64,000 nucleotides of DNA from contig NZ_CP154630.1 in NCBI RefSeq assembly GCF_039555535.1, positions 4,601,001 through 4,665,000 on the forward strand, given 5' to 3'. The DNA comes from Stenotrophomonas maltophilia (GTDB lineage Bacteria; Pseudomonadota; Gammaproteobacteria; Xanthomonadales; Xanthomonadaceae). The notes below the pieces were generated by a model, which worked only from the letters and a program-made list of their open reading frames with translations, ran no database searches and was not told the origin of the DNA. Position numbers and translations under genes: made by a program. This document shows positions 1 to 64,000 of this stretch, one piece after another; within the stretch, counting starts at the first letter, position 1, and every line of letters begins with the position of its first letter.

Positions 1-255
1 GCCGTGGCCCGCCTGAAGCGTGAAGCCGCGGCGCTCGGCGCCAACGGCGTGGTGCTGATGGGCGTGGGCAGCAGCGGTTCGCCGGTAGGCATGTCGGTGG
101 GCGCGGGCACGTTCGGCTCGCACGTCGGTGGCGGCGTCGGCATCGGTATTCCGACGACGCAGAAGCGCGCCGCGGGCGTTGCCATCTGGGTGCCGAATCC
201 GGCACCGCCGGCGCGGTTGCCGACACAGGTGATCACGCCGCAACCGCAGCGGTGA
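1..255 (+). CDS. C-terminal part of a small protein with a YbjQ-like GAN motif (5' end outside window)
   Basis: The reading frame is open from the first base (A-V-A-R-L-K-R-E-A) and ends at TGA 253-255, so the start lies upstream of the window. The visible 84 residues begin with an amphipathic helix ending in ALGANGVVLMGVG. That resembles the helix-GANAVV-strand unit of YbjQ/UPF0145 and related exported proteins. A glycine-rich stretch (GTFGSHVGGGVGIGIP) and a proline-rich tail follow. I do not recognise a specific function; family placement is an inference from the short motif only. Confidence 0.6.
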   Translation, partial: AVARLKREAAALGANGVVLMGVGSSGSPVGMSVGAGTFGSHVGGGVGIGIPTTQKRAAGVAIWVPNPAPPARLPTQVITPQPQR

Positions 256-294
256 TGCGGCACTACCGCTGCAACCGACGCATCGCTCTGGTGG

Positions 295-380
295 GTGCCA
301 ACCTTGGTTGGCACGACCCCACAGCGCCGACCAAGGTCGGCATCTACCCACACCGGTTGCCGGCCAGCGGCCGGCACTAC
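295..380. repeat. Cluster of three palindromes (SMAG-type)
   Basis: Three perfect or near-perfect stem-loops lie back to back between convergent genes. GTGCCAACC/GGTTGGCAC is at 295-314. A minus-oriented GTAG-headed palindrome with stem GCCGACC/GGTCGGC is at 325-347. Another, with stem TGCCGGCC/GGCCGGCA, is at 357-380. Convergent genes meet here, so the hairpins may also protect or terminate transcripts. Confidence 0.8.
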
Positions 381-390
381 CGGGTGGGAT

Positions 391-2190
391 TCAGCGCTTG
401 TACTTCGGCACGAACACCTTGTTCACTGCGTCAGCCAGCTGGTCCGGCGGCAGCAGGCCCTGGTCGAGCAGGAAGTTGTTGAACGCCAGGCGGTCGAACT
501 TCGCGCCCAGCGCCAGCTCGGTCTGCATGCGCAGTTCCAGGATGCGGGTATAGCCGTAGAAGTAGCTGCCGGCCTGGCCCGGCATGCGCACCATGTAGCG
601 GTCCAGTTCCTGGGTGGCCATCGCCTTGGACAGGCCGACCTGCTCCATCAGCACTCGCTCGCCGTTGGCACGGTCGGTCAGGCCGAGGTTGAGCATCGGG
701 TCGAGCATCGCGCGCGCAGCGCGCAGCAGGCGGAACTGCAGGGCGATCATCTGCCCGTCCAGCGGCTCGTACGGCACCATCTCGGCTTCGGCATACAGCG
801 CCCAGCCTTCCACGTTCACCGAATTGAACGCGAACATGGTGCGCGCCAGCGACACGCCGCGCTCGACCATTGCGGTGAACTGCAGCTCGTGCCCCGGGCG
901 GCCTTCGTGCGCGCTCAGCGTCCATGCCGCCGCACCGAAGTTGAAGTCGTCGTACTGCGCGCCCGGGCCCGCGGCCGGGTTGCCCAGCGGCAGCACGAAG
1001 GTGCCCTGCTGCCCGGTGTTGTTGACCAGCGGGGCCGGCAGGAAGTGCGGCGCCGGGCTGGCCGCGCTCTCGGCGGCCGAGCCCAGGCGCATCTGCATGG
1101 CGCGCTTGGGTACGTCGACGATGGCGTGTTCACGGATCAGCGGATCGATCGCATCGATCACCTTGCGGTAGTGGCCTTCCAGGTGATCGTCGGCGATCTT
1201 GTCGGCCTTCAGCGCCCGGATCACCGCCACCGGGTCGCTCGGATCAGCCACCTTCAGGCCCTTGTCCTTCACCACCAGCGGTGCCAGCTGCTGCATCGCC
1301 GAGCGGGTTTCCATGAACTCCAGCTGCGCGCGCTGCATCAGCAGCTTCGGGTCGATGTCGATGCCGACCTGCTTGAGCTGGTAGGCGTACAGCGGCGCCG
1401 GCAGGCGTGCGTCGGCACGTGCTTTCGGCAGCACCTCCCTGCGCGTCCAGGCGGCGTAGTCCTTCATCTGCCCGGCCAGGGTCTTCATCGCCTCGTCGGC
1501 GCCGGCGATCTGGTACTTCTTCAGCAGCGACTCGATGCCGGTGACGTAGGTCTCGACGTTGTCCAGCGACTGCTGCACTTCGATCTTCGTCGGCTGCAGC
1601 AGGCTGCCGTCCTTCAGCCGCTCTTCGTAGCGCTGGCGGGCCAGCGTGGTGAAGGCGGTGCCACCCGGCTGCAGGCCGGCATAGGCTTTGAGGCGATCGA
1701 TCGCCTTGGCCCGGCGCTCGGCCGGCACCTGGTCGGACAGCAGCAGGTTGAGGCCGCTGAACACGGTCTGCGGTGCGTCGCTCCACGGCAGCAGGTACTT
1801 CTCGTTGAGCTCGCTGCCTTCGATGTTCTGGTTGGCGGCGTGGATCATGATCTCCAGGTCCTGGCGGACGTTGGGATCCTTTTCGGCGGCCAGCTTTGCT
1901 TTCAGTTCGTCGCGTGCCTTGGCCATGGCAGCGCGGTAGCGCTTGGCGTTGTCCGGGCCGAGGTCGGCCACCTTGTCGTCATAGCCGGGCACGCCGAAGA
2001 AGCCGGTTTCCTCCGGCTGGAACGGGCCCTGCGCATCCAGCAGGAGCTGCGCCAGCGCATTGCTGCGGGCGACCCAGGCCGGGCTGGCCGGGGTAGCGGC
2101 CTTGGCGGCGGGTGCCGCCAGCGCCGGCGGTGCGGACAGCAGCGGTGCGGCGCTCAGCGCCAGGGCAACGGCCAACGCGATCGGCTTCAT
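391..2190 (-). CDS. DUF885-family secreted metallopeptidase-like protein
   Basis: A 599-residue protein starts MKPIALAVALALSAAPLLSAPPALA, a clear Sec signal peptide, so it should act in the periplasm or outside the cell. The family-typical zinc motif is present as SAHEGRPGHELQF at about residues 419-431, matching the H-E-x-x-P-G-H signature of DUF885 proteins. These are distantly related to M3/M32-type peptidases and are predicted carboxy- or oligopeptidases. Length is normal for the family. It is transcribed away from the Coa1-like and dipeptidyl peptidase genes on the same strand, with a 67-base gap. The peptide-degrading role is inferred from the family; the substrate is unknown. Confidence 0.85.
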   Translation of the reverse strand: MKPIALAVALALSAAPLLSAPPALAAPAAKAATPASPAWVARSNALAQLLLDAQGPFQPEETGFFGVPGYDDKVADLGPDNAKRYRAAMAKARDELKAKLAAEKDPNVRQDLEIMIHAANQNIEGSELNEKYLLPWSDAPQTVFSGLNLLLSDQVPAERRAKAIDRLKAYAGLQPGGTAFTTLARQRYEERLKDGSLLQPTKIEVQQSLDNVETYVTGIESLLKKYQIAGADEAMKTLAGQMKDYAAWTRREVLPKARADARLPAPLYAYQLKQVGIDIDPKLLMQRAQLEFMETRSAMQQLAPLVVKDKGLKVADPSDPVAVIRALKADKIADDHLEGHYRKVIDAIDPLIREHAIVDVPKRAMQMRLGSAAESAASPAPHFLPAPLVNNTGQQGTFVLPLGNPAAGPGAQYDDFNFGAAAWTLSAHEGRPGHELQFTAMVERGVSLARTMFAFNSVNVEGWALYAEAEMVPYEPLDGQMIALQFRLLRAARAMLDPMLNLGLTDRANGERVLMEQVGLSKAMATQELDRYMVRMPGQAGSYFYGYTRILELRMQTELALGAKFDRLAFNNFLLDQGLLPPDQLADAVNKVFVPKYKR

Positions 2191-2257
2191 GGTGCACTCC
2201 AGGACAGGGTTGCCCGCACCCTACGCGCTCACGGCGATGGCGACAATCGGCCGGAGG

Positions 2258-2773
2258 TCACAACGCGGCGGTCAGCGGGCATTCGCCGCGATCGCGGCAG
2301 GCCTGCAGTTCGCATTCGCGTGCAGCCTCATCATCATCCAGCGCCGTCAGGTCGAAGGTCTGCTTGTCCTCGCCCAGCACGTACATCACCGGGTAGTCCC
2401 ACACGTCATCGCGACGGGTGCCCTGCACGAACAACCGCCCATGCGCGTGCGGTCCTTCCAGGGCCACGGTCAGGCCGACATCACGCTGGCCGTTGATCGC
2501 GGTCTGCATGCTGCCCAGCGGCATCGACTCGATGTTCAGCGGCTCACCGAACGCTTCCACCAGTTCGATACTGCAACCGGCGCGCCGCAGCGCCTCGCGC
2601 ATCGGCGGGCTCTCGCGTGCCGCCTCGCTCCAGCGCAGCACGCTCCAGGTCACCACACCCCCTGCCCCACCCAGCACCAGCACCACCACCAACGGCATGG
2701 CCCAGCGCCAGTGGCGGCACCACCAACCGGCGGATGCCGGGTCATGGCCGGGAATCGGCGGTGGCTGGGTCAT
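2258..2773 (-). CDS. Coa1-like (cytochrome c oxidase assembly factor 1 family) membrane protein
   Basis: A 171-residue protein with a single transmembrane segment (about residues 26-45, MPLVVVLVLGGAGGVVTW). It is followed by a soluble domain with the Coa1 pattern: an E-A-F-G-E-P-L turn, a conserved beta region, and EGPHAHGRLFVQGTR, equivalent to the GPKGKG-x-LYV motif of the family. Bacterial members carry the label from a mitochondrial complex IV assembly factor, but their role is not established. The C-terminus has two cysteines (ECELQACRDRGEC). It sits 24 bases downstream of the dipeptidyl peptidase gene and may be co-transcribed with it. Confidence 0.65.
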   Translation of the reverse strand: MTQPPPIPGHDPASAGWWCRHWRWAMPLVVVLVLGGAGGVVTWSVLRWSEAARESPPMREALRRAGCSIELVEAFGEPLNIESMPLGSMQTAINGQRDVGLTVALEGPHAHGRLFVQGTRRDDVWDYPVMYVLGEDKQTFDLTALDDDEAARECELQACRDRGECPLTAAL

Positions 2774-2797
2774 CGGCGGGCTCCTTCCCGTGCTGGA

Positions 2798-5178
<2,381 letters not shown>

Positions 5179-5185
5179 GAGGCGG

Positions 5186-5875
5186 TCAGCGCTGGCCGAA
5201 CAGGTGCTTGCGCTCCTCGTCGCTGAGCGGCTTGCCGGCGTTCGGGTTCACCTGCTGGCGCAGGGCATAGGCACGCTGGGTGGCCGGGCGTGCGGCAATG
5301 GTTTCATGCCAGCGCTTGAGGTTCGGGAACGCGGTGAAATCCACCGGCAGCTTGTCGTAGGCGCCGATCCACGGGTAGCTGGCCATGTCAGCGATGGTGT
5401 ACGCGTCGCCGGCCAGGAACGCGTGCTGGGCCAGGCGCTTGTCCATCACTCCGTGCAGGCGACGCACTTCGTTGTCGTAGCGCTCGATGGCATACGGGAT
5501 CTTTTCCGGCGCGTACACGTTGAAGTGGCCCATCTGGCCACTCATCGGGCCCAGGCCGGCCATCTGCCAGAACAGCCACTCCAGGGTGGTGACGCGGCCG
5601 CGGGGGTCGCTGGGCAGGAAGCGGCCGGTCTTCTCGGCCAGGTACAGCAGGATCGCGCCAGACTCGAACACGCTCTGGGGAGCACCGCCATCGGCCGGGG
5701 CCTGGTCGACGATGGCCGGCATCTTGTTGTTCGGCGAGATCGCGAGGAATTCCGGCTTGAACTGGTCGCCCGAGCCGATGTTGACCGGGTGGATGCGGTA
5801 CTCCAGGCCGGCTTCTTCCAGCAGCAGGGTCACTTTGTGGCCGTTCGGGGTGGGCCAGTAATACAGGTCGATCAT
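5186..5875 (-). CDS. Nu-class glutathione S-transferase / disulfide-bond oxidoreductase (YfcG-like)
   Basis: A 229-residue protein. The ATG at 5875 is chosen over an upstream frame extension because it opens directly into the thioredoxin-fold GST N-domain (MIDLYYWPTPNGHKVTLLLEEAG). The signature SPNNKMPAIVD (about residues 47-57) and ESGAILLYLAEK are typical of the YfcG/Ure2p-like group, which binds glutathione and reduces small disulfides or peroxides. An all-helical C-domain follows, with DAYTIADMASYPWIGA as the conserved N-capping region. The gene is divergent from the UPF0114 membrane protein gene, with about 110 bases between starts. Confidence 0.88.
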   Translation of the reverse strand: MIDLYYWPTPNGHKVTLLLEEAGLEYRIHPVNIGSGDQFKPEFLAISPNNKMPAIVDQAPADGGAPQSVFESGAILLYLAEKTGRFLPSDPRGRVTTLEWLFWQMAGLGPMSGQMGHFNVYAPEKIPYAIERYDNEVRRLHGVMDKRLAQHAFLAGDAYTIADMASYPWIGAYDKLPVDFTAFPNLKRWHETIAARPATQRAYALRQQVNPNAGKPLSDEERKHLFGQR

Positions 5876-5987
5876 GGCGGCGGCTCGGGGTGCGGAAAGG
5901 AACCTGAAGTCTAGTGCGTGAGTTGGCTTGGCACCGTCATGGCGGGCCGGTAACCTCGCCTCTCCCCCGCAACGCAGCATCCCTCGC

Positions 5988-6608
5988 ATGAGTGCAAACC
6001 GCCCGCCGCTCTCCCCCTTGTCCACGCTGATCTTCGCCTCGCGCTGGCTGCAGCTGCCGCTGTACCTGGGCCTGATCGTGGCGCAGTGCGTCTACGTGTT
6101 CCTGTTCGGCAAGGAACTGTGGCACCTGATCTCGCACTCGGTGTCGATGGGCGAGCAGCAGATCATGCTGATCGTGCTGGGCCTGATCGACGTGGTGATG
6201 ATCTCCAACCTGCTGGTGATGGTGATCGTCGGCGGCTACGAGACCTTCGTCTCGCGCCTGCGCCTGGAAGGCCACCCGGACCAGCCGGAATGGCTGAGCC
6301 ACGTCAACGCCAGCGTGCTCAAGGTGAAGCTGGCGATGGCGATCATCGGCATCTCCTCGATCCACCTGCTGAAGACCTTCATCGCCAGCGGTGCGCTGGG
6401 CGGCATCCCGCTGTGCACGCCGGAGCAGATGAGCGTCGCCGCTGCCAACATCGGTGTCGCCCGCTGCTCGATGCTGACCCAGGATGGCGTGCTGTGGCAG
6501 ACCATCATCCACTGCGTGTTCATCCTGTCGGCGATCGGCATCGCCTGGACCGACAAGCTGATGTCAAACAGCCACAGCAAGCCCCACGACAAGTCGCACG
6601 ACCACTGA
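5988..6608 (+). CDS. UPF0114 (YqhA-type) inner-membrane protein
   Basis: A 206-residue protein; the ATG at 5988 is preferred to a frame extension from 5928 because homologues begin with a short charged segment followed by [18 protein letters not shown]. Three to four hydrophobic helices are visible (about residues 20-42, 60-88, 110-135, 170-190). The loop [11 protein letters not shown] is a hallmark of this family. E. coli YqhA is shorter; this member carries an insertion (residues about 135-165, with two cysteines) and a His-rich tail ([12 protein letters not shown]). Function is unknown for the family. The gene is divergent from the GST gene. Confidence 0.85.
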
Positions 6609-6809
6609 TGCGGCAACCGGCAGCGGCCCTTCGCCGCTGCCCCTTCCCGGCCCCTGCCCCTTGTACGCGGCGGTGGCCGGGATGCTAGATTGCACCCTCG
6701 CCGTTGCCGGCGGTGGCGTCGGGAAACGTCACCCTGCCGCGCCCGGACCGCAGGTCCCGGCCATGCATATCAATGATTTACGTCACGTCGTCTTCTAGAG
6801 GGGAGCAGG

Positions 6810-7814
6810 ATGTCGCACGTCTCAATGATCACCGCCGCGCGCCGGTGGCTGCCGGTTGCCCTGGCACTGGCACTGGCCGCCTGCTCGGGCAAGGAAGAAT
6901 CCGCAGCGCCTGCTGCCGCCACGGCGCCTGCCGCTGCCGCACCCGCCGCACCGGCGGTTGCTGCCAAGGTGCAGTCCATGGGCACCGAGCAGCTGCGCGA
7001 GTCGGCCAGCCAGGCGCTGCGCGAGAACCGCATGTATGCACCGGCCGGCGACAACGCCATCGAGTACTACCTCGCCCTGCGTGACAAGACGCCGGACGAC
7101 GCCTCGGTGAAGAGCGCACTGACCGACCTGCTGCCGTACACCCTGATCGCCGCCGAGCAACACCTGAGCCGCGAGGACTACACCGAAGCGCAGCGCCTGG
7201 TGGCACTGATCGAGAAGGTGGATGCCTCCGCGCCGGCCCTGCCGCGCCTGAAGGACGGCCTGGCCAAGGGCGTGCAGAACGCAGCCAAGCGCACCGAAGC
7301 GGAAGCCGAGAAGGCCAAGAAGGATGCCGAGGACCGCAGCAAGCAGCAGACTGAGCAGCAGCGCCTGAGCGAGCAGCGCGCCAAGGAAGCCGACGCCGCC
7401 AAGCAGATTGCCGCGCAGCAGGATGCCGCGCGCCGCGACAACGAGCGCCAGGAAGCCGAGCGCCAGGCCGCCGCCCGCCGCGAGGCTGAGCAGAAGCAGC
7501 AGCAGGCTGCCGCCCAGCAGGCCAGCGCCGCACGCCAGGCCGCCGCACCGGCAGCGCCCACCCTGCGCCCGGTCAGCACACCGGCGCCGCGCTATCCGGG
7601 CGAAGCCCTGCGTTCGGGAACCTCCGGCGAAGTGCTGGTGGAGATCACCGTCGGCACCGATGGCTCGGTGGTGAATGCTCGCGTGCTGCGCGCGACGCCG
7701 GGACGCGTGTTCGACCGTGAAGCCCTGAACGCGGTCAAGCGTTGGCGCTTCGAGCCGGTCAGCGCGCCGGTGACCACCCGCCGTACACTGGTGTTCGCGC
7801 CGGGCAACAACTGA
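6810..7814 (+). CDS. Lipoprotein with C-terminal TonB-like domain
   Basis: A 334-residue protein preceded by a strong ribosome-binding site (AGGGGAGCAGG before the ATG). It has a lipobox ending LAAC (Cys25), so it is probably lipid-anchored. An Ala/Pro linker leads into a helical region (about residues 50-135), a long charged coiled coil rich in Ala-Glu-Lys-Gln (about 150-250), and a TonB C-terminal domain (about 258-332: PRYPGEALRSGTSGEVLVEITVG, then ALNAVKRWRFEPV). Canonical TonB is anchored by a transmembrane helix and drives outer-membrane transport. A lipid-anchored version with no ExbBD nearby is more likely an envelope adaptor. That role is inferred. Confidence 0.82.
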   Translation: MSHVSMITAARRWLPVALALALAACSGKEESAAPAAATAPAAAAPAAPAVAAKVQSMGTEQLRESASQALRENRMYAPAGDNAIEYYLALRDKTPDDASVKSALTDLLPYTLIAAEQHLSREDYTEAQRLVALIEKVDASAPALPRLKDGLAKGVQNAAKRTEAEAEKAKKDAEDRSKQQTEQQRLSEQRAKEADAAKQIAAQQDAARRDNERQEAERQAAARREAEQKQQQAAAQQASAARQAAAPAAPTLRPVSTPAPRYPGEALRSGTSGEVLVEITVGTDGSVVNARVLRATPGRVFDREALNAVKRWRFEPVSAPVTTRRTLVFAPGNN

Positions 7815-7825
7815 GGCACGTCGAG

Positions 7826-7881
7826 GTAGCGCCGGGCCACGCCCGGCGACAATGGATCAAGGCCCGGCATGTCCGGGCCTT
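7826..7881 (+). terminator. SMAG palindrome followed by a terminator-like hairpin
   Basis: A GTAG-headed SMAG element (7826-7848, stem GCCGGGC/GCCCGGC) is followed by a second perfect hairpin AAGGCCCGG/CCGGGCCTT (7859-7881). They sit between convergent genes (TonB-domain lipoprotein and the small gene at 7889). No long T-run follows, so intrinsic termination is plausible rather than certain. Confidence 0.6.
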
Positions 7882-7888
7882 GTCCGTG

Positions 7889-8143
7889 TCAGGCCGCTCC
7901 ATCGATCAGGTGTTGCAGTGCCGGATCGCGCGCTGTCAGCACCTGGAACAGGCCCAGCGCATGCAGGCCCGGCAGCAGCGCACGCAGATCCGCTTCGGCC
8001 GTGGCCCGGGTGGCGGGATCGCCGGCAGGATCCTGCCAGTCGCGGACGCTGGCGAGGAAAGCCCCGACACTGCCCTTGCGCACGGTCACGCCGTTCACCT
8101 GCACGTCGTTCTGATGGTCGGGGAGGATGTCGTGTGGCTGCAT
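7889..8143 (-). CDS. Small protein of unknown function (84 aa)
   Basis: The frame is open from 8236, but the ATG at 8143 has the better ribosome-binding site (ACAGGAG seven bases upstream) and avoids overlap with the divergent regulator gene. The predicted protein (MQPHDILPDHQNDVQVNG...) is acidic, soluble and mostly helical, with no signal peptide, cysteines or recognisable motif. It is divergent from the AraC-type regulator, 71 bases away, so it is a natural candidate target of that regulator. I do not recognise the family. Confidence 0.6.
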   Translation of the reverse strand: MQPHDILPDHQNDVQVNGVTVRKGSVGAFLASVRDWQDPAGDPATRATAEADLRALLPGLHALGLFQVLTARDPALQHLIDGAA

Positions 8144-8214
8144 GGAGGATGCTCCTGTGGGATCGGAGCCCAGTGTGGCGCCCGCCGGCTGGCGTTTCTG
8201 CCGTATAACTGCCA

Positions 8215-9006
8215 ATGGATATGGTAGATCAGACATTCATCGCGTTGATCGATCCCACCCTGGCGGACGCCGGCGATGGTCCCGCGGTGCTGTCGTCGCA
8301 ACTGCGCGCAACCGGACGACGCCGTACAGCACGCCACCGGCATGTGCGCGGCCAGCTGCTGGGTGCCCACCACGGCGTGCTGCGCATCGAAGCGGGGGAT
8401 CTGCAGTGGCTGCTTCCTGCGGGGCACGTCGCATGGATACCGCCCTCGCTGCCCCACGCACTGGCGGAGGCAGAGGAGTTCGATGGCTGGAGCCTGTACT
8501 TCAGCGCCGCGACCTGCCTGGAACTGCCTGCGACGCCACGTATTTTCCAGCCCAGCGCGCTGCTGCAGTCGGCGACGGCGCGGGCGCTGCAATGGCCCCA
8601 TGCGCCACTGGATGCTGCGCAGGCACGCCTGGCCGGCGTGATCGCCGATGAGATTGCCGCCAGCACGCCGCTGCCGCTGGCCCTGCCACAACCGCGTGAC
8701 CGGCGCCTGCGCCAGATCGCCGCCGCGCTGGCTCGCGCGCCGCACGACAACCGCACCGTCGAGGCCTGGGCCGCCAGCAGTGGCCTGTCGGGCCGCAGCC
8801 TGGCCCGCCACTGGCTGGCCGAGACCGGCATGACGCTGGGCCAGTGGCGACAGCGACTGCGTGTGCTGCTGGCGCTGCCACGCCTGCTGGCAGGTGATCC
8901 GGTGATCGGTGTTGCGCTGTCGATGGGGTACGACACGCCCAGCGCCTTCATCGCCGTGTTCAAGCGCGAGATGGGGGTGACGCCTGCGCGGTATGGGGAG
9001 GGGTGA
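8215..9006 (+). CDS. AraC-family transcriptional regulator
   Basis: 263 residues. The N-terminal half is a cupin-type ligand-sensing domain (HGVLRIEAGDLQWLLPAGHVAWIPPSLPHAL is the classic AraC_binding pattern). The C-terminal 90 residues carry two helix-turn-helix motifs (VEAWAASSGLSGRSLARHW and IGVALSMGYDTPSAFIAVFKREMGVTPARYG). Two in-frame ATGs (8215, 8221) lie close together; I use the first. It is transcribed divergently from the 84-residue gene. The ligand is unknown. Confidence 0.92.
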   Translation: MDMVDQTFIALIDPTLADAGDGPAVLSSQLRATGRRRTARHRHVRGQLLGAHHGVLRIEAGDLQWLLPAGHVAWIPPSLPHALAEAEEFDGWSLYFSAATCLELPATPRIFQPSALLQSATARALQWPHAPLDAAQARLAGVIADEIAASTPLPLALPQPRDRRLRQIAAALARAPHDNRTVEAWAASSGLSGRSLARHWLAETGMTLGQWRQRLRVLLALPRLLAGDPVIGVALSMGYDTPSAFIAVFKREMGVTPARYGEG

Positions 9007-9097
9007 GGTGTCCAACACTCCCGCTGTCTGCACTTGCGATTGGCGCCGGTGATCGCCCAGCGTTTCGCCACTTGGCAGGCAACGCGGTCCTGAAAAC

Positions 9098-9156
9098 AAC
9101 GAAGCCCGGAATGACCGGGCCTCGTTCGAAATCCGCCGGGCATGGCCCGGCGCTAC
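9098..9156. terminator. Bidirectional terminator-like hairpin plus SMAG element
   Basis: Between the convergent AraC and ABC permease genes, AACGA-a-GCCCGG-aatga-CCGGGC-c-TCGTT (9098-9126) forms a long stem flanked by A-rich and T-containing sequence. A minus-oriented SMAG palindrome (9134-9156, ending CGCTAC) follows. Confidence 0.6.
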
Positions 9157-9163
9157 CAGGTGG

Positions 9164-10348
9164 TCAACCGGAGATCGCCAGGCGTTCGTTGTGGTAGCGG
9201 CGCACGGCGGCGAACCACAGCACGGCGGCCAGGCCGAGGCTGGCGCCGAGGTAGATCGCCCACACCGAGGGGGTGATGGTCTCGTGGCGGATCACCTTCA
9301 GCAACATCTGGTTCTGCGACAGGAACGGTACTGCGTACTGCCACGGCTGGCTCTTCACCGGGTAGGCAATCAGCGCATAGCCCGGCAGCATCGGCAGCAG
9401 CATCAACCAGGTCATATGGCTCTGCGCTTCCTTCATGCTCTTGGCGGCTGCGGCCAGGAACGTCAGCAGCGAGGTGCCGATCAGCAGCATCGGCAACATC
9501 ACCAGCAGCATCTGCACCATGGCGACGATGTTCATGTTGAGCTGGCGGCCGATGTTGCCCGGTGCAATCTGCGCGCTCACCTTGAACGCGGCCAGGGTCA
9601 ACAGCAGCGAGGCAAAGCCGACCATGCAGGCGGCGGCGATCTTGCCGCTGACAATGGCGCTGCGCGATCCCGGCGTGGCCAGCAGCGGCTCCAGCGACTG
9701 ACGCTCACGCTCGCCGGCGGTGGTGTCCATCACCAGGTAGGCGCCGCCGAGGAACGAGGTGAGGGTCAGCAGGATCGGCAGCAGCGCCGACAGCATCAGG
9801 CCACGCTTGGCTTCGGCACTGGCCATGTCCTGGCTGGCCACGTCCAGCGGCCGTGCAACCTGGGCGTCGATGCCACGCGCCATCAGCCGCAGCGCTCCCA
9901 CTTGCCCGTTGTAGGTGGCCAACGCCGCCTGCAGGCGCGCAGTGGGCACCTCGGCGGCACGCCGCGTGCTGTCGCGGATCACCTCCACCAGCGCCGGCTT
10001 GCCATCGGCCCAGTCCTTGCCGAAGTCCGGGCTGATGCGCAGCGCCACGTCGATGTCCTGCGAGCGGATGGCCTCGGCCAGATCCTTCGGCGCCGCAGCG
10101 GCATTCAGGCCCTGGGCCGCCAGGAAGCGCACCAGGTTCGGCGCGTGCTCGGCACCGATGGTGGGAATCTGCAGCGGCTGCTCGATCTGCGTGCGGACGC
10201 GGCTTTCGGACAGCTTGCCCATGCCCAGGATCAGCAGCGGGTACAGCAGCGGACCGAAAAGCAGCGTCAGCGCCAGCGTGCGGCGGTCGCGCGAGAGGTC
10301 ACGCAGCTCTTTGCGCATCACCGTCATCAAGGTCGACATCATGCTCAT
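9164..10348 (-). CDS. ABC-type exporter permease (NatB-like, ABC-2 family)
   Basis: 394 residues with one N-terminal transmembrane helix (about 24-44), a large extracytoplasmic domain (about 45-180) and five or more helices in the C-terminal half (SALLPILLTLTSFLGGAYLVMD onward). The motif TTAGERERQSLEPLLATP is the conserved ABC-2 coupling region of the NatB/YhaP group. It overlaps the ATPase gene by four bases, so translation is coupled. Family members export Na+ or other small molecules, but the substrate here cannot be deduced. Confidence 0.88.
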   Translation of the reverse strand: MSMMSTLMTVMRKELRDLSRDRRTLALTLLFGPLLYPLLILGMGKLSESRVRTQIEQPLQIPTIGAEHAPNLVRFLAAQGLNAAAAPKDLAEAIRSQDIDVALRISPDFGKDWADGKPALVEVIRDSTRRAAEVPTARLQAALATYNGQVGALRLMARGIDAQVARPLDVASQDMASAEAKRGLMLSALLPILLTLTSFLGGAYLVMDTTAGERERQSLEPLLATPGSRSAIVSGKIAAACMVGFASLLLTLAAFKVSAQIAPGNIGRQLNMNIVAMVQMLLVMLPMLLIGTSLLTFLAAAAKSMKEAQSHMTWLMLLPMLPGYALIAYPVKSQPWQYAVPFLSQNQMLLKVIRHETITPSVWAIYLGASLGLAAVLWFAAVRRYHNERLAISG

Positions 10349-11100
10349 GCGTGCAGGCCCTCTTCGCTGCCGATCAGTTTCACGAACGCATCCTCCAGAT
10401 TGGCTTCACCGGACTGCGCGCGCAGTTCATCGGCGCTGCCGGCGGCCATCACCGTGCCCTTGGCAATGATCACGATGTGGTCGCACAGCGCACCCACCTC
10501 CTGCATGATGTGGCTGGACAGGATCACGCAGCGGCCTTCTTCGCGCAGCCCCAGCAGGAACCGGCGCAGCGCGCGGGTGGTCATCACGTCCAGGCCGTTG
10601 GTGGGTTCGTCGAGGATGACGTTGCGCGGGTCGTGCACCAGTGCACGGGCGATGGCGGTCTTGGTGCGCTGGCCCTGCGAGAAGCCGTCGGTCTGGCGAT
10701 CCAGGATGTCGCCCATGTCCAGTGCTTGCGACAGCACTTCGATGCGTTCGCGGATGTGCTGGGCCGAGAGGCCATGCAGTTCGCCGAAGTAGGCGATGTT
10801 CTCGCGTGCGGTCAGGCGCTTGTACACGCCGCGCGCATCGGGCAGCACCCCCAGGTGGCGGCGGACGTCCACCGGATTGCGTGCCGCATCGATGCCGTCG
10901 ACGCTGATGCTGCCCTGGTCGGGCGTCATCAGCGTGTACAGCATGCGCATGGTGGTGGTCTTGCCGGCACCGTTGGGGCCCAGCAGGCCGGTGATCTGGC
11001 CATCGGCGGCGCGGAAGCCGACGTTGGCCACGGCCTGGATGCGGCCGGTGCGGGTATCGAAGGCTTTGTGCAGGTTGTCGGCGACGATCATGGGGTCCAT
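10345..11100 (-). CDS. ABC exporter ATP-binding subunit (NatA-like)
   Basis: 251 residues with Walker A GPNGAGKTTT (about 42-51), Q-loop region, signature FSQGQRTKTAIARAL, Walker B VILDEPTNGLD and H-loop SSHIMQEV. It pairs with the downstream permease through an ATGA overlap. The upstream hydrolase stop overlaps the fourth codon of this gene (ATG at 11091 also gives a four-base overlap), so the true start may be either 11100 or 11091. The three genes form one transcription unit. Confidence 0.92.
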   Translation of the reverse strand: MDPMIVADNLHKAFDTRTGRIQAVANVGFRAADGQITGLLGPNGAGKTTTMRMLYTLMTPDQGSISVDGIDAARNPVDVRRHLGVLPDARGVYKRLTARENIAYFGELHGLSAQHIRERIEVLSQALDMGDILDRQTDGFSQGQRTKTAIARALVHDPRNVILDEPTNGLDVMTTRALRRFLLGLREEGRCVILSSHIMQEVGALCDHIVIIAKGTVMAAGSADELRAQSGEANLEDAFVKLIGSEEGLHA

Positions 11101-12611
11101 CCGTTGAACGAGGTGAACGCCGGCACGTAGCTCAGCGTGTCCAGGCAGCTGGCATCGAGCGCCTTGGCCTGGGTGGTGTCGATGAACTGGCCAAGCAGGC
11201 GCGGCATGCAGCCGGCGTTGAGCGTGCCGTGGCCCTGCCCACGGGCAACCAGCGCTCGGCCGTTGGGCAGGCCCTTGAGCACCTGCTCGGCGTAGCGCGG
11301 CGGGGTGACCGGGTCCAGTTCACCGGAGAGCAGCAACACGGGCAGATCGCCCTTCAGCGCTGCGGTGCTGGCGGCCGGCGCCGGCTGGTGAGGCCACACC
11401 GGGCAGGCGGCGAAGAACGCGCGCGCTGCTTCGGCACCGAACAGCGCGTCATCGCTTTCAGGCGGGGCCTGGTAGCGCGGCGCGTCTTCGCTGCAGATCA
11501 CCGACCACTGCATGCCGCGATTGATCTGGAAATCCATGCTGCGGGTGGCGCCACGCACCAGCGAGGCAAGCGGTACGTAGCGGCCCTGTGCGGCTTCATC
11601 CAGCACCAGCGGCAGCAGCGAGGAGTACTCGGGCACGTAGGAGAAGGCGAACGCCAGGCCCACCACGCTGTCCGGCGAAAGCACGTCCTGGCGCGGCGCG
11701 TTCGTACCGGGGTCGCGGTAATCGACCGTCACCGGCGTGCGGCGCAGGGTGTCGGCCACGCTGCGCAGCTGTTCACGGGTATCCACCGGGAAGCGCTTGC
11801 TGCAGGCGGCATCCTTGCGGCACTGCGCCGACTGCAGGGTGATGGCGTTGTCGAAGGTCCTGGCGAACTCGCCACCCACCACCAGATCGTTGGGCACCAC
11901 GCCATCGATCACGATGCTGCGGGTGTGCTGCGGGTAGGCCATGGCATAGCGCTGGGCCACGCGGGTGCCATAGGAACCCCCGACCAGATTGATCTTTTCA
12001 GCGCCCAGCGCCTGGCGCACGGCGTCCAGATCGGCAATGGCTTCGGTGGTGGTGTAGAAGCGCGGATCGGCACGGCCTTTCAGCGAGGCCAGGCACTGCG
12101 TGGCGAAGTCGCGCATCACCGCTTCGGTGGGCGCGGCGTCTTCGTCCAGCTGCAGTTCCTTGCCGTCGGCGCCCAGGCAGCTGAGCGGGTTGGAGCCGCC
12201 GGTGCCGCGCTGGTCGATCAGGAACACGTCGCGCTGCTTGCGCACCTGGCGCAGGGCGGTATCGACAACGACGGCCACCTCGCTGGCGGCCTGGCCGGGG
12301 CCGCCGGCCAGGAAGAACACCGGATCGGGCTGGCTGCTGCCGTCGCCGGATTCCAGCCAGGCGATGCGCAGGCCGATGCTGCGGCCTTCGGGATGGGCGC
12401 GATCCTCCGGCACCTGCAGGGTGGCGCACTGGGCTTCCACGTTGGCGCTGGCGCCGACGGTGGACAAGGTGCAGGGCTGGAAGCCGATCGTGCCGAAGCG
12501 GCGGTTGGGCGCGTCGGTGCTGCCCTTCGCGTCGACCGACGACGTTTGGTTGCAACCGGCAAGCATCAGGCTGGCCAGCATTCCGGCCAGCGCGAGGTGG
12601 TGTCTTTGCAT
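11088..12611 (-). CDS. Secreted lipoprotein alpha/beta hydrolase (tripeptidyl-aminopeptidase-like, S33)
   Basis: Start set at the ATG 12611, giving 507 residues that begin with a lipoprotein signal (MQRHHLALAGMLASLMLAGC, Cys20). A longer frame reaches 12890 but has no sensible N-terminus. Catalytic elements: oxyanion/nucleophile LVGGSYGTRVAQ (Ser), Asp in LSGELDPVTPP, His in ARGQGHGTLNAGC. The C-terminal region matches the TAP-like domain found in Streptomyces tripeptidyl aminopeptidases and proline iminopeptidase relatives. It heads the operon with the NatAB-like exporter, suggesting envelope peptide or ester processing linked to export. That link is inference. Confidence 0.85.
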   Translation of the reverse strand: MQRHHLALAGMLASLMLAGCNQTSSVDAKGSTDAPNRRFGTIGFQPCTLSTVGASANVEAQCATLQVPEDRAHPEGRSIGLRIAWLESGDGSSQPDPVFFLAGGPGQAASEVAVVVDTALRQVRKQRDVFLIDQRGTGGSNPLSCLGADGKELQLDEDAAPTEAVMRDFATQCLASLKGRADPRFYTTTEAIADLDAVRQALGAEKINLVGGSYGTRVAQRYAMAYPQHTRSIVIDGVVPNDLVVGGEFARTFDNAITLQSAQCRKDAACSKRFPVDTREQLRSVADTLRRTPVTVDYRDPGTNAPRQDVLSPDSVVGLAFAFSYVPEYSSLLPLVLDEAAQGRYVPLASLVRGATRSMDFQINRGMQWSVICSEDAPRYQAPPESDDALFGAEAARAFFAACPVWPHQPAPAASTAALKGDLPVLLLSGELDPVTPPRYAEQVLKGLPNGRALVARGQGHGTLNAGCMPRLLGQFIDTTQAKALDASCLDTLSYVPAFTSFNGWTP

Positions 12612-12679
12612 CGTGCGTGTTTCCCCTGGAGGACGTTCCTGCCGACCACGACGGGCTGCCGCGGAAGATGTGACCCAAC

Positions 12680-13882
12680 TTACACGGGCAGCGCGTCGGC
12701 GGCGATGGGCAGAGGCGGATTCCCGGCCGGGACGGCGCAGGCCAGGCGATCGCGGCCCTCGGCCTTGGCCCGGTACAGCGCCGCATCGGCCGCCGCCAGC
12801 AGCGTGGACAGGTCGCCGTGGCCTTCGTCCATCGCCAGACCGATGCTGGCGGTGACCGTCACCGCTCCGGTGGCCAGGCGCGCCGGGCACCGCTGCAGAG
12901 CGGTACGGATCGCTGCAGCCCCTGCCATTGCTTCGCCCTGCGTGCTGCCGGCCAGCACCAGCACGAACTCCTCGCCGCCGTAACGGCCCAGCAGGGCGTC
13001 ACGGCCCTGCGTACAGCGCTGCAGCACCGCTGCAAAGTGGCGCAACACCTGGTCGCCGGCCAGATGGCCCCAGCGGTCATTGATCTGCTTGAAGTGATCG
13101 ACATCCACCAGCAGCAGCGCCAGCGGCCGCCCCTGTCGACGCAGGCGCTGCAGACGCGCGTGGCCATCGGCCAGCACCGCACCGCGGTTGAGCAGGCCGG
13201 TCAGGCCGTCGGTGCGCGCCGCATGGCGCAGATCGACCAGCATCCGCTCAACCAGCAGCAGCACCATCGCGAAGCAGCGCGCCAGTTCCAGCATCACTCC
13301 GGCGATGTAGGTCGCGAACATCGGCGAACCGGTGCGCATGATGTCCTCGCCGGCATCCGGGGCCACCGGCAGGAACAGGCGCACGGCATACAGGCTGGCT
13401 TGGGCCAGGAACACCGCAGCGGCCAACCGGCAACTGGTGCGTTGCTGGGCCGGGGCATGGCGCAGCAGCAGCCATGCAATCCAGCCATCGACACCCAGCG
13501 CGAACACGCTGAACACCTGCAGGCGCATGCCCAGGTTCGGCCACAGCACAAGGAAGGCGAAGATGCAGGCCATGAACGCGGCCGCCATCAACAACGGCCA
13601 CCACAGCGGCAACGGCTGCTCCAGGTGCAGCGCAACGCCGCGCAGCATCATCAGCGCGCACCCGGCCATCGCCGCGTTGCCGGCCAGCACGGCCGGCACC
13701 AGTGGCAGATAGGGGCGCAGCGCCAGCAGGGTCACGCCCAGGGTCAGCAGCCACAGGCTGGCGGTCCACTGGCGCAGCACCGGCTGCCCGCGCAGCACGA
13801 CCAGCAGCAGCGAGAACCCCACGGCAATGCCGATGCAGAGCAGGAAGCCAAGCACGGTGATGGTGCGGAAATCCAGGGACAT
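12680..13882 (-). CDS. Membrane diguanylate cyclase (GGDEF)
   Basis: 400 residues. The N-terminal 210 residues contain about six to seven hydrophobic helices, a membrane sensor module without a recognisable periplasmic domain. The C-terminal GGDEF domain (about 225-390) has DGLTGLLNRG, LLLVDVDHFKQINDRWGH and the active-site loop RYGGEEFVLV, so it should make cyclic di-GMP from two GTP. The allosteric I-site (RxxD five residues before GGEEF) is not present: the segment reads QGRDALLGRY with Gln where the Arg should be. It is probably not product-inhibited through that site. It is a monocistronic-looking gene 68 bases from the hydrolase start. Confidence 0.92.
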   Translation of the reverse strand: MSLDFRTITVLGFLLCIGIAVGFSLLLVVLRGQPVLRQWTASLWLLTLGVTLLALRPYLPLVPAVLAGNAAMAGCALMMLRGVALHLEQPLPLWWPLLMAAAFMACIFAFLVLWPNLGMRLQVFSVFALGVDGWIAWLLLRHAPAQQRTSCRLAAAVFLAQASLYAVRLFLPVAPDAGEDIMRTGSPMFATYIAGVMLELARCFAMVLLLVERMLVDLRHAARTDGLTGLLNRGAVLADGHARLQRLRRQGRPLALLLVDVDHFKQINDRWGHLAGDQVLRHFAAVLQRCTQGRDALLGRYGGEEFVLVLAGSTQGEAMAGAAAIRTALQRCPARLATGAVTVTASIGLAMDEGHGDLSTLLAAADAALYRAKAEGRDRLACAVPAGNPPLPIAADALPV

Positions 13883-14037
13883 GCAGCGCTCGTCGGCCAG
13901 GGCGGCGCGCGCATCTTAGCGCCTTGCAGCGCGAATCCCGTGGCGTTCCCCGGCTTCGAGGGTGATGCCGGGTCTGAAAACGGCGAGCAGGACGACCGGC
14001 GCATGCGCAGAATCCGCGCACAACCCAGGAGACGCCC

Positions 14038-14523
14038 ATGCACGCGTGGTACCTCGGTGGCATCGACCACCGCCCCTTCCTGCCCCTGTTCGAGATGAGT
14101 GACAACGCGCTCGCTGCACTGGGAATCCAGCGTCGCTGGGCGGGCGATTCAGGAGGACACCCCTGCCGGATCAGCCTGAGCGATCCTCCCTGCGGCAGCG
14201 AACTGCTCCTGCTGTCCCACGTGCACCTGCCGTTGCACTCGCCGTATCGCGCCTCCGGCCCGATCTTCGTGCAGCGCGGCGTGACCCGTTGCGTACTGCC
14301 TGCCGGGGAGGTGCCACCTTATGTGCAGCGCCGCATGATCTCGCTGCGTGCCTACGACAGCGCAGCGCTGATGCGCAGTGCGCAGGTCTGCGCCGGCACC
14401 GAGGTTGCCACGCAGCTGGACACGATCTTCGCCGATCCAGCGGTGGCCTTCGTCCAGCTGCACAACGCGGCACACGGCTGTTTCTCATGCCAGGCAGATC
14501 GGGTCGGCACCAGCGCCACGTAG
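14038..14523 (+). CDS. DUF1203 protein
   Basis: 161 residues matching the DUF1203 pattern: HPCRISLSDPPCGSELLLLSHVHLPLHSPYRASGPIFVQRG. This is a conserved core with two Cys and the ending SPYR-x-SGPIFV. The C-terminus includes VQLHNAAHGCFSCQADR, with two further cysteines. The family is of unknown function and is common in proteobacteria. Start at ATG 14038 follows an AGGAGACGCCC ribosome-binding site. Confidence 0.85.
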   Translation: MHAWYLGGIDHRPFLPLFEMSDNALAALGIQRRWAGDSGGHPCRISLSDPPCGSELLLLSHVHLPLHSPYRASGPIFVQRGVTRCVLPAGEVPPYVQRRMISLRAYDSAALMRSAQVCAGTEVATQLDTIFADPAVAFVQLHNAAHGCFSCQADRVGTSAT

Positions 14524-14537
14524 CGCCAACCTCCATG

Positions 14538-14564
14538 ACGTGATCGATGGCACGCCGATCACGT
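14538..14564. promoter_or_regulatory. Perfect 9-bp inverted repeat in the LPMO upstream region
   Basis: ACGTGATCG-N9-CGATCACGT lies 15 bases after the DUF1203 stop and about 195 bases upstream of the first LPMO gene. It could be the hairpin ending the DUF1203 transcript (no T-run follows) or an operator for the chitin-degradation genes. The sequence alone does not decide. Confidence 0.45.
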
Positions 14565-14757
14565 GACCGCTGGCGCATCCATTCAGCACCGCGTGAAGCC
14601 TGCGGGAAGGGCTTCACATGCACAGTCACGGATCGGCACTTCCATGGTTCCTCCGCCCGCACCACGACTCGATACTCGCTGTGGTGCCGCCGCAAGTCCG
14701 CCGCGCAGCGCAACGCCTGCGGTCACCGTTCCCTTTCGACGACCACAAGGATGCGCC

Positions 14758-15924
14758 ATGTCATTCCGCTCCACACCAGTGCTGCTGGCCACCGCGTTCG
14801 CCGCCGCAGGCCTCGGCCTGGCCGGCACTGCAGCCGCTCACGGCACCATGACCACGCCGGTCAGCCGCGTCTATGCCTGCTTCCAGGGCAATCCCGAGAA
14901 CCCGACCAATCCGGCCTGTGCCGCCGCCAAGGCGATCGGCGGCTCGCAGGCGTTCTACGACTGGAATGGCATCAACCAGGCCAACGCCAATGGCAACCAC
15001 CAGGCGGTGGTACCCGATGGCAAGCTGTGCAGCGGCAACAACCCGACCTTCCGCGGCCTGGACGTGGACCGCAGCGACTGGCAGACCACGCCGATCCAGC
15101 CTGATGCCAATGGCAAATTCACCTTCGTGTTCAAGGCCACCGCGCCGCATGCCACGCGCGACTGGCGCTTCTTCGTCACCCGCGAAGGCTGGCAGCCGGG
15201 CAGCCCCTTGCGCTGGGCCGACCTGCAGGAATTCTGCACGCTGGGCAATACACCGCTGTCGGCCGATGGCACCTACAAGCTGCAGTGCACGTTGCCGCAG
15301 CGCAGCGGCCAGCACGTGATCTACAACACCTGGCAGCGCTCGGATTCGACCGAAGCGTTCTACACGTGCATGGACGTGCGCTTCCAGGGCGGCGGCGGCA
15401 CGCCAGCACCGCAATGGCAGGATGCCGGCCCGGTCACTGCGCGCGGTGAGCTGCCGGTCGGCACGACGCTGGCGCTGCGCGTGTTCAACGCCAACGGCAA
15501 CGATGTCGAGCGCGTGGAGGCCACCCTGGCCAGCGGCCAGACCGCCGCGGCACAGTGGCCGCTGGTGCTGGCACGCAGGGTCAATGCCGATGCACAGCAT
15601 GCGCGGCTGGGTGTGCTCAGCAACGGCGTGATCACGCCCACCGCATCGGCCACCGCCAACCGTGTGTACCTGAAGGACGGCAACCGCTTCCAGCTCGACA
15701 CCAAGGTGCCGGACCCGGGTACGCCGTCGCCGGGCGGTGATTTCGACCATGTGTACCCGGCCGGTATCGGCAGCTACGTGCCGGGCCAGACCGTGGTGAA
15801 GGGCACCGACGGCAAGCTGTACGCCTGCCGCCCGTTCCCGGAAGGTGCGTGGTGCAACGTCAATGCCGATGCCTATCGTCCGGGCACCGGCTCTGCCTGG
15901 CGGGACGCTTGGATCGCGTACTGA
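14758..15924 (+). CDS. AA10 lytic polysaccharide monooxygenase with chitin-binding tail (first copy)
   Basis: 388 residues. Start at ATG 14758 gives a signal peptide (residues 1-27, ending TAAA) so that His28 becomes the mature N-terminus, as required for the copper-binding histidine brace. The second brace histidine is in TAPHATRDWRFFVTREGW. Order: AA10 catalytic domain (about 28-205), a middle GbpA/FnIII-like domain (about 215-320), and a C-terminal CBM5/12-type chitin-binding module (about 335-388, with Trp and Tyr residues in YACRPFPEGAWC and YRPGTGSAWRDAW). It should oxidatively cleave chitin or related beta-1,4 glycans outside the cell. A close paralogue lies 161 bases downstream. Confidence 0.93.
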   Translation: MSFRSTPVLLATAFAAAGLGLAGTAAAHGTMTTPVSRVYACFQGNPENPTNPACAAAKAIGGSQAFYDWNGINQANANGNHQAVVPDGKLCSGNNPTFRGLDVDRSDWQTTPIQPDANGKFTFVFKATAPHATRDWRFFVTREGWQPGSPLRWADLQEFCTLGNTPLSADGTYKLQCTLPQRSGQHVIYNTWQRSDSTEAFYTCMDVRFQGGGGTPAPQWQDAGPVTARGELPVGTTLALRVFNANGNDVERVEATLASGQTAAAQWPLVLARRVNADAQHARLGVLSNGVITPTASATANRVYLKDGNRFQLDTKVPDPGTPSPGGDFDHVYPAGIGSYVPGQTVVKGTDGKLYACRPFPEGAWCNVNADAYRPGTGSAWRDAWIAY

Positions 15925-15934
15925 GATGCCCTGC

Positions 15935-15962
15935 GGGGAACGGCGTTTTTTCGTCGTTCCCC
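15935..15962 (+). terminator. Hairpin after the first LPMO gene
   Basis: GGGGAACG...CGTTCCCC encloses a loop containing six T residues. The stem is 8-11 bp counting a G-T pair. There is no T-run after the stem, so it may stabilise the 3' end or partly terminate before the second LPMO. Confidence 0.5.
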
Positions 15963-16085
15963 CTCGGAATGCGAAGTTCATCGCAGCGCAGAAAACGCAC
16001 CCTTACCTTTCAAACTATTCCTATGGAGCGTGCCGGGACGCATGTCGAAACTCCGCAGGGTTCCACCACCCACAGGAGATTCCTG

Positions 16086-17252
16086 ATGCACCTGTCCCAT
16101 CGGACCGTCCTTGCACTGTCCTTCATCGCGGGTCTGGCGCTGCCTGGCAGCGCCTTCGCCCATGGCACCATGTCCAAGCCCACCAGCCGTGTCTACGCAT
16201 GCTATCTGGGCAACCCGGAAAACCCGACCAATCCGGCCTGCGCCGCCGCCAAGCAGCTGGGCGGTGCCCAACCGTTCTACGACTGGGCTGGTGTCAATCA
16301 GGCTCATGCCAACGGCAACCACCAGGCGGTGGTTCCGGACGGGCAACTGTGCAGCGGCGGCAACTCCACCTATCGCGGCCTGGACCTGAACCGCAGCGAC
16401 TGGGCCACCTCGCCGATACGGGCCGACGCGCGCGGTCGCTACACCTTTGAATTCCTGGGTTCCGCTCCGCACGAAACCCGTGAGTGGAAGTTCTACGTCA
16501 CCCGCGATGGCTGGCAACCTGGCTCTCCCCTGCGCTGGGGTGATCTGGAAGCCTTCTGCACGCTGGGCAACGTACCGTTGTCCGCCGGTGGCGTATACAA
16601 GCTGGACTGCCCGCTGCCAAAGCGCGAGGGCCAGCACATCATCTACAATACCTGGCAGCGCTCGGATTCGCAGGAGGCCTTCTACACCTGCATGGACGTG
16701 CGTTTCGAAGGCGGTGGTGGCGTCACCCCGCCGCCGCAATGGCAGGACGCAGGTCCGGTCATCGCGCGGGGCGCGCTGGACACCGGGACCACCTTGACCC
16801 TGCGGGTGTTCAGTGCCAACGGCAACGATCTGGAACGCCCGGCGCTGACACTGAGCGCTGGTCAGACCGCAGCGAATCAATGGCCCTTGGCGCTGGCACG
16901 GCAGGTCAACGCCAACGCGCAGCACGCACGTGTGGGTGTAATGAAAGACGGGATGATCACGCCGGTCGCTTCTGCCACGGATAATCGTGTCTACCTCAAG
17001 CCTGGCAACCGCTTCCAGCTCGAAACACTGGTTCCGGGACCGGGCCCGATAGACCCACCTCCAGGTGACTACGACTTCATCTACCCGGCTGGTATCGGCA
17101 GCTATAAACCCGGCGAAACCGTGGTGAAGGGCACCGACGGCAAACTGTACGCCTGCCGTCCCTTCCCGGAAGGTGCGTGGTGCAACATCAATGCCGATGC
17201 CTACCGTCCGGGCACCGGCTACGCTTGGCGGGATGCCTGGGTCGCGTACTGA
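16086..17252 (+). CDS. AA10 lytic polysaccharide monooxygenase with chitin-binding tail (second copy)
   Basis: 388 residues, the same length and domain order as the upstream gene. An AGGAG ribosome-binding site precedes ATG 16086. Signal peptide residues 1-25 (ending SAFA) leave His26 as the first mature residue; the second copper histidine is in SAPHETREWKFYVTRDGW. AA10 core, GbpA-like middle domain and CBM5/12 tail (YACRPFPEGAWCNINADAYRP) are all intact. The two proteins differ mainly in the signal peptide and middle domain, so this is a tandem duplication with divergence. Third positions look slightly less GC-rich than in copy one. It presumably acts with secreted chitinases encoded elsewhere. 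Confidence 0.93.
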   Translation: MHLSHRTVLALSFIAGLALPGSAFAHGTMSKPTSRVYACYLGNPENPTNPACAAAKQLGGAQPFYDWAGVNQAHANGNHQAVVPDGQLCSGGNSTYRGLDLNRSDWATSPIRADARGRYTFEFLGSAPHETREWKFYVTRDGWQPGSPLRWGDLEAFCTLGNVPLSAGGVYKLDCPLPKREGQHIIYNTWQRSDSQEAFYTCMDVRFEGGGGVTPPPQWQDAGPVIARGALDTGTTLTLRVFSANGNDLERPALTLSAGQTAANQWPLALARQVNANAQHARVGVMKDGMITPVASATDNRVYLKPGNRFQLETLVPGPGPIDPPPGDYDFIYPAGIGSYKPGETVVKGTDGKLYACRPFPEGAWCNINADAYRPGTGYAWRDAWVAY

Positions 17253-17260
17253 GGCAGGTT

Positions 17261-17323
17261 CCGGAGGCGGCATGAGGCCGCCTCCGGTACATGAGGGGGT
17301 TGCCGGCCAGCGGCCGGCACTAC
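17261..17323. terminator. 11-bp hairpin and SMAG palindrome after the LPMO pair
   Basis: CCGGAGGCGGC/GCCGCCTCCGG (17261-17287, loop ATGAG) is a perfect 11-bp stem directly after the second LPMO. A minus-oriented SMAG element (17301-17323, TGCCGGCC/GGCCGGCA then CTAC) follows. The genes on both sides converge here. Confidence 0.65.
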
Positions 17324-17329
17324 CCGGGC

Positions 17330-18079
17330 CTATTTGCTGCTGACGTACTTCTCGCGGCGGATCTGCGGGTTGCCCAGTCCGGCAGCCTTGAGCAGCTCGG
17401 CGCAGGCGTCGACCATGTCCGGGTTGCCGCACAGGTAGGCGATGTCGGTGGCCGGGTCCGGCGAGAAACCGGCCAGCGCCTGCTGCACGTAGCCATGCTG
17501 CACGTCGGGATGCGGATCGGCCGGCAGTTCGCGCGACAGGCACGGAACATAACGGAAGTTAGGATGCTTTTCGGCGAAGCTGTAGAAATCTTCGCTGTAC
17601 AGCAGCTCGCCCGGGCTGCGCGCGCCCTGCAGCAGCACGATCTGCACGCCCCGCTCGGCCATGGCCGTTTCCAGCAGCGGCAGCATCGAGCGGTACGGGG
17701 TGACGCCGGTGCCGGTGGCGATCAGCAGGTAGCGGGCGTTGTGGTCGCCGGGGTTCAGGCAGAACCGGCCATAGGGGCCGGACGCATTGATCTGGCCGCC
17801 CTGCTCCAGCGCCTCGAACAGGGCCGTGGCGGCGCCGCCGGGCACGAAACTGACCGCGATATCCACCGCCTCGCCCGGGCCCAGCGCGTGGTCGTGGATG
17901 GTCGCCAGCGAGTAGCTGCGCTTGGTTTCGGTGCCGTCGGCATAGCTGAAATGGACCTGGATGAACTGGCCGGGCTGGAAATCCAGCGGCTGCCCATCGT
18001 CACGCACGAACTGGTAGTGGCCGACGGTCGGGGCCAGCATGCGGCAGCCGACCAGCTTGAGGGGGAATTGAACAGGCAC
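17330..18079 (-). CDS. Ferredoxin/flavodoxin-NADP+ reductase-type flavoprotein
   Basis: 249 residues. The FAD-binding barrel contains FQPGQFIQVHF and RSYSLA (the RxYS flavin motif). The NADP-binding half contains LIATGTGVTPYRSM and the C-terminal YLCGNPDMVD. There is no iron-sulfur or heme domain, so it transfers electrons between NADPH and a separate ferredoxin or flavodoxin. It ends KYVSSK; many bacterial FNRs end in an aromatic or short extension. Head-to-head with the ABC exporter operon across about 85 bases. It could also serve an oxygenase. Confidence 0.85.
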   Translation of the reverse strand: MPVQFPLKLVGCRMLAPTVGHYQFVRDDGQPLDFQPGQFIQVHFSYADGTETKRSYSLATIHDHALGPGEAVDIAVSFVPGGAATALFEALEQGGQINASGPYGRFCLNPGDHNARYLLIATGTGVTPYRSMLPLLETAMAERGVQIVLLQGARSPGELLYSEDFYSFAEKHPNFRYVPCLSRELPADPHPDVQHGYVQQALAGFSPDPATDIAYLCGNPDMVDACAELLKAAGLGNPQIRREKYVSSK

Positions 18080-18164
18080 GACTTTTCGGGACAGTGTGTA
18101 GCCGGGGCAAGCCCTCGGGGTCTTCTATAATAGCCCCTCCCCGCCCCCTCTCCAGCGCCAGCCC

Positions 18165-19129
<965 letters not shown>

Positions 19130-19133
<4 letters not shown>

Positions 19134-19921
19134 GCACCACCGAGCTGACCGACGGCCAGCGCAACCGCGTCGCACTGATGACCATCGTGCGCCGCGAAGT
19201 CGCCCGCATCATGCGCATCTGGGGCCAGACCCTGGTGCCACCGGCGATCACCATGACCCTGTACTTCCTGATCTTCGGCAACCTGATCGGGTCGCGCGTG
19301 GGTGAGATGGGCGGCTACAGCTACATGCAGTTCATCGTGCCGGGCCTGGTGATGATGAGCGTGATCCAGAACAGCTACGGCAACATCAGTTCCTCGTTCT
19401 TCGGCGCCAAGTTCGGCCGCCATGTGGAAGAGCTGCTGGTCAGCCCGATGCCGAACTGGGTGATCCTGTGGGGCTACGTGGCCGGTGCCGTGCTGCGCGG
19501 CCTGATGGTGGGCGTGATCGTGCTGATCATCGCGATGTTCTTCACCCCGGTGCGCATCCCGCACCCGATCGTGATGCTGACCACGGTGATCCTGGGCGCG
19601 ACGATCTTCTCGCTGGCCGGCTTCATCAACGCGGTGTATGCGAAGAAGTTCGACGACGTGGCGATCGTGCCGACCTTCATCCTGACCCCGCTGACCTACC
19701 TGGGTGGCGTGTTCTATTCGGTGAAGCTGTTGCCGACCTGGGCCGAGGCGGCCACCCACGCCAACCCGATCTTCTACATGGTCAACGCGTTCCGCTATGG
19801 CCTGCTGGGCAGCAGTGACGTTCCGCTGCCGGTGGCCTACGGCCTGATGATCGGCTTCGTGGTGGTGCTGACGGCACTGGCGCTGTGGCTGCTGCGCCGT
19901 GGCGTGGGCATGCGCAGCTGA
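19130..19921 (+). CDS. yadH: ABC-2 type permease (YadH-type)
   Basis: 263 residues with six predicted helices. It starts with a short cytoplasmic segment, then ITMTLYFLIFGNLIGSRVG and the ABC-2 hallmark YMQFIVPGLVMMSVIQNSYGN. The middle motif FGRHVEELLVSPMPNW is the coupling region. Same operon as the ATPase. Downstream palindromes at 20018-20098 likely end the transcript. Confidence 0.88.
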
Positions 19922-20017
19922 GTTTTGCCTGCAGGGCCTGCGGCCCCGCACCCGCTGAATCAACTTCAACGGCAACGGCAAAAGCTGACTATCCGTGGCA
20001 TGGCGGGAGCCTGGTGG

Positions 20018-20098
20018 GTGTCGACCTTGGTCGACACTGTAGATCCACGCCATGCGTGGATGAAGCGATCTCTGTAGAGCCAAGCCGATGCTCGGCTC
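20018..20098 (+). repeat. Three palindromes, the last with a T-tail (SMAG array/terminator)
   Basis: GTGTCGACC/GGTCGACAC (20018-20037) is followed by SMAG elements GTAGATCCACGCC...GGAT (20039-20061) and GTAGAGCCAAGC...GCTC (20074-20098). The last is followed directly by TTTTCGTTT, so it can act as the intrinsic terminator of the YadGH-type operon. Confidence 0.75.
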
Positions 20099-20130
20099 TT
20101 TTCGTTTGGGATTGCGGCTAGGCTGTGGCG

Positions 20131-20898
20131 ATGAAGATCACTTCCATTCCGTTGGACAAGGCCGTGTCGGACGGCCCCATCGATGCCTTCAGCCACGCGC
20201 TGCTGGGCGATTCGCCCACGCTGGATGAGGTGCTGGGATACCTGGCCACACGGCACGCAGCTGATCCCCGGCACCGCTATCTGTGCACGCTCGATGATGC
20301 CGGTCAGTGCCGCTACACCAGCATGCACGCGTCAGACGACGCGCGCATCGCGCTGTACGAGGACGAAGACCCGGCAACCCCCGACGATGCGTTGGCGGCA
20401 CGCGAGCGGTTGCTGGCGCATGTCATCGCGCAGCTCGAGCATTCCTCTCATCGGCTGGAATGGAGCGCGCTGGCAGGCACACTGATGTGCAGTGACGCAG
20501 ACATCGAGGCGCTGGTTGCTGCCAATGCCGCGCCGGATCTGATCGTCGACGAGGTGGTCTGCGTGCAGCAGGTACCCGTGGTCCGTGACGACCTGCTGAT
20601 CGCCGCCCTGCCCAATGGCTACTTCAGCGCCGACTGGGACATCTTCCAGAACCATGCCCTGATCCGGCACCTGCAGGAACACCATGGCTACCGCCTGTTC
20701 GGGCTTGGCGCATCGTGGTTGGGCTTCCAGCGCGACAGCGCGCCGTTGCCTGCGGAAGCGAGTGCTCTGGTCACGGATCTGCAGCACATCTTTGCCACAG
20801 GAAGGGACGACACCTGGTCGCACCTGGCTGCGACGCTGGCCACCCGCACCACGCTTCTGCTGGGATACACCGAAGACTTCAGCGAGCAGCTGCGCTGA
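20131..20898 (+). CDS. Conserved-looking protein of unknown function (255 aa)
   Basis: The frame includes a GTG at 20125, but the ATG at 20131 is the likelier start (MKITSIPLDKAVSDG). The protein is acidic, soluble and has no signal peptide or membrane segment. The C-terminal part (PNGYFSADWDIFQNHALIRHL, YRLFGLGASWLGFQR) looks like a conserved core, perhaps an immunity-type or DUF4253-like fold, but I cannot assign it. It stands alone between the palindrome array and the panE-like gene. Confidence 0.7.
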   Translation: MKITSIPLDKAVSDGPIDAFSHALLGDSPTLDEVLGYLATRHAADPRHRYLCTLDDAGQCRYTSMHASDDARIALYEDEDPATPDDALAARERLLAHVIAQLEHSSHRLEWSALAGTLMCSDADIEALVAANAAPDLIVDEVVCVQQVPVVRDDLLIAALPNGYFSADWDIFQNHALIRHLQEHHGYRLFGLGASWLGFQRDSAPLPAEASALVTDLQHIFATGRDDTWSHLAATLATRTTLLLGYTEDFSEQLR

Positions 20899-21092
20899 GT
20901 ACCGCTCTGCATGGGCGAGCGCAGCGAGCGACCCGCTTCCGCCCTTGAACTGCTTCACGCGGTGGCGGTGGCCGCGCCGGGCCAACCCCACTGAACAGTG
21001 CTTTCCGCGAACCACCACGGGGGGCACCGCCGTTGGCCGCAATCTCCGGCACAATCGCAGTTCTGATTCCCCCAGAACACGGTGAACCTGCA

Positions 21093-22031
21093 ATGCGCAT
21101 CCTGATCCTCGGCGCCGGCGGTACCGGCGGTTACTTCGGTGGTCGACTGGCCCAGGCCGGCGTGGACGTGACCTTCCTCGTGCGCCCCGCCCGCGCAGCG
21201 CAGCTGGACCGCGATGGGCTGGTCATCCACAGCCCGATCGGCGATGCCTGCTTCCCGGTGCAGCACGTGACCGCCGAGGCACTGCCCGCGCTCGCCGCGG
21301 AGAAGCCGTTCGATCTGGTCATTCTCAGCTGCAAGGCCTATGACCTGGACAGCTCGATCGATGCCATCGCGCCGGCAGTCGGTGCGAACACCACCGTGCT
21401 GCCGATCCTCAACGGCCTGCATCACTACAACGCACTGGATGCGCGCTTCGGTCGTGAGGCGGTGCTCGGCGGCCTGTGCTTCATCAGCGCCACCAAGGCC
21501 GCCGACGGCGCCGTGCTGCATCTGGGCAAGCCGGCCAAGCTCACCTTCGGCGAGCGCGATGGCGGCGCGATCTCCGCGCGCGTGCGCGCCTTCGCTGCCG
21601 CCTGCGCACAGGCCAATCTTGATCACCTGGCCAGCGAGCACATCGGCCAGGAGCAATGGATCAAGTACACCTTCCTGACCGCGCTGGCCGCAGCCACCTG
21701 CCTGCTGCGTGCGGACATCGGCACCATCGTCGCTACCCACGATGGCGAGGCGATCGTGCGTGGCCTGTACGACGAGTGCCTGGCCGTGGCCGAGGCCGCC
21801 GGTGAACCGATTCCCGAAGCCGCGCAGGACAACGCGCGCGGCACCTTGACCCAGGCCGGATCTGCGCTGAAGGCATCGATGCTGCGTGACCTGGAGGCCG
21901 GCCAGCAGGTGGAGGTCGAGCAGATCGTCGGCGACATGCTGGCGCGTGCGCGCAAGGCCGACCAGGAAGCCCTGCTGCTGCAGGTCGCCTACAGCAGCCT
22001 GCAGGCCTACCAGGCACTGCGCAGCGCGTGA
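21093..22031 (+). CDS. panE: Ketopantoate reductase family (2-dehydropantoate 2-reductase)
   Basis: 312 residues from ATG 21093. It has an N-terminal NADP-binding loop RILILGAGGTGGYFGGRLAQ, a central DLVILSCKAYDLD, a catalytic-lysine region (EQWIKYTFLTALAAATCL) and the C-terminal substrate motif SMLRDLEAGQQVEVEQIVGDM, all as in ApbA/PanE enzymes. The canonical role is NADPH reduction of ketopantoate in coenzyme A synthesis. Paralogues acting on other 2-keto acids exist, so the symbol is tentative. Its stop overlaps the GTG start of the next gene by four bases. Confidence 0.8.
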   Translation: MRILILGAGGTGGYFGGRLAQAGVDVTFLVRPARAAQLDRDGLVIHSPIGDACFPVQHVTAEALPALAAEKPFDLVILSCKAYDLDSSIDAIAPAVGANTTVLPILNGLHHYNALDARFGREAVLGGLCFISATKAADGAVLHLGKPAKLTFGERDGGAISARVRAFAAACAQANLDHLASEHIGQEQWIKYTFLTALAAATCLLRADIGTIVATHDGEAIVRGLYDECLAVAEAAGEPIPEAAQDNARGTLTQAGSALKASMLRDLEAGQQVEVEQIVGDMLARARKADQEALLLQVAYSSLQAYQALRSA

Positions 22032-22954
22032 GCTTCGCGTTGCAGGCCAACGCACTGCCAGCGCGGGTGCTGATCCTCGGCCTGGGCTGGAGCGGATGCG
22101 TGCTGGCCACGCAGTTGCAGGCACGTGGCGTGCAGGTTGCTGGGACGGTGCGCGATCCGGCAGCGGCGCCCGATGACGGTCTTCGTCGGTATCGGTTGCA
22201 GGCCGACACCGCACCTTCGCCCGATCTGCTCGAGGAGATCGCACACGCCGATGCCGTGCTGTGCAGCGTGCCGCCCGATGCCGAGGGCGATCCTGCCTTG
22301 CGCCTGCTGCTGCCCGCGCTGTTGGCCAGCCCAGCACTGCGCTGGGTCGGCTATCTGTCGTCCACCTCGGTGTATGCCGATCGCGCCGGCGGTTGGATCG
22401 ACGAGCGCAGCGCGGCCGACGCCACCGACGCGGCCGGCGTGCAGCGCCTGCTCGCGGAAGCACAGTGGCGTGCACTGACCGGACAACGCGGCATCGCCTC
22501 GGCGGTGTTCCGCCTGCCAGGCCTGTACGGACCGGGCCGCAATGCGCTGGTGCAGTTGTCACAGGGCCGTGCACGCCACGTGGTTCGCCCGGACCAGGTG
22601 TTCAACCGACTGCACGTGGATGACCTGGCAACCGTCATCATCGCCGCAATGCGGCGACCGGCCCGGCAGGGTCTCTACCTGCCCAGCGACGACGAGCCCG
22701 CACCGCCGCAGGATGTGCTGGCCTTCGCCGCGAAGCTGGGCGGGTTTGCGCTGCCGCCCGCCGTGGCCTGGGATGACCCGGCACTGAGCCCGACGCTGCG
22801 ACGCTTCTACGAGAGCAACAAGCGCATCGACAGCCGGGGCACGCGTGAAGCGCTGGGGTGGGCGCCACGGTTTCCGACGTATCGGGAAGGGCTGAAGGAC
22901 CTTGCCGCTTCGCTCGCCGGGCATGGCCCGGCGCTACCGGACAGCGCTTTGTAG
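22028..22954 (+). CDS. NAD(P)-dependent epimerase/SDR family protein (YeeZ-like)
   Basis: 308 residues starting at GTG 22028, which overlaps the preceding stop (GTGA). Rossmann start RVLILGLGWSGCVLATQL, then GTVRDPAA; the middle has the extended-SDR region WVGYLSSTSVYADRAGGWIDE and FRLPGLYGPGRNAL. The group resembles YeeZ (unknown substrate). The last residues (GHGPALPDSAL) are encoded inside a minus-oriented SMAG palindrome. The TAG stop (22952-22954) is the TAG of the next SMAG element's GTAG, so the gene's 3' end has been written by repeats. Confidence 0.85.
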   Translation: MSFALQANALPARVLILGLGWSGCVLATQLQARGVQVAGTVRDPAAAPDDGLRRYRLQADTAPSPDLLEEIAHADAVLCSVPPDAEGDPALRLLLPALLASPALRWVGYLSSTSVYADRAGGWIDERSAADATDAAGVQRLLAEAQWRALTGQRGIASAVFRLPGLYGPGRNALVQLSQGRARHVVRPDQVFNRLHVDDLATVIIAAMRRPARQGLYLPSDDEPAPPQDVLAFAAKLGGFALPPAVAWDDPALSPTLRRFYESNKRIDSRGTREALGWAPRFPTYREGLKDLAASLAGHGPALPDSAL

Positions 22955-23029
22955 AGCCGAGCCCATGCTCGGCTGCTCTCCGTGTCCGTCGCGCTGCGCG
23001 CGATGAGCCGAGCATGGGCTCGGCTCTAC
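22915..23029. repeat. SMAG cluster overlapping the SDR gene end
   Basis: A minus-oriented element at 22915-22937 lies inside the coding region. A plus element at 22951-22974 (GTAGAGCCGAGCCCATGCTC...) and a minus element at 23006-23029 form an inverted dimer that could fold into one long hairpin between the convergent SDR and tatD genes. Confidence 0.85.
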
Positions 23030-23032
23030 GGA

Positions 23033-23836
23033 TCAACCCGCGTCGGGCAGACGGAAGAACGTGCGCGCGGCCGCCGTGGCATTGGCCGCGGTCAACGCAA
23101 CGTCCTCGCCACGGTCACGTGCCAGCTCTTCCACGATGTGCGACAGGAACATCGGTTCGTTGCGGCGATCCTTCGGCATCGGCTTCAGTGTGCGTGGCAG
23201 CAGGTACGGCGCGTCGGTCTCGATCATCAGGCGGTTGGCCGGGATGTTCTTCACCAGTTCGCGCAGGTGCGCTCCACGGCGCTCATCGCACAGCCAGCCG
23301 GTGATGCCGATGTACCAGTCCTGGTCCAGGTAGTCGAACAGTTCATCGCGTTCGCCGGTGAAGCAATGCACCACCGCCGGGCCGATGCGACCTTCGAAGT
23401 TCTTCATCTGTGCCATGAAATCGGCATGCGCGTCGCGCTGGTGCAGGAACAGCGGCTTGCCATTGTCCGCGGCCAGCTGCAGCTGGCGCTCGAACGCACG
23501 GTGCTGGGCCGGGCGCGGCGAGAAATCACGGAAGTAGTCCAGCCCACACTCCCCCACCGCCACCACTTCCGGATGGGCGTGCAGCGCGCGCATCTCGGCA
23601 TCGCATTCGTCGGTGTATTCCACCGCATGATGCGGGTGCACGCCGGCGGTGGCATACAGGAAGCCCGGATGCTGCTGCGCCAGCTGTACCGCCAACGGCG
23701 AGTGCTCGCGGCTGGCGCCGGTGATGACCATCTGCACCACGCCGGCCTGGCGCGCACGGTCCAGCACGGCATCGCGGTCGCGGTCGAAGGAGTCGTGGGT
23801 CAGGTTGGCGCCGATATCGATCAGGTGCATGGTCAT
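23033..23836 (-). CDS. tatD: TatD family metal-dependent deoxyribonuclease
   Basis: 267 residues from ATG 23836 (23830 and 23860 are alternatives). Metal ligands are visible: the family's opening His is replaced by Asn (DIGANLTHDSF, the TatD-proper pattern), then GVHPHHAVE, GECGLDYFRDFSPR, FLHQRDAH, VVHCFTG and ETDAPYLLPR. The C-terminal RRNEPMFLSHIVEEL is typical of TatD rather than YcfH/YjjV. It acts as a 3'-5' exonuclease in DNA repair and degradation. Divergent from hrpB, 62 bases apart. Confidence 0.93.
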   Translation of the reverse strand: MTMHLIDIGANLTHDSFDRDRDAVLDRARQAGVVQMVITGASREHSPLAVQLAQQHPGFLYATAGVHPHHAVEYTDECDAEMRALHAHPEVVAVGECGLDYFRDFSPRPAQHRAFERQLQLAADNGKPLFLHQRDAHADFMAQMKNFEGRIGPAVVHCFTGERDELFDYLDQDWYIGITGWLCDERRGAHLRELVKNIPANRLMIETDAPYLLPRTLKPMPKDRRNEPMFLSHIVEELARDRGEDVALTAANATAAARTFFRLPDAG

Positions 23837-23898
23837 CGCGGGGGAAAAGTGCCCGCGCATTGTACCTGCGCCGGCCGTGGCCCCTTATCCTTTGCATA

Positions 23899-26403
23899 AT
23901 GAACGCCCCGCTCTTCCCGATTTCCCCGCTGCTGCCACAGATCCAGCAGCACCTGGCTGCGCAGCCGCGGCTGGTGCTGGAAGCCCCACCCGGCGCAGGC
24001 AAGACCACCCAGGTGCCGCTGGCGCTGCTGGACGCACCGTGGCTGCAGGGCCGGAAGATCATCCTGCTGGAACCGCGCCGGGTGGCTGCGCGCAGCGCGG
24101 CGCTGTTCATGGCACGACAGCTCGGTGAAGAGGTCGGTGGCACGGTCGGCTACCGCATCCGCTTCGAGAACAAGATCTCGGCACGCACCCGCATCGAGGT
24201 CGTCACCGAGGGCATTCTCACCCGCATGCTGCAGGACGACCCGATGTTGGAAGAGGTCGGCGCAATCCTGTTCGACGAATTCCACGAACGCCACCTCAGC
24301 GGCGATCTGGGCCTGGCGCTGGCGCTGGACGTGCAGGCACAGCTACGCGATGACCTGCGTCTGGTGGTGATGTCGGCAACGTTGGATGGCGAGCGCTTGG
24401 CACGCTTCCTCGATGCGCCGCGACTGAGCAGCGAGGGCCGCAGCTACCCGGTGGCGATCAGCCATTTCCCGGCGCGCCGCGATGAGACGCTGGAACTGCA
24501 GGTGCGCCGCGCGGTGCAGCAGGCCCTGGCCGATCACCCCGGTGACCTGCTGGTGTTCCTGCCCGGCCAGCGCGAGATCGCGCGGGTGCAGGCCGGCCTG
24601 CAGGAATCGCTGGATGCCGGCGTCGAAGTACTGGCCCTGCATGGTGAGCTGCCGGTGGAACAGCAGGCGCGCGTGCTGCAGGCCGCCAGCGACGGCCGCC
24701 GCCGCGTGGTGCTGGCCACCAACGTGGCCGAGTCGTCGGTGACCCTGCCCGGCGTGCGCGTGGTGATCGACAGCGGCCAGGCACGCGAACCGCGCTACGA
24801 CCCCAACAGCGGCTTCACCCGGCTGGACGTGGTCTCCATCGCCCAGGCGTCGGCCGACCAGCGCGCCGGTCGCGCCGGTCGCGTGGCCGAAGGCGTGGCC
24901 TGGCGGCTGTGGCCGCAGTCGCAGCGATTGGAGCCGCAGCGCCGGGCCGAGATCGACCAGGTGGAACTGGCCGGACTGGCACTGGAACTGGCCGCTTGGG
25001 GCAGCAGCGACCTGCGCTTCCTCGATCCACCACCTGCCGGCCCGATGGGCGCCGCCCGCGAACTGCTGCAGCGGTTGGGCGCATTGTCCAGCAGTGGTGC
25101 GATCACCGCACTCGGCCGCCGCGTACTGGCGCTGGGTACGCACCCACGGATGGCGGCGATGCTGCTGGCCGCGCCCGATGCACGTTCGCAGGCGCTGGCC
25201 GCCGATCTGGCCGCGCTGCTGGAAGCGCGCGATCCGCTGCGCCAAGGCGGTGACGCGCTGGCGAGCCGCTGGCGCGCACTGGCCGCGTTCCGCAATGGCC
25301 GCACACCCGGCGATGCCAACCGTAGCGGGCTGGCCGCCATCGATGCCGCCGCCAAGCAGTGGCGTCGCCGCCTGCGCTGCGAAGCCACGCCGCCGGCCAG
25401 CATCGAGGCCCATCAGCTGGGTGACCTGCTCGCTCACGCCTTCCCTGATCGGATCGGCTTCCAGCATCCCGGCGATCCACTGCGTTACCTGCTGGCCAAT
25501 GGGCGCAGCGCGCGCCTGCACGAGCTGAGCGACCTGCGTGGCGAACCGTGGCTGGTGGCCAGCGAGCTTCGCTTCGAGGCACGCGATGCGCTGCTGCTGC
25601 GTGCCGCACCGGTGGACGAAGGCCAGCTGCGCAAGGCGTGGCCGGAGCGCTTCGTCACCGAAGATGTGGTCCGCTGGGACAGCGAGCGCCGCGCCCTGGT
25701 GGCCCTGCGCGAGACCCGTTTCGACCGCATCGTGTTGGACAGCCGCTCGGCCGGCCGGGTCGATCCGCAGCACGCCGCGCAGGCGCTGACCGACGCGGTG
25801 GCCGAGCTCGGCCTGCAGGCGCTGCCATGGACCGAAGGCCTGCGCCAGTGGCAGGCACGGGTGGAATCACTGCGGCGCTGGATGCCGGAGTTGGATCTGC
25901 CCGACTGCAGCGACGCGGCCCTGCTGGCCAACCGTGCGCAGTGGCTGCAGCCCGCGTTCGCCGGCAAGAGCCGTCTGGATGCGCTGGACGAGTCCAGCTT
26001 CGGCGAGGCGCTGAAGTCGCCGCTGGAGTGGTCGCAGCGGCAGCTGGTCGAGCGCCATGCGCCGACCCGCATTACCGTGCCGTCCGGACTGGAGCGGCCG
26101 ATCACCTACGAGTTGGACAGCGAAAGTGGCGAGCCCTTGCCACCGGTGCTGGCGGTGAAGCTGCAGGAACTGTTCGGCCTGGCTGATACGCCGCGCATCG
26201 CCGATGGGCGCGTGCCGCTGACCCTGCACCTGCTCTCCCCCGGCGGCCGCCCGTTGCAGGTCACCCAGGACCTGCGCAACTTCTGGGAAAGCACCTACGC
26301 CGAAGTGAAAAAGGAAATGAAGGGGCGCTACCCGCGGCATCCGTGGCCGGATGATCCGTGGACCGCGACGGCCACGCACCGGGCCAAGCCGCGCGGAACC
26401 TGA
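23899..26403 (+). CDS. hrpB: ATP-dependent RNA helicase HrpB
   Basis: 834 residues from ATG 23899. DExH helicase motifs in order: I APPGAGKTTQ, Ia LEPRRVAARSAA, II LFDEFHERH (DEFH variant of DEAH), III SATLDG, V ATNVAESSVTLPGV, VI DQRAGRAGR. A helicase-associated region follows, and then the HrpB-specific C-terminal domain (ending ESTYAEVKKEMKGRYPRHPWPDDP, a strong family signature). Full length. RNA remodelling role; the exact target is not known in bacteria. The GGGGTCAGA palindrome copy B follows five bases after the stop. Confidence 0.95.
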   Translation: MNAPLFPISPLLPQIQQHLAAQPRLVLEAPPGAGKTTQVPLALLDAPWLQGRKIILLEPRRVAARSAALFMARQLGEEVGGTVGYRIRFENKISARTRIEVVTEGILTRMLQDDPMLEEVGAILFDEFHERHLSGDLGLALALDVQAQLRDDLRLVVMSATLDGERLARFLDAPRLSSEGRSYPVAISHFPARRDETLELQVRRAVQQALADHPGDLLVFLPGQREIARVQAGLQESLDAGVEVLALHGELPVEQQARVLQAASDGRRRVVLATNVAESSVTLPGVRVVIDSGQAREPRYDPNSGFTRLDVVSIAQASADQRAGRAGRVAEGVAWRLWPQSQRLEPQRRAEIDQVELAGLALELAAWGSSDLRFLDPPPAGPMGAARELLQRLGALSSSGAITALGRRVLALGTHPRMAAMLLAAPDARSQALAADLAALLEARDPLRQGGDALASRWRALAAFRNGRTPGDANRSGLAAIDAAAKQWRRRLRCEATPPASIEAHQLGDLLAHAFPDRIGFQHPGDPLRYLLANGRSARLHELSDLRGEPWLVASELRFEARDALLLRAAPVDEGQLRKAWPERFVTEDVVRWDSERRALVALRETRFDRIVLDSRSAGRVDPQHAAQALTDAVAELGLQALPWTEGLRQWQARVESLRRWMPELDLPDCSDAALLANRAQWLQPAFAGKSRLDALDESSFGEALKSPLEWSQRQLVERHAPTRITVPSGLERPITYELDSESGEPLPPVLAVKLQELFGLADTPRIADGRVPLTLHLLSPGGRPLQVTQDLRNFWESTYAEVKKEMKGRYPRHPWPDDPWTATATHRAKPRGT

Positions 26404-26408
26404 AGGGC

Positions 26409-26447
26409 GGGGTCAGAGCCGTTTCCCAACGGAAAGGGATCCGACCC
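26409..26447. repeat. GGGGTCAGA-type palindrome, copy B
   Basis: Starts GGGGTCAGAGCCGTTT and ends AAAGGGATCCGACCC, directly after the hrpB stop codon. One left-arm base differs from other copies, and the last C is lost. Confidence 0.8.
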
Positions 26448-26563
26448 ACCCTGCCTGATCCTGAATGGCTACGCTAAAGTCACACCGCCTGCGGCCCCGA
26501 CTGACATACCGTTTACGGGCAACACGCGACACTGGACTTCGACCCGAGGCAAAGGACCCCCGC

Positions 26564-26938
26564 ATGAGCAAGCTCACCGTAATCACCGACCGCGCTCTGG
26601 AGCGCGCCCTGGAACTGGCCCACACCGCCGGCGATGGCCTGAAGAGCGCCGGTGGCAGCCTGCGCAATGCGGACTGGATCAAGACCGGCGCCGCCATCGG
26701 CGCAGTGAAGACCGGCGGCAAGGTCGCCACCAAGTTCGCACGCCGCAACCCGGCCGTGACCATCGCCGCTGCTGCCGTCGGTGTCGGCCTGCTGGGCTAT
26801 GCGCTGTACCGCAAGCAGCAGAAGAAGAAGGCTGCCAATGGCCACGTGGTGAATGGGCAGGCGCAGCGCATCAACGCACGTGACCGCCGCAACGACACCG
26901 TGGTGGACGAGCACAGCGATATCGGCAGCGACGCCTGA
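26564..26938 (+). CDS. Small single-pass membrane protein of unknown function
   Basis: 124 residues from ATG 26564, which has AAAGGA upstream. A frame extension to 26465 has no initiation context. The N-terminal 60 residues form an amphipathic helix (RALERALELAHTAGDGLKS), then TGGKVATKFARRNP. A hydrophobic segment, VTIAAAAVGVGLLGYALYR (about 66-84), follows with a Lys-rich and polar tail. The layout resembles ElaB/YqjD-type ribosome-associated inner-membrane proteins, but no specific motif supports that. Function unknown. Confidence 0.72.
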   Translation: MSKLTVITDRALERALELAHTAGDGLKSAGGSLRNADWIKTGAAIGAVKTGGKVATKFARRNPAVTIAAAAVGVGLLGYALYRKQQKKKAANGHVVNGQAQRINARDRRNDTVVDEHSDIGSDA

Positions 26939-26950
26939 GTGTGACCGACC

Positions 26951-26986
26951 GGGTCAGAGCCCTTCCTGCGGAAGGGATCTGACCCC
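26951..26986. repeat. GGGGTCAGA-type palindrome, copy C (short form)
   Basis: GGGTCAGAGCCCTTCC / GGAAGGGATCTGACCCC. It has lost one outer G and a few internal bases relative to the 39-base copies, but the arms still match. Confidence 0.8.
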
Positions 26987-26992
26987 GAGCCA

Positions 26993-27023
26993 GGGCCGGA
27001 TGCCGCGAGGTATCCGGCCCTTT
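26993..27023 (+). terminator. Rho-independent-like terminator
   Basis: GGGCCGGAT (26993-27001) pairs with ATCCGGCCC (27012-27020), followed by TTTCTGTTT. It should end the transcript of the small membrane protein gene and sits just before the convergent rluE stop. Confidence 0.8.
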
Positions 27024-27028
27024 CTGTT

Positions 27029-27568
27029 TCAGCCGATCTGCCGCCACTGCCCCGGCTGCAGGTCGTCCAGCCGGTAGGGTCCCATCGAAACGCGGACCAG
27101 GCGCAGCGTCGGCAGGTTCACCGCCGCGGTCATCCGCCGCACCTGGCGATTGCGGCCCTCGCGGATAGTGATCGCCAGCCAGGCATCGGGGACGGTCTTG
27201 CGGAAGCGCACCGGCGGATCGCGTGTCCACAGCGACGGCGCCGGATCGAGGCGCTCGATCTTCGCCGGCAAGGTCGGCCCGTCATTCAGCTCCACCCCAT
27301 CGCGCAGCCGTTGCAGCTGCTCATCGCTGGGCGTGCCTTCCACCTGCACCCAGTAGGTCTTGTCGGCCTTGTGCCTGGGGTCGGTCAGCTTGTGCGCCAG
27401 CGTGCCGTTATCCGTCAGCAGCAGCAGGCCTTCGCTGTCATGGTCCAGACGACCGGCGGCATACACGCGCGGCGGCAGGCCGAACCCGGCCAGGGTCGGC
27501 CGCGGCGGCACGCTGCGGTCGGTGAACTGGCAGAGCACGTTGAAGGGCTTGTTGAAGGCGATCAGCAT
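27029..27568 (-). CDS. rluE: 23S rRNA pseudouridine synthase (RluE type)
   Basis: 179 residues from ATG 27568 (27598 would add ten residues). It begins MLIAFNKPFNVLCQFTD, the typical start of the RsuA/RluE family, without an S4 domain. The catalytic Asp lies in YAAGRLDHDSEGLLLLTDNG. The C-terminal REGRNRQVRRMTAAVNLPTLRLVRVSMG is the family fingerprint. The length and missing S4 domain fit RluE, which modifies U2457 of 23S rRNA in E. coli. The frame is open further upstream (to 27865) but that region is antisense noise. Confidence 0.88.
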   Translation of the reverse strand: MLIAFNKPFNVLCQFTDRSVPPRPTLAGFGLPPRVYAAGRLDHDSEGLLLLTDNGTLAHKLTDPRHKADKTYWVQVEGTPSDEQLQRLRDGVELNDGPTLPAKIERLDPAPSLWTRDPPVRFRKTVPDAWLAITIREGRNRQVRRMTAAVNLPTLRLVRVSMGPYRLDDLQPGQWRQIG

Positions 27569-27656
27569 TGCGGGCACGGCGGGCGGCGGATGAGGCATTG
27601 TCCCACGCCGCGCTGCCCGCTCACCGGGCATCGCTTTGGCCGAGGCTGCGGCGGGA

Positions 27657-27917
27657 TCAGCCGAAGACCTTCCACTCCAGCAGGAACGAGCCCAGCACCA
27701 GCGCGATGCCGCAAGCCGCGATGATATTGGCCCGGCGCCGCAGGCGAACCGGCGGCGGATTCGTGGCACGCGCGCGTTCCTCCAGCAGCGCACCGGCGAA
27801 CAGCACGGCAAACCCCACCGTCGCCACCAGGTCGTAGGCATGGCCACCGTAGAACACGAAATCAATCAGCCGCGCCAGCACCAGCACGGCCACGGCGATG
27901 TAGAACACTTTCTTCAA
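27657..27917 (-). CDS. Small three-helix membrane protein, TTG start proposed
   Basis: I propose TTG 27917 as the start, with GGAG eight bases upstream (TGGAGTGGACTG), giving 86 residues beginning LKKVFYIAVAVLVLARLIDF. Longer starts at 27947 or 27962 would run through a SMAG palindrome and are unlikely. Three hydrophobic segments are visible (about 3-20, 28-45, 66-82) with a positive loop RLRRRAN between the last two. No known family recognised. It lies between rluE and a SMAG element. Confidence 0.6.
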   Translation of the reverse strand: MKKVFYIAVAVLVLARLIDFVFYGGHAYDLVATVGFAVLFAGALLEERARATNPPPVRLRRRANIIAACGIALVLGSFLLEWKVFG

Positions 27918-27932
27918 CAGTCCACTCCATGG

Positions 27933-27955
27933 GTAGCGCCGGGCCATGCCCGGCG
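27933..27955 (+). repeat. SMAG palindrome
   Basis: GTAGCGCCGGGCCATGCCCGGCG. A degenerate opposite copy (CGCCGGGC...GCCCGGC) lies at 27991-28008, near the methyltransferase stop. Confidence 0.85.
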
Positions 27956-28017
27956 GATGCACATTGCGTCGATTGCCACGCCGCTGCGCTCGCCGGGCGT
28001 GGCCCGGCCCTGCCGAT

Positions 28018-28875
28018 TTACGGCTTGATGAAGCGCAGGGTCATGCGGTCGCTTTCGCCGATCGCCTGGTACTTCGCATCATCGGCCTTGTCGTGCTGGT
28101 TGGTCGGCGGCAGCGTCCAAACACCGTTCGGGTGGTCCTTGGTGTCGCGCGGGTTGGCGTTGACCTCGCTGCGCGCATCCAGCTTGAAGCCGGCGGCCTC
28201 GGCCATCGCGATCACCTGCTGCTGGCCGACATAGCCGGTGTCATCGTCGTCGGCCACATCGGCCTTGGCGCGATGCTCGACCACGCCCAGGACGCCACCC
28301 GGCTTGAGTACATTGAAGAAGCCCTGGAACATGCCCTGCGCCTGGCCGGCCTTGCGCCAGTTGTGCACGTTGCGGAAGGTCAGCACCACGTCGGCTGAAT
28401 TGGCCGGGCCGAACACCGGCTTCGCCGGATCGTAGGCCACCACGGCAGTCTTGCCGAACTGCGCCGGGGCGCCGGCGTACTTCTTCTCCAGGCTGTCGCG
28501 GCTGCGCTGCTGGTAGTCACGGCCGCGGCCTTCGGGCACGGCCATCGGGTCGACCACGGCGGCGACGTAATGACCCTTGTCATGCAGCAGCGGCGCCAGG
28601 ATCTCCGAGTACCAGCCGTTGCCGGGGGTGATCTCGATGACGGTCTTTTCCGGAGCCACCTTGAAGAACGACAGCGTCTGCGCCGGATGACGGAAGCCAT
28701 CGCGCTTGATGTTGTTGGCATCGCGGGTGGGCGCCTTCACCGCCGCCTCGATGGCCGGCGAGACCTGAATCTTCGCCGGCGCCACCGTGGCCGGTGCGGC
28801 GAACGCGGGAACAGCAGCAAGCAGGGCCGAAGCAAGCAGCAGGCGGCAGCCACGCAGGGACGAAGCAGGCATCAT
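28018..28875 (-). CDS. Exported class I SAM-dependent methyltransferase-like protein
   Basis: 285 residues using ATG 28875 (28872 is an alternative). Residues 1-26 form a signal peptide (RLLLASALLAAVPAFA), so the protein is predicted to be exported. The mature part has a methyltransferase fold: motif I IEITPGNGWYSEILAP, then VVDPMA, ADVVLTFRNVHNW and LKPGGVLGVVEHRA. Motif I has N-G-W where G-x-G is usual. Periplasmic methyltransferases are rare, because SAM is cytosolic. The family is widespread but uncharacterised, and may use the fold for another purpose. Confidence 0.8.
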   Translation of the reverse strand: MMPASSLRGCRLLLASALLAAVPAFAAPATVAPAKIQVSPAIEAAVKAPTRDANNIKRDGFRHPAQTLSFFKVAPEKTVIEITPGNGWYSEILAPLLHDKGHYVAAVVDPMAVPEGRGRDYQQRSRDSLEKKYAGAPAQFGKTAVVAYDPAKPVFGPANSADVVLTFRNVHNWRKAGQAQGMFQGFFNVLKPGGVLGVVEHRAKADVADDDDTGYVGQQQVIAMAEAAGFKLDARSEVNANPRDTKDHPNGVWTLPPTNQHDKADDAKYQAIGESDRMTLRFIKP

Positions 28876-29044
28876 CGGGACGACTCCAACGGAAGATGCG
28901 GCGAGACTAGCAGTCGCAGCGTCCAAGGTGTTCACAAAACGTTAGCGGCGTGCGCATCGCGGAACACTGTTTTGTGGTCGCCGCCGCAGCACGGTCACAC
29001 ATCGCGTTCTATTCTGGAGCACTTCCCCCAAGGAGTCCGTGCCC

Positions 29045-30001
29045 ATGACGGCAACCCGCGAACTGGGCCGTTCCGGCCTGCATGTACGTCCGCTCGCCTT
29101 CGGTGGCAACGTGTTCGGCTGGAGCGCCGATGAGAAGGCCAGCTTCGCCCTGCTCGATGCCTTCGTCGATGCCGGCTTCAACCTGGTCGATACCGCCGAT
29201 GTGTATTCGGCCTGGGTATCCGGCAATGCCGGCGGCGAATCGGAAGCGCTGATCGGCAAGTGGTTCGCCCGCAGCGGCAAGCGCGACAAGGTGGTGCTGG
29301 CGACCAAGGTGGCCAAGTGGGCCGAGCGTCCCGGCCTGACCCCGGACAACATCACTGCGGCGGTCGAGGATTCGCTGCGCCGCCTGCAGACCGACGTCAT
29401 CGATCTTTACCAGGCCCACGAGGATGACGAGTCGACGCCGCTGGAAGCCACGCTGGCTGCGTTCGGACGCCTGATCGAAGCCGGCAAGGTACGCGCCATC
29501 GGCGCCTCCAACTACAGCGCCACGCGCCTGGCCGACGCGCTGAAGGTGTCCACCGACTACAAGCTGCCGCGTTACGAAACCCTGCAGCCGGAGTACAACC
29601 TGTACGACCGCGCCGGCTACGAGAAGGAACTGGAACCGCTGGTGCAGCGCGAACAGATCGGCGTGATCGGTTACTACGCGCTGGCCAGTGGCTTCCTCAG
29701 CGGCAAGTACCGCACGCCGGCTGATGCGGCCAAGAGCCCGGCGCGTGGCGAGACAGTAGTGAAGCGCTATCTGAACCCGCGCGGCCTGCGCATCCTGCAG
29801 GCGCTGGATGACGTGGCCAGCAAGCACGGCGCCAGCGCTGCGCAGATCGCACTGGCCTGGCAGATCGCACGGCCGTCGATCACCGCGCCGATCGTCAGCG
29901 CTACCAGCGTCGAACAGCTGCACGATCTGCTGGCGGCGGCGAACGTGTCGTTGAGCGTGCAGGATGTCGCGCAGCTGGATGCCGCCAGCACGGAAGCCTG
30001 A
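29045..30001 (+). CDS. Aldo/keto reductase
   Basis: 318 residues from ATG 29045, with AAGGAG ten bases upstream; a GTG at 29039 is too close to that site. Catalytic tetrad elements: Asp and Tyr in NLVDTADVYSAWVSG, Lys in VLATKVAKW, His in DLYQAHEDDES. NADP-binding C-terminus AQIALAWQIARPSITAPIVSATSVEQL. It belongs to the YajO/AKR11-like group that reduces aldehydes. Natural substrate unknown. Confidence 0.9.
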   Translation: MTATRELGRSGLHVRPLAFGGNVFGWSADEKASFALLDAFVDAGFNLVDTADVYSAWVSGNAGGESEALIGKWFARSGKRDKVVLATKVAKWAERPGLTPDNITAAVEDSLRRLQTDVIDLYQAHEDDESTPLEATLAAFGRLIEAGKVRAIGASNYSATRLADALKVSTDYKLPRYETLQPEYNLYDRAGYEKELEPLVQREQIGVIGYYALASGFLSGKYRTPADAAKSPARGETVVKRYLNPRGLRILQALDDVASKHGASAAQIALAWQIARPSITAPIVSATSVEQLHDLLAAANVSLSVQDVAQLDAASTEA

Positions 30002-30008
30002 GTTGCAG

Positions 30009-30027
30009 TGCCGGCCGCTGGCCGGCA
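30009..30027. repeat. SMAG-related palindrome after the aldo/keto reductase
   Basis: TGCCGGCC-gct-GGCCGGCA, extended by TTGCA/TGCA on the flanks. It lacks the usual GTAG head (reads GCAG). Confidence 0.7.
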
Positions 30028-30039
30028 TTGCACAACAGC

Positions 30040-30100
30040 GAAGAAAATAATTGAACAAAATAGTTGCGCACGACTAAATCGTGGTTTATCGTGCGCACCT
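30040..30100 (+). promoter_or_regulatory. AT-rich promoter-like region with perfect inverted repeat
   Basis: An island of A/T-rich sequence (AAGAAAATAATTG...) in a 67% GC background contains TGCGCACGA (30065-30073) and its exact complement TCGTGCGCA (30089-30097). A nested ACGA-ctaaa-TCGT lies at 30070-30082. It lies just upstream of the leader-like element at 30128-30308 and probably holds its promoter and an operator. The alternating TGCGCA/TCGTG pattern is reminiscent of MarR/OhrR sites, but that is only a resemblance. Confidence 0.5.
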
Positions 30101-30127
30101 CGTTTCAACAACCACTGGAAACTTCCC

Positions 30128-30229
30128 TTGAACGCGCATTCCGTCGCCATCGCCAAACTGCTGCCATGCCTGCGCATGGACGTGCTGGCGCGCGCGTTCT
30201 GCAAGGAAGTCCAGCTGACAACGGCCTGA
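30128..30229 (+). other. Possible 33-codon leader ORF (TTG start)
   Basis: TTG 30128 to TGA 30229 encodes 33 residues rich in Leu, Val, Ala and Cys (AIAKLLPCLRMDVLARAFC). A weak GGAAA precedes it. The order of short ORF, strong hairpin and terminator is that of an attenuator. No biosynthetic operon follows, and there is no run of one amino acid. It may instead be the body of a small RNA; coding is uncertain. Confidence 0.35.
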
Positions 30230-30240
30230 TACCCGCCCTG

Positions 30241-30308
30241 CGGAGATCGGCCACCCCGATCTCCGAGGCCTGACGACGCCCTCGGAACGCAAGTCCCGGG
30301 GGCGTTTT
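30241..30308 (+). terminator. Hairpin plus strong intrinsic terminator
   Basis: CGGAGATCGG/CCGATCTCCG (30241-30265) is a perfect 10-bp stem. The second stem runs 30276-30305 (ACGCCCTCGG pairing with CCCGGGGGCGT, one T-G pair) and ends in TTTT (30305-30308). This pair closes the transcript that starts in the AT-rich region and is convincing as a terminator. Confidence 0.75.
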
Positions 30309-30431
30309 CATTTGCGTCGGCGCAAGGACCCGCGATGCCAGAACTGCACCCCACGCGGCAACCCGCCGCTCACTGACCCAGGTTTTTCCGCCCCACCGGA
30401 GGATTTTCTCCGCGTGCACGGCAACGCCTGG

Positions 30432-30475
30432 ACATTATCTGCATCGCACCCAAACATTATCGCTCGCGATAATGT
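30432..30475 (+). promoter_or_regulatory. Operator-like palindrome upstream of the tRNA-like RNAs
   Basis: ACATTATC at 30432-30439 is repeated at 30454 as part of the perfect palindrome ACATTATCG-ctcg-CGATAATGT (30454-30475). Both are A/T-rich in a GC-rich setting, and GATAAT (30468-30473) could double as a -10 box. No regulator gene lies next to it. It is the best candidate control site for the downstream RNA/slipin/rtcB unit. Confidence 0.55.
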
Positions 30476-30583
30476 CGGTGGCCTGCATCTTCGACTACCA
30501 ACGGTCCCGTTTCAACCACGGGCTGGTGCGCGCGGCATTGCCGTGGCGTATGCCGGAGGTCGCGGACATGCCATCGCCTGGAT

Positions 30584-30643
30584 CGCCTGCTGGAGGCAGG
30601 CGCCGGTTCGCCGGCACGCGGTTCGATTCCGCGCGGTTCACCA
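30584..30643 (+). ncRNA. tRNA-Ser(GGA)-like RNA, 3' two-thirds canonical, 5' third not
   Basis: Anticodon arm GCCTG/CAGGC (30585-30589, 30597-30601) with seven-base loop CTGGAGG has U33 and anticodon GGA. A long variable arm GCCGG-TTCG-CCGGC (30602-30615), as in class II serine tRNAs, follows. The T arm CGCGG-TTCGATT-CCGCG (30617-30633) follows that. The 3' end CGGTTC-A-CCA (30634-30643) encodes CCA. I cannot find a proper D arm or a 5' strand for the acceptor stem in the preceding 100 bases. So this is either a decayed tRNA gene or a tRNA mimic. The second tRNA-like RNA starts immediately after. Confidence 0.55.
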
Positions 30644-30644
30644 C

Positions 30645-30715
30645 TGGATAGCTCAGTCGGGTAGAGCAACGGACCCTGATTCCGTCTGTCGTGGGTTCGA
30701 CTCCCACTCCAACCA
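30645..30715 (+). ncRNA. tRNA-Gln(CUG)-like RNA with a short or bulged acceptor stem
   Basis: D arm GCTC...GAGC (30651-30667) with loop AGTCGGGTA. Anticodon arm ACGGA/TCCGT (30669-30673, 30681-30685) with loop CCCTGAT, giving anticodon CUG but C instead of the nearly invariant U at position 33. Five-base variable loop. T arm GTGGG-TTCGACT-CCCAC (30691-30707). The acceptor has only four contiguous pairs (TGGA 30645-30648 with TCCA 30708-30711), then A-CCA (30712-30715). A seven-pair stem GGT+TGGA/TCCAACC would form if the seven bases 30638-30644 were removed or bulged. An ordinary tRNA gene finder may call this tRNA-Gln or a pseudogene. Confidence 0.6.
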
Positions 30716-30750
30716 CATGACCTTCCACGTCATGACGTAAAGCAACACCC

Positions 30751-30917
30751 GGGGCGCACGCCCCAGCGGCCATCGTCGCCGGTCCTGCGAACGCCTTCGG
30801 GCGTTACAGGAAGGGCAACGGACCGCACGCCGGGCCTCGGCCCGCCGTCAATGCCAGCCACGTTCCGCCCCGGTGCTGCCTGCCGGGAACGACGACGGCA
30901 GCACTGCCGGTGCACCG
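30751..30917 (+). ncRNA. Strongly structured leader RNA upstream of the slipin gene
   Basis: Successive perfect hairpins: GGGGC-GCAC-GCCCC (30751-30764); a compound stem CGGTC/GACCG (30780-30784, 30821-30825) enclosing AACGCC-TTCG-GGCGTT (30790-30805); CGGGC-CTCG-GCCCG (30831-30844); GTGCTGCC/GGCAGCAC (30873-30880, 30897-30904); and CGGTGCACCG (30908-30917). Stable UUCG and CUCG tetraloops recur. It lies between the tRNA-like RNAs and the slipin start, with no protein frame that looks real. It is either a 5' leader or a separate structured RNA. Confidence 0.55.
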
Positions 30918-31070
30918 AAGGCTCCGCGCGTGGACCGTCCGCCGATGGCCGCCCTCTTCCGCTGCCTGCACGTGGTGTGCACGCGGCCTCGCCACGACCT
31001 GATCGACCCGGGTCCTGGCGATTCATCCGCAACGGGTCGAACCACCAGAGCCATACAAGGAGAGACTCCC

Positions 31071-32195
31071 ATGTTCTGGACCATCAAGGTCGTGATCGGC
31101 GACGGCGAGCGCGGCCTGGTGTATCGCAACCGTCGTTTCCAGCAGATCCTGCTGCCGGGTGTGCACCGCCTGTCGCTGTTCGGCGGCCGCCCACAGGTGG
31201 ACATCCACAACGCATCGAAGGGCGCGGCCTACTCCGGCAGCGACCAGGACAGCCTGATCGAAGCGCTGGGCGCGACGCTGGACACGCACTTCGTGCTGGC
31301 CAACGTCGGTGCCGGCGAGGTCGGCCTGCTGCTGCGCAACGGCCGCATCGACGAGGTGCTGCCGCCGGGCAGCCGCCGCCTGTACTGGCGCGGTTCTGTC
31401 GACACTCAGGTGCGCGTGATGGCACTCGGTGACGAGCCGCGCGTCCCGGCGGACGTGCAGCAGCGGCTGGGCCAGCTGGGCGTGCTGCCGCGTGTGGCGG
31501 TGATCAGCACCGTGCCGAGCGAGTCGGTGGGCCTGCTGTTCATCGATGGCACGCTGCGGCAGACGCTGGACGCCGGCCTGCACGCGTTCTGGAACTTCAA
31601 CGGCAACGTGTCGGTGGAGCGTGTGGAGCTGCGTGCGCGTTCGCTGGACGTATCCGGCCAGGAGCTGCTCAGCCGCGACAAGGTGACCCTGCGGGTGAAC
31701 CTGGCCGCGACCGTGCAGGTGGTCGACCCGGTGCGGGCACACCGCTCGCTCAGCAATGCTGATGAGTTCATCTATCGGCAGCTGCAGTTCGGCCTGCGCC
31801 AGGCGATTGCCGTGCGCAGCCTGGACGAGCTGCTGGGTGACAAGGCGGCACTGGACGGTGAGATCGCCGCCCATGTGCAGGCCGCGATCGAGGGCCACGG
31901 TGTACGTCTGCTTGGCGTGGGCATCAAGGACGTGATCCTGCCGGGCGAGATGAAGGAGATCCTCAACGGCGTGGTGCTGGCCGAGAAGCAGGCCCAGGCC
32001 AGCGTGATCCGCCGCCGCGAGGAGGCCAATGCCACGCGTTCGCAGCTCAACACCGCAAAGCTGATCGAGGACAACCCGGTGCTGATGCGCTTGAAGGAGC
32101 TGGAGGCGCTGGAGAAGGTCACCGAGAAGATCGACAAGCTCACCGTGTTCGGCGGCCTGGATGGCGTGCTGAAGCAGCTGGTGACGATCAGGTAG
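31071..32195 (+). CDS. Slipin-type SPFH/band 7 protein
   Basis: 374 residues from ATG 31071, with AAGGAGAG ribosome-binding site. The SPFH core is at about residues 140-300 (DVSGQELLSRDKVTLRVNLAATVQV, RSLSNADEFIYRQLQFGLRQAI, VGIKDVILPGEMKEILNGVVLAEKQAQASVIRRREE). That last stretch is the slipin fingerprint. A helical C-terminus follows (LKELEALEKVTEKIDKL). No N-terminal membrane hairpin is visible, so it may be soluble or peripheral. The N-terminal half has three copies of a GLxxRxGRxxxxLxPGxHRL-like unit at 15-38, 85-108 and 154-177. It is upstream of rtcB by 56 bases on the same strand, and likely co-transcribed. Confidence 0.88.
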   Translation: MFWTIKVVIGDGERGLVYRNRRFQQILLPGVHRLSLFGGRPQVDIHNASKGAAYSGSDQDSLIEALGATLDTHFVLANVGAGEVGLLLRNGRIDEVLPPGSRRLYWRGSVDTQVRVMALGDEPRVPADVQQRLGQLGVLPRVAVISTVPSESVGLLFIDGTLRQTLDAGLHAFWNFNGNVSVERVELRARSLDVSGQELLSRDKVTLRVNLAATVQVVDPVRAHRSLSNADEFIYRQLQFGLRQAIAVRSLDELLGDKAALDGEIAAHVQAAIEGHGVRLLGVGIKDVILPGEMKEILNGVVLAEKQAQASVIRRREEANATRSQLNTAKLIEDNPVLMRLKELEALEKVTEKIDKLTVFGGLDGVLKQLVTIR

Positions 32196-32203
32196 GGGGT
32201 AGC

Positions 32204-32225
32204 GGCGGCGCAGGGACGCGCCGCC
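32204..32225 (+). promoter_or_regulatory. Intercistronic hairpin between slipin and rtcB
   Basis: GGCGGCGC-N6-GCGCCGCC, preceded by GTAG, sits in the 56-base gap. It may act as an mRNA processing or stability element adjusting the slipin:RtcB ratio. No T-run follows, so it is not a full terminator. Confidence 0.5.
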
Positions 32226-32251
32226 GGCCCATCAAGGACATACACGAAGAC

Positions 32252-33472
<1,221 letters not shown>

Positions 33473-33480
33473 TGGAACGG

Positions 33481-33540
33481 TGCCGGCCAGGGCCGGCACC
33501 CACCGCGCTCGATTGCGGTAGATCCACGCCATGCGTGGAT
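33481..33540. repeat. Two SMAG palindromes after rtcB
   Basis: TGCCGGCC-ag-GGCCGGCA (33481-33498) and GTAGATCCACGCCATGCGTGGAT (33518-33540). They lie between the convergent rtcB and flavoprotein genes and probably contribute to ending both transcripts. Confidence 0.8.
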
Positions 33541-33581
33541 CGAACGGCGCCGGGCAAGGTCGGCAGCTACCGGCGCAGCGA

Positions 33582-34487
33582 TCAACGCGGCACGCTGTCC
33601 TCGCCCACCAGCGCATGGTGCACACCAATGCCCGCACGCACGCCTTCGGCAGCGGCCAACGTGATGTTGCCGACCGTCGTCGCATCGCCTGCGGCATACA
33701 CGTTCGGCACCGAGGTCTGCTTCATCATGTCGACCTCGATCAGCACCCCCAGCGGGCTCTCGACCAAGGTGCAACCGAGCTGCTGCACCAGCGGCGTGGC
33801 CATCGCCTGGGTGGCCGGTACGAACAGCGCACGCTGGGCGATGCGGCGGCCATCGGCCAACTCCACTTCCAGCCAGGTCGGCTGGTCACCCTGCACGCCC
33901 ACCACCGGCGCGGTCTCGATCTGCACGCCGCGCTGCTGCATGGCGGCCTGCTCCTCATCGGTGATCGGCAGGCCTTGGCTGAAGAAGGTGACATTTCCCC
34001 AATCGGCGAACAGCGGCGCCTTGCTGGCGGACATCGGGTGACCACCAAGCAGGCCGATGGCGCCACCACCCACTTCGTAGCCATGGCAGTAGGGACAATG
34101 CAGCACGGTACTGCCCCAGCGCTCGGCCAGCCCCGGCAGGTCCGGCAGCTGGTCGGCGATGCCACTGGCCAGCAGCAGCTTGCGTGCGGCCAGGACCTGG
34201 CCATCGGCGGTACGCAGTTCCACGCCTTCAGCGCTGGCGGTGGCCTGCACGGCTTCGGCATGCACCCAACGCACCGTGGGGTAGTCCAGCAGCTGCTGGC
34301 GCGCGGTCTTCAGCAGCTCGGCGCCACTGATGCCATCCAGCCCGAGCACCCCGTGCGAATGACTGGCGAAACGGTTGCGCGGCGAACCGGCATCGATGAC
34401 CGTAACCGGGCGACGGGCACGGGCCAGGATCAGGCCGGCGGCAATGCCGGCATAGCTGCCGCCGACGATGAGCACATCAGGATTCAT
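33582..34487 (-). CDS. Thioredoxin-reductase-like FAD/NAD(P) oxidoreductase
   Basis: 301 residues from ATG 34487 (the frame is open to 34763, but only as antisense to the Rrf2 gene). FAD-binding start DVLIVGGSYAGIAAGLILARA, redox-active STVLHCPYCHGYEV (CxxC), second nucleotide-binding region and C-terminal NVYAAGDATTVGN. The layout is that of thioredoxin reductase relatives without the usual thioredoxin-docking loops. The Rrf2-type regulator gene upstream overlaps it by 11 bases, a common pairing for redox- or nitrosative-stress control. Confidence 0.87.
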   Translation of the reverse strand: MNPDVLIVGGSYAGIAAGLILARARRPVTVIDAGSPRNRFASHSHGVLGLDGISGAELLKTARQQLLDYPTVRWVHAEAVQATASAEGVELRTADGQVLAARKLLLASGIADQLPDLPGLAERWGSTVLHCPYCHGYEVGGGAIGLLGGHPMSASKAPLFADWGNVTFFSQGLPITDEEQAAMQQRGVQIETAPVVGVQGDQPTWLEVELADGRRIAQRALFVPATQAMATPLVQQLGCTLVESPLGVLIEVDMMKQTSVPNVYAAGDATTVGNITLAAAEGVRAGIGVHHALVGEDSVPR

Positions 34488-34932
34488 GCGGACCTTCCAG
34501 GGAACGGTGATGGGCGAGATGGCGGGCGAAGTCGGCGCCGAGCTGGTCCAGCGTGGTCGCTTGCAATCGCTGTTCAAGCATCCGTTGTGCCTCGCGCGCG
34601 CCCTCCAGCAGGGCGCTGTTGACCAGCTGCTGGATCGGGCAGCCGCCGCTGGCGTCGCGGGTACCGACCTGCACCAGCGGCGGCGCTCCCACCGCCAGAT
34701 AGATGTCGTGCAGGGTGATCGCTGCGGCATCGCGGGCCAGCTGGCTGCCGCCGCCATGACCACGGGTGCTGCGCACCAGGCCGGCCTTGTGCAGCTGTGC
34801 CAGCAGGCGGCGGATCACCACCGGATGGGTCGGCAGGCACGACGCCAGCTGCTCGGAGGTGCGCGGGGCGGCATGGCCGACCAGATGCGCCATCACGTGC
34901 AGGGCGTCGGAAAGGGGATTCGCGGATTTCAT
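34477..34932 (-). CDS. Rrf2-family transcriptional regulator
   Basis: 151 residues from ATG 34932 (MKSANPLSDALHVMAHLV). The winged helix has TSEQLASCLPTHPVVIRRLLAQLHKAGLVRSTRGHGGGSQLARD, the Rrf2 signature with the GxGGG wing. One cysteine (SGGCPIQQLV) remains where IscR/NsrR have three ligands, so an iron-sulfur cluster is unlikely; the pattern suits YwnA/thiol-sensing types. It is co-transcribed with the flavoprotein gene. A palindrome overlapping its own start codon suggests autoregulation. Confidence 0.9.
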   Translation of the reverse strand: MKSANPLSDALHVMAHLVGHAAPRTSEQLASCLPTHPVVIRRLLAQLHKAGLVRSTRGHGGGSQLARDAAAITLHDIYLAVGAPPLVQVGTRDASGGCPIQQLVNSALLEGAREAQRMLEQRLQATTLDQLGADFARHLAHHRSLEGPHES

Positions 34933-34951
34933 GTAACAACGATAGTTACAT
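34931..34951 (-). promoter_or_regulatory. Candidate Rrf2 operator overlapping the start codon
   Basis: Perfect inverted repeat ATGTAAC-N7-GTTACAT. Two bases of the regulator's ATG are part of the left arm, and the surrounding DNA is A/T-rich (ATTTAAATCC). Autorepression by blocking the promoter and start is likely. Confidence 0.65.
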
Positions 34952-35116
34952 TTAAATCCTCTGTCGAGGGTCTTCTTTCGTTCCATATGGACACATTTGT
35001 CCTATGAAATATCTCCTTCACATCACTAAACGAAACGGGAATGTGATCCAAGTCGCACTTCAGAGAGAAGTGGCACCGGTCGATACCGAATCGCCCCTTC
35101 CCGAGAGTCCCTCCCC

Positions 35117-37237
35117 ATGAATGCGTCTGTCCGTGCTCCGCGCCTGCAGTCCAAGCTGCTCGGCGCGGTTTCCGTTGGTCTTGCCGTGGTCCTGCTGTGC
35201 GCTCTGGCGGGCCTGGCCTCCGCCTGGTTGAAGCTTTCCACCGAGGTTCCGCCCGAAGTCGCGCACAGCCGCGACGCCGAACGCCTGCAGCGCGAGTTCC
35301 GCGGCCAGGTGCAGGAATGGAAGAACGTGCTGCTGCGCGGCCACGACGACGCGCTGCGCCAGCGCCATCTGGACGCCTTCGACAGCGAGGGCCGCCTGGT
35401 CGAGCAGCTGGCCAAGAGCCTCACAGCCAGTCCGGACGCGCGTACGCGTGAACTGGCACAGGCCTTCATCGGCCTGCACACACAGCTGCAGAAGGACTAC
35501 CACGCCGCCCTGCAGGCGTTTGCGGAGGCCGGCTACGATCCCGCCGCCGGCGACAACCTCGTGCGCGGCAAGGATCGCCCGGTGGCTACGGCACTGGATG
35601 CACTGAGCACGCATGCCACGCAGGTGGCGGAGACGGCCGTGGCGGCACGGTCGCAGCAGGCGCGGCAGACCCTGCTGCTGTGTGCCTCGTTGACCGTGCT
35701 GGCCGCCGTGCTGCTGCTGATGGGCCTGGCCTGGTGGCTGCGACGCGCGGTGGTGCAGCCGGTGCTGGCGGTGGAAGCCGCCGCCCGCGCGGTGGCCGCC
35801 GGCGACCTGCAGCACGTGGTGCAGGTGCGCAGCCGCGACGAGATTGGACGCCTCGCGCAAGCCATGCAGGCGGTGCAGTCCACGCTGCGCGGCGTGCTGG
35901 ATGCGCAGACTGCGATGGCACAGGCACACGAGGCCGGCACCATCAGCCATCGCATGGACGCCAGCGCGTTCCCCGGCGCCTTCGGCACCATGGTGGCCGA
36001 CTGCAACACGCTGGTCGACGCACATATCCAGGTGAAGATGCGCGCGATCTCGATCATGGGCCGCTATGCCGTCGGCGACCTCAGCCAGGACATGGAACGC
36101 CTGCCCGGCGAGAAGGCCGTGATCACCAACGCACTGGATACGGCCAAGGCTAATCTCGGCGTGATCAACGGCGAGATCCGCCGCCTGGCCGAAGCCGCTG
36201 CCGCCGGTGACTTCAGCCAGCGCGGCGACAGCGCACGCTTCGAGCATGATTTCCGCGCGATGGTCGATGGCCTCAACCGTCTGATGCAGACCACCGAGCT
36301 GAACCTGGGCGAGGTTTCCAGCATGCTGCGCGCGATAGCCGACGGCCGCCTCGGCGCACGCATGCACGGTGATTTCCAGGGCGTGTTCGCGCGCATCGCC
36401 GGTGACGCCAACACCACCGCCGCGCAGCTGGCGACCATCGTCACCGACATCAAGCACGCCTCCGGCAACATCCACACCGCCGCCGCAGAGATCGCCGCCG
36501 GCAACAATGACCTGTCGCGCCGTACCGAGCAGCAGGCGGCCAATCTGGAAGAGACCGCTGCCTCGATGGAGGAACTGACCTCCACCGTGCGCCAGAACGC
36601 CGAGCATGCGCGCCAGGCCAACCAGCTGGCCATCGGCGCGCACACGGTCGCCTCGCAGGGCGGCAGCGTGGTCGGCCAGGTGGTGGCGACGATGGGCGCG
36701 ATCGAGACCTCGTCGAGGCGGATCGCCGAGATCATCAGCGTGATCGATGGCATCGCGTTCCAGACCAACATCCTGGCGCTGAACGCGGCGGTTGAAGCGG
36801 CACGCGCCGGTGAGCAGGGTCGCGGCTTCGCCGTGGTGGCCAGCGAAGTGCGCACGCTGGCACAGCGCTCGGCCGGTGCCGCCAAGGAGATCAAGGCGCT
36901 GATCGAGGCCTCGGTGGAACAGGTCGGCCTCGGCGCACAGCGCGTGCGCGAGGCCGGCGACACCATGGCCGAGATCGTGGCGTCGGTGCAGCGCGTGACC
37001 GACATCATGGCCGAGATTTCCGCGGCCTCGCAGGAACAGAGCGCAGGCATCGAACAGGTCAGCCAGACGGTGATCCAGATGGATGGCACCACCCAGCAGA
37101 ATGCGGCGCTGGTGGAAGAAGCCAGTGCCGCCGCACGCAGCCTGGAACAGCAGGCGAACCGATTGATCGATGCGGTGGATGTGTTTGATCTGTCGACCAC
37201 CGCCGCAGCGAAGGATGCGCTGGCGCGCGCAGCCTGA
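35117..37237 (+). CDS. Methyl-accepting chemotaxis protein
   Basis: 706 residues. First membrane helix about 14-38, helical periplasmic domain of about 145 residues, second helix about 185-208, HAMP (about 208-262: [20 protein letters not shown]), a second HAMP-like stretch, then a full cytoplasmic signalling domain. The hairpin tip has the invariant [53 protein letters not shown] core. Adaptation-site helices start [19 protein letters not shown]. No CheR-binding pentapeptide at the C-terminus. Ligand unknown. No chemotaxis genes lie adjacent. Confidence 0.95.
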
Positions 37238-37249
37238 TCCTTTGCAGGC

Positions 37250-37323
37250 AGCCGAGCGTGGGCTCGGCTCTACACCGGGCCGTCAATCGTTCCGGGCTCT
37301 GTAGAGCCGAGCCTGCGCTCGGC
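37250..37323. repeat. Inverted SMAG dimer
   Basis: A minus-oriented element 37250-37273 and a plus-oriented element 37301-37323 (GTAGAGCCGAGCC...) lie between the convergent chemoreceptor and LysR genes. Confidence 0.85.
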
Positions 37324-37328
37324 GCACC

Positions 37329-38231
37329 TCAACGCAGGTAATCGCTCCGCGCCATCGCTTCACCCAGGTAATCCAGGAACGAGCTGATCCGCGCCGATAC
37401 TGCGGTGTTGCGGTAATACACCGCATGGATCGGCTGGTACACGTCCAGCGTCTGTGCCGCCAGCACCGGCACCAAGGTGCCGGCGGCGCGGTCGCGGTCG
37501 GTCACGAAGTCGGACAGGCAGGTGATGCCCACCCCTTCCACCGCCAGCCGGCGCAACGTCTCGCCGCTGGACACCGCGATGTCCGGGCGCACCCGCAGCA
37601 GGCCATCGGCATCGCCCGGCAGCGGCCAGTGATTCAGCGATTCCGGCTCGTTGAAGCTGAGCAGGGTGTGCTGGCCCAGCGCCGCCACGCTGGCCGGTTC
37701 GCCATGTGCGGCCAGGTAGGCCGGGCTCGCCACCAGGCGCAGCTGGCAGCGGCCCAGCGGTCGGGCATGCAGGGTGGAATCGGCCAGCGGACCAATCCGG
37801 ATCGCCAGGTCGGTGCGCCGTTCCAGCAGGTCGATGTAGCGCTCGGAGCTGTTCAGCTCCAGCTGTACTTCCGGATAGCGCGCACGATAGCCGGCGACCA
37901 GCGGCGCGATCACATGCAGCACGAACGGCATCGCCGCATCCACGCGCAGGCGTCCGGCCGGGCGTTCGCGGCGCGCCGCCATCTGCTCCTCGGCTGATTC
38001 CACCGCGTCGATGATCGCCCGCGCATGGCGCAGGTAGGCCTCGCCTTCGGCAGTCAGGTGCAGGCGGCGCGTGGTGCGGGTCAGCAAGGTGGTACCCAGC
38101 TTGTCCTCCAGCCGCCCCAGCGCACGGCTGACGCCGGAGGGCGTCTGCCCCAGCTGCTCGGCCGCGGCACTGATCGAACCGCTGTCGATCACCGCCAGGA
38201 ACGCCTGCATTTCATCGAGGGTGGTTTTCAT
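37329..38231 (-). CDS. LysR-family transcriptional regulator (YafC-like)
   Basis: 300 residues from ATG 38231. The HTH lies at residues 1-60 (MKTTLDEMQAFLAVIDSGSISAAAEQLGQTPSGVSRALGRLE), then a substrate-binding domain (RPAGRLRVDAAMPFVLHVIAPL...). It is divergent from the MFS transporter and dkgB genes, 105 bases away. In E. coli a LysR gene (yafC) also adjoins dkgB. It most likely controls the two genes. The inducer is unknown. Confidence 0.92.
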   Translation of the reverse strand: MKTTLDEMQAFLAVIDSGSISAAAEQLGQTPSGVSRALGRLEDKLGTTLLTRTTRRLHLTAEGEAYLRHARAIIDAVESAEEQMAARRERPAGRLRVDAAMPFVLHVIAPLVAGYRARYPEVQLELNSSERYIDLLERRTDLAIRIGPLADSTLHARPLGRCQLRLVASPAYLAAHGEPASVAALGQHTLLSFNEPESLNHWPLPGDADGLLRVRPDIAVSSGETLRRLAVEGVGITCLSDFVTDRDRAAGTLVPVLAAQTLDVYQPIHAVYYRNTAVSARISSFLDYLGEAMARSDYLR

Positions 38232-38336
38232 GGCGCCATTATTGACCACGCGGCAAGAGTGATTGGCGTGAAGATGGGTGTTTAGGCAAAGGTTCGACGC
38301 GCACACTGCGCGCCTTCCTTCCCTCTGGAGCCTGCC

Positions 38337-39551
38337 ATGATCCGTGGCATTCCCCTCGCCCTGCTGGCCCTGACCCTCGGTGCCTTCGCCATCGGCACCA
38401 CCGAGTTCGTCATCGTCGGCCTGATTCCAACCATCGCCGCCGACCTGCAGGTCAGCCTGCCCTCGGCCGGCCTGCTGGTCTCGCTGTACGCGCTGGGCGT
38501 GGCGATCGGTGCGCCGGTGCTGACCGCGCTGACCGGCCGCGTGCCGCGCAAGACCCTGCTGGTGGCGCTGATGGTGCTGTTCACGCTCGGCAACGTCATC
38601 GCCTTCCTGGCGCCGGGCTACACCTCGCTGATCGCCGCGCGCATCCTCACCGGCCTGGCACATGGCGTGTTCTTCTCGATCGGCTCGATCATCGCCACTG
38701 CGGTGGTACCGAAGGAGAAGGCGGCCAGTGCCATCGCCATCATGTTCACCGGCCTGACCGTGGCACTGGTGACCGGCGTACCGCTGGGCACCTTCATCGG
38801 CCAGCACCTGGGCTGGCGCGCCACCTTCCTGGCCGTGGCCGGGCTCGGCGTGATCGCACTGCTGGGCGCGCTGCTGTTCGTGCCGCGCAGCGTGCCGCAG
38901 AGCGCGCCGTCCAGCTTCCGCCAGCAGATGGCCGTGCTGGCCCAGCCACGCCTGCTGCTGGTCTATGCGATGACCACGCTGGGTTATGGCGGCACCTTCC
39001 TGGCCTTCACCTACCTGGCGCCGATCCTGCAGGACGTCACCGGTTTCTCGGCCAACGCGGTCAGCCTGGTGTTGCTGGTGTACGGCGTGTCGGTGGCGAT
39101 CGGCAACCTGTGGGGCGGCCGCATGGCCGACCGCATGGGCCCGGTGCCCGCGCTGAAGCGCATCTTCGCCCTGCTGGCGGTCGTACTGTTCGTGCTCACC
39201 TTCACCGCCTACAACATCTGGCTGATGCTGCTGACGGTGCTGGCGCTGGGCGCGGCGGCATTCGGCAACGTGCCCGGCCTGCAGGTCTATGTGGTCAAGC
39301 AGGCGCAGCGCTATGCACCGCAGGCCACCGACGTGGCCTCGGGCTTGAACATTGCCGCCTTCAACATCGGCATCGCGCTGGGCGCCTCGCTGGGTGGCCT
39401 GGTGGTGGAGCACGTCGGCCTGATGCACACGCCGTGGCTCGGCGCGCTGGTGGTACTGGCCGCCTATGCGCTGACCGTGCTCAGCGGGCGCCTGGACCGT
39501 CGTGATGGCATCGATGATCGTGCCGACGGCATCGCCGTGGCCGCGCACTGA
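38337..39551 (+). CDS. MFS transporter (YdhP/AraJ-like, drug or sugar efflux type)
   Basis: 404 residues with 12 hydrophobic helices. The start LALLALTLGAFAIGTTEFVIVGLIPTIAADLQVS is the DHA1 family pattern (G-x-x-E-F near helix 1). The A-motif lies in TGRVPRKTLLVALM. The closest layout is E. coli YdhP. It precedes dkgB by 86 bases in the same direction and may export a compound related to the dkgB substrate, or a toxic aldehyde. Regulation is presumably by the divergent LysR. Confidence 0.88.
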   Translation: MIRGIPLALLALTLGAFAIGTTEFVIVGLIPTIAADLQVSLPSAGLLVSLYALGVAIGAPVLTALTGRVPRKTLLVALMVLFTLGNVIAFLAPGYTSLIAARILTGLAHGVFFSIGSIIATAVVPKEKAASAIAIMFTGLTVALVTGVPLGTFIGQHLGWRATFLAVAGLGVIALLGALLFVPRSVPQSAPSSFRQQMAVLAQPRLLLVYAMTTLGYGGTFLAFTYLAPILQDVTGFSANAVSLVLLVYGVSVAIGNLWGGRMADRMGPVPALKRIFALLAVVLFVLTFTAYNIWLMLLTVLALGAAAFGNVPGLQVYVVKQAQRYAPQATDVASGLNIAAFNIGIALGASLGGLVVEHVGLMHTPWLGALVVLAAYALTVLSGRLDRRDGIDDRADGIAVAAH

Positions 39552-39637
39552 TCCATGCAATGCAGCGTTGCCGGCATGCATACGGCACCTGTCCTACCCT
39601 CTTTCCCTAGCAACTCCCTCCCCCCTTGGAGCTTTCA

Positions 39638-40447
39638 ATGACTGTTCCCGCCTTTGGCCTTGGTACCTTCCGCCTGAAGGACCAGACCGTGATCGACTCG
39701 GTGCGCAATGCACTGGATGTCGGCTACCGCGCCGTCGATACCGCGCAGATCTATGGCAACGAAGCCGAAGTCGGCCAGGCCATCGCCGAGTCCGGCGTGC
39801 CGCGTGATGATCTGTACCTCACCACCAAGGTGTGGATCTCCGAGTTCAAGCACGATGCGCTGCTGGCCAGCCTGCGTACCAGCCTCGAAAAGCTGCGCAC
39901 CGACCGCGTCGACCTGGCGCTGATCCATTGGCCCTCGCCGAACGACAAGGTCGACGTGCCGATGGAGGAGTACCTGCCGGCGCTGGCCGAAGCCAAGGCG
40001 CAGGGGCTGACCAGGGCGATCGGTATCTCCAACTTCACCATCGCCCAGACCCGCAAGGCGATCGAGATCCTCGGCGCCGATGCGATCGCCACCAACCAGA
40101 TCGAGATCCATCCGTACCTGCAGAACCGCCTGCTGGTGAAGTTCCTGCAGGACAACGGCATCCACATCACCGCCTACATGAGCCTGGCCTATGGCGAGGT
40201 GATCAAGGACCCGGTGATCCAGGCCATTGCCGGCCGGCACCAGGCGACGCCCGCGCAGATCGCGCTGGCCTGGGCACTGCAGCAGGGCTTCTCGGTCATT
40301 CCGTCCTCGACCAAGCGCGAGAACCTGGCCAGCAACCTGGAAGCGGCCGCGATCCGCCTGACCGACGAAGACATGGCACAGATCGCCAAGCTGGATCGTG
40401 GGCACCGCCTGGCCAATCCGGAAGGCATTGCGCCAGCCTGGGATTGA
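39638..40447 (+). CDS. dkgB: 2,5-diketo-D-gluconate reductase B / methylglyoxal reductase
   Basis: 269 residues from ATG 39638, close throughout to E. coli DkgB ([69 protein letters not shown], and the C-terminus PEGIAPAWD). Catalytic Asp, Tyr, Lys and His are all present. It is an NADPH-dependent reducer of 2,5-diketogluconate and methylglyoxal. Same unit as the MFS gene. Confidence 0.93.
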
Positions 40448-40459
40448 GGCCCTGTTGTT

Positions 40460-40519
40460 GTAGAGCCGAGCCCACGCTCGGCTGCCGTATCCCTGGAGCC
40501 GAGCATGGCTCGGCTCTAC
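40460..40519. repeat. Inverted SMAG dimer touching the kinase stop codon
   Basis: Plus element 40460-40483 and minus element 40497-40519. The TAG stop of the kinase frame (40516-40518 on the minus strand) is part of the second element's GTAG. Confidence 0.85.
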
Positions 40520-42261
40520 TGAATGGATCCCCGGGACCCCACCTCATGCAGCATCCGCAGCACCTCGTGCACGTCCAACGGTTTGCACAGGAAGCCGGCA
40601 GCGCCCATTGAACGCGCCCTCTCGATGACCTGCAGACGCGTGTCCGCACTCATCACCAGGATGGGCGGATCTTCCGTTCTGGAGCCGATCGCTTCAAGTA
40701 CGTCCCAACCGCTGCAACCCGGCATATGAAGGTCCAGCAGCACCACGTCCGGCGCAAGCGAGGCCATCGCAGCCTGCGCATCGCGCCCGTCGTTCCGGCA
40801 ACTCAGCCGATGGCCCGCGCATTCCATCAACCGCTCGACCACCTGCCGGTTGGTCTCCACATCTTCGAACAGCAGGCAATGCAGGGATCGCACCGATCTC
40901 GAATGCGCCTTGAAAACCTCCTCAAGCGACGGTGACGATGCCTCGCCGATGATGGCGGGAGCAGTGAAGCGCCACGTGAACGAGGCACCGCCCCACGCAC
41001 TGCGACCCACCTCGATCGTCGCGCCCATGGCATCGGAAATCAGCCGCACGATGTAGAGCCCAAGCCCAACCCCCTGCTCGCAACGTGCATCCCCCTCGCT
41101 CACCTGCACAAACGGCGAGATGATCGATTCCTGATCGCTCTCGTCAATGCCGCGGCCGGAATCGGAGACGATGACACGCACCTGCCATTGCTCATCGACT
41201 CGGGTGCAATCAACACGCACTCGGGTTTCCCCACCCATCGCGCTGAACTTGATCCCGTTGCAGACGAGATTGCTGATCACCTGTTCGATGCGGCCCGCAT
41301 CGGCCAGCATCCACACCGCAGGATCGCACTCATCGACCATCAGCAACACGCCCTTCTATGCAGCGGCCGCTGCGCAGCTTTCCTGCATTGCATCGAGCGT
41401 GGCCGCCAACGAACAGGGCTGGGGACGAAGCCGCAGCTTTCCACCCTCGATACTCGCCACATCAAGGACATCGTCAATGCGATGCCGCAGCGCTCTCGCC
41501 TGACGGGCCACCATCGCAAGTGCGCCGCGCCGGGCCGCCGTGGCGGTCTCCATGTCCAGCAACTGGATGCCGTTGATGATGGCGTTCAGGGGAGTTCTCA
41601 GTTCGTGGCTCATCGTTCCCACGAACCGCCCCTGGGCCTCACGCGAGGCGACGGCACGCAGTGCGATATCGCGCATGGCAGCGACCATGGTGGCGACGAC
41701 GGCAGGCAGCAGGACAGTCAGCGCCAAGGCGTACGCCAGGTACGCCGGCCGCGAGGTCCAGTAACCCTCGGGCGCAGCCCACAGCAGGCCCAGCGTCGCC
41801 GCAGCGATGGCCGGAGCCATTGCCTTCCGCCCGTAGACCGTTGTCGCTGCGATCACGAGGAAAGGCAAGGTTGCATTGAGCGTCATCAGAAGAATGAAGG
41901 CCGCATCGACCTGCACGGTGACCATCATCAGGCTCAGAAGCAGGCCCGCCGCGTCGCGCCATGCCACACCGCGGTCCTTGTACAGATTCACCCACGCCGC
42001 CCATGCCACGGAAGCGAAAAGCAGCGCAATGGACGCGGGCAACACCCTCGCCGCATCGTTGGCCAGCACGGGTTGCGGTCCATCCATCCAGAGCCAGCAC
42101 CACAACACCGTCAGCGCCTGCAATACCACCCTGAACAGACTGGCCCTCGGCTCCTGCAGGCAGGACAGCAACAATGCGAGTCGATTCATCTCCAGTGAGC
42201 GGGCCGCCTGGAGCAGGGCGTCGGGGCCAGGCTCGAGCAGGCCAGAGCGGGCATTGGACAT
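40516..42261 (-). pseudogene. Hybrid sensor histidine kinase interrupted by an in-frame amber codon
   Basis: One frame of 582 codons runs from ATG 42261 to TAG 40516 but contains a TAG at 41356-41358 (codon 302). The first part has about six membrane helices (residues 45-195) and HisKA with the phosphorylated His219 in GTMSHELRTPLNAIINGIQLLD. The second part has HATPase_c (QVISNLVCNGIKF, SDSGRGIDESD, GVGLGLYIVRLI) and a receiver domain (VVLLDLHMPG, with Lys in CKPLD). The stop falls between HisKA and HATPase, in a position predicted to be Gln or Glu. A GTG at 41349 could restart translation. Without readthrough the kinase is inactive. It resembles RpfC in order, but the Hpt is separate. Confidence 0.8.
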
Positions 42262-42273
42262 GGCTGGATTCCT

Positions 42274-42666
42274 TCAGCTGCGAGGAACGATGGAACGTTG
42301 CAGAAGACGCTGCGCGGCGGCCGCCACCCTTTGGGAGCGCCGACGTATGTGCTCCACCGTCGCCCCCGATCGAACGCACTCACCCAGGTCATCGCAGGCT
42401 TTGGCGATCATCGGGCTGCCCAGCGCCGAGGTGATGCTCTTGAGCGCATGCAGGCGCGTCAGTTCCGCATCCGGATCGCCGCAAGGCGCACTCACATCCT
42501 CGCTCGTCCACCGCGAAATCGCTTCGTCCAATGCAGAGACAAAGCGCGGAAGCTCGCGTGGCGACATCGCTGCAATCATCCGCAGCATTGAATGCGGTCC
42601 GAGCTCTGGACCAACGCTCCCGGCCGCTGGGATTTCCGGTTCATCCATCCGTTCGGTTGTGTGCAT
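42274..42666 (-). CDS. Hpt-domain phosphotransfer protein
   Basis: 130 residues from ATG 42666, with GGAGG three bases before a CAG spacer; ATG 42648 is an alternative. The Hpt motif is LTRLHALKSITSALGSPMIAKACDDLGECV, where the His in HALKS is the phosphoacceptor (family form H-x-LKG). It is 12 bases upstream of the kinase start, so the two are co-transcribed. It should relay phosphate from the kinase's receiver to an unlinked response regulator. The kinase lesion would disconnect it. Confidence 0.72.
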   Translation of the reverse strand: MHTTERMDEPEIPAAGSVGPELGPHSMLRMIAAMSPRELPRFVSALDEAISRWTSEDVSAPCGDPDAELTRLHALKSITSALGSPMIAKACDDLGECVRSGATVEHIRRRSQRVAAAAQRLLQRSIVPRS

Positions 42667-42768
42667 CTGCCTCCGCCCCGTGTCGCATTCGACCTGTTGC
42701 CGCCGATCGCTCGCGGCCAGAAACGACTTAGTGCAAGGCCATTTGCGACAACCGATCCTCCGCAAGAA

Positions 42769-42936
42769 CTACTGCATCCGCTCGTGAATGAGCGCGGCCA
42801 ACCCGGGGAAATGCCTGGAAAGCACGTATCCCAGCGCTATTCCAAGCAATATTCCGGCAAGGATGACGCTCACTCTCAAGAAGGGTGACAGTCGTTTCAG
42901 ATCCATGGCATCCAGCATCCATGCAACGACGGCCAT
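42769..42936 (-). CDS. Small single-pass membrane protein (55 aa), divergent from the YdcF-like gene
   Basis: The longer frame to 43206 is antisense to the YdcF-like gene, so I use ATG 42936. Starts at 42918 or 42906 (MDLKRLSPFL) are equally possible. A single helix RVSVILAGILLGIALGYVLS is preceded by basic residues. It is 102 bases upstream of the Hpt gene on the same strand and may be in that operon. Function unknown. Confidence 0.5.
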   Translation of the reverse strand: MAVVAWMLDAMDLKRLSPFLRVSVILAGILLGIALGYVLSRHFPGLAALIHERMQ

Positions 42937-42975
42937 GCGCCATCGGAATCCATTCAGTCTTTCCTGAGGTGCACT

Positions 42976-43745
42976 GTGCTGGTGTTCATCCTTCTTCTTC
43001 TGCTGGCATGTGCTGCACTGATCGCCACACGCCGATTCCGCACCGCGGCACTCCTGTCGGTGCTGCCCTTCATGGCCTTGTCCAGTGCATCGGGCCCGAT
43101 CACGCAATGGATGCTCGACCGGGCCCAGGCCAGCCCTGCGTTCACGACACCTGCAGATCGGCCGAAGACAACGATCGTGCTGCTGGGCGGTGGCATCGAG
43201 CACCATCCCGAGGGCTCCAGCCCGGGACTGGCGGGGTACAGCCGATTGCTGGTTACGGCGCAGCGCTATCTGCTCTGCCAGCGGAAGTACGAGATCTGCA
43301 GGGTGATCGTGAGCGGAGGTGCCTCAAGAAACCGTAAGACCAGCGAGGCCTACGTCTACGCGCGCGAGCTGGCCCGTCTGGGTGTGCCGAGGGATCGCAT
43401 CGAGCAGGAGGACGCCAGCGCCAACACCTGGGAGAACGCCCGGAACAGCAGCGCGATGCTCCGCCACGATCCATCGCGCGTGGTGATCGTGACCTCGGGT
43501 CTTCGCGAAGCCTGCTTTATTTCCAGAATTTCGGCGTGATTGCCGAAGGCCTGCCCAGCGACCGACTACGCGCCACGCCCGGCTGGCTCCCCTCGACCTT
43601 CAACCTGCTGCTGGCCGAGGTGATGTTGCACGAACGTATCGGCGTGATTCGTTACCACGCCTACAACAGACTGGGGTGGAACGAACCGCCGATGCCACCG
43701 ATCCCCTTCAATCCACAGACAGCCACCCACGCATCGCCGCACTGA
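42976..43745 (+). pseudogene. YdcF-family (DUF218) membrane protein, frameshifted
   Basis: It starts with GTG 42976 (GAGGT upstream). Residues 1-45 form an N-terminal membrane helix pair; the DUF218 core shows TTIVLLGGGIEHHPEG, CRVIVSGGASRNRKTSEAY and RIEQEDASANTWENARNSS. The frame ends at TGA 43537 after VVIVTSGLREACF. The rest of the domain (RSLLYFQNFGVIAEGLPSDRLRATPGW, to TGA 43743-43745) continues in another frame. The join is at 43501-43507, where one base (modulo three) is missing before CGAAGC. DUF218 proteins are linked to envelope polysaccharide steps. The 3' end overlaps the convergent hydrolase by 38 bases. Confidence 0.8.
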
Positions 43746-44409
43746 CCTCGTCCGGCTTTTCCATCGGGGCCAGGTGACCGCAATCGGCCACCACCACCAG
43801 CTGCGAATGCGGCACCAACGCATGCATTTCCTCGCTCACTGCCAGCGGCGTGATGCGATCATTGGCACCACAGATGATCAACAGCGGATCACGGTAGCCG
43901 GCCAGCACGTCATGGCCGTCGCGGCGTTCCAGCGCGCTCTGGCGCAGGAACACCTCCGAACCCAGGCGGGCGGTCATGTCGCGCGCGCGCTGCACCAGCA
44001 CGTAATCGTCCAGCCGCGAGGCATCGATGTAGCTGCGCATCAGCGTATCGCCGAAGCCATGGAACCTGCCCGGCAGGCGTACGCTGGCGCGCTGGCTGCG
44101 GCGCTGCTCGGCGCGCTCCGGTGAGTCGGCGTGGATCGAGGTATCAACCAGCGCCAGCTGCAGTACGCGTTCCGGGGCGATGCGCAGGATCTGCTGGGCG
44201 ACGAAGCCACCCAGCGAGAAACCGGCCAGGGCGAAGCGCTCCGGTGCCTGTGCCAGCACATCCTCGGCCACTGCCTGCAGGGTCTCGCCACGGGTCTGGT
44301 CACCTACGGTGCAATCGGCGATGTCGGCCAGGTCGGCCAGCTGTGCGCGCCACAGCTCGGCGTCGTTGAGCAGGCCGGGCAGCAGCAACAGGGGAATACG
44401 TTCGGTCAT
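43708..44409 (-). CDS. Alpha/beta hydrolase
   Basis: 233 residues from ATG 44409. Nucleophile elbow LAGFSLGGFVAQQ (Ser), Asp in IICGANDRITP, His in VADCGHLAPMEKP. Short N-terminal lid-free layout (LLLLPGLLNDAELWRAQL) similar to BioH/MenH-like esterases. Substrate unknown. A frame extension to 44550 runs through SMAG repeats and is not used. Confidence 0.88.
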   Translation of the reverse strand: MTERIPLLLLPGLLNDAELWRAQLADLADIADCTVGDQTRGETLQAVAEDVLAQAPERFALAGFSLGGFVAQQILRIAPERVLQLALVDTSIHADSPERAEQRRSQRASVRLPGRFHGFGDTLMRSYIDASRLDDYVLVQRARDMTARLGSEVFLRQSALERRDGHDVLAGYRDPLLIICGANDRITPLAVSEEMHALVPHSQLVVVADCGHLAPMEKPDEVSAAMRGWLSVD

Positions 44410-44466
44410 GCGGGTATTGTCGCGCTGGTGCGGTGACAGAACCATGCCGCAACGGGCGATTGCGCT

Positions 44467-44523
44467 GTAGAGTCGAGCCATGCTCGACTGCTGCACGGCC
44501 AGTCGAGCATGGCTCGACTCTAC
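44467..44523. repeat. Inverted SMAG dimer
   Basis: GTAGAGTCGAGCCATGCTCGAC (44467-44490) and its mirror (44501-44523) lie between divergent hydrolase and ybjQ starts, so this dimer lies in a promoter region rather than a terminator region. Confidence 0.85.
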
Positions 44524-44548
44524 ATAAGGCAGCGACAAGGATGCGACC

Positions 44549-44929
44549 ATGGCAGACCCCTACAACAGCGGCAACCCGACGACCTCACTGGCACGTTTCG
44601 ACGATTCACTGGTCACCACCGCCTTCGAGCTTCCCGGCCACCGGGTCGTGCGCAACCTCGGCGTGGTACGCGGCATCACCGTGCGCTCGCGCTCGATCGT
44701 CGGCAATTTCCTCGGTGGCATCCAGACCCTGTTCGGCGGCAACATCACCATCTACACCGAACTGTGCGAACAGGCGCGCGAGGAAACCTACCGCGACATG
44801 GTCAAGCACGCGCGACAGTTGGGCGCCAACGCGATCATCGGCATGCGCTACGACGCCACCGATGTGATGACCGGGCTGACCGAGGTGCTGTGCTACGGCA
44901 CGGCCGTGGTGGTGGAGCCGGTGCGTTGA
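44549..44929 (+). CDS. ybjQ: YbjQ/UPF0145 family protein
   Basis: 126 residues: [45 protein letters not shown] is the family signature, followed by [32 protein letters not shown]. Members are pentameric and have been called heavy-metal-binding-like; the function is not settled. It is cytoplasmic and has no signal peptide. Single gene bracketed by SMAG dimers. Confidence 0.92.
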
Positions 44930-44933
44930 TGCT

Positions 44934-44993
44934 GTAGAGCCGAGCCCATGCTCGGCTCAGGCGCAAGACAGCCGAGCGTGGGCTCGGCTCTAC
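44934..44993. repeat. Inverted SMAG dimer supplying the next gene's stop
   Basis: Plus element 44934-44957 and minus element 44970-44993. The minus-strand TAG at 44990-44992 (stop of the acyl-CoA synthetase/GNAT gene) is the TAG of the second element's GTAG. Confidence 0.85.
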
Positions 44994-47710
44994 AGAGGGG
45001 TCTCAGGCACTTCGACCTGCTGCACCGGCAGGGTCACCATCATCACCGTCGGGTCGTCCGGGTCGAGCCTGGTCTTGAAGCCCAGGCTCTGGCACATCGC
45101 CAGCATGGTGCTGTTCTCGCGCAGCACCTGGCCCTCGACCACATCCAGGCCCAGCCACTTGGCGTACTCGATCATGATCGCCATCAGCCGCCAGCCGATG
45201 CCGTGGCCCTTCAGGTCCGAGCGGATCAGGATGCCGTACTCGCCGCGGTGGTAATCGGCATCGGCGTGCAGGCGTACCGCGCCGAGCATTTCGCCACTGC
45301 GCGGTTCGATCGCCACCAGTGCGATCGAGCGCGCATAGTCCAGCTGGGTCAGGCGCGCGATGAATTCGTGGCTGAAGTGCTTCACCGACTGGAAGAAGCG
45401 CAGGCGCAGGTCTTCGTCGCTGACCCGGGCGAAGAACGCACGGAACAGTGCATCGTCTTCCGGTCGCACCGGCCGCACGAACGCACGGCCGCCATCGGAC
45501 AGTTCGATGGTGCGCTCCCACTCCTTCGGATACGGGAATACCGAGAAGCGCGGATGGCCACGTCCCTTGTGCAGGATGCGCGACGGTGCCACCGCCACGC
45601 GTGCGTCGAGGGCAAGAATGCCCTTGCTGTCGACCAGCAGCGGATTGATGTCCAGCGTGCGCACTTCGGGAATGTCGGCGGCCAGCTGTGCCAGCTTAAC
45701 CAGTGCAAGGGCCAGCGCGCGCTCGTCGGCAGCCGGTACATCGCCGTAGGCCTTGAGGATGCGCGAGGCCCGGGTCTGTCCGATCAGTTCATGGGCCAGG
45801 CGCAGATCGAGTGGCGGCAACGCCAGCGCCTTGTCGTTGATTACTTCTACTGCAGTACCGCCACGACCGACCACGATCACCGGGCCGAACGTTGCGTCAT
45901 CGGCAATGCCGACAATCAGTTCACGCGCCTTCGGGCGAACAATGGTCGGCTGCACCAGCAGGCCATCGATGCGCGCGTCTGGTCGCAGCTGCCGCGCACG
46001 CGAGAGGATCGCGTTGGCCGCGCTCTGCACTGCCGGAAGCGTCGCAAGGTTCAGGCGCACGCCATCGACTTCCGACTTGTGCGGAATGTCCGGCGACAGA
46101 ATCTTCAGCGCCACGCTGGCACCACGCTCCAGCAGCGGCTGTGCCAGGTCCATCGCCTCGTGCGCATCGCGCGCGTGCATCACCGGCGCGGAGGGAATGC
46201 CGTAGGCCTTGAGCAATTCGTGGGTAGCCAACGGATCCAGCCACTGCTGGCCGTTGGCCAATGCCGCATCGACCAGCGCGCGTGCGGCCACCGCGTCGAC
46301 ACTGAAGTCCTGCGGCAGGCTGGGAGGTGTTTCCATCAGCGCGTTCTGCGCCTCGCGGTAGCGCACCAGATGCTGGAAGCCACGCACGGCTTCGGCCTCG
46401 GTCGGATAGGTCGGCACCCGTGCCGCGTTGAGCGTGGCGGTGGCCTGGTCGTCGTTGCCCAGCCACACCGCGAATACCGGCTTGTCGCGGTGATGGCGTG
46501 GGCGCAGGCCGAGCGTGCGGGTAAGTGCCTGTGCGGCGTCTGCGGATGAAGTGAATGCGGTCGGCACGTTGACCACCATCACCGCATCATTCTCGTTGTC
46601 GGCCAGCAGCGCATCGATGGCGGCGGCATAGCGCTCACCATCGGCGTCGACCACGATGTCGACCGGATTGCTGCGCGACCAGCCCTGCGGCAGCACGGCG
46701 TCGAGCTTTTCGACCGTGCTGTCGGACAGGTTGGCCAGCGTCCCACGCAATGCGACCAGCTGGTCCACGGCAAGGCGGCCGACACCGCCACCATTGCTGA
46801 GAATCGCCAGGCGACGACCGGGGAACGTCCCCAACCGCCCCAGCGATTCGGCGGCGGTGAACAGTTCGTCCAGCGCGCCCACGCGCAGCAGGCCGGCACG
46901 GTTGAACGCGGCGCCGTACACGTCGTCGGCGCGGGCCAGTGCCTGTACATGGGTATCACGACTGCCCGGCTGCACGCGTTCGGCGCGACCGGATTTCACC
47001 ACCACCACCGGCTTGGCACGCGCGGCGGCACGTGCGGCCGACATGAACTTGCGCGCATCCTTGATCTGCTCGACATAGAGCAGGATGGCGCGGGTGCGGT
47101 AGTCGGTGGCGAAGTAGTCGAGCAGGTCGCCGAAGTCGACGTCCATCGTGTCGCCCAGCGACACCACGGCGGAGAAACCCACCGAACGGGCCACGCCCCA
47201 CTCCACCAGCGCCGCGGCAATGGCGGAAGATTCGGAGATCAATGCGAGATCGCCGGCCTGCGGGAAATGCGCGGCGATGCTGGCATTGAGCCGCGCGTGC
47301 GGCGCGATCACGCCCAGGCAATGCGGGCCGAGGATGCGCAGGCCATGCTTGCGTGCCACCGCTTCCACCTGCGCCGACAGCGAGCCCGGGCCTTCACCCA
47401 GATGCGCGGTGAGGATGATCGCCGCCTGCACGCCGCGTTCGGCGGCGGTGCGCACCACCTGCGGCACGATCGCCGCCGGTGCGGTGATCACCACCAGGTC
47501 CGGCACCCAGTCCACGTCCTTCAGCCGCTTGACCGTGCGGATGCCATCGATCTCGGCATGCCGCGGGTTGATCCACGCCACCTTGCCGGGGAAGCCGGTG
47601 CCGCGCAGGTTGCGCATCACCGCGCGGCCAGCCGAGCGCTCGCGCGGGCTGCCGCCGATCACCGCGACCGACTGCGGACGGAACACGGACTGCAGGTGGT
47701 AGGTACTCAT
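44990..47710 (-). CDS. Acyl-CoA synthetase (ADP-forming) / GNAT acetyltransferase fusion (Pat/YfiQ-like)
   Basis: 906 residues. Domains: CoA-binding Rossmann fold (about 8-130, SVAVIGGSPRERSAGRAVMRNL), succinyl-CoA ligase-like domains (about 140-470, GPHCLGVIAP, SLGDTMDVDFGDLLDYF), ATP-grasp (about 480-710, with ERGASVALKILSPDIPHKSEVDGVRLN), and C-terminal GNAT (about 735-895, RVSDEDLRLRFF, LKGHGIGWRLM, EVGQ-like acetyl-CoA loop). E. coli Pat/YfiQ acetylates lysines on metabolic enzymes; the synthetase part is usually inactive in that group. The candidate active-site histidine segment (SGRAERVQPGSRDTHVQAL) is present. Monocistronic. Confidence 0.88.
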   Translation of the reverse strand: MSTYHLQSVFRPQSVAVIGGSPRERSAGRAVMRNLRGTGFPGKVAWINPRHAEIDGIRTVKRLKDVDWVPDLVVITAPAAIVPQVVRTAAERGVQAAIILTAHLGEGPGSLSAQVEAVARKHGLRILGPHCLGVIAPHARLNASIAAHFPQAGDLALISESSAIAAALVEWGVARSVGFSAVVSLGDTMDVDFGDLLDYFATDYRTRAILLYVEQIKDARKFMSAARAAARAKPVVVVKSGRAERVQPGSRDTHVQALARADDVYGAAFNRAGLLRVGALDELFTAAESLGRLGTFPGRRLAILSNGGGVGRLAVDQLVALRGTLANLSDSTVEKLDAVLPQGWSRSNPVDIVVDADGERYAAAIDALLADNENDAVMVVNVPTAFTSSADAAQALTRTLGLRPRHHRDKPVFAVWLGNDDQATATLNAARVPTYPTEAEAVRGFQHLVRYREAQNALMETPPSLPQDFSVDAVAARALVDAALANGQQWLDPLATHELLKAYGIPSAPVMHARDAHEAMDLAQPLLERGASVALKILSPDIPHKSEVDGVRLNLATLPAVQSAANAILSRARQLRPDARIDGLLVQPTIVRPKARELIVGIADDATFGPVIVVGRGGTAVEVINDKALALPPLDLRLAHELIGQTRASRILKAYGDVPAADERALALALVKLAQLAADIPEVRTLDINPLLVDSKGILALDARVAVAPSRILHKGRGHPRFSVFPYPKEWERTIELSDGGRAFVRPVRPEDDALFRAFFARVSDEDLRLRFFQSVKHFSHEFIARLTQLDYARSIALVAIEPRSGEMLGAVRLHADADYHRGEYGILIRSDLKGHGIGWRLMAIMIEYAKWLGLDVVEGQVLRENSTMLAMCQSLGFKTRLDPDDPTVMMVTLPVQQVEVPETPL

Positions 47711-47740
47711 GCGCCTACGGTAACCAAATTCCAGGGCGAT

Positions 47741-47779
47741 GGGGTCAGATCCCTTTCCTCAGGAAAGGGATCTGACCCC
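47741..47779. repeat. GGGGTCAGA-type palindrome, copy D
   Basis: GGGGTCAGATCCCTTTCC-tca-GGAAAGGGATCTGACCCC: the most perfect copy, a complete 18-bp stem. Confidence 0.9.
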
Positions 47780-47795
47780 CGCGTGACCGTGGCGC

Positions 47796-47819
47796 GTGCC
47801 CACCAAGGTGGGCACCTAC
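47796..47819 (-). repeat. SMAG palindrome before mgtE stop
   Basis: GTGCCCACC-aa-GGTGGGCAC with CTAC at its right end, so it is oriented on the minus strand. Nine bases from the mgtE stop. Confidence 0.8.
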
Positions 47820-47827
47820 CAGAGCAG

Positions 47828-49198
47828 TTACAGCAGGGTGCCGTGCAGGATCATCGCGGCGATACTGAAATAGATCACCAGGCCGGTCACGTCCACCAGG
47901 GTAGCCACGAACGGGGCCGAGGCACTGGCCGGGTCGAAGCCGAGGCGCTTGAGGATGAACGGCAGCATCGAACCGGACAGCGAGCCGAAGGTGACGATGC
48001 CGACCAGCGCCGCGCCGATGGTGATCGCCAGCAGGATCCAGTGCTCGCCATAATCATGCAGGCCGCCGAGCTGCCAGATCACGATGCGCACGATCGCCAG
48101 GCAGCCGAGGATGGCGCCCAGCACCATGCCGGTGGGGATCTCGCGGATGGCCACCTTCCACCAGTCGCGCAGGCGCAGTTCGCGCAGCGCCAGGCTGCGG
48201 ATCAGCAGCGAGGTGGCCTGCGAGCCGGAGTTGCCGCCGGAACTCATGATCAGCGGAATGAACAGGGTCAGCACCACCGCGCGCGCCAGTTCGTCCTCGT
48301 AGTGCTGCATCGCGCTGGCGGTCAGCATCTCGCCCAGGAACAGCACGCTCAACCAGCCGGCGCGCTTGCGCAGCATCTCGAAGAAGCCGATCTGCATGTA
48401 CGGCTTGTCCAGCGCTTCCATGCCGCCGAACTTGTGCGCGTCCTCGGTGGATTCCTCGATCAGCGCATCCAGTACGTCATCGACGGTGACGATGCCAAGC
48501 ATCTGCTGCTGCGCATCGACCACCGGGATCGCCAGCAGGTCGTGGCGACGGATCAGCCGTGCCACTTCTTCCTGGTCCAACAGCGCGTCCACCGTGACCG
48601 GCGGATTGACCTGGGCCACGTCCAGGATCGACTCCTCCGGCAGGCCGGTGATCAACCGGCGCATGGTCACCACCTGCTGCAGCTGCTGGGTGGCCGGGTC
48701 CAGCACGTAGATCGCGTACACCGTCTCGCGGGTGCGCTCGACCTGGCGGATGTGCTGCAGGGTCTGCGCAACGGTCCAGCTGGCGGGCACGGCCACGTAC
48801 TCGGTGGTCATCAGCGCACCGGCGGTGTTCGGCGGATAGCTGAGCAGCTTCTGGATGGTCTGGCGGGCATCGGTACCGAGCAGCGGGATCAGCCGTGCGC
48901 GTTCTTCTTCGTCCAGCTCGTGGACGATGTCGGTGGCCCGGTCATCAGCCATCAGCCCGAGCAGTGCGGCGGCGCGGGCCGGCGGCAATGCGGCCACCAG
49001 CTCGCCGCTGCGGTGCAGCTCCGGCGCTTCCAGCATCTTGACCGCACGCGGCAACGGCAGCGCAGCCAGCGTTTCCGCGGCGCGCACCAGTTCCAGCGTG
49101 TTGAGGAATTCCACCGCGTCGGCGGTGTTGTAGTTCGCCAGCGGCGCGGCCAGGGCGGCGGCATCGGCCACCGGGCGCAGCAATTGCTTCTGGTTCAT
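47828..49198 (-). CDS. mgtE: Magnesium transporter MgtE
   Basis: 456 residues from ATG 49198. N-terminal MgtE_N superhelix (about 20-125), paired CBS domains (about 130-255, with PVTVDALLDQEEVARLIRRHDLLAIPVVDAQ and MLGIVTVDDVLDALIEE), plug helix, and five membrane helices (about 285-455). The pore motif is LIMSSGGNSGSQATSLLIRSL. Cytosolic Mg2+ binds the N/CBS domains and closes the channel. Start preferred over an upstream frame because the alternative lies in the leader hairpin. Confidence 0.95.
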   Translation of the reverse strand: MNQKQLLRPVADAAALAAPLANYNTADAVEFLNTLELVRAAETLAALPLPRAVKMLEAPELHRSGELVAALPPARAAALLGLMADDRATDIVHELDEEERARLIPLLGTDARQTIQKLLSYPPNTAGALMTTEYVAVPASWTVAQTLQHIRQVERTRETVYAIYVLDPATQQLQQVVTMRRLITGLPEESILDVAQVNPPVTVDALLDQEEVARLIRRHDLLAIPVVDAQQQMLGIVTVDDVLDALIEESTEDAHKFGGMEALDKPYMQIGFFEMLRKRAGWLSVLFLGEMLTASAMQHYEDELARAVVLTLFIPLIMSSGGNSGSQATSLLIRSLALRELRLRDWWKVAIREIPTGMVLGAILGCLAIVRIVIWQLGGLHDYGEHWILLAITIGAALVGIVTFGSLSGSMLPFILKRLGFDPASASAPFVATLVDVTGLVIYFSIAAMILHGTLL

Positions 49199-49200
49199 CG

Positions 49201-49249
49201 GGTTTGCCTTGTGGGGTGCGACCTCGCGCAACGCCAACGCAGGCAAACC
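49201..49249 (-). promoter_or_regulatory. Possible RNA switch stem next to the mgtE start
   Basis: In the mgtE mRNA, GGTTTGCCT (49249-49241) pairs perfectly with AGGCAAACC (49209-49201), enclosing a 31-base loop. The 3' arm contains AAGG, the only ribosome-binding-like sequence, two bases of CG before the AUG. Closing the stem would hide it. The rest of the 344-base region up to the Kef start (49250-49542) shows no gene or known motif. Confidence 0.45.
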
Positions 49250-49542
49250 GTCCCGATGTCAGGCGGTGGCCATCGCTGGCGTCGAACGAGGTCGACTTCT
49301 ACTGTCGCTGGACATGGGTTGGGGACTCCGGGATGCGTGTACTGGCGGACGCGCCGCCAGCGGCGGGCAGTCTGGACCCGTGGGCCATGCAGGTCAACCC
49401 GGTCCCGCAACGGCAGCACCCTGCCCCGCAGGTTGTTCTCGTGCGTACACAGACCGGCGCGCATAATGGCGCGGTGGTGTTCGCCACGCTTTCTCCACCC
49501 GAACGGACGCACAGCGGGCTCCCCCGATGACCAGGTATTCCC

Positions 49543-51321
49543 ATGCATAGCGGTGGTCTGGAACTGGCCCTGGTGCTGCTGCTGGCGGCGGTCATCGCCG
49601 TGCCGGTGTTCAAGAAATTCGGCTTCGGCGCGGTGCTGGGCTATCTGGCGGCCGGCGTGGTGCTGGGCCCGGACGGGCTGGGCTTCGTGCAGGACGCCGA
49701 CCGCATCCTTGGCGCCGCCGAGATCGGCGTGGTGATGCTGCTGTTCGTGATCGGACTGGAGCTGTCGCCGGCACGCCTGAAGGTGATGCGGCGCTCGGTG
49801 TTCGGTGCCGGTGCGGCGCAGGTGGCGCTGTCCGGGCTGGTGCTGGGCGGCCTGCTGCTGCTCGACCACTTCCAGTGGAAGAGCGCACTGGTGGTGGGTG
49901 TGGCGCTGGCGCTGTCATCCACGGCGGTGGGCCTGCAGCTGCTGTCCGAGCACAAGGCGATCAACAGCGACCACGGCCGGTTGGGCTTTGCCATCCTGCT
50001 GTTCCAGGACCTGATCGCGATCCCGCTGCTGGCGGCCATTCCGCTGCTGGGCGGGGTCAAGAATGAAACCCTGCGCTGGGAAGATGCGGCCGTCGCGCTG
50101 GGTGCGCTGGCGGTGGTGATCCTGTGCGGGCGGCCGGTGCTGCGCCGGGTGTTCAGCACCATTGCCCGCACCCGCAGCCCGGAAGTGTTCACCGCCACCG
50201 CGTTGCTGGTGGTGCTGGGCACCGCCTGGTTCATGCAGGAAGCCGGCCTCAGCCCCAGCCTCGGTGCCTTCCTGGCCGGCGTGCTGCTGTCCGACTCGGA
50301 GTTCCGGCACGAACTGGAATCGCAGATCGAACCATTCAAGGGCCTGCTGCTCGGCCTGTTCTTCATCGCGGTGGGCATGGGCATCGACCTGGACCGCATT
50401 GCCGCCGAGCCCTGGCTGATTGCCGCGGGTGTCGGCATCCTGCTGGTGGTCAAGTTCAGCCTGCTCTACGCGGTTGGCCGCGTCGCCCGGCTCAGCCCGC
50501 GGCAATCGCTGCTGCTGGGCAGCGTGCTGTGGCTGGGCGGCGAGTTCGCCTTCGTGGTGTTCAACGAGGCGCAGCGCGCGCACCTGCTGGGCAACGCCAA
50601 CCACGACCGGCTGGTGGCGATCGTCGGCCTGTCGATGGCGATCACGCCGCTGTTGATGATTGCGCTGTTGAAACTGCTCGGCCAGGAGAAAGCCGCGCCG
50701 CGCGAGCCGGCCGACGCCGACAAGGTGGCACCGGACAACCGGCCGAAGGTACTGATCGCAGGCATGGGCCGCTTCGGCCAGGTGATCGCGCGCCTGCTGA
50801 CCGCGCAGAAGGTACCGTTCGTGGCGCTGGAGGCGAACCCGGATACCGTGGCCGACCTGCGCCGCTTCGGCAACCAGCTGTATTACGGCGACCCGACCCG
50901 GCCGGAGATGCTGCGCGCGGCCGGCGGCGAGCACATCGATGTGTTCGTGATCACCGTGGACGACCCGGAAACCAACCTGCGTGCGGTGCGCATGGTGCGC
51001 CGGCTGTATCCGGACGCGACGGTGCTGGCGCGTGCGCGCAACCGCCAGCATGCGTGGCGGTTGATGGACATGTCGGCCGAGCCGTTCCGCGAGGTGTTCG
51101 GCACCAGCCTGGAGATGAGCGGCCGCGTGCTGACCGCGCTGGGCATTGCGCCGAACGTGGCCGAGCGCCACGTGCAGCGTTTCCGCGAGCACGACGAACA
51201 GCTGCTGCGCGACCAGTACCTGGTCTACGACGACGAGGCGGCGGTGATCCAGACCTCGCGCGATGCGCGCAACGACCTGATGCACCTGTTCGAGGCCGAC
51301 GCGGAAAGCGACGACAAGTAG
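49543..51321 (+). CDS. Kef-type monovalent cation:proton antiporter (CPA2)
   Basis: 592 residues. N-terminal Na_H_Exchanger domain with about 12 helices (1-380; QDLIAIPLLAAIPLLGG holds the conserved acidic residue, GAFLAGVLLSDSEFRHE is typical of KefB/KefC), then a linker and an RCK/TrkA-N domain (about 405-520: PKVLIAGMGRFGQVIARLLTAQKVPFVALEANPD). The C-terminus is helical and acidic. It exchanges K+ or Na+ for H+ under ligand control. The true KefB and KefC need a KefG/F partner, absent here. TAG stop is inside a SMAG GTAG. Confidence 0.92.
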   Translation: MHSGGLELALVLLLAAVIAVPVFKKFGFGAVLGYLAAGVVLGPDGLGFVQDADRILGAAEIGVVMLLFVIGLELSPARLKVMRRSVFGAGAAQVALSGLVLGGLLLLDHFQWKSALVVGVALALSSTAVGLQLLSEHKAINSDHGRLGFAILLFQDLIAIPLLAAIPLLGGVKNETLRWEDAAVALGALAVVILCGRPVLRRVFSTIARTRSPEVFTATALLVVLGTAWFMQEAGLSPSLGAFLAGVLLSDSEFRHELESQIEPFKGLLLGLFFIAVGMGIDLDRIAAEPWLIAAGVGILLVVKFSLLYAVGRVARLSPRQSLLLGSVLWLGGEFAFVVFNEAQRAHLLGNANHDRLVAIVGLSMAITPLLMIALLKLLGQEKAAPREPADADKVAPDNRPKVLIAGMGRFGQVIARLLTAQKVPFVALEANPDTVADLRRFGNQLYYGDPTRPEMLRAAGGEHIDVFVITVDDPETNLRAVRMVRRLYPDATVLARARNRQHAWRLMDMSAEPFREVFGTSLEMSGRVLTALGIAPNVAERHVQRFREHDEQLLRDQYLVYDDEAAVIQTSRDARNDLMHLFEADAESDDK

Positions 51322-51343
51322 GCGTGCCGGCCAGCGGTCGGCA
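51318..51343 (+). repeat. SMAG palindrome containing the antiporter stop
   Basis: GTAG at 51318-51321 is followed by GTGCCGGCC-agc-GGTCGGCAC (51324-51343). The antiporter's TAG stop is 51319-51321. Confidence 0.8.
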
Positions 51344-51371
51344 CCCACCCGAGACCGGATCCCAAAGTCTT

Positions 51372-51410
51372 GGGGTCAGAGCCCTTTCCGTTGGAAAGGG
51401 ATCCGACCCC
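51372..51410. repeat. GGGGTCAGA-type palindrome, copy E
   Basis: GGGGTCAGAGCCCTTTCC-gtt-GGAAAGGGATCCGACCCC. Two mismatched positions inside the stem keep it distinct from copy D. Confidence 0.9.
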
Positions 51411-51416
51411 GGATCC

Positions 51417-54400
51417 TCAGCCGTTGTCGCGCAGGAACCGCGCCATCGACGAGACACCCGGCACGCGCGGTTCGAACTCGCCGGCCACATCGATGAAGCC
51501 CCGCATCACCGCGATCTCGCGCGGGCTGCGGTTGAGGCTGTCGCGCACTTCCGGATCGGCGCCAGCGCGCAGCAGGCGCTGCACCAGCAGCGGCAGGCCA
51601 TGCAGCGCCGCCAGGTGCAGTGGACCGAAGCCGCGCGGGTCGCGCACGTCCAAGCTCACGTCTTCGTCCAGCAGGCGTTCCGCCGCGGCCATCACCACCT
51701 GCTCGTCGCAGGCGGTCCCGGGCTCGGCGCGGGCGCCCAGCAGCAGCAGCAGCGGCGTGACCGAACCGGCCGCGGCCTGGTCCGGTTCTGCACCGGCCAG
51801 CAGCAGGGTGTCGAGCAGCGCGAGCAGGCGCGAACGGTCGCGGGCACTGAAGCCGTACAGCGCGGCACAGTGCAGCGGGCCCAGCTGCTGCGCGTCACCT
51901 GCGTGCACGTCGGCACCGGCAGTGAGCAGGCGCGCGACGATGTCCGGCAGGCCCAGCGCAGAGGCCAGCATCAACACGGTCACTCCGCCCGGCAGGCGGT
52001 GTTCCAGCTTGGCGCCGGCGTCGAGCAGGGCCGAAACGATATCCACCTGGCGCATGCTGACCGCCGCCGACAGCGGCGTGGCACCACTGGCCGCAGCGTG
52101 CTGCGGATCGGCACCACGCGCCAGCAGCAGGTCGGTCACCGCCAGATGGCCGCCACCGGCGGCGCGCAGCAGCGCGGTGCAGCCCTGTGCATCGACCGCA
52201 TCAACGGCAAAGCCCAGATCGATCAGGCGGCGCACCGCATCGACGTCACCGGCCATTGCGGCGGCCGGCAGATCGGCCTCGCGCAGGGTGCGGCGCGGCA
52301 ACGGCCACACCCGCCAGTCCAGCCAGTCGGCCAGATCGCCGCGGCCAATCGACAGCGCCACGCCCAGCGGCGTCTGGCCATCGGCGGCGCGGGCTTCCGG
52401 CGAGGCGCCGTGCTGCACCAGCAGCTTCAGCGCACCTTCGCGGGCCAGCGCAGTGGCCAGATGCAATGCGGTCATGCCGTGGCTGTCGCGCGCTTCGCGA
52501 TCCACGCCCGCCTTCAGCAGGGCCTGCTGCAGGCGCAGCCAGCCCAGGCGCACCGCCAGCGAAAGCGGCGGATCACCGGCCGGCGAAGCTGCGAACGGAT
52601 CGGCGCCACGCTCCAGCAGTTCCAGCGCCAGCTGTTCCAGGCCGCGCGCCGCCTGGTCGTGCTGGGCGCAGGCGGCAAGGAAGCGCGCCAGGCCGCCACG
52701 GCCGGCCGGCGACAGGCCACGCTGCAACATCACCTGCAGCGCCGGCACCGCATCGATGCCGCGCGACAGCAGGGCGAACATCGGCGTATCGGAACAGGCG
52801 TCGCGCACGTAGGGATCGGCGCCGTGGCCCAGCAGCCAATCAACCGCGCGCGGCTCCAGCGCCAGTTCCGGATCGAGCAGCAGGCCACCCAGTTCTTCCG
52901 GCTGGCACAGCTTGGCCAGCGCGGCCATGCCTTCGGTGTTGCCGAAGCCCAGCGCTTCGCGCAGCAGGGTCAGCGGCGGGCGGTCCGGCAGCAGGCCACT
53001 GGCACCGGCGGCTTCGCCACGCTCGGCCAGGCCGTCACTGACCGCGGCCGGCAACGGATAGGAGGGATCCAGCAGCGCGACGATCGCCCAGCGGCCGGCT
53101 TCGGCAGCGTAGTCCACCGCGCGGCGACCGACCGGATCGGTCGCGTCGGCGGCGATGCCCAGCTCCACCAGGCGCTTGATCAGCAACGGCGAGACATCCT
53201 CGGCCATCACCGCCAGCTGCACCGCGTTGCGGCCTTCGCCGTCAACGGCAACCAGGTCCGGCTTGTGCGGCAGCAGGTGTTCGACCACCGCGGCACGCCC
53301 GGCACGGGCGGCTTCCAGCCAGGGCGTGCGCCCCAGTGCATCGCGCGCTTCCAGGTTGGCACCGGCGGCCAACAGCACGCCGATGATCTCCACATGCCCG
53401 GCCAGCGCCGCCTCGTGCAGCGCGCTGCGGCGCTGGCGGTCGCGGGCGTCGGCACGTGCCTTGTGCTTGAGCAGCAGCTGCACGCCAGCCGGATCGTCGT
53501 CTTCGGTGGCAGCGGCGGCCAGGAGCACCGGGGTGCCCTCTGCCGGTTCGCTGCGTGCACCGCGTTCGAGCAGGAAGCGGGCCAGGCGCCAGTTGCCAAC
53601 CTGGCAGGCCACCGCCAGCGGCGACCAGCCATCGCGGTTCAGCGCGTCGACTTCGGCGGCGGCATCGCGCAGCAGCGCGGCCACACCCGGGTCGGAACTG
53701 CGCGCGGCATGGTGCAGCGGCGTATTGCCATCGCTGTCGGTAGCACGCGAGTCGGCACCGTTGGCGAGCAGGGTCATCACCGCTTCGGGGCGGCCATGCC
53801 AGCTGTCACGCGTGGCGGCCAGCAACGGCGTCATGCCGCGGTGCGGCGCGTTCACGTCAACGCCGCGGGCGATCAGTTCGCGCAGCAGGCGCAGGTCCGG
53901 CAACACCGCGGCCAGCACTGCCAGGCTGCGCTGGTCGCGCCAGTTCGGGTCGGGCAGCGCATACGGATCGGCGCCGGCCTGCAGCAGCTGCAGGCCACGG
54001 TCGATGCGGCCATGGCGGGCGGCTTCATACAGTGCCGGGGTCAGCTCCTGCGGTGCCATCGCCTCCAGCGGCGCGGTCTCGGCCGCGGCGGCGAACATCG
54101 GTTCGTGTTCGTGGCTGGACGTCGCCAATGGGCTGGAGCGCAACGCCACCAGCGGCGCCGGCTTGACCCGCTGCAGCAGCAGATGCAGCAGCGGTGACAG
54201 CAGCACCACCGCCAGCGCGGTGGGCCAGCGTGCGCTTTCCGGCAGCAGGCCCGGCCAGGCGGGCAGCACCACCAGCGCGGCCAGCGCGATCACCAGCGCG
54301 GCCACGCCAAGACCGCGCCAGGCGGTCAGGTCGCGACCGGCCAGCGCCTGCCAATGGTGGGCCAGGCTGCCATCAAGCCGTTCGACATCGTTCCACAACG

Positions 54401-54755
54401 GCCAGGTGCGCCAGGCCGCGAGCAGGCCGGCACTGACCAGCACGCTCAGGCCCAGCACCGCCGCAAGGCTGCCGCTGTCACGCAGTGCGGCCAGCGGCCA
54501 GGCCAGCAGCAGCGCCAGCAACACCGGCGCCGCCGACCACAACGCCAGCAGCGCCGGCAGGTCCTGGCGTGCAACCACCTTCAACGGCAGCAGCGCGCGG
54601 CTGCGCCGCCACCACGACACGCCCAGCGCGAACACCGGTTGTGCCAATGCGGCAAGGACGGCACCGGCAACGCCGCCCACGGCAGCGCCCAGCGCCAGCA
54701 GGGCGCCGGCAGCGAAGGCGATCGACAGGGCGCGCGGACGGGAGGCGTCAGTCAT
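51417..54755 (-). CDS. Very large membrane-anchored ankyrin-repeat protein
   Basis: 1112 residues. Residues 1-200 contain six to seven hydrophobic segments ([46 protein letters not shown] etc.). From about 235 to 1105 there are more than 20 ankyrin repeats (G-x-T-P-L-H-x-A-A forms such as [45 protein letters not shown]). It is one of the largest genes here and ends [11 protein letters not shown]. No enzyme domain is seen. Probably a scaffold presenting a long protein-binding solenoid on the cytoplasmic side. Ankyrin arrays also occur in effectors, but there is no secretion signal. The gene overlaps ycgL by eight bases. Confidence 0.9.
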
Positions 54756-55008
54756 AGTGGCGCGGCATCAGGCTGGCCACCGACGGCGGCACCTGCAGGT
54801 AGAACCCGCGCTCGCTCATTTCACTGCGAACCTTGTCCGGGTCGGCCTGGGCCAGGCGGCGCTGGGCATCCAGAGCCACGTCCAGGACGAAAGTGAGCGC
54901 ACCCAGCGAGGTGAGCAGCGGCGCAGGCAGCGCGCTGAAATCATCGCGTCGGGGAACGTAGACGTAGGTGTCAGGCTTGAGTTGGCTTTTATAGACGTAG
55001 GCGTGCAT
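54748..55008 (-). CDS. ycgL: YcgL domain protein (UPF0745)
   Basis: 86 residues: [44 protein letters not shown] and the C-terminal [19 protein letters not shown] match the YcgL family closely (strand order and the ending Y-x-LQ-x-PP). Its stop lies inside the start region of the ankyrin gene, so the two are co-translated. Function unknown; the family is proteobacterial. Confidence 0.9.
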
Positions 55009-55168
55009 GTCCGCGGGACGATAACCCGGGAAGAGCCATGATTGTGTCGGAAAGCCGACACCGGGGAAAGCCGTCAGCCGACGATGGCGGCGGGATCAAC
55101 GGCGTTTCCCCGACGGGGTTCAGCAATGTGGCGGCGGCGTTCAGGCAACGCCACCGCCCTGCGGTCGC

Positions 55169-55609
55169 TTACTTGACCTTGGCGTAGGTGCCCTTCAGCG
55201 CCACGCCGGCGACGAAGGTACCGGCCCAGCACTCGTAGTTGGTGCTGCTCTTGAACTCGTTCTTCTTGTAGTAGCTGACGATGTCGACCACCGCGTTTGC
55301 ACCGCGCGACCTGGCGCCATCCTGCAGCGCGCGCAGCGCCGACAGCGCGACCCAGCGGCAGGCTTCGGCGTCGCTCTTGTTGGCGGCATTGGTCTTCTTG
55401 TTGGTCACGTCTTCGCCCAGGCGCTGCTGCACGCCGACCGGCTGGCCGGCCAGGTAGAAGCGCACGCTGCCGTCAATGCCGGCGTCCCTGGCGGCCTGCG
55501 AGCTGACCAGCTCCTGCAGGGACTGCTCGAGGCGGGTATCGCGGGCGGAAGCGGTGGAGGTCAGGGCCAGCAGTGCGGTGGCCGTGGCGATCATCAGGGT
55601 GCGGCGCAT
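55169..55609 (-). CDS. Small exported protein of unknown function
   Basis: 146 residues from ATG 55609 with AAGGAG at -11. Signal peptide MRRTLMIATATALLALTSTASA. Mature region: QSLQELVSSQAARDAGIDGSVRFYLAGQPV, then ARSRGANAVVDIVSYYKKNEFKSSTNYECWAGTFVAGVALKGTYAKVK. The GANAVV unit resembles YbjQ. Similar proteins are sometimes mislabelled as an excinuclease ATPase subunit, which the sequence does not support. Two Cys. It lies just before the aryl-polyene operon's last gene but with a 62-base gap. Confidence 0.75.
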   Translation of the reverse strand: MRRTLMIATATALLALTSTASARDTRLEQSLQELVSSQAARDAGIDGSVRFYLAGQPVGVQQRLGEDVTNKKTNAANKSDAEACRWVALSALRALQDGARSRGANAVVDIVSYYKKNEFKSSTNYECWAGTFVAGVALKGTYAKVK

Positions 55610-55671
55610 CGGAACATCTCCTTGTCGAGGGTGCGGGTGGGTTGCGGAAAAAGGCGGGATGGGACGGCGGA

Positions 55672-56909
55672 TCATTCGCTCCAGCGGCGGAACACCAGCG
55701 AGGTATTGATGCCGCCGAAGGCGAAGTTGTTGCTCATCACGTACTCGGCCTGCAGTTCGCGGCCCTGCCCGGTGATGAAGTCGAGCTGGCCGCAGCGCGG
55801 ATCGACCTCGGCCAGGTTCAGGGTCGGCGCGAACCAGCCGGCGCGCATCATTTCGATGCTCAGCCAGGCCTCGAACGCACCACAGGCACCGAGCATGTGG
55901 CCGACGTAGCTCTTCAGCGAGCTGATCGGCACGCGGCTTCCGAACACCTGCGCGGTGGCCTGGGTCTCGGCGATGTCGCCGTGATCGGTGGCGGTGCCGT
56001 GGGCATTGACGTAGTCGATCTGCGCCGGCTCCAGGCCTGCATCTTCCAGCGCCAGGCGCATGGCGGTGGCCATGGTGTCGGCGCTGGGCTGGGTGACGTG
56101 CTGGCCATCGCTGTTGGTGCCATACCCGACCACCTCGGCAAGGATGGTGGCGCCGCGTGCCTGCGCGTGCTCCAGGTCTTCCAGGATCAGCGTGCAGGCA
56201 CCCTCGCCCAGCACCAGGCCATCACGGCCGGCATCGAACGGGCGCGGCGTGGTCTGCGCGCGTCGTTGCGCACGCTGGTGGCGAACAGGGTGTCGAACAC
56301 CGCCGCAGCGGTGGCGTCGAGCTGCTCGGCACCGCCGGCGACCATCACCGTCTGCTTGCCGCTGCGGATCGCTTCATAGGCCGCGCCCACGCCCTGACTG
56401 CCCGAGGTGCAGGCGCTGGAGGTGGTGTAGACGCGCCCGGACAGGCCGAAGAACACGCCGATGTTGACCGGCGCGGTGTGGCTCATCATCTTCAGGTAGG
56501 TGGTGGCGCTGATGCCATCGGTGGTGAACTCGTTGAGCATGCGCCCGAACTCACCGGTGGCTTCGTGGCTGCCCGACGAGGAACCGTAGGCCACGCCGGT
56601 GCGGCCGCTGCGCAGCACCGGGTGCTCGTGCAGGCCGGCCTCGCGCAGCGCCACTTCGGTGGCGCGCACCGACATGATCGCCACCTTGCCCATCGAGCGG
56701 GTGGTCTTGCGGTTGTAGTTCGGCGGCAGCTCGAAGTCCTGCGCCGGCGCGGCCAGCTTGGTGTTCAGGCCGGCGTAGACATCCCATTCGGGCATCGTGC
56801 GCACCGCGTTGCGGCAGCTGCGCAGGTGCGCTTCGATGGTCGGCCAGTCATGGCCGAGCGGACTGATCGCGGACGCGCCGGTCACCACTACGCGACGATC
56901 GGCGGCCAT
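55672..56909 (-). pseudogene. apeR: Aryl-polyene beta-ketoacyl-ACP synthase (ApeR position), frameshifted
   Basis: N-terminal part (ATG 56909 onward) has VVVTGASAISPLGHDW, catalytic Cys in YTTSSACTSGSQGVGAAYEA, and ends in a wrong frame after FATSVRNDA. The C-terminal part continues one base out of phase with LGEGACTLILEDLEHAQARG, His in NAHGTATDHGD, His in SSLKSYVGHMLGACG and MSNNFAFGGINTSLVF. One base is missing in the GCGCGC run near 56256-56261 (expected A-P-Q-T-T-P-R-P-F-D). If real, the enzyme is lost. Last of the four KS-DH-KR-KS genes, so named by position. An assembly error is possible. Confidence 0.82.
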
Positions 56910-57640
56910 CAGAGCATGCCTCCGTTCACCGAGATCACCTGGCGGGTGATGTAGCCGGCCGGCTCGGACAGCAGGAACGCCACCGTGGCCGCCACTTCGT
57001 CGGGACGGCCGACACGGCCGGCCGGAATCAGCTTGAGCGCGTGTTCAACCACTTCGTCGTTGAGCATTTCGGTCTCGATCAGGCCCGGGGCCACGCAGTT
57101 GACGGTGATCTGGCGGCTGGCCAGTTCCAGCGCCAGGGCCTTGGTGGCGCCGATGATGCCGGCCTTGGCGGCACTGTAGTTGACCTGCCCGCGGTTGCCG
57201 GCCAGGCCGGACACCGACGACAGGGTGACGATGCGGCCCGGTTTGCGCCGCCGCACCATCGGCATGATCAGCGGATGCAGTACGTTGTAGAAGCCATCCA
57301 GGTTGGTGTGGATGACCTGGTCCCAATCGTCGGCCGACAGTGCCGGGAAGGCGCCATCGCGGGCGATGCCGGCATTGCAGACCACGCCGTAATACGCGCC
57401 GTGCGCTTCGACATCGGCCTCCAGCACGGCGCGTGCGGCCTCTCGATCGGCCACGTCGAACATCAGCACGCGGGCCTGCTGGCCCAATGCGTGGATCTCG
57501 GCCATCACGGCCTGTGCCTCATCCAGGCGGCTGCGGCAATGCACCACCACGTCGAAGCCATCGCGCGCGATGCGCAGCGCAATGGCCCGGCCGATGCCCC
57601 GGCTGGCGCCGGTCACCAGCACACTTCGATTCCCTGTCAT
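56909..57640 (-). CDS. apeQ: 3-ketoacyl-ACP reductase of the aryl-polyene operon
   Basis: 243 residues from ATG 57640. FabG-type SDR: NRSVLVTGASRGIGRAIALRIARDG, NAGIARDG, Ser-Tyr-Lys catalytic set in TLSSVSGLAGNRGQVNYSAAKAGIIGATKALALELA, and C-terminal SEPAGYITRQVISVNGGML. It reduces the ketoacyl-ACP intermediates. Its start overlaps the dehydratase stop (ATGA), and its stop shares one base with the next start. Operon member. Confidence 0.9.
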   Translation of the reverse strand: MTGNRSVLVTGASRGIGRAIALRIARDGFDVVVHCRSRLDEAQAVMAEIHALGQQARVLMFDVADREAARAVLEADVEAHGAYYGVVCNAGIARDGAFPALSADDWDQVIHTNLDGFYNVLHPLIMPMVRRRKPGRIVTLSSVSGLAGNRGQVNYSAAKAGIIGATKALALELASRQITVNCVAPGLIETEMLNDEVVEHALKLIPAGRVGRPDEVAATVAFLLSEPAGYITRQVISVNGGML

Positions 57641-58092
57641 GCCTGTCCACTCTCCAGATAGGCCATCGCATCGGACGGTTCGAACACCGACACGTTGGCT
57701 GTCGCCCATTCGTCCTCGCCCGCCAGGATGCGGCAGGCGAACATCCCCAATCCATTGTCACCCAACAGCTCGCAGCGCGCCTGTACACGCAGTCGCGAGC
57801 CGCTGGGGAAGCTGCTGCGCGCGCTGTTGTAGCGGCGGCTGCCGAGCAGGAAACCGAGCTGCGGCGGCTTGCCGGCCGCACGCGCACGGCAGCCGGCCCA
57901 GGCCGCGATGGCCTGCGCCATGTACTCGATGCCCACCCAAGCCGGCACTTCGTGGTTTTCCACGAACAGGCCGGCCTCGGGCACCACCAGTTCGGCCTCG
58001 ATGGCGTCCTGGTCCCAGTGCGTGATGCGCTCCAGCAGGCACATGTCCTGGCGGTGCGGCACCACCTCTTCAATCGCATACAGCATGTTCAT
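57637..58092 (-). CDS. apeP: 3-hydroxyacyl-ACP dehydratase-like hotdog protein of the aryl-polyene operon
   Basis: 151 residues from ATG 58092 (MNMLYAIEEVVPHRQDMCLLERITHWD). Hotdog fold as in the ApeP/XanX-type dehydratases: PHRQ near the start, ENHEVPAWVGIEYMAQAIAAWAG holding the family's conserved E-Y-M-A-Q helix. It removes water to create the conjugated double bonds. Short overlaps (ATGA) join it to genes on both sides. Confidence 0.85.
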   Translation of the reverse strand: MNMLYAIEEVVPHRQDMCLLERITHWDQDAIEAELVVPEAGLFVENHEVPAWVGIEYMAQAIAAWAGCRARAAGKPPQLGFLLGSRRYNSARSSFPSGSRLRVQARCELLGDNGLGMFACRILAGEDEWATANVSVFEPSDAMAYLESGQA

Positions 58093-59273
58093 CGGCGCTC
58101 CAGCGCCAGTACGGCATTGCTGCCGCCGAAGGCGAACGAATTGCTCAGCACCCGCCGCGGCGGCTGTGCCAGGCACGTGGCGGGTGCGACCAGCGTCAGC
58201 GTCGGCAGCGCGGGATCGGCCACGCCGTCCCACCAGTGCGGCGGCAGCTGCTGCTGCGGATTCTCGGCCAGCAGGATCCAGCACAGTGCGGCTTCGATCG
58301 CGCCTGACGCGCCCAGCGTATGGCCGGTCAGCGGCTTGGTCGAACTGGCCGGAACGCCGTTGCCCAGCACCTGCGAAACCGCAAGGCTTTCCATCGCATC
58401 GTTGTGCCCGGTGGCGGTGCCATGCAGGTTCACGTAGTCCACTTCATCGGTGGCCCAGCCGGCGCGCTGCAGCGCCTGCTGCAGGGCATCGATGGCGCCC
58501 AGGCCCTGCGGATCGGGCGCCGACATGTGGTGGGCGTCGGCCGATTCGCCCCACCCGGCCAGGCACACCGGACCCGGCTCGCGGGTGAGCAGGAACAGTG
58601 CCGCGCCTTCGCCGATGTTGATGCCGGCGCGGTGCTGCGAGAACGGGTTGCAACGCGACGCCGACACCGATTCCAGCGCGCTGAAGCCAGCCACGGTGAA
58701 GCGGCACAGCGAGTCGGCACCGCCGGCGATGACCGCATCGACGATGCCGGCGCGCAGCATGCGCGCGGCCGACATCAGCGCCTTGGCGCTGGACGAGCAG
58801 GCAGTGGACAGGGTCCAGGCCGGCCCCTGCGCGCCACTGCGCTGGCGCACGAACTGCGCGGCGGTGCCCATTTCCTGCTGGGCGTAGTCGAACCCCGGCG
58901 GCCACTGGCCCTGTTCGGCGTGGGTGCGCAGCGCCTGCTCGGATTCACCGATGCCCGAAGTGCTGGTGCCCAGCACCACCGCCACGCGCTCGGCACCGTG
59001 GCGGGCGATGGCGGCGCTTACCGCCGGCGCGATCTGCACCAGGGCCACCTCCAGCAGCGCGTTGTTGCGCCCGCGCAGGGCGGCCGGCAGGTCCTCCAGC
59101 GCCGGCAGCGGCGTGCGCACTTCGCCCAGCGCCAGGGTGCGCCCCGGCAGCAGGTGGTCGTTGTCGCTGAGCCCGCCCGGCACGTCGGCGAACATCGCCG
59201 ACGCCACCGCGGCGCGGCCCTCGCCGAGCGCGCAGACCACGCCCAGGTCGTTCAGGTAGATCGGTGCACTCAT
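58089..59273 (-). CDS. apeO: Beta-ketoacyl-ACP synthase of the aryl-polyene operon (ApeO position)
   Basis: 394 residues from ATG 59273 (MSAPIYLNDLGVVCALGEG). KAS catalytic residues: Cys in TLSTACSSSAKALMSAARML, His in NLHGTATGHNDAMES, His in TKPLTGHTLGASGA, and the final SNSFAFGGSNAVLALERR. It elongates the polyene chain. The start overlaps the lipoprotein gene by four bases. Symbol by gene order relative to the E. coli ape cluster. Confidence 0.88.
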   Translation of the reverse strand: MSAPIYLNDLGVVCALGEGRAAVASAMFADVPGGLSDNDHLLPGRTLALGEVRTPLPALEDLPAALRGRNNALLEVALVQIAPAVSAAIARHGAERVAVVLGTSTSGIGESEQALRTHAEQGQWPPGFDYAQQEMGTAAQFVRQRSGAQGPAWTLSTACSSSAKALMSAARMLRAGIVDAVIAGGADSLCRFTVAGFSALESVSASRCNPFSQHRAGINIGEGAALFLLTREPGPVCLAGWGESADAHHMSAPDPQGLGAIDALQQALQRAGWATDEVDYVNLHGTATGHNDAMESLAVSQVLGNGVPASSTKPLTGHTLGASGAIEAALCWILLAENPQQQLPPHWWDGVADPALPTLTLVAPATCLAQPPRRVLSNSFAFGGSNAVLALERR

Positions 59274-59827
59274 CGGTCCTGCCCGGCCATGTCGATCGAT
59301 TCGATGCGCAGTGCATAGCCTTCGGCGCGGTTCTCCAGCTGCACGCTGCCATCGTCCAGCCGTTGCAGCTGCAGCCACACCACGCCATCGCGCGACAGGC
59401 TGCGCTGCTGGCCGTCGTCGCTGACCTGCCAGCCGGCCGGTAGCGCGGCAGCGATGGCGGCGGTCGGCCACAGCGCGAACTGCAGGTCATCCAGCACACG
59501 CTCGGCACGCACCTGCGGCGGCAACCACGGCGCACGCTGCTGGGTCAGCTGTCGGCCGTCCCATTGCAGGCGCACGCCGGTCTGGCCCATCGCCTGCACC
59601 GCCAGCTGTACCTGCTGGGTGTCGGCTTCCAGCAGCGCATCGAGGTCGCGCTCGTGGCTGCCGAAGCGGAAGTGCAGCTGCTGCTGCAGCGCCAGCGGCG
59701 CCGGCAGGCTGGTCGGCGACAGGCGCAGCGGCGGCAGCTCCACCTGTGGCTTGGGCATGCGCCCGGCACAGGCGGCCAGCAGCAGGCACAGCAGCAGGGC
59801 CGCAGTACGGAAGATCAGGCGCTGCAC
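59270..59827 (-). CDS. DUF3261-type lipoprotein of the aryl-polyene operon
   Basis: 185 residues with lipobox LLLAAC (Cys20), then an all-beta region with LQWDGRQLTQQRAPWLPPQVRAERVLDDLQFALWP, the typical DUF3261 segment. Outer-membrane or periplasmic lipoprotein found in aryl-polyene clusters, likely in transport or assembly of the pigment with LolA-like protein and the MMPL exporter. It overlaps the flavoprotein gene by 13 bases. Confidence 0.82.
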   Translation of the reverse strand: MQRLIFRTAALLLCLLLAACAGRMPKPQVELPPLRLSPTSLPAPLALQQQLHFRFGSHERDLDALLEADTQQVQLAVQAMGQTGVRLQWDGRQLTQQRAPWLPPQVRAERVLDDLQFALWPTAAIAAALPAGWQVSDDGQQRSLSRDGVVWLQLQRLDDGSVQLENRAEGYALRIESIDMAGQDR

Positions 59828-61065
59828 AGTTCCTCCAGCACGCGCATGCGGCGGCCACTCTCGTCGGCCACATACGGGTTGTTGGTGTCCCAGGCGTATC
59901 CGGCCAGGATGGAACTGATCATGTTGCGTACTTCCGGCTGCTGCTGCGGGTGGTAGATGATCTTCTGGAAGCCGCCCTGGTACCAGCTTTCCACGAAGCG
60001 ACGGAAGGTCTTCACGCCCGCGCGCAGCGGCCTGGAGAACTCCGCCTCCCAGTCCACGGTTTCACCGGCATAGCGGCGCTTGAGGCACTCGCTGGCCAGC
60101 TGCGCGGACTTGAAGGCAATGGTCACGCCGGACGAGAACACCGGGTCGAGGAACTCGCCGGCGTTGCCCAGCAGCGCATAGCCCGGGCCCCACAGCGAGC
60201 TGACATTGGCCGAGTAGCCGGTGATGCGGCGCACCGGCAGCACCGCCCATTCGGCATTGGCCAGCAGCCCGGTCAGGTTGGGGTCCTCGCCGACGATGGC
60301 CTGCAGCTTCTGCAGGTCGTCGCCTTGGTAGCGCTCGAAGAACGACGGCTCGGCGACCACGCCCAGCGAGCAGCAGCCGTTGGAGAACGGAATCGTCCAG
60401 TACCAGACGTCGATGTGCTCGGGGTGGGTGGTGATCAGGATCTTGTTGCGGTCGAAGTCCGCTTCGGCCGGGATGTTGTCGCGCACGTGGCAGAAGATCG
60501 CGCCGCGCACCGGGAAGTTGGACGGCGACTCCAGCTGCAGCAGGCGCGGCAGCAGGCGCGCAAAGCCGGAGGCATCGAGGATGAAGTCGGCTTCGATGCG
60601 GTATTCGCTGCCATCCGGGCGGCGCACGTTCACCGCCGGCTGTTCACCGGGTTCGACCGACAGCACTTCATCACCGAAGCGCAGCGTGGTTCCCATGCGC
60701 TCGGCGCCGCGTGCCAGCACGTTGTCGAAGTCGGCGCGCTGCACCTGGTAGGTGGTGCCCCAGCCCGGCGAGAACTTCTTCCGGAAATCGAAGGCGGTAC
60801 GTGCTTCACCGTGCACGAAAGCCGCGCCGTTCTTGTACTGGAAACCGGCCTCGACCACGTCCTGCAGCAGCCCGGCCGCTTCGATGTACTCCATGCTCTG
60901 CGGCAGCAGGCTTTCGCCGATGGAGAAGCGCGGGAACTGCTGGCGCTCCAGCATCAGCACCTGGCGGCCCTGCTGGCGCAGCATCGCCGCGGCGACGGAG
61001 CCGGCCGGGCCCGCGCCGATGATCAGGATTTCAGTGCGTTCGACAGCATCCACAGCAGTACTCAT
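59815..61065 (-). CDS. FAD-dependent halogenase/monooxygenase-like protein of the pigment operon
   Basis: 416 residues. FAD-binding GxGxxG in EILIIGAGPAGSVAAAMLRQQGRQVLMLERQQFPRFSIGESLLP, ILDASGFARLLPRLL and VWYWTIPFSNGCCSLGVV. The last resembles the WxWxIP element of flavin-dependent halogenases. Xanthomonadins are brominated aryl polyenes, and clusters of this family carry such an enzyme, so halogenation is plausible. Hydroxylation is also possible. Not part of the E. coli cluster core. Overlaps the lipoprotein gene. Confidence 0.82.
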   Translation of the reverse strand: MSTAVDAVERTEILIIGAGPAGSVAAAMLRQQGRQVLMLERQQFPRFSIGESLLPQSMEYIEAAGLLQDVVEAGFQYKNGAAFVHGEARTAFDFRKKFSPGWGTTYQVQRADFDNVLARGAERMGTTLRFGDEVLSVEPGEQPAVNVRRPDGSEYRIEADFILDASGFARLLPRLLQLESPSNFPVRGAIFCHVRDNIPAEADFDRNKILITTHPEHIDVWYWTIPFSNGCCSLGVVAEPSFFERYQGDDLQKLQAIVGEDPNLTGLLANAEWAVLPVRRITGYSANVSSLWGPGYALLGNAGEFLDPVFSSGVTIAFKSAQLASECLKRRYAGETVDWEAEFSRPLRAGVKTFRRFVESWYQGGFQKIIYHPQQQPEVRNMISSILAGYAWDTNNPYVADESGRRMRVLEELCSA

Positions 61066-61118
61066 CGGGGCGTCCTTGTTGCTCGATCAGAGGGAAAGAA
61101 GAAAAGCGGAAGGCGGGC

Positions 61119-63488
61119 TCAGGCTGGCGGCAGATCGTGCGGCGGCGGCCGGAACAGCGGCGAGATCAGCCAGACCAGACCGATGCCGAACAGCAGGGTC
61201 AGGCCGAACGCGCGCAGCGCCGGGGTCTGCGACAGGCCCAGCAGGCCGAACGACAGCCAGGTGCTGGCCGCGCCCACGCACACCGCCAGCCATGCACTGG
61301 CATCGCCACGGTGCTCGATCAGGAAGATGCCGTAGTCGATGCCCATGCCCAGCAGCAGCATCAGCGCCAGTACGTTGAACAGCTGCAGCGGCTGGCCGAA
61401 CAGGCCCAGCAGCCCAAGGGTCAGCGCGCCGGCAATCAGGGTCGGGGCAAACACGCGCCAGGCCTGGCGGCGGTAGCGCAGCCACAGCGCACCGAACACC
61501 AGTGCAATGCCGACCAGCAGCAGCCCGCCCATCAGCTTGCGGTAGTGGCCCAGCAGCTTGGAGAAATCAGAGGTGCGGTCTACCCAGCGCACGCCGGGCA
61601 GGCCTTCGGCGGCACCTTCCAGCGTGGCCAGGGCATCGGCGCGCGACAGGTCATCAACCATCACCACGCTGATCATCTGCCCACCGACCTCACCCACCCA
61701 CAGGTGGCGGAACGGCTGCGACGCCGGCGAGGCAAGGAAGGCCTCGGCAGTAAGCGGCGCAGCCGCGAACTGCGGTCGCTGCAGCGGCTCGCCCACCGCC
61801 TCGGACACGGCATCCAGCACGCCCGGTTCCACCTTCGCGGTCAGCGCCGCATCGGCCTGCTGGCGCGCGGGCGACGGCAACCAGTCGCTGATCGCGCGGT
61901 AGCCGCCGATGCGTTTGTCGTCAGCCAGTGCACGCAGGCGTTCGGTCAATGCCTCTTCGCGCTGCAGCAGCTGCGCCGCATCGGCGCCCTGCACCAGGTA
62001 GAACTGCGCCGGGCTGGGCATGCCCAGCAGCTGGCTCAGGCGGATCTGCTGGGCCATCAGCGCCGGCGGCGACGACTGCAGGCTGCGCAGGTCGTCGTTG
62101 CTCTGCAGGCGCGCGATGCCCACTGCGGACAGCGCCAGCGCAGCCACCACGAAGATCGCCACCGGACGGCGGCCGTGCAGGCGCGGGAATCGCTCCAGCG
62201 TATTGCCCAGCCACTGCGAGAAACGGGTCTGGCGGATCTCGCCGCCATCCAGCCACGGGAACCAGAAGATCACCGTGAGAAAGGCGGCGGCCAGGCCGAC
62301 CACCGAGAACAGCGCCATCTGGCGCAGGCCCGGGAACGGCGCCAGGCCCAGCGCCAGATAGGCCAGCGCGCTGGTCAGCAGGGCCAGCCACAGGCCCGGC
62401 AACAGGTGCCGCAGCAGTTTCCAGCGGCGATCGGCCGGCTCGGCCTGGCGCGAGGCGAACCAGTGGATGCCGTAGTCCTCGGCCACGCCCACCAGCGACG
62501 CGCCGAACACCAGGGTCAGCACGTGCACCTTGCCGAACACCAGCACGGTGACCGCCAGCGCCACGCCGCAGCCGATCAGCAGCGAGGCGGCCACCAGCAG
62601 GATCGGGCGCAGCGAACGGAACGCCAGCCACACCAGCAGCAGCACCGCGGCCAGCGAGCCCCAGCCGATGGTGTTGATCTCCCGGTTGGCCTGTACGGCA
62701 GCGGCTTCGGCGTGCAACGGCACGCCGGCATGCAGGATTTCCAGCTCCGGCGCGACCGCCTTGGCCGCCTTCCCGGCACGTTCCAGCAGGCCATCAAGAT
62801 GGCGCTCGCCATCAAGCTGGAACGCCGAACCCGGCGTATCGAACTGCAGCGCCGCCCAATGCTTGCCCTCGGCCTCGAGCAGGCCGTCATCGCCCAGGCG
62901 CAGGCCCGACCCCTGCGCCTGCTGCTGCCACCACTGCGGCCACAGCGACAGCGGGTCCTGCCGCCAGTCGGTCAGGCGCGGCGCGCCCATCGGGCCGTAC
63001 AGCGCAGCCAGTGCCTGCTCGGCCAGTGCCCCGGTTTCGCTGTTCTGCAGCTGGTTGCGCTGGCTGGGAGTCAGCAGGCGATCGCGGTACGGCGCGTAGA
63101 ACGCGCGCGCCTCATCGAACCAGCCCTCGATGGACCCGCTGGGCACCAGCAACGCGCTGTCGGCATCGGCAGCCATCGCCGCGGCGAACGCCGCCTGCGC
63201 GCGCTTGGCGGCGGTGCCATCCTGGCTGCCGAGCAGCACCACCACCTGCCGCGAACTGCCATCGGCGATGCGCCGGGTGACATCGCTCAACAGGCGGTCA
63301 TGCGCATCCTGCGGCAGCAGCGCGAGGATGTCGGTGTCGATCCGCGACTGCTGGCTCCACAGGTGCCACTGCTGCGCGCCCAGCGCCAGCAGCAGCACCA
63401 GCCAGGCGATGCCCAGCCAGTGCCACCAGCGCCGCAACCGGTCCGGCGCGTTCAACGCCACGGCGTCACTCAAAGCGGCGTGCCTCAT
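61119..63488 (-). CDS. MMPL/RND-type exporter of the aryl-polyene operon
   Basis: 789 residues with about 12 membrane helices in two halves (helix 1 at 24-44; GSLAAVLLLVWLAFRSLRP... ; GVAEDYGIHWFASRQAEP is the conserved acidic/Tyr region of MMPL proteins; second half GMGIDYGIFLIEHRGDASAW). Two large periplasmic loops are mixed alpha/beta. It probably moves the aryl-polyene lipid to the outer membrane. It overlaps the LolA-like gene by 23 bases. Confidence 0.9.
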   Translation of the reverse strand: MRHAALSDAVALNAPDRLRRWWHWLGIAWLVLLLALGAQQWHLWSQQSRIDTDILALLPQDAHDRLLSDVTRRIADGSSRQVVVLLGSQDGTAAKRAQAAFAAAMAADADSALLVPSGSIEGWFDEARAFYAPYRDRLLTPSQRNQLQNSETGALAEQALAALYGPMGAPRLTDWRQDPLSLWPQWWQQQAQGSGLRLGDDGLLEAEGKHWAALQFDTPGSAFQLDGERHLDGLLERAGKAAKAVAPELEILHAGVPLHAEAAAVQANREINTIGWGSLAAVLLLVWLAFRSLRPILLVAASLLIGCGVALAVTVLVFGKVHVLTLVFGASLVGVAEDYGIHWFASRQAEPADRRWKLLRHLLPGLWLALLTSALAYLALGLAPFPGLRQMALFSVVGLAAAFLTVIFWFPWLDGGEIRQTRFSQWLGNTLERFPRLHGRRPVAIFVVAALALSAVGIARLQSNDDLRSLQSSPPALMAQQIRLSQLLGMPSPAQFYLVQGADAAQLLQREEALTERLRALADDKRIGGYRAISDWLPSPARQQADAALTAKVEPGVLDAVSEAVGEPLQRPQFAAAPLTAEAFLASPASQPFRHLWVGEVGGQMISVVMVDDLSRADALATLEGAAEGLPGVRWVDRTSDFSKLLGHYRKLMGGLLLVGIALVFGALWLRYRRQAWRVFAPTLIAGALTLGLLGLFGQPLQLFNVLALMLLLGMGIDYGIFLIEHRGDASAWLAVCVGAASTWLSFGLLGLSQTPALRAFGLTLLFGIGLVWLISPLFRPPPHDLPPA

Positions 63489-64000
63489 CGGGGTTCAACG
63501 TGGCCGGGGCCTCGCTCAACGCGCTGAACTGGATCTGCGTGCGGTCCTTGTTGGCCTCGACGATCTCCACCTGGCGCACATAGCGGTCACCCTGCAAGGT
63601 CAGCGATTCGAAGGCCTTGGCCAGCATTGCCGACTTCGGTGTCAGGCGCAGGCGCCAGCCCTGCCCTTCGCGGCTGGCAGCAACATTGAACTGGCTGGAC
63701 AGCGCCTGCACGTCGCCGCTCATCAGCGCGAACATGATCGCGTTGACCGAGCGCATCGCCGGCTGCTGCCGCGCGTCGAGCTCGACGCGGGTGCTGCCAT
63801 CGCGCTGGCGGCTGAGGATGCGGTCGGCAGTGACCACCACTTCAGAAGGGAAGGGCTTGAGCGTGGTCCAGATCACGCCGTGCTGGCGCGCGACCACGAA
63901 CCGGCCCTGCGAGCGCAGTGGGTTCTTGAAGCCGCTGACCTGTTTTCCCTGGCTGAACTGGCCACGCAGCACGTCGGGCCGCGCCACCGCCTGGGTGATC
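63466..64000 (-). CDS. LolA-like outer-membrane carrier protein of the pigment operon (5' end outside window)
   Basis: The visible part starts in-frame with I-T-Q-A-V-A-R-P-D at the right edge and lacks its signal peptide. VLRGQFSQGKQVSGFKNPLRSQGRFVVARQHGVIW is the LolA family start (F-x-Q-x-K/R...L-x-S-x-G-x-F). The remainder forms the half-barrel (RVELDARQQPAMRSVNAIMFALMSGDV). It carries a lipid across the periplasm. The rest of the operon (ACPs, acyl-ACP ligase, acyltransferase) should lie further right. Confidence 0.85.
   Translation of the reverse strand, partial: ITQAVARPDVLRGQFSQGKQVSGFKNPLRSQGRFVVARQHGVIWTTLKPFPSEVVVTADRILSRQRDGSTRVELDARQQPAMRSVNAIMFALMSGDVQALSSQFNVAASREGQGWRLRLTPKSAMLAKAFESLTLQGDRYVRQVEIVEANKDRTQIQFSALSEAPATLNPDEARRFE

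Follow-up and report, generated by a model that had tools for sequence, protein, structure and literature searches.

What are the two abutting tRNA-like bodies that precede the genes for slipin and RtcB in Stenotrophomonas maltophilia, and to which of the two proteins do they belong? We analysed a stretch of 64,000 nt (the window), in which an earlier note had placed two tandem tRNA-like RNAs upstream of the gene pair. Both bodies could be confirmed on the + strand, A at 30579-30643 (alignment to relatives, consensus fold and single-sequence fold) and B at 30645-30715 (ARAGORN, Rfam, alignment to relatives and consensus fold). The genes 3' of the tandem, on the same strand, had also been named correctly: slipin (SPFH/Band_7) lies at 31071-32195 and the RtcB RNA ligase at 32252-33472, with Pfam matches to Band_7 (1.3e-32) and RtcB (9.2e-126), respectively. 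Judged by comparison with relatives, a promoter, an attenuator-like leader, an RNA of ≈620 nt with two tRNA-like domains, slipin and RtcB form an arrangement like that of a transcription unit.

The two tRNA-like bodies

Body A had been read as a class II tRNA-Ser(GGA) without a 5' acceptor strand, and alignment to relatives led to another assignment of its arms. What had been taken for a GGA anticodon forms the loop of a hairpin at the D-arm position (30585-30601); the stretch read as a UUCG-capped variable arm corresponds to the anticodon arm, which ends in a UUCG tetraloop (30602-30615) and is followed by the T arm (30617-30633). The 5' acceptor strand is present: with A folded alone, TGGATC (30579-30584) pairs with GGTTCA (30635-30640). 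The CCA reported to follow is encoded in the window (30641-30643), but just 6 of the 14 Stenotrophomonas sequences in the alignment have it. The proposed excision of 30638-30644, which would give a seven-pair acceptor, is not conserved, as the GGT needed for it is absent there in the 26 rows of alignment A1. A also lacks the 7-nt anticodon loop of a functional tRNA. Among the 62 of 78 rows used for anticodon counts (61 loci and the window, with 16 near-identical Stenotrophomonas loci left out), its loop has 4 nt in 39 (20 of them GNRA) and 7 nt in only 6.

Body B comprises a 4-bp acceptor (30645-30648/30708-30711), a D arm (30651-30667), an anticodon arm with the loop CCCTGAT (30669-30685) and a T arm (30691-30707). 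ARAGORN called it tRNA-Gln(CTG) at 30642-30716, the sole tRNA gene called in the window, and Rfam matched it as tRNA with 47.8 bits at 30645-30711, the outer acceptor positions not being included; mascRNA and YrlA gave weak Rfam matches in the window, under their cut-offs. The four contiguous acceptor pairs and the C33 noted before are both there. Four pairs are also the consensus in the 26 A1 rows, one or two of which could gain one more, so that the 7-bp acceptor of a functional tRNA is missing; the genome's own 44 tRNAs have 7 acceptor pairs in 42 cases and 6 pairs in 2. The minimum-energy fold of B alone has no cloverleaf.

The B loop has 7 nt in 54 of the 62 rows, and all position counts refer to these 54. 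U33 is found in 36 of them, the window having C33, and position 37 is A in 51. The 54 loops carry 28 anticodon triplets, unlike the conserved anticodon of a functional tRNA; these would read 15 amino acids and, at three loci, stop codons. In an entropy table of 60 rows, with the limits of the B acceptor and D stem off by one column, positions 34-36 reach 1.95, 1.85 and 1.68 bits, and the D stem, T stem and 4-bp acceptor are near invariant (mean 0.00-0.16 bits). D-loop GG and T-loop TTCRA are conserved in most rows. As the unconstrained tail has an entropy of 1.65 bits, about equal to that of the anticodon triplets, the triplets may simply have drifted neutrally. Exact mimicry of particular tRNA loops found no support among distinct B loops, 5 of which match loops of real tRNAs of the genome vs. 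4.1 expected in column-shuffled loops; counted by locus there were 10 matches vs. 4.8, a value reached in 59 of 5000 shuffles.

The tandem is conserved. ARAGORN showed two abutting tRNA-like bodies with changing anticodons at many of 80 Xanthomonadales rtcB loci, the best 80 of 227 relatives. A covariance model, R1, was trained on the 26 A1 loci (26 of 27 pairs, L095 being left out), all from other genera and with zero Stenotrophomonas sequences. It matches the pair at 77 of the 80 loci, including the 26 training rows, and gives the window 101.4 bits. It missed L086 and L105, where the contig starts ≈360 and 231 nt upstream of slipin, respectively, and L106, from which slipin is absent. In a further set of 24 loci of the order, R1 matched 23, one weakly. 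Ordinary adjacent tRNA genes also score ≈100 bits under R1, and the case is therefore carried by the conserved place and flanks of the pair. As a genome-wide probe R1 was unspecific, with matches in 369 of 369 class-sample genomes, and a second model from a non-tRNA domain was used instead.

Recurrence of the same tandem with compensatory changes at 77 of 80 loci speaks against simple decay. The earlier view that these are not translation tRNAs is very probably right: the genome has separate tRNA-Gln(CTG) and tRNA-Ser(GGA) genes, and the anticodons vary while the body stays. With an A that lacks an anticodon and a B whose anticodon differs widely between species, the two look like conserved mimics and not like decayed tRNA genes.

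The structured RNA and its attenuator-like leader

A and B form the centre of a structured RNA of ≈620 nt (30332-30952, + strand). Its 5' domain, in the Stenotrophomonas form, spans 30332-30447 according to a consensus fold of 14 Stenotrophomonas sequences, and the helix 30394-30401/30408-30416 within it has 10 double-change cells. Then come a hairpin with 10-nt arms (30454-30475, a perfect inverted repeat) and a closed multibranch domain II (30476-30576; consensus folds, with a model, R2, of its core) that holds the hairpins 30502-30525 and 30526-30551 (GGTGCGC...GCGTATGCC). A and B are followed by a hairpin CATGAC/GTCATG (30716-30734; from the consensus fold, and absent in some Dyella sequences), a short hairpin GGGGC-GCAC-GCCCC (30751-30764), which has a GNRA-like loop in relatives, and a 3' domain (30766-30952) closed by a 10-bp long-range stem, 30766-30775/30943-30952. 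This order of 5' domain, hairpin, multibranch domain, A, B, hairpin, short hairpin and 3' domain is the same in the window and 13 other Stenotrophomonas sequences (alignment A5, with 13 of 16 loci of the S. maltophilia complex). Some relatives have a stem and then T runs at the end of the RNA. The palindrome at 30454-30475 was at first taken for an operator, but is accounted for by its position as a hairpin of the folded RNA.

A check of covariation by covariance search of relatives had been proposed, and covariation across species was found. In alignment A4, with 24 of the 77 pair loci hand-picked for variety, RNAalifold predicted 144 pairs, of which 82 have at least one compensatory change. 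By an independent count, 95.3% of the cells are paired vs. 84.3% after shuffling, 82 pairs vs. 43.8 ± 3.2 show changes on both sides, and 386 cells vs. 115 are changed on both sides. The covariation score is 0.363 vs. 0.157 for shuffled alignments and 0.063-0.078 for slid partners, and the column-shuffle control gave z = -33 (20 shuffles). As the structure was derived from the same alignment there is a bias in its favour, but the gap to the controls is still wide. The hairpin 30454-30475 is the counterpart of A4 helix 4, with compensatory changes in 7 of 11 pairs, and the short hairpin 30751-30764 is A4 helix 17 (4 of 5 pairs). The long-range 3' stem corresponds in position to an A4 stem of 11 bp, 6 pairs of which have compensatory changes; the letters are wholly different, GCGGCCATCG/CGATGGCCGC in Stenotrophomonas vs. 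GGAAACGCCCC/GGGGCGTTTCC in other genera.

A minimum-energy fold of 631 nt of the window includes the long-range 3' stem, the hairpin 30454-30475, the anticodon and T arms of A and the T arm of B. The acceptor, D and anticodon arms of B and the acceptor of A are not formed in it, and these parts therefore rest on comparison. With Rfam 15 only tRNA was above cut-off in the window region, leaving the non-tRNA parts without a family, and the same was seen for five relatives (L131, L090, L241, L251, and L245).

The RNA is preceded by a leader (+ strand). A pattern search located a sigma-70-like promoter (TTGCGC, 17 nt, TATCGT) at 30064-30092, outside the range of the generic promoter scan (30200-31100), which thus does not list it. 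The pattern TTGnnn-TAnnnT, devised after these sequences had been viewed, lies at most 130 nt 5' of the leader ORF at 71 of 75 loci and occurs in 18 of 1480 random 140-nt windows. The ORF itself (30128-30229, 33 codons) has in the window a TTG start without a clear ribosome site. At 59 of 75 loci it starts with ATG, vs. a mean of 10.6 and a maximum of 21 after shuffling, and this includes 58 of 58 loci outside the S. maltophilia complex. It ends just 5' of segment 1 of the hairpins described below in 75 of 75 cases, with a gap of 8-23 nt in 74 and of 2 nt in one. No third-codon-position excess was found, so translation of the ORF is putative; the peptide sequence is not conserved.

A terminator pattern search gave the attenuator-like hairpins at 30242-30308, composed of segment 1 (30242-30250), segment 2 (30256-30268), segment 3 (30277-30286), segment 4 (30296-30304) and a U run (30305-30308). 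Among 78 sequences, those of 77 loci and of the window, 75 have a terminator of one pattern, the exceptions being L122, L087, and L125. The other sequence examined, 1,185,716 nt made up of the + strand downstream and all of the - strand at the loci, has 0 matches to this pattern. The pairings 1:2, 2:3 and 3:4 are possible in 75 of 75, giving mutually exclusive hairpins and a terminator, and in place of hairpin 1:2 the 3' part of segment 2 may pair with segment 3. Segment 1 reads GGAGGTCGG at five loci, and at four of these the matching segment 2 is CCGACCTCC. The system for comparison is the trp-type ribosome-mediated transcription attenuator, which resembles this leader in its promoter, short ORF, exclusive hairpins 1:2, 2:3 and 3:4 and U run. 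The leader here differs in having no visible run of regulatory codons, a stop 5' of segment 1 and an unconserved peptide. With the stop at that place, any antiterminating ribosome state that we might propose is a guess.

Slipin and RtcB as partners of the RNA

The R2 model covers the core of domain II and was built from 29 training rows (A6; 28 hand-picked loci and the window). It matches 76 of the 80 rtcB loci, the set from which its 28 training loci come, and misses L086, L105, L106, and L125. In 10 control rtcB stretches without a slipin in view, three of them orthologues, R2 had 0 matches; some of the control genomes do carry a slipin elsewhere. At E-values up to 1e-5, R2 was found in 26 of 200 genomes of the order, once in each, and slipin is present in every one of the 26. 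The distance from R2 to the slipin gene downstream, with both on one strand, is 360-732 nt in 25 of these genomes; in the remaining one, G853, it is ≈1.4 kb and the match to slipin is partial. Where slipin was not matched (151 genomes), R2 was absent throughout. R2 accompanies every slipin matched at E < 1e-130 (20 genomes), and the 23 of 49 slipin-match genomes that lack R2 at the cut-off all have more distant slipins. The 200-genome samples behind the R2 and slipin counts are apparently one set, as the listed handles agree. Slipin and rtcB stand together in 79 of the 80 loci, and L106, the sole member of this set without slipin, is also without the RNA. Since R2 was confined to genomes with slipin and found in 0 of 151 without it, slipin is the steadier partner. 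The proposal of an RNA dedicated to RtcB finds no support, the RNA being absent at L106 and in 10 of 10 rtcB stretches without a slipin in view.

Slipin relatives are present in 21 of 369 class-sample genomes, and at the 19 class-sample slipin loci outside the genus a tRNA-like match lies within ≈700 nt upstream in 16 and at 1.3 kb in one, with none in two. In the phylum sample, 23 of 398 genomes have slipin; 16 of 17 examined have a tRNA-like match and the 17th has no upstream sequence. R1 and R2 both match in 7 of 7 testable loci outside the class, and at E-values up to 0.01, 23 of 39 distant slipin loci have an R2 match 5' of the gene. At 36 distant slipin loci, rtcB was seen in the short stretch in 17 and in a longer stretch in 2 more (19 in all); 15 of the 36 show no rtcB even in the longer stretch, some being limited by their contigs, and 2 were not extended. 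The choice of the 18 longer regions favoured loci without a visible rtcB nearby (17 of 18), and 3 of 18 is therefore not a fair rtcB rate. No slipin relatives were found in viral contigs and phages; on plasmids there are 9 records, mostly very large replicons.

The neighbourhood of the distant slipins differs from place to place. Ordinary-looking tRNA genes lie near some of them (L298, L296, L293, and L239). L298:1-4317 (G303) combines rtcB and slipin with 13 ordinary-looking tRNA genes of diverse anticodons, as if carrying a spare tRNA set, and L296:3830-15087 (G531) is a repair island with rtcR, rtcB, rtcA, several tRNAs, slipin, an RlaP nucleotidyltransferase and a second RtcB-type ligase. 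In another genus, L192:2879-8153 (G050) has one tRNA-like pair directly 5' of rtcB, a second 5' of slipin and one further tRNA-like unit. The slipin neighbours at L289 are rtcR, rtcB, and rtcA; RtcR adjoins rtcB at L289 and L296 and adjoins slipin in Citrobacter, where the locus is annotated with rtcR, slipin and a nucleotidyltransferase. The slipin loci of Citrobacter (L254:3800-3830) and E. coli (L255:3800-3830) have a T-arm-like stretch only, the rest of the tRNA-like pair not being found, and both have a sigma-54 promoter-like sequence as judged by eye. No sigma-54 promoter was seen by eye near the RNA in the window. None of the six neighbouring proteins scanned has a TROVE (Ro/Rsr) domain, and PADLOC gave no match for slipin or RtcB.

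An N-terminal membrane segment is typical of the SPFH/slipin family. The slipin of the window has the SPFH domain and no transmembrane segment, the highest 19-residue hydropathy mean being 1.34. Its N-terminal part is beta-rich according to a predicted model and fold search. Foldseek aligned the model with major vault protein over ≈470 alignment columns (best E 7.9e-10), two vault chains aligning from residue 4 or 7 on; in VIA-align no chain was matched by the N-terminal part alone. The vault particle is built of major vault protein, which has N-terminal repeats and an SPFH-like shoulder. Repeated motifs (GLVYRNRRF..., GLLLRNGRI...) are also visible in the N-terminal part of slipin (31071-31520 of the window), and these may resemble the vault repeats.

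Known relatives and possible function

Burroughs and Aravind, in the abstract of a 2016 paper in Nucleic Acids Res., reportedly described a new tRNA-like molecule associated with SPFH/Band-7 modules in repair systems based on RtcB. The locus studied here fits that description, with a tRNA-like RNA beside a Band-7 gene and RtcB, and very probably the molecule described in 2016 is this RNA seen in part. Possibly new here, with an uncertain overlap, are the ≈620-nt fold, the tandem whose first unit has no anticodon, the hypervariability of the anticodon in the second, the attenuator and the steadier association with slipin than with RtcB. We found no description of the large RNA, its attenuator or the tandem in the open-access literature, relative to which the size of the RNA, the hypervariable anticodon and the attenuator appear to be new.

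Kinship to Y RNAs, which had been brought into play before, found no support. YrlA (RF02553), from rsr-yrl-rtcBA operons, is likewise a tRNA-mimicking RNA within an RNA-repair operon, but the RNA studied here has another fold and another neighbouring protein. The window scores 24.4 bits with the YrlA model, far from the gathering score of 69 bits and no better than ordinary tRNA-tRNA junctions (24.6-29.9 bits). Two relatives, L090 (37.3 bits) and L241 (33.4 bits), are also far under the cut-off. An argument from the T-arm-to-D-arm order was dropped after the control with ordinary tandem tRNAs. At second-type RtcB loci of Stenotrophomonas (L186:2990-3484 and L187:4090-4343) there are YrlA-like copies of 66 bits (cut-off 69), so the genus has repair loci of two types, which differ in their type of tRNA-mimicking RNA. 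tmRNA is also a big structured RNA with a tRNA-like part; here there are two tRNA-like units, placed mid-RNA, and Rfam scans of the window region, L131, L090, L241, L251, and L245 gave no tmRNA match.

Several reports bear on when such loci are active and what their RNAs do. In Acinetobacter treated with the translation inhibitor tigecycline, rtcB shares the top induction at 252-fold (PMC7652931). In Anabaena without the repressor TrcR, a slipin gene is up 42-fold and rtcB 77-fold, and translation inhibitors lift the repression exerted by TrcR (PMC10272220). In Pseudomonas aeruginosa an SPFH gene is part of the rtc locus (PMC13086221); the accessible part of another source (PMC11090510) holds nothing on slipin. 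Together with a tRNA-like partner, TROVE proteins are said to provide a platform on which RNA is repaired (PMC7824862). In Salmonella, YrlA fragments went undetected when tRNAs were cut, and it was proposed that the tRNA-like domain of YrlA might inhibit the nuclease by competition (PMC7790460); the RNA studied here could act in a similar way.

On comparative grounds the evidence fixes a conserved large RNA that is tied to slipin and has an attenuator-like leader. For its function we infer, with a probability of about 0.42, an inducible slipin-RNA particle that uses tRNA mimicry in RNA repair. Disturbed translation, e.g., through cleaved tRNAs or stalled ribosomes, would cause the leader to let transcription past the terminator. 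The RNA would then accumulate and join the SPFH protein slipin in a particle of RNA and protein, which via tRNA mimicry might bring the ligase RtcB together with broken tRNAs and with nucleases that target tRNAs. B could serve as bait or sensor with a fast-changing anticodon loop, and A, mostly without such a loop, as an uncleavable tRNA mimic or anchor. This reading is helped by the reports of rtcB and a slipin gene responding to translation stress (PMC7652931, PMC10272220) and of an SPFH gene in an rtc locus (PMC13086221). Counting against it are the leader ORF without a codon-position signature, B anticodon triplets about as variable as the unconstrained tail, the A and B arms not formed in the minimum-energy folds, the more distant slipins without an R2 match and the many distant neighbourhoods without RtcB. 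A wider claim, which we consider doubtful, would be that an as yet undescribed class of ≈600-nt RNAs in at least two classes of Proteobacteria forms a stress-induced particle with a soluble vault-like SPFH protein. The two tRNA mimics would be its bait and its anchor, the bait anticodon being shaped by the attacks of tRNA-cutting toxins and the attenuator acting as a translation-sensing switch that turns the particle on upon failure of translation.

Other readings explain part of the evidence. The large RNA might act purely in cis, as a giant 5' leader without a role in trans, its tRNA-like domains being cut or processed (by RNase P, RNase Z or anticodon nucleases as candidates) and thereby switching slipin and rtcB. 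In 25 of 26 genomes it lies just 5' of slipin in the same orientation, which would suit this, as would the attenuator-like leader that the unit already bears and the stem with T runs that ends the RNA in some relatives. We still find it unlikely, as the RNA begins 3' of the attenuator and its constrained pairs would seem to far exceed what a simple switch needs. A mere decoy, which soaks up anticodon nucleases or other tRNA-binding toxins with slipin and RtcB as independent neighbours, would account for a fixed B body with a hypervariable anticodon and for the conservation of D-loop GG and T-loop TTCRA in the majority of rows. Such a decoy would not need the tight linkage to slipin, nor an RNA that is mostly not tRNA-like, and distinct exact matches to real anticodon loops are not in excess; we regard it as quite unlikely.

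A dedicated RNA partner, decoy or sensor of RtcB, as the earlier note had it, seems improbable to us. That rtcB follows in the window and accompanies slipin in 79 of 80 loci is what one would expect of it, but the RNA is absent from rtcB stretches without slipin and present by slipins without rtcB in the stretch examined. Ordinary or decaying tRNA genes can be given hardly any credence, even with both ARAGORN and Rfam classing B as tRNA and some distant slipin genes adjoining ordinary-looking tRNA genes. The tandem stands at 77 of 80 loci with compensatory changes, U33 is absent in 18 of 54 loops and three anticodons read stop codons. The acceptor has a consensus of four pairs vs. 7 (42 of 44) or 6 (2 of 44) in the genome's own tRNAs, and CCA is not conserved.

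If the slipin-RNA particle is real, the role of the SPFH protein slipin in RNA-repair loci would be that of the protein half of an RNA-protein particle. A fixed tRNA body with a changing anticodon may then record which anticodons are attacked by tRNA-cutting toxins. With no Rfam family and 82 compensating pairs, the large RNA is a good target for structure determination, and the locus would offer a concrete and testable link from failing translation to RNA repair.
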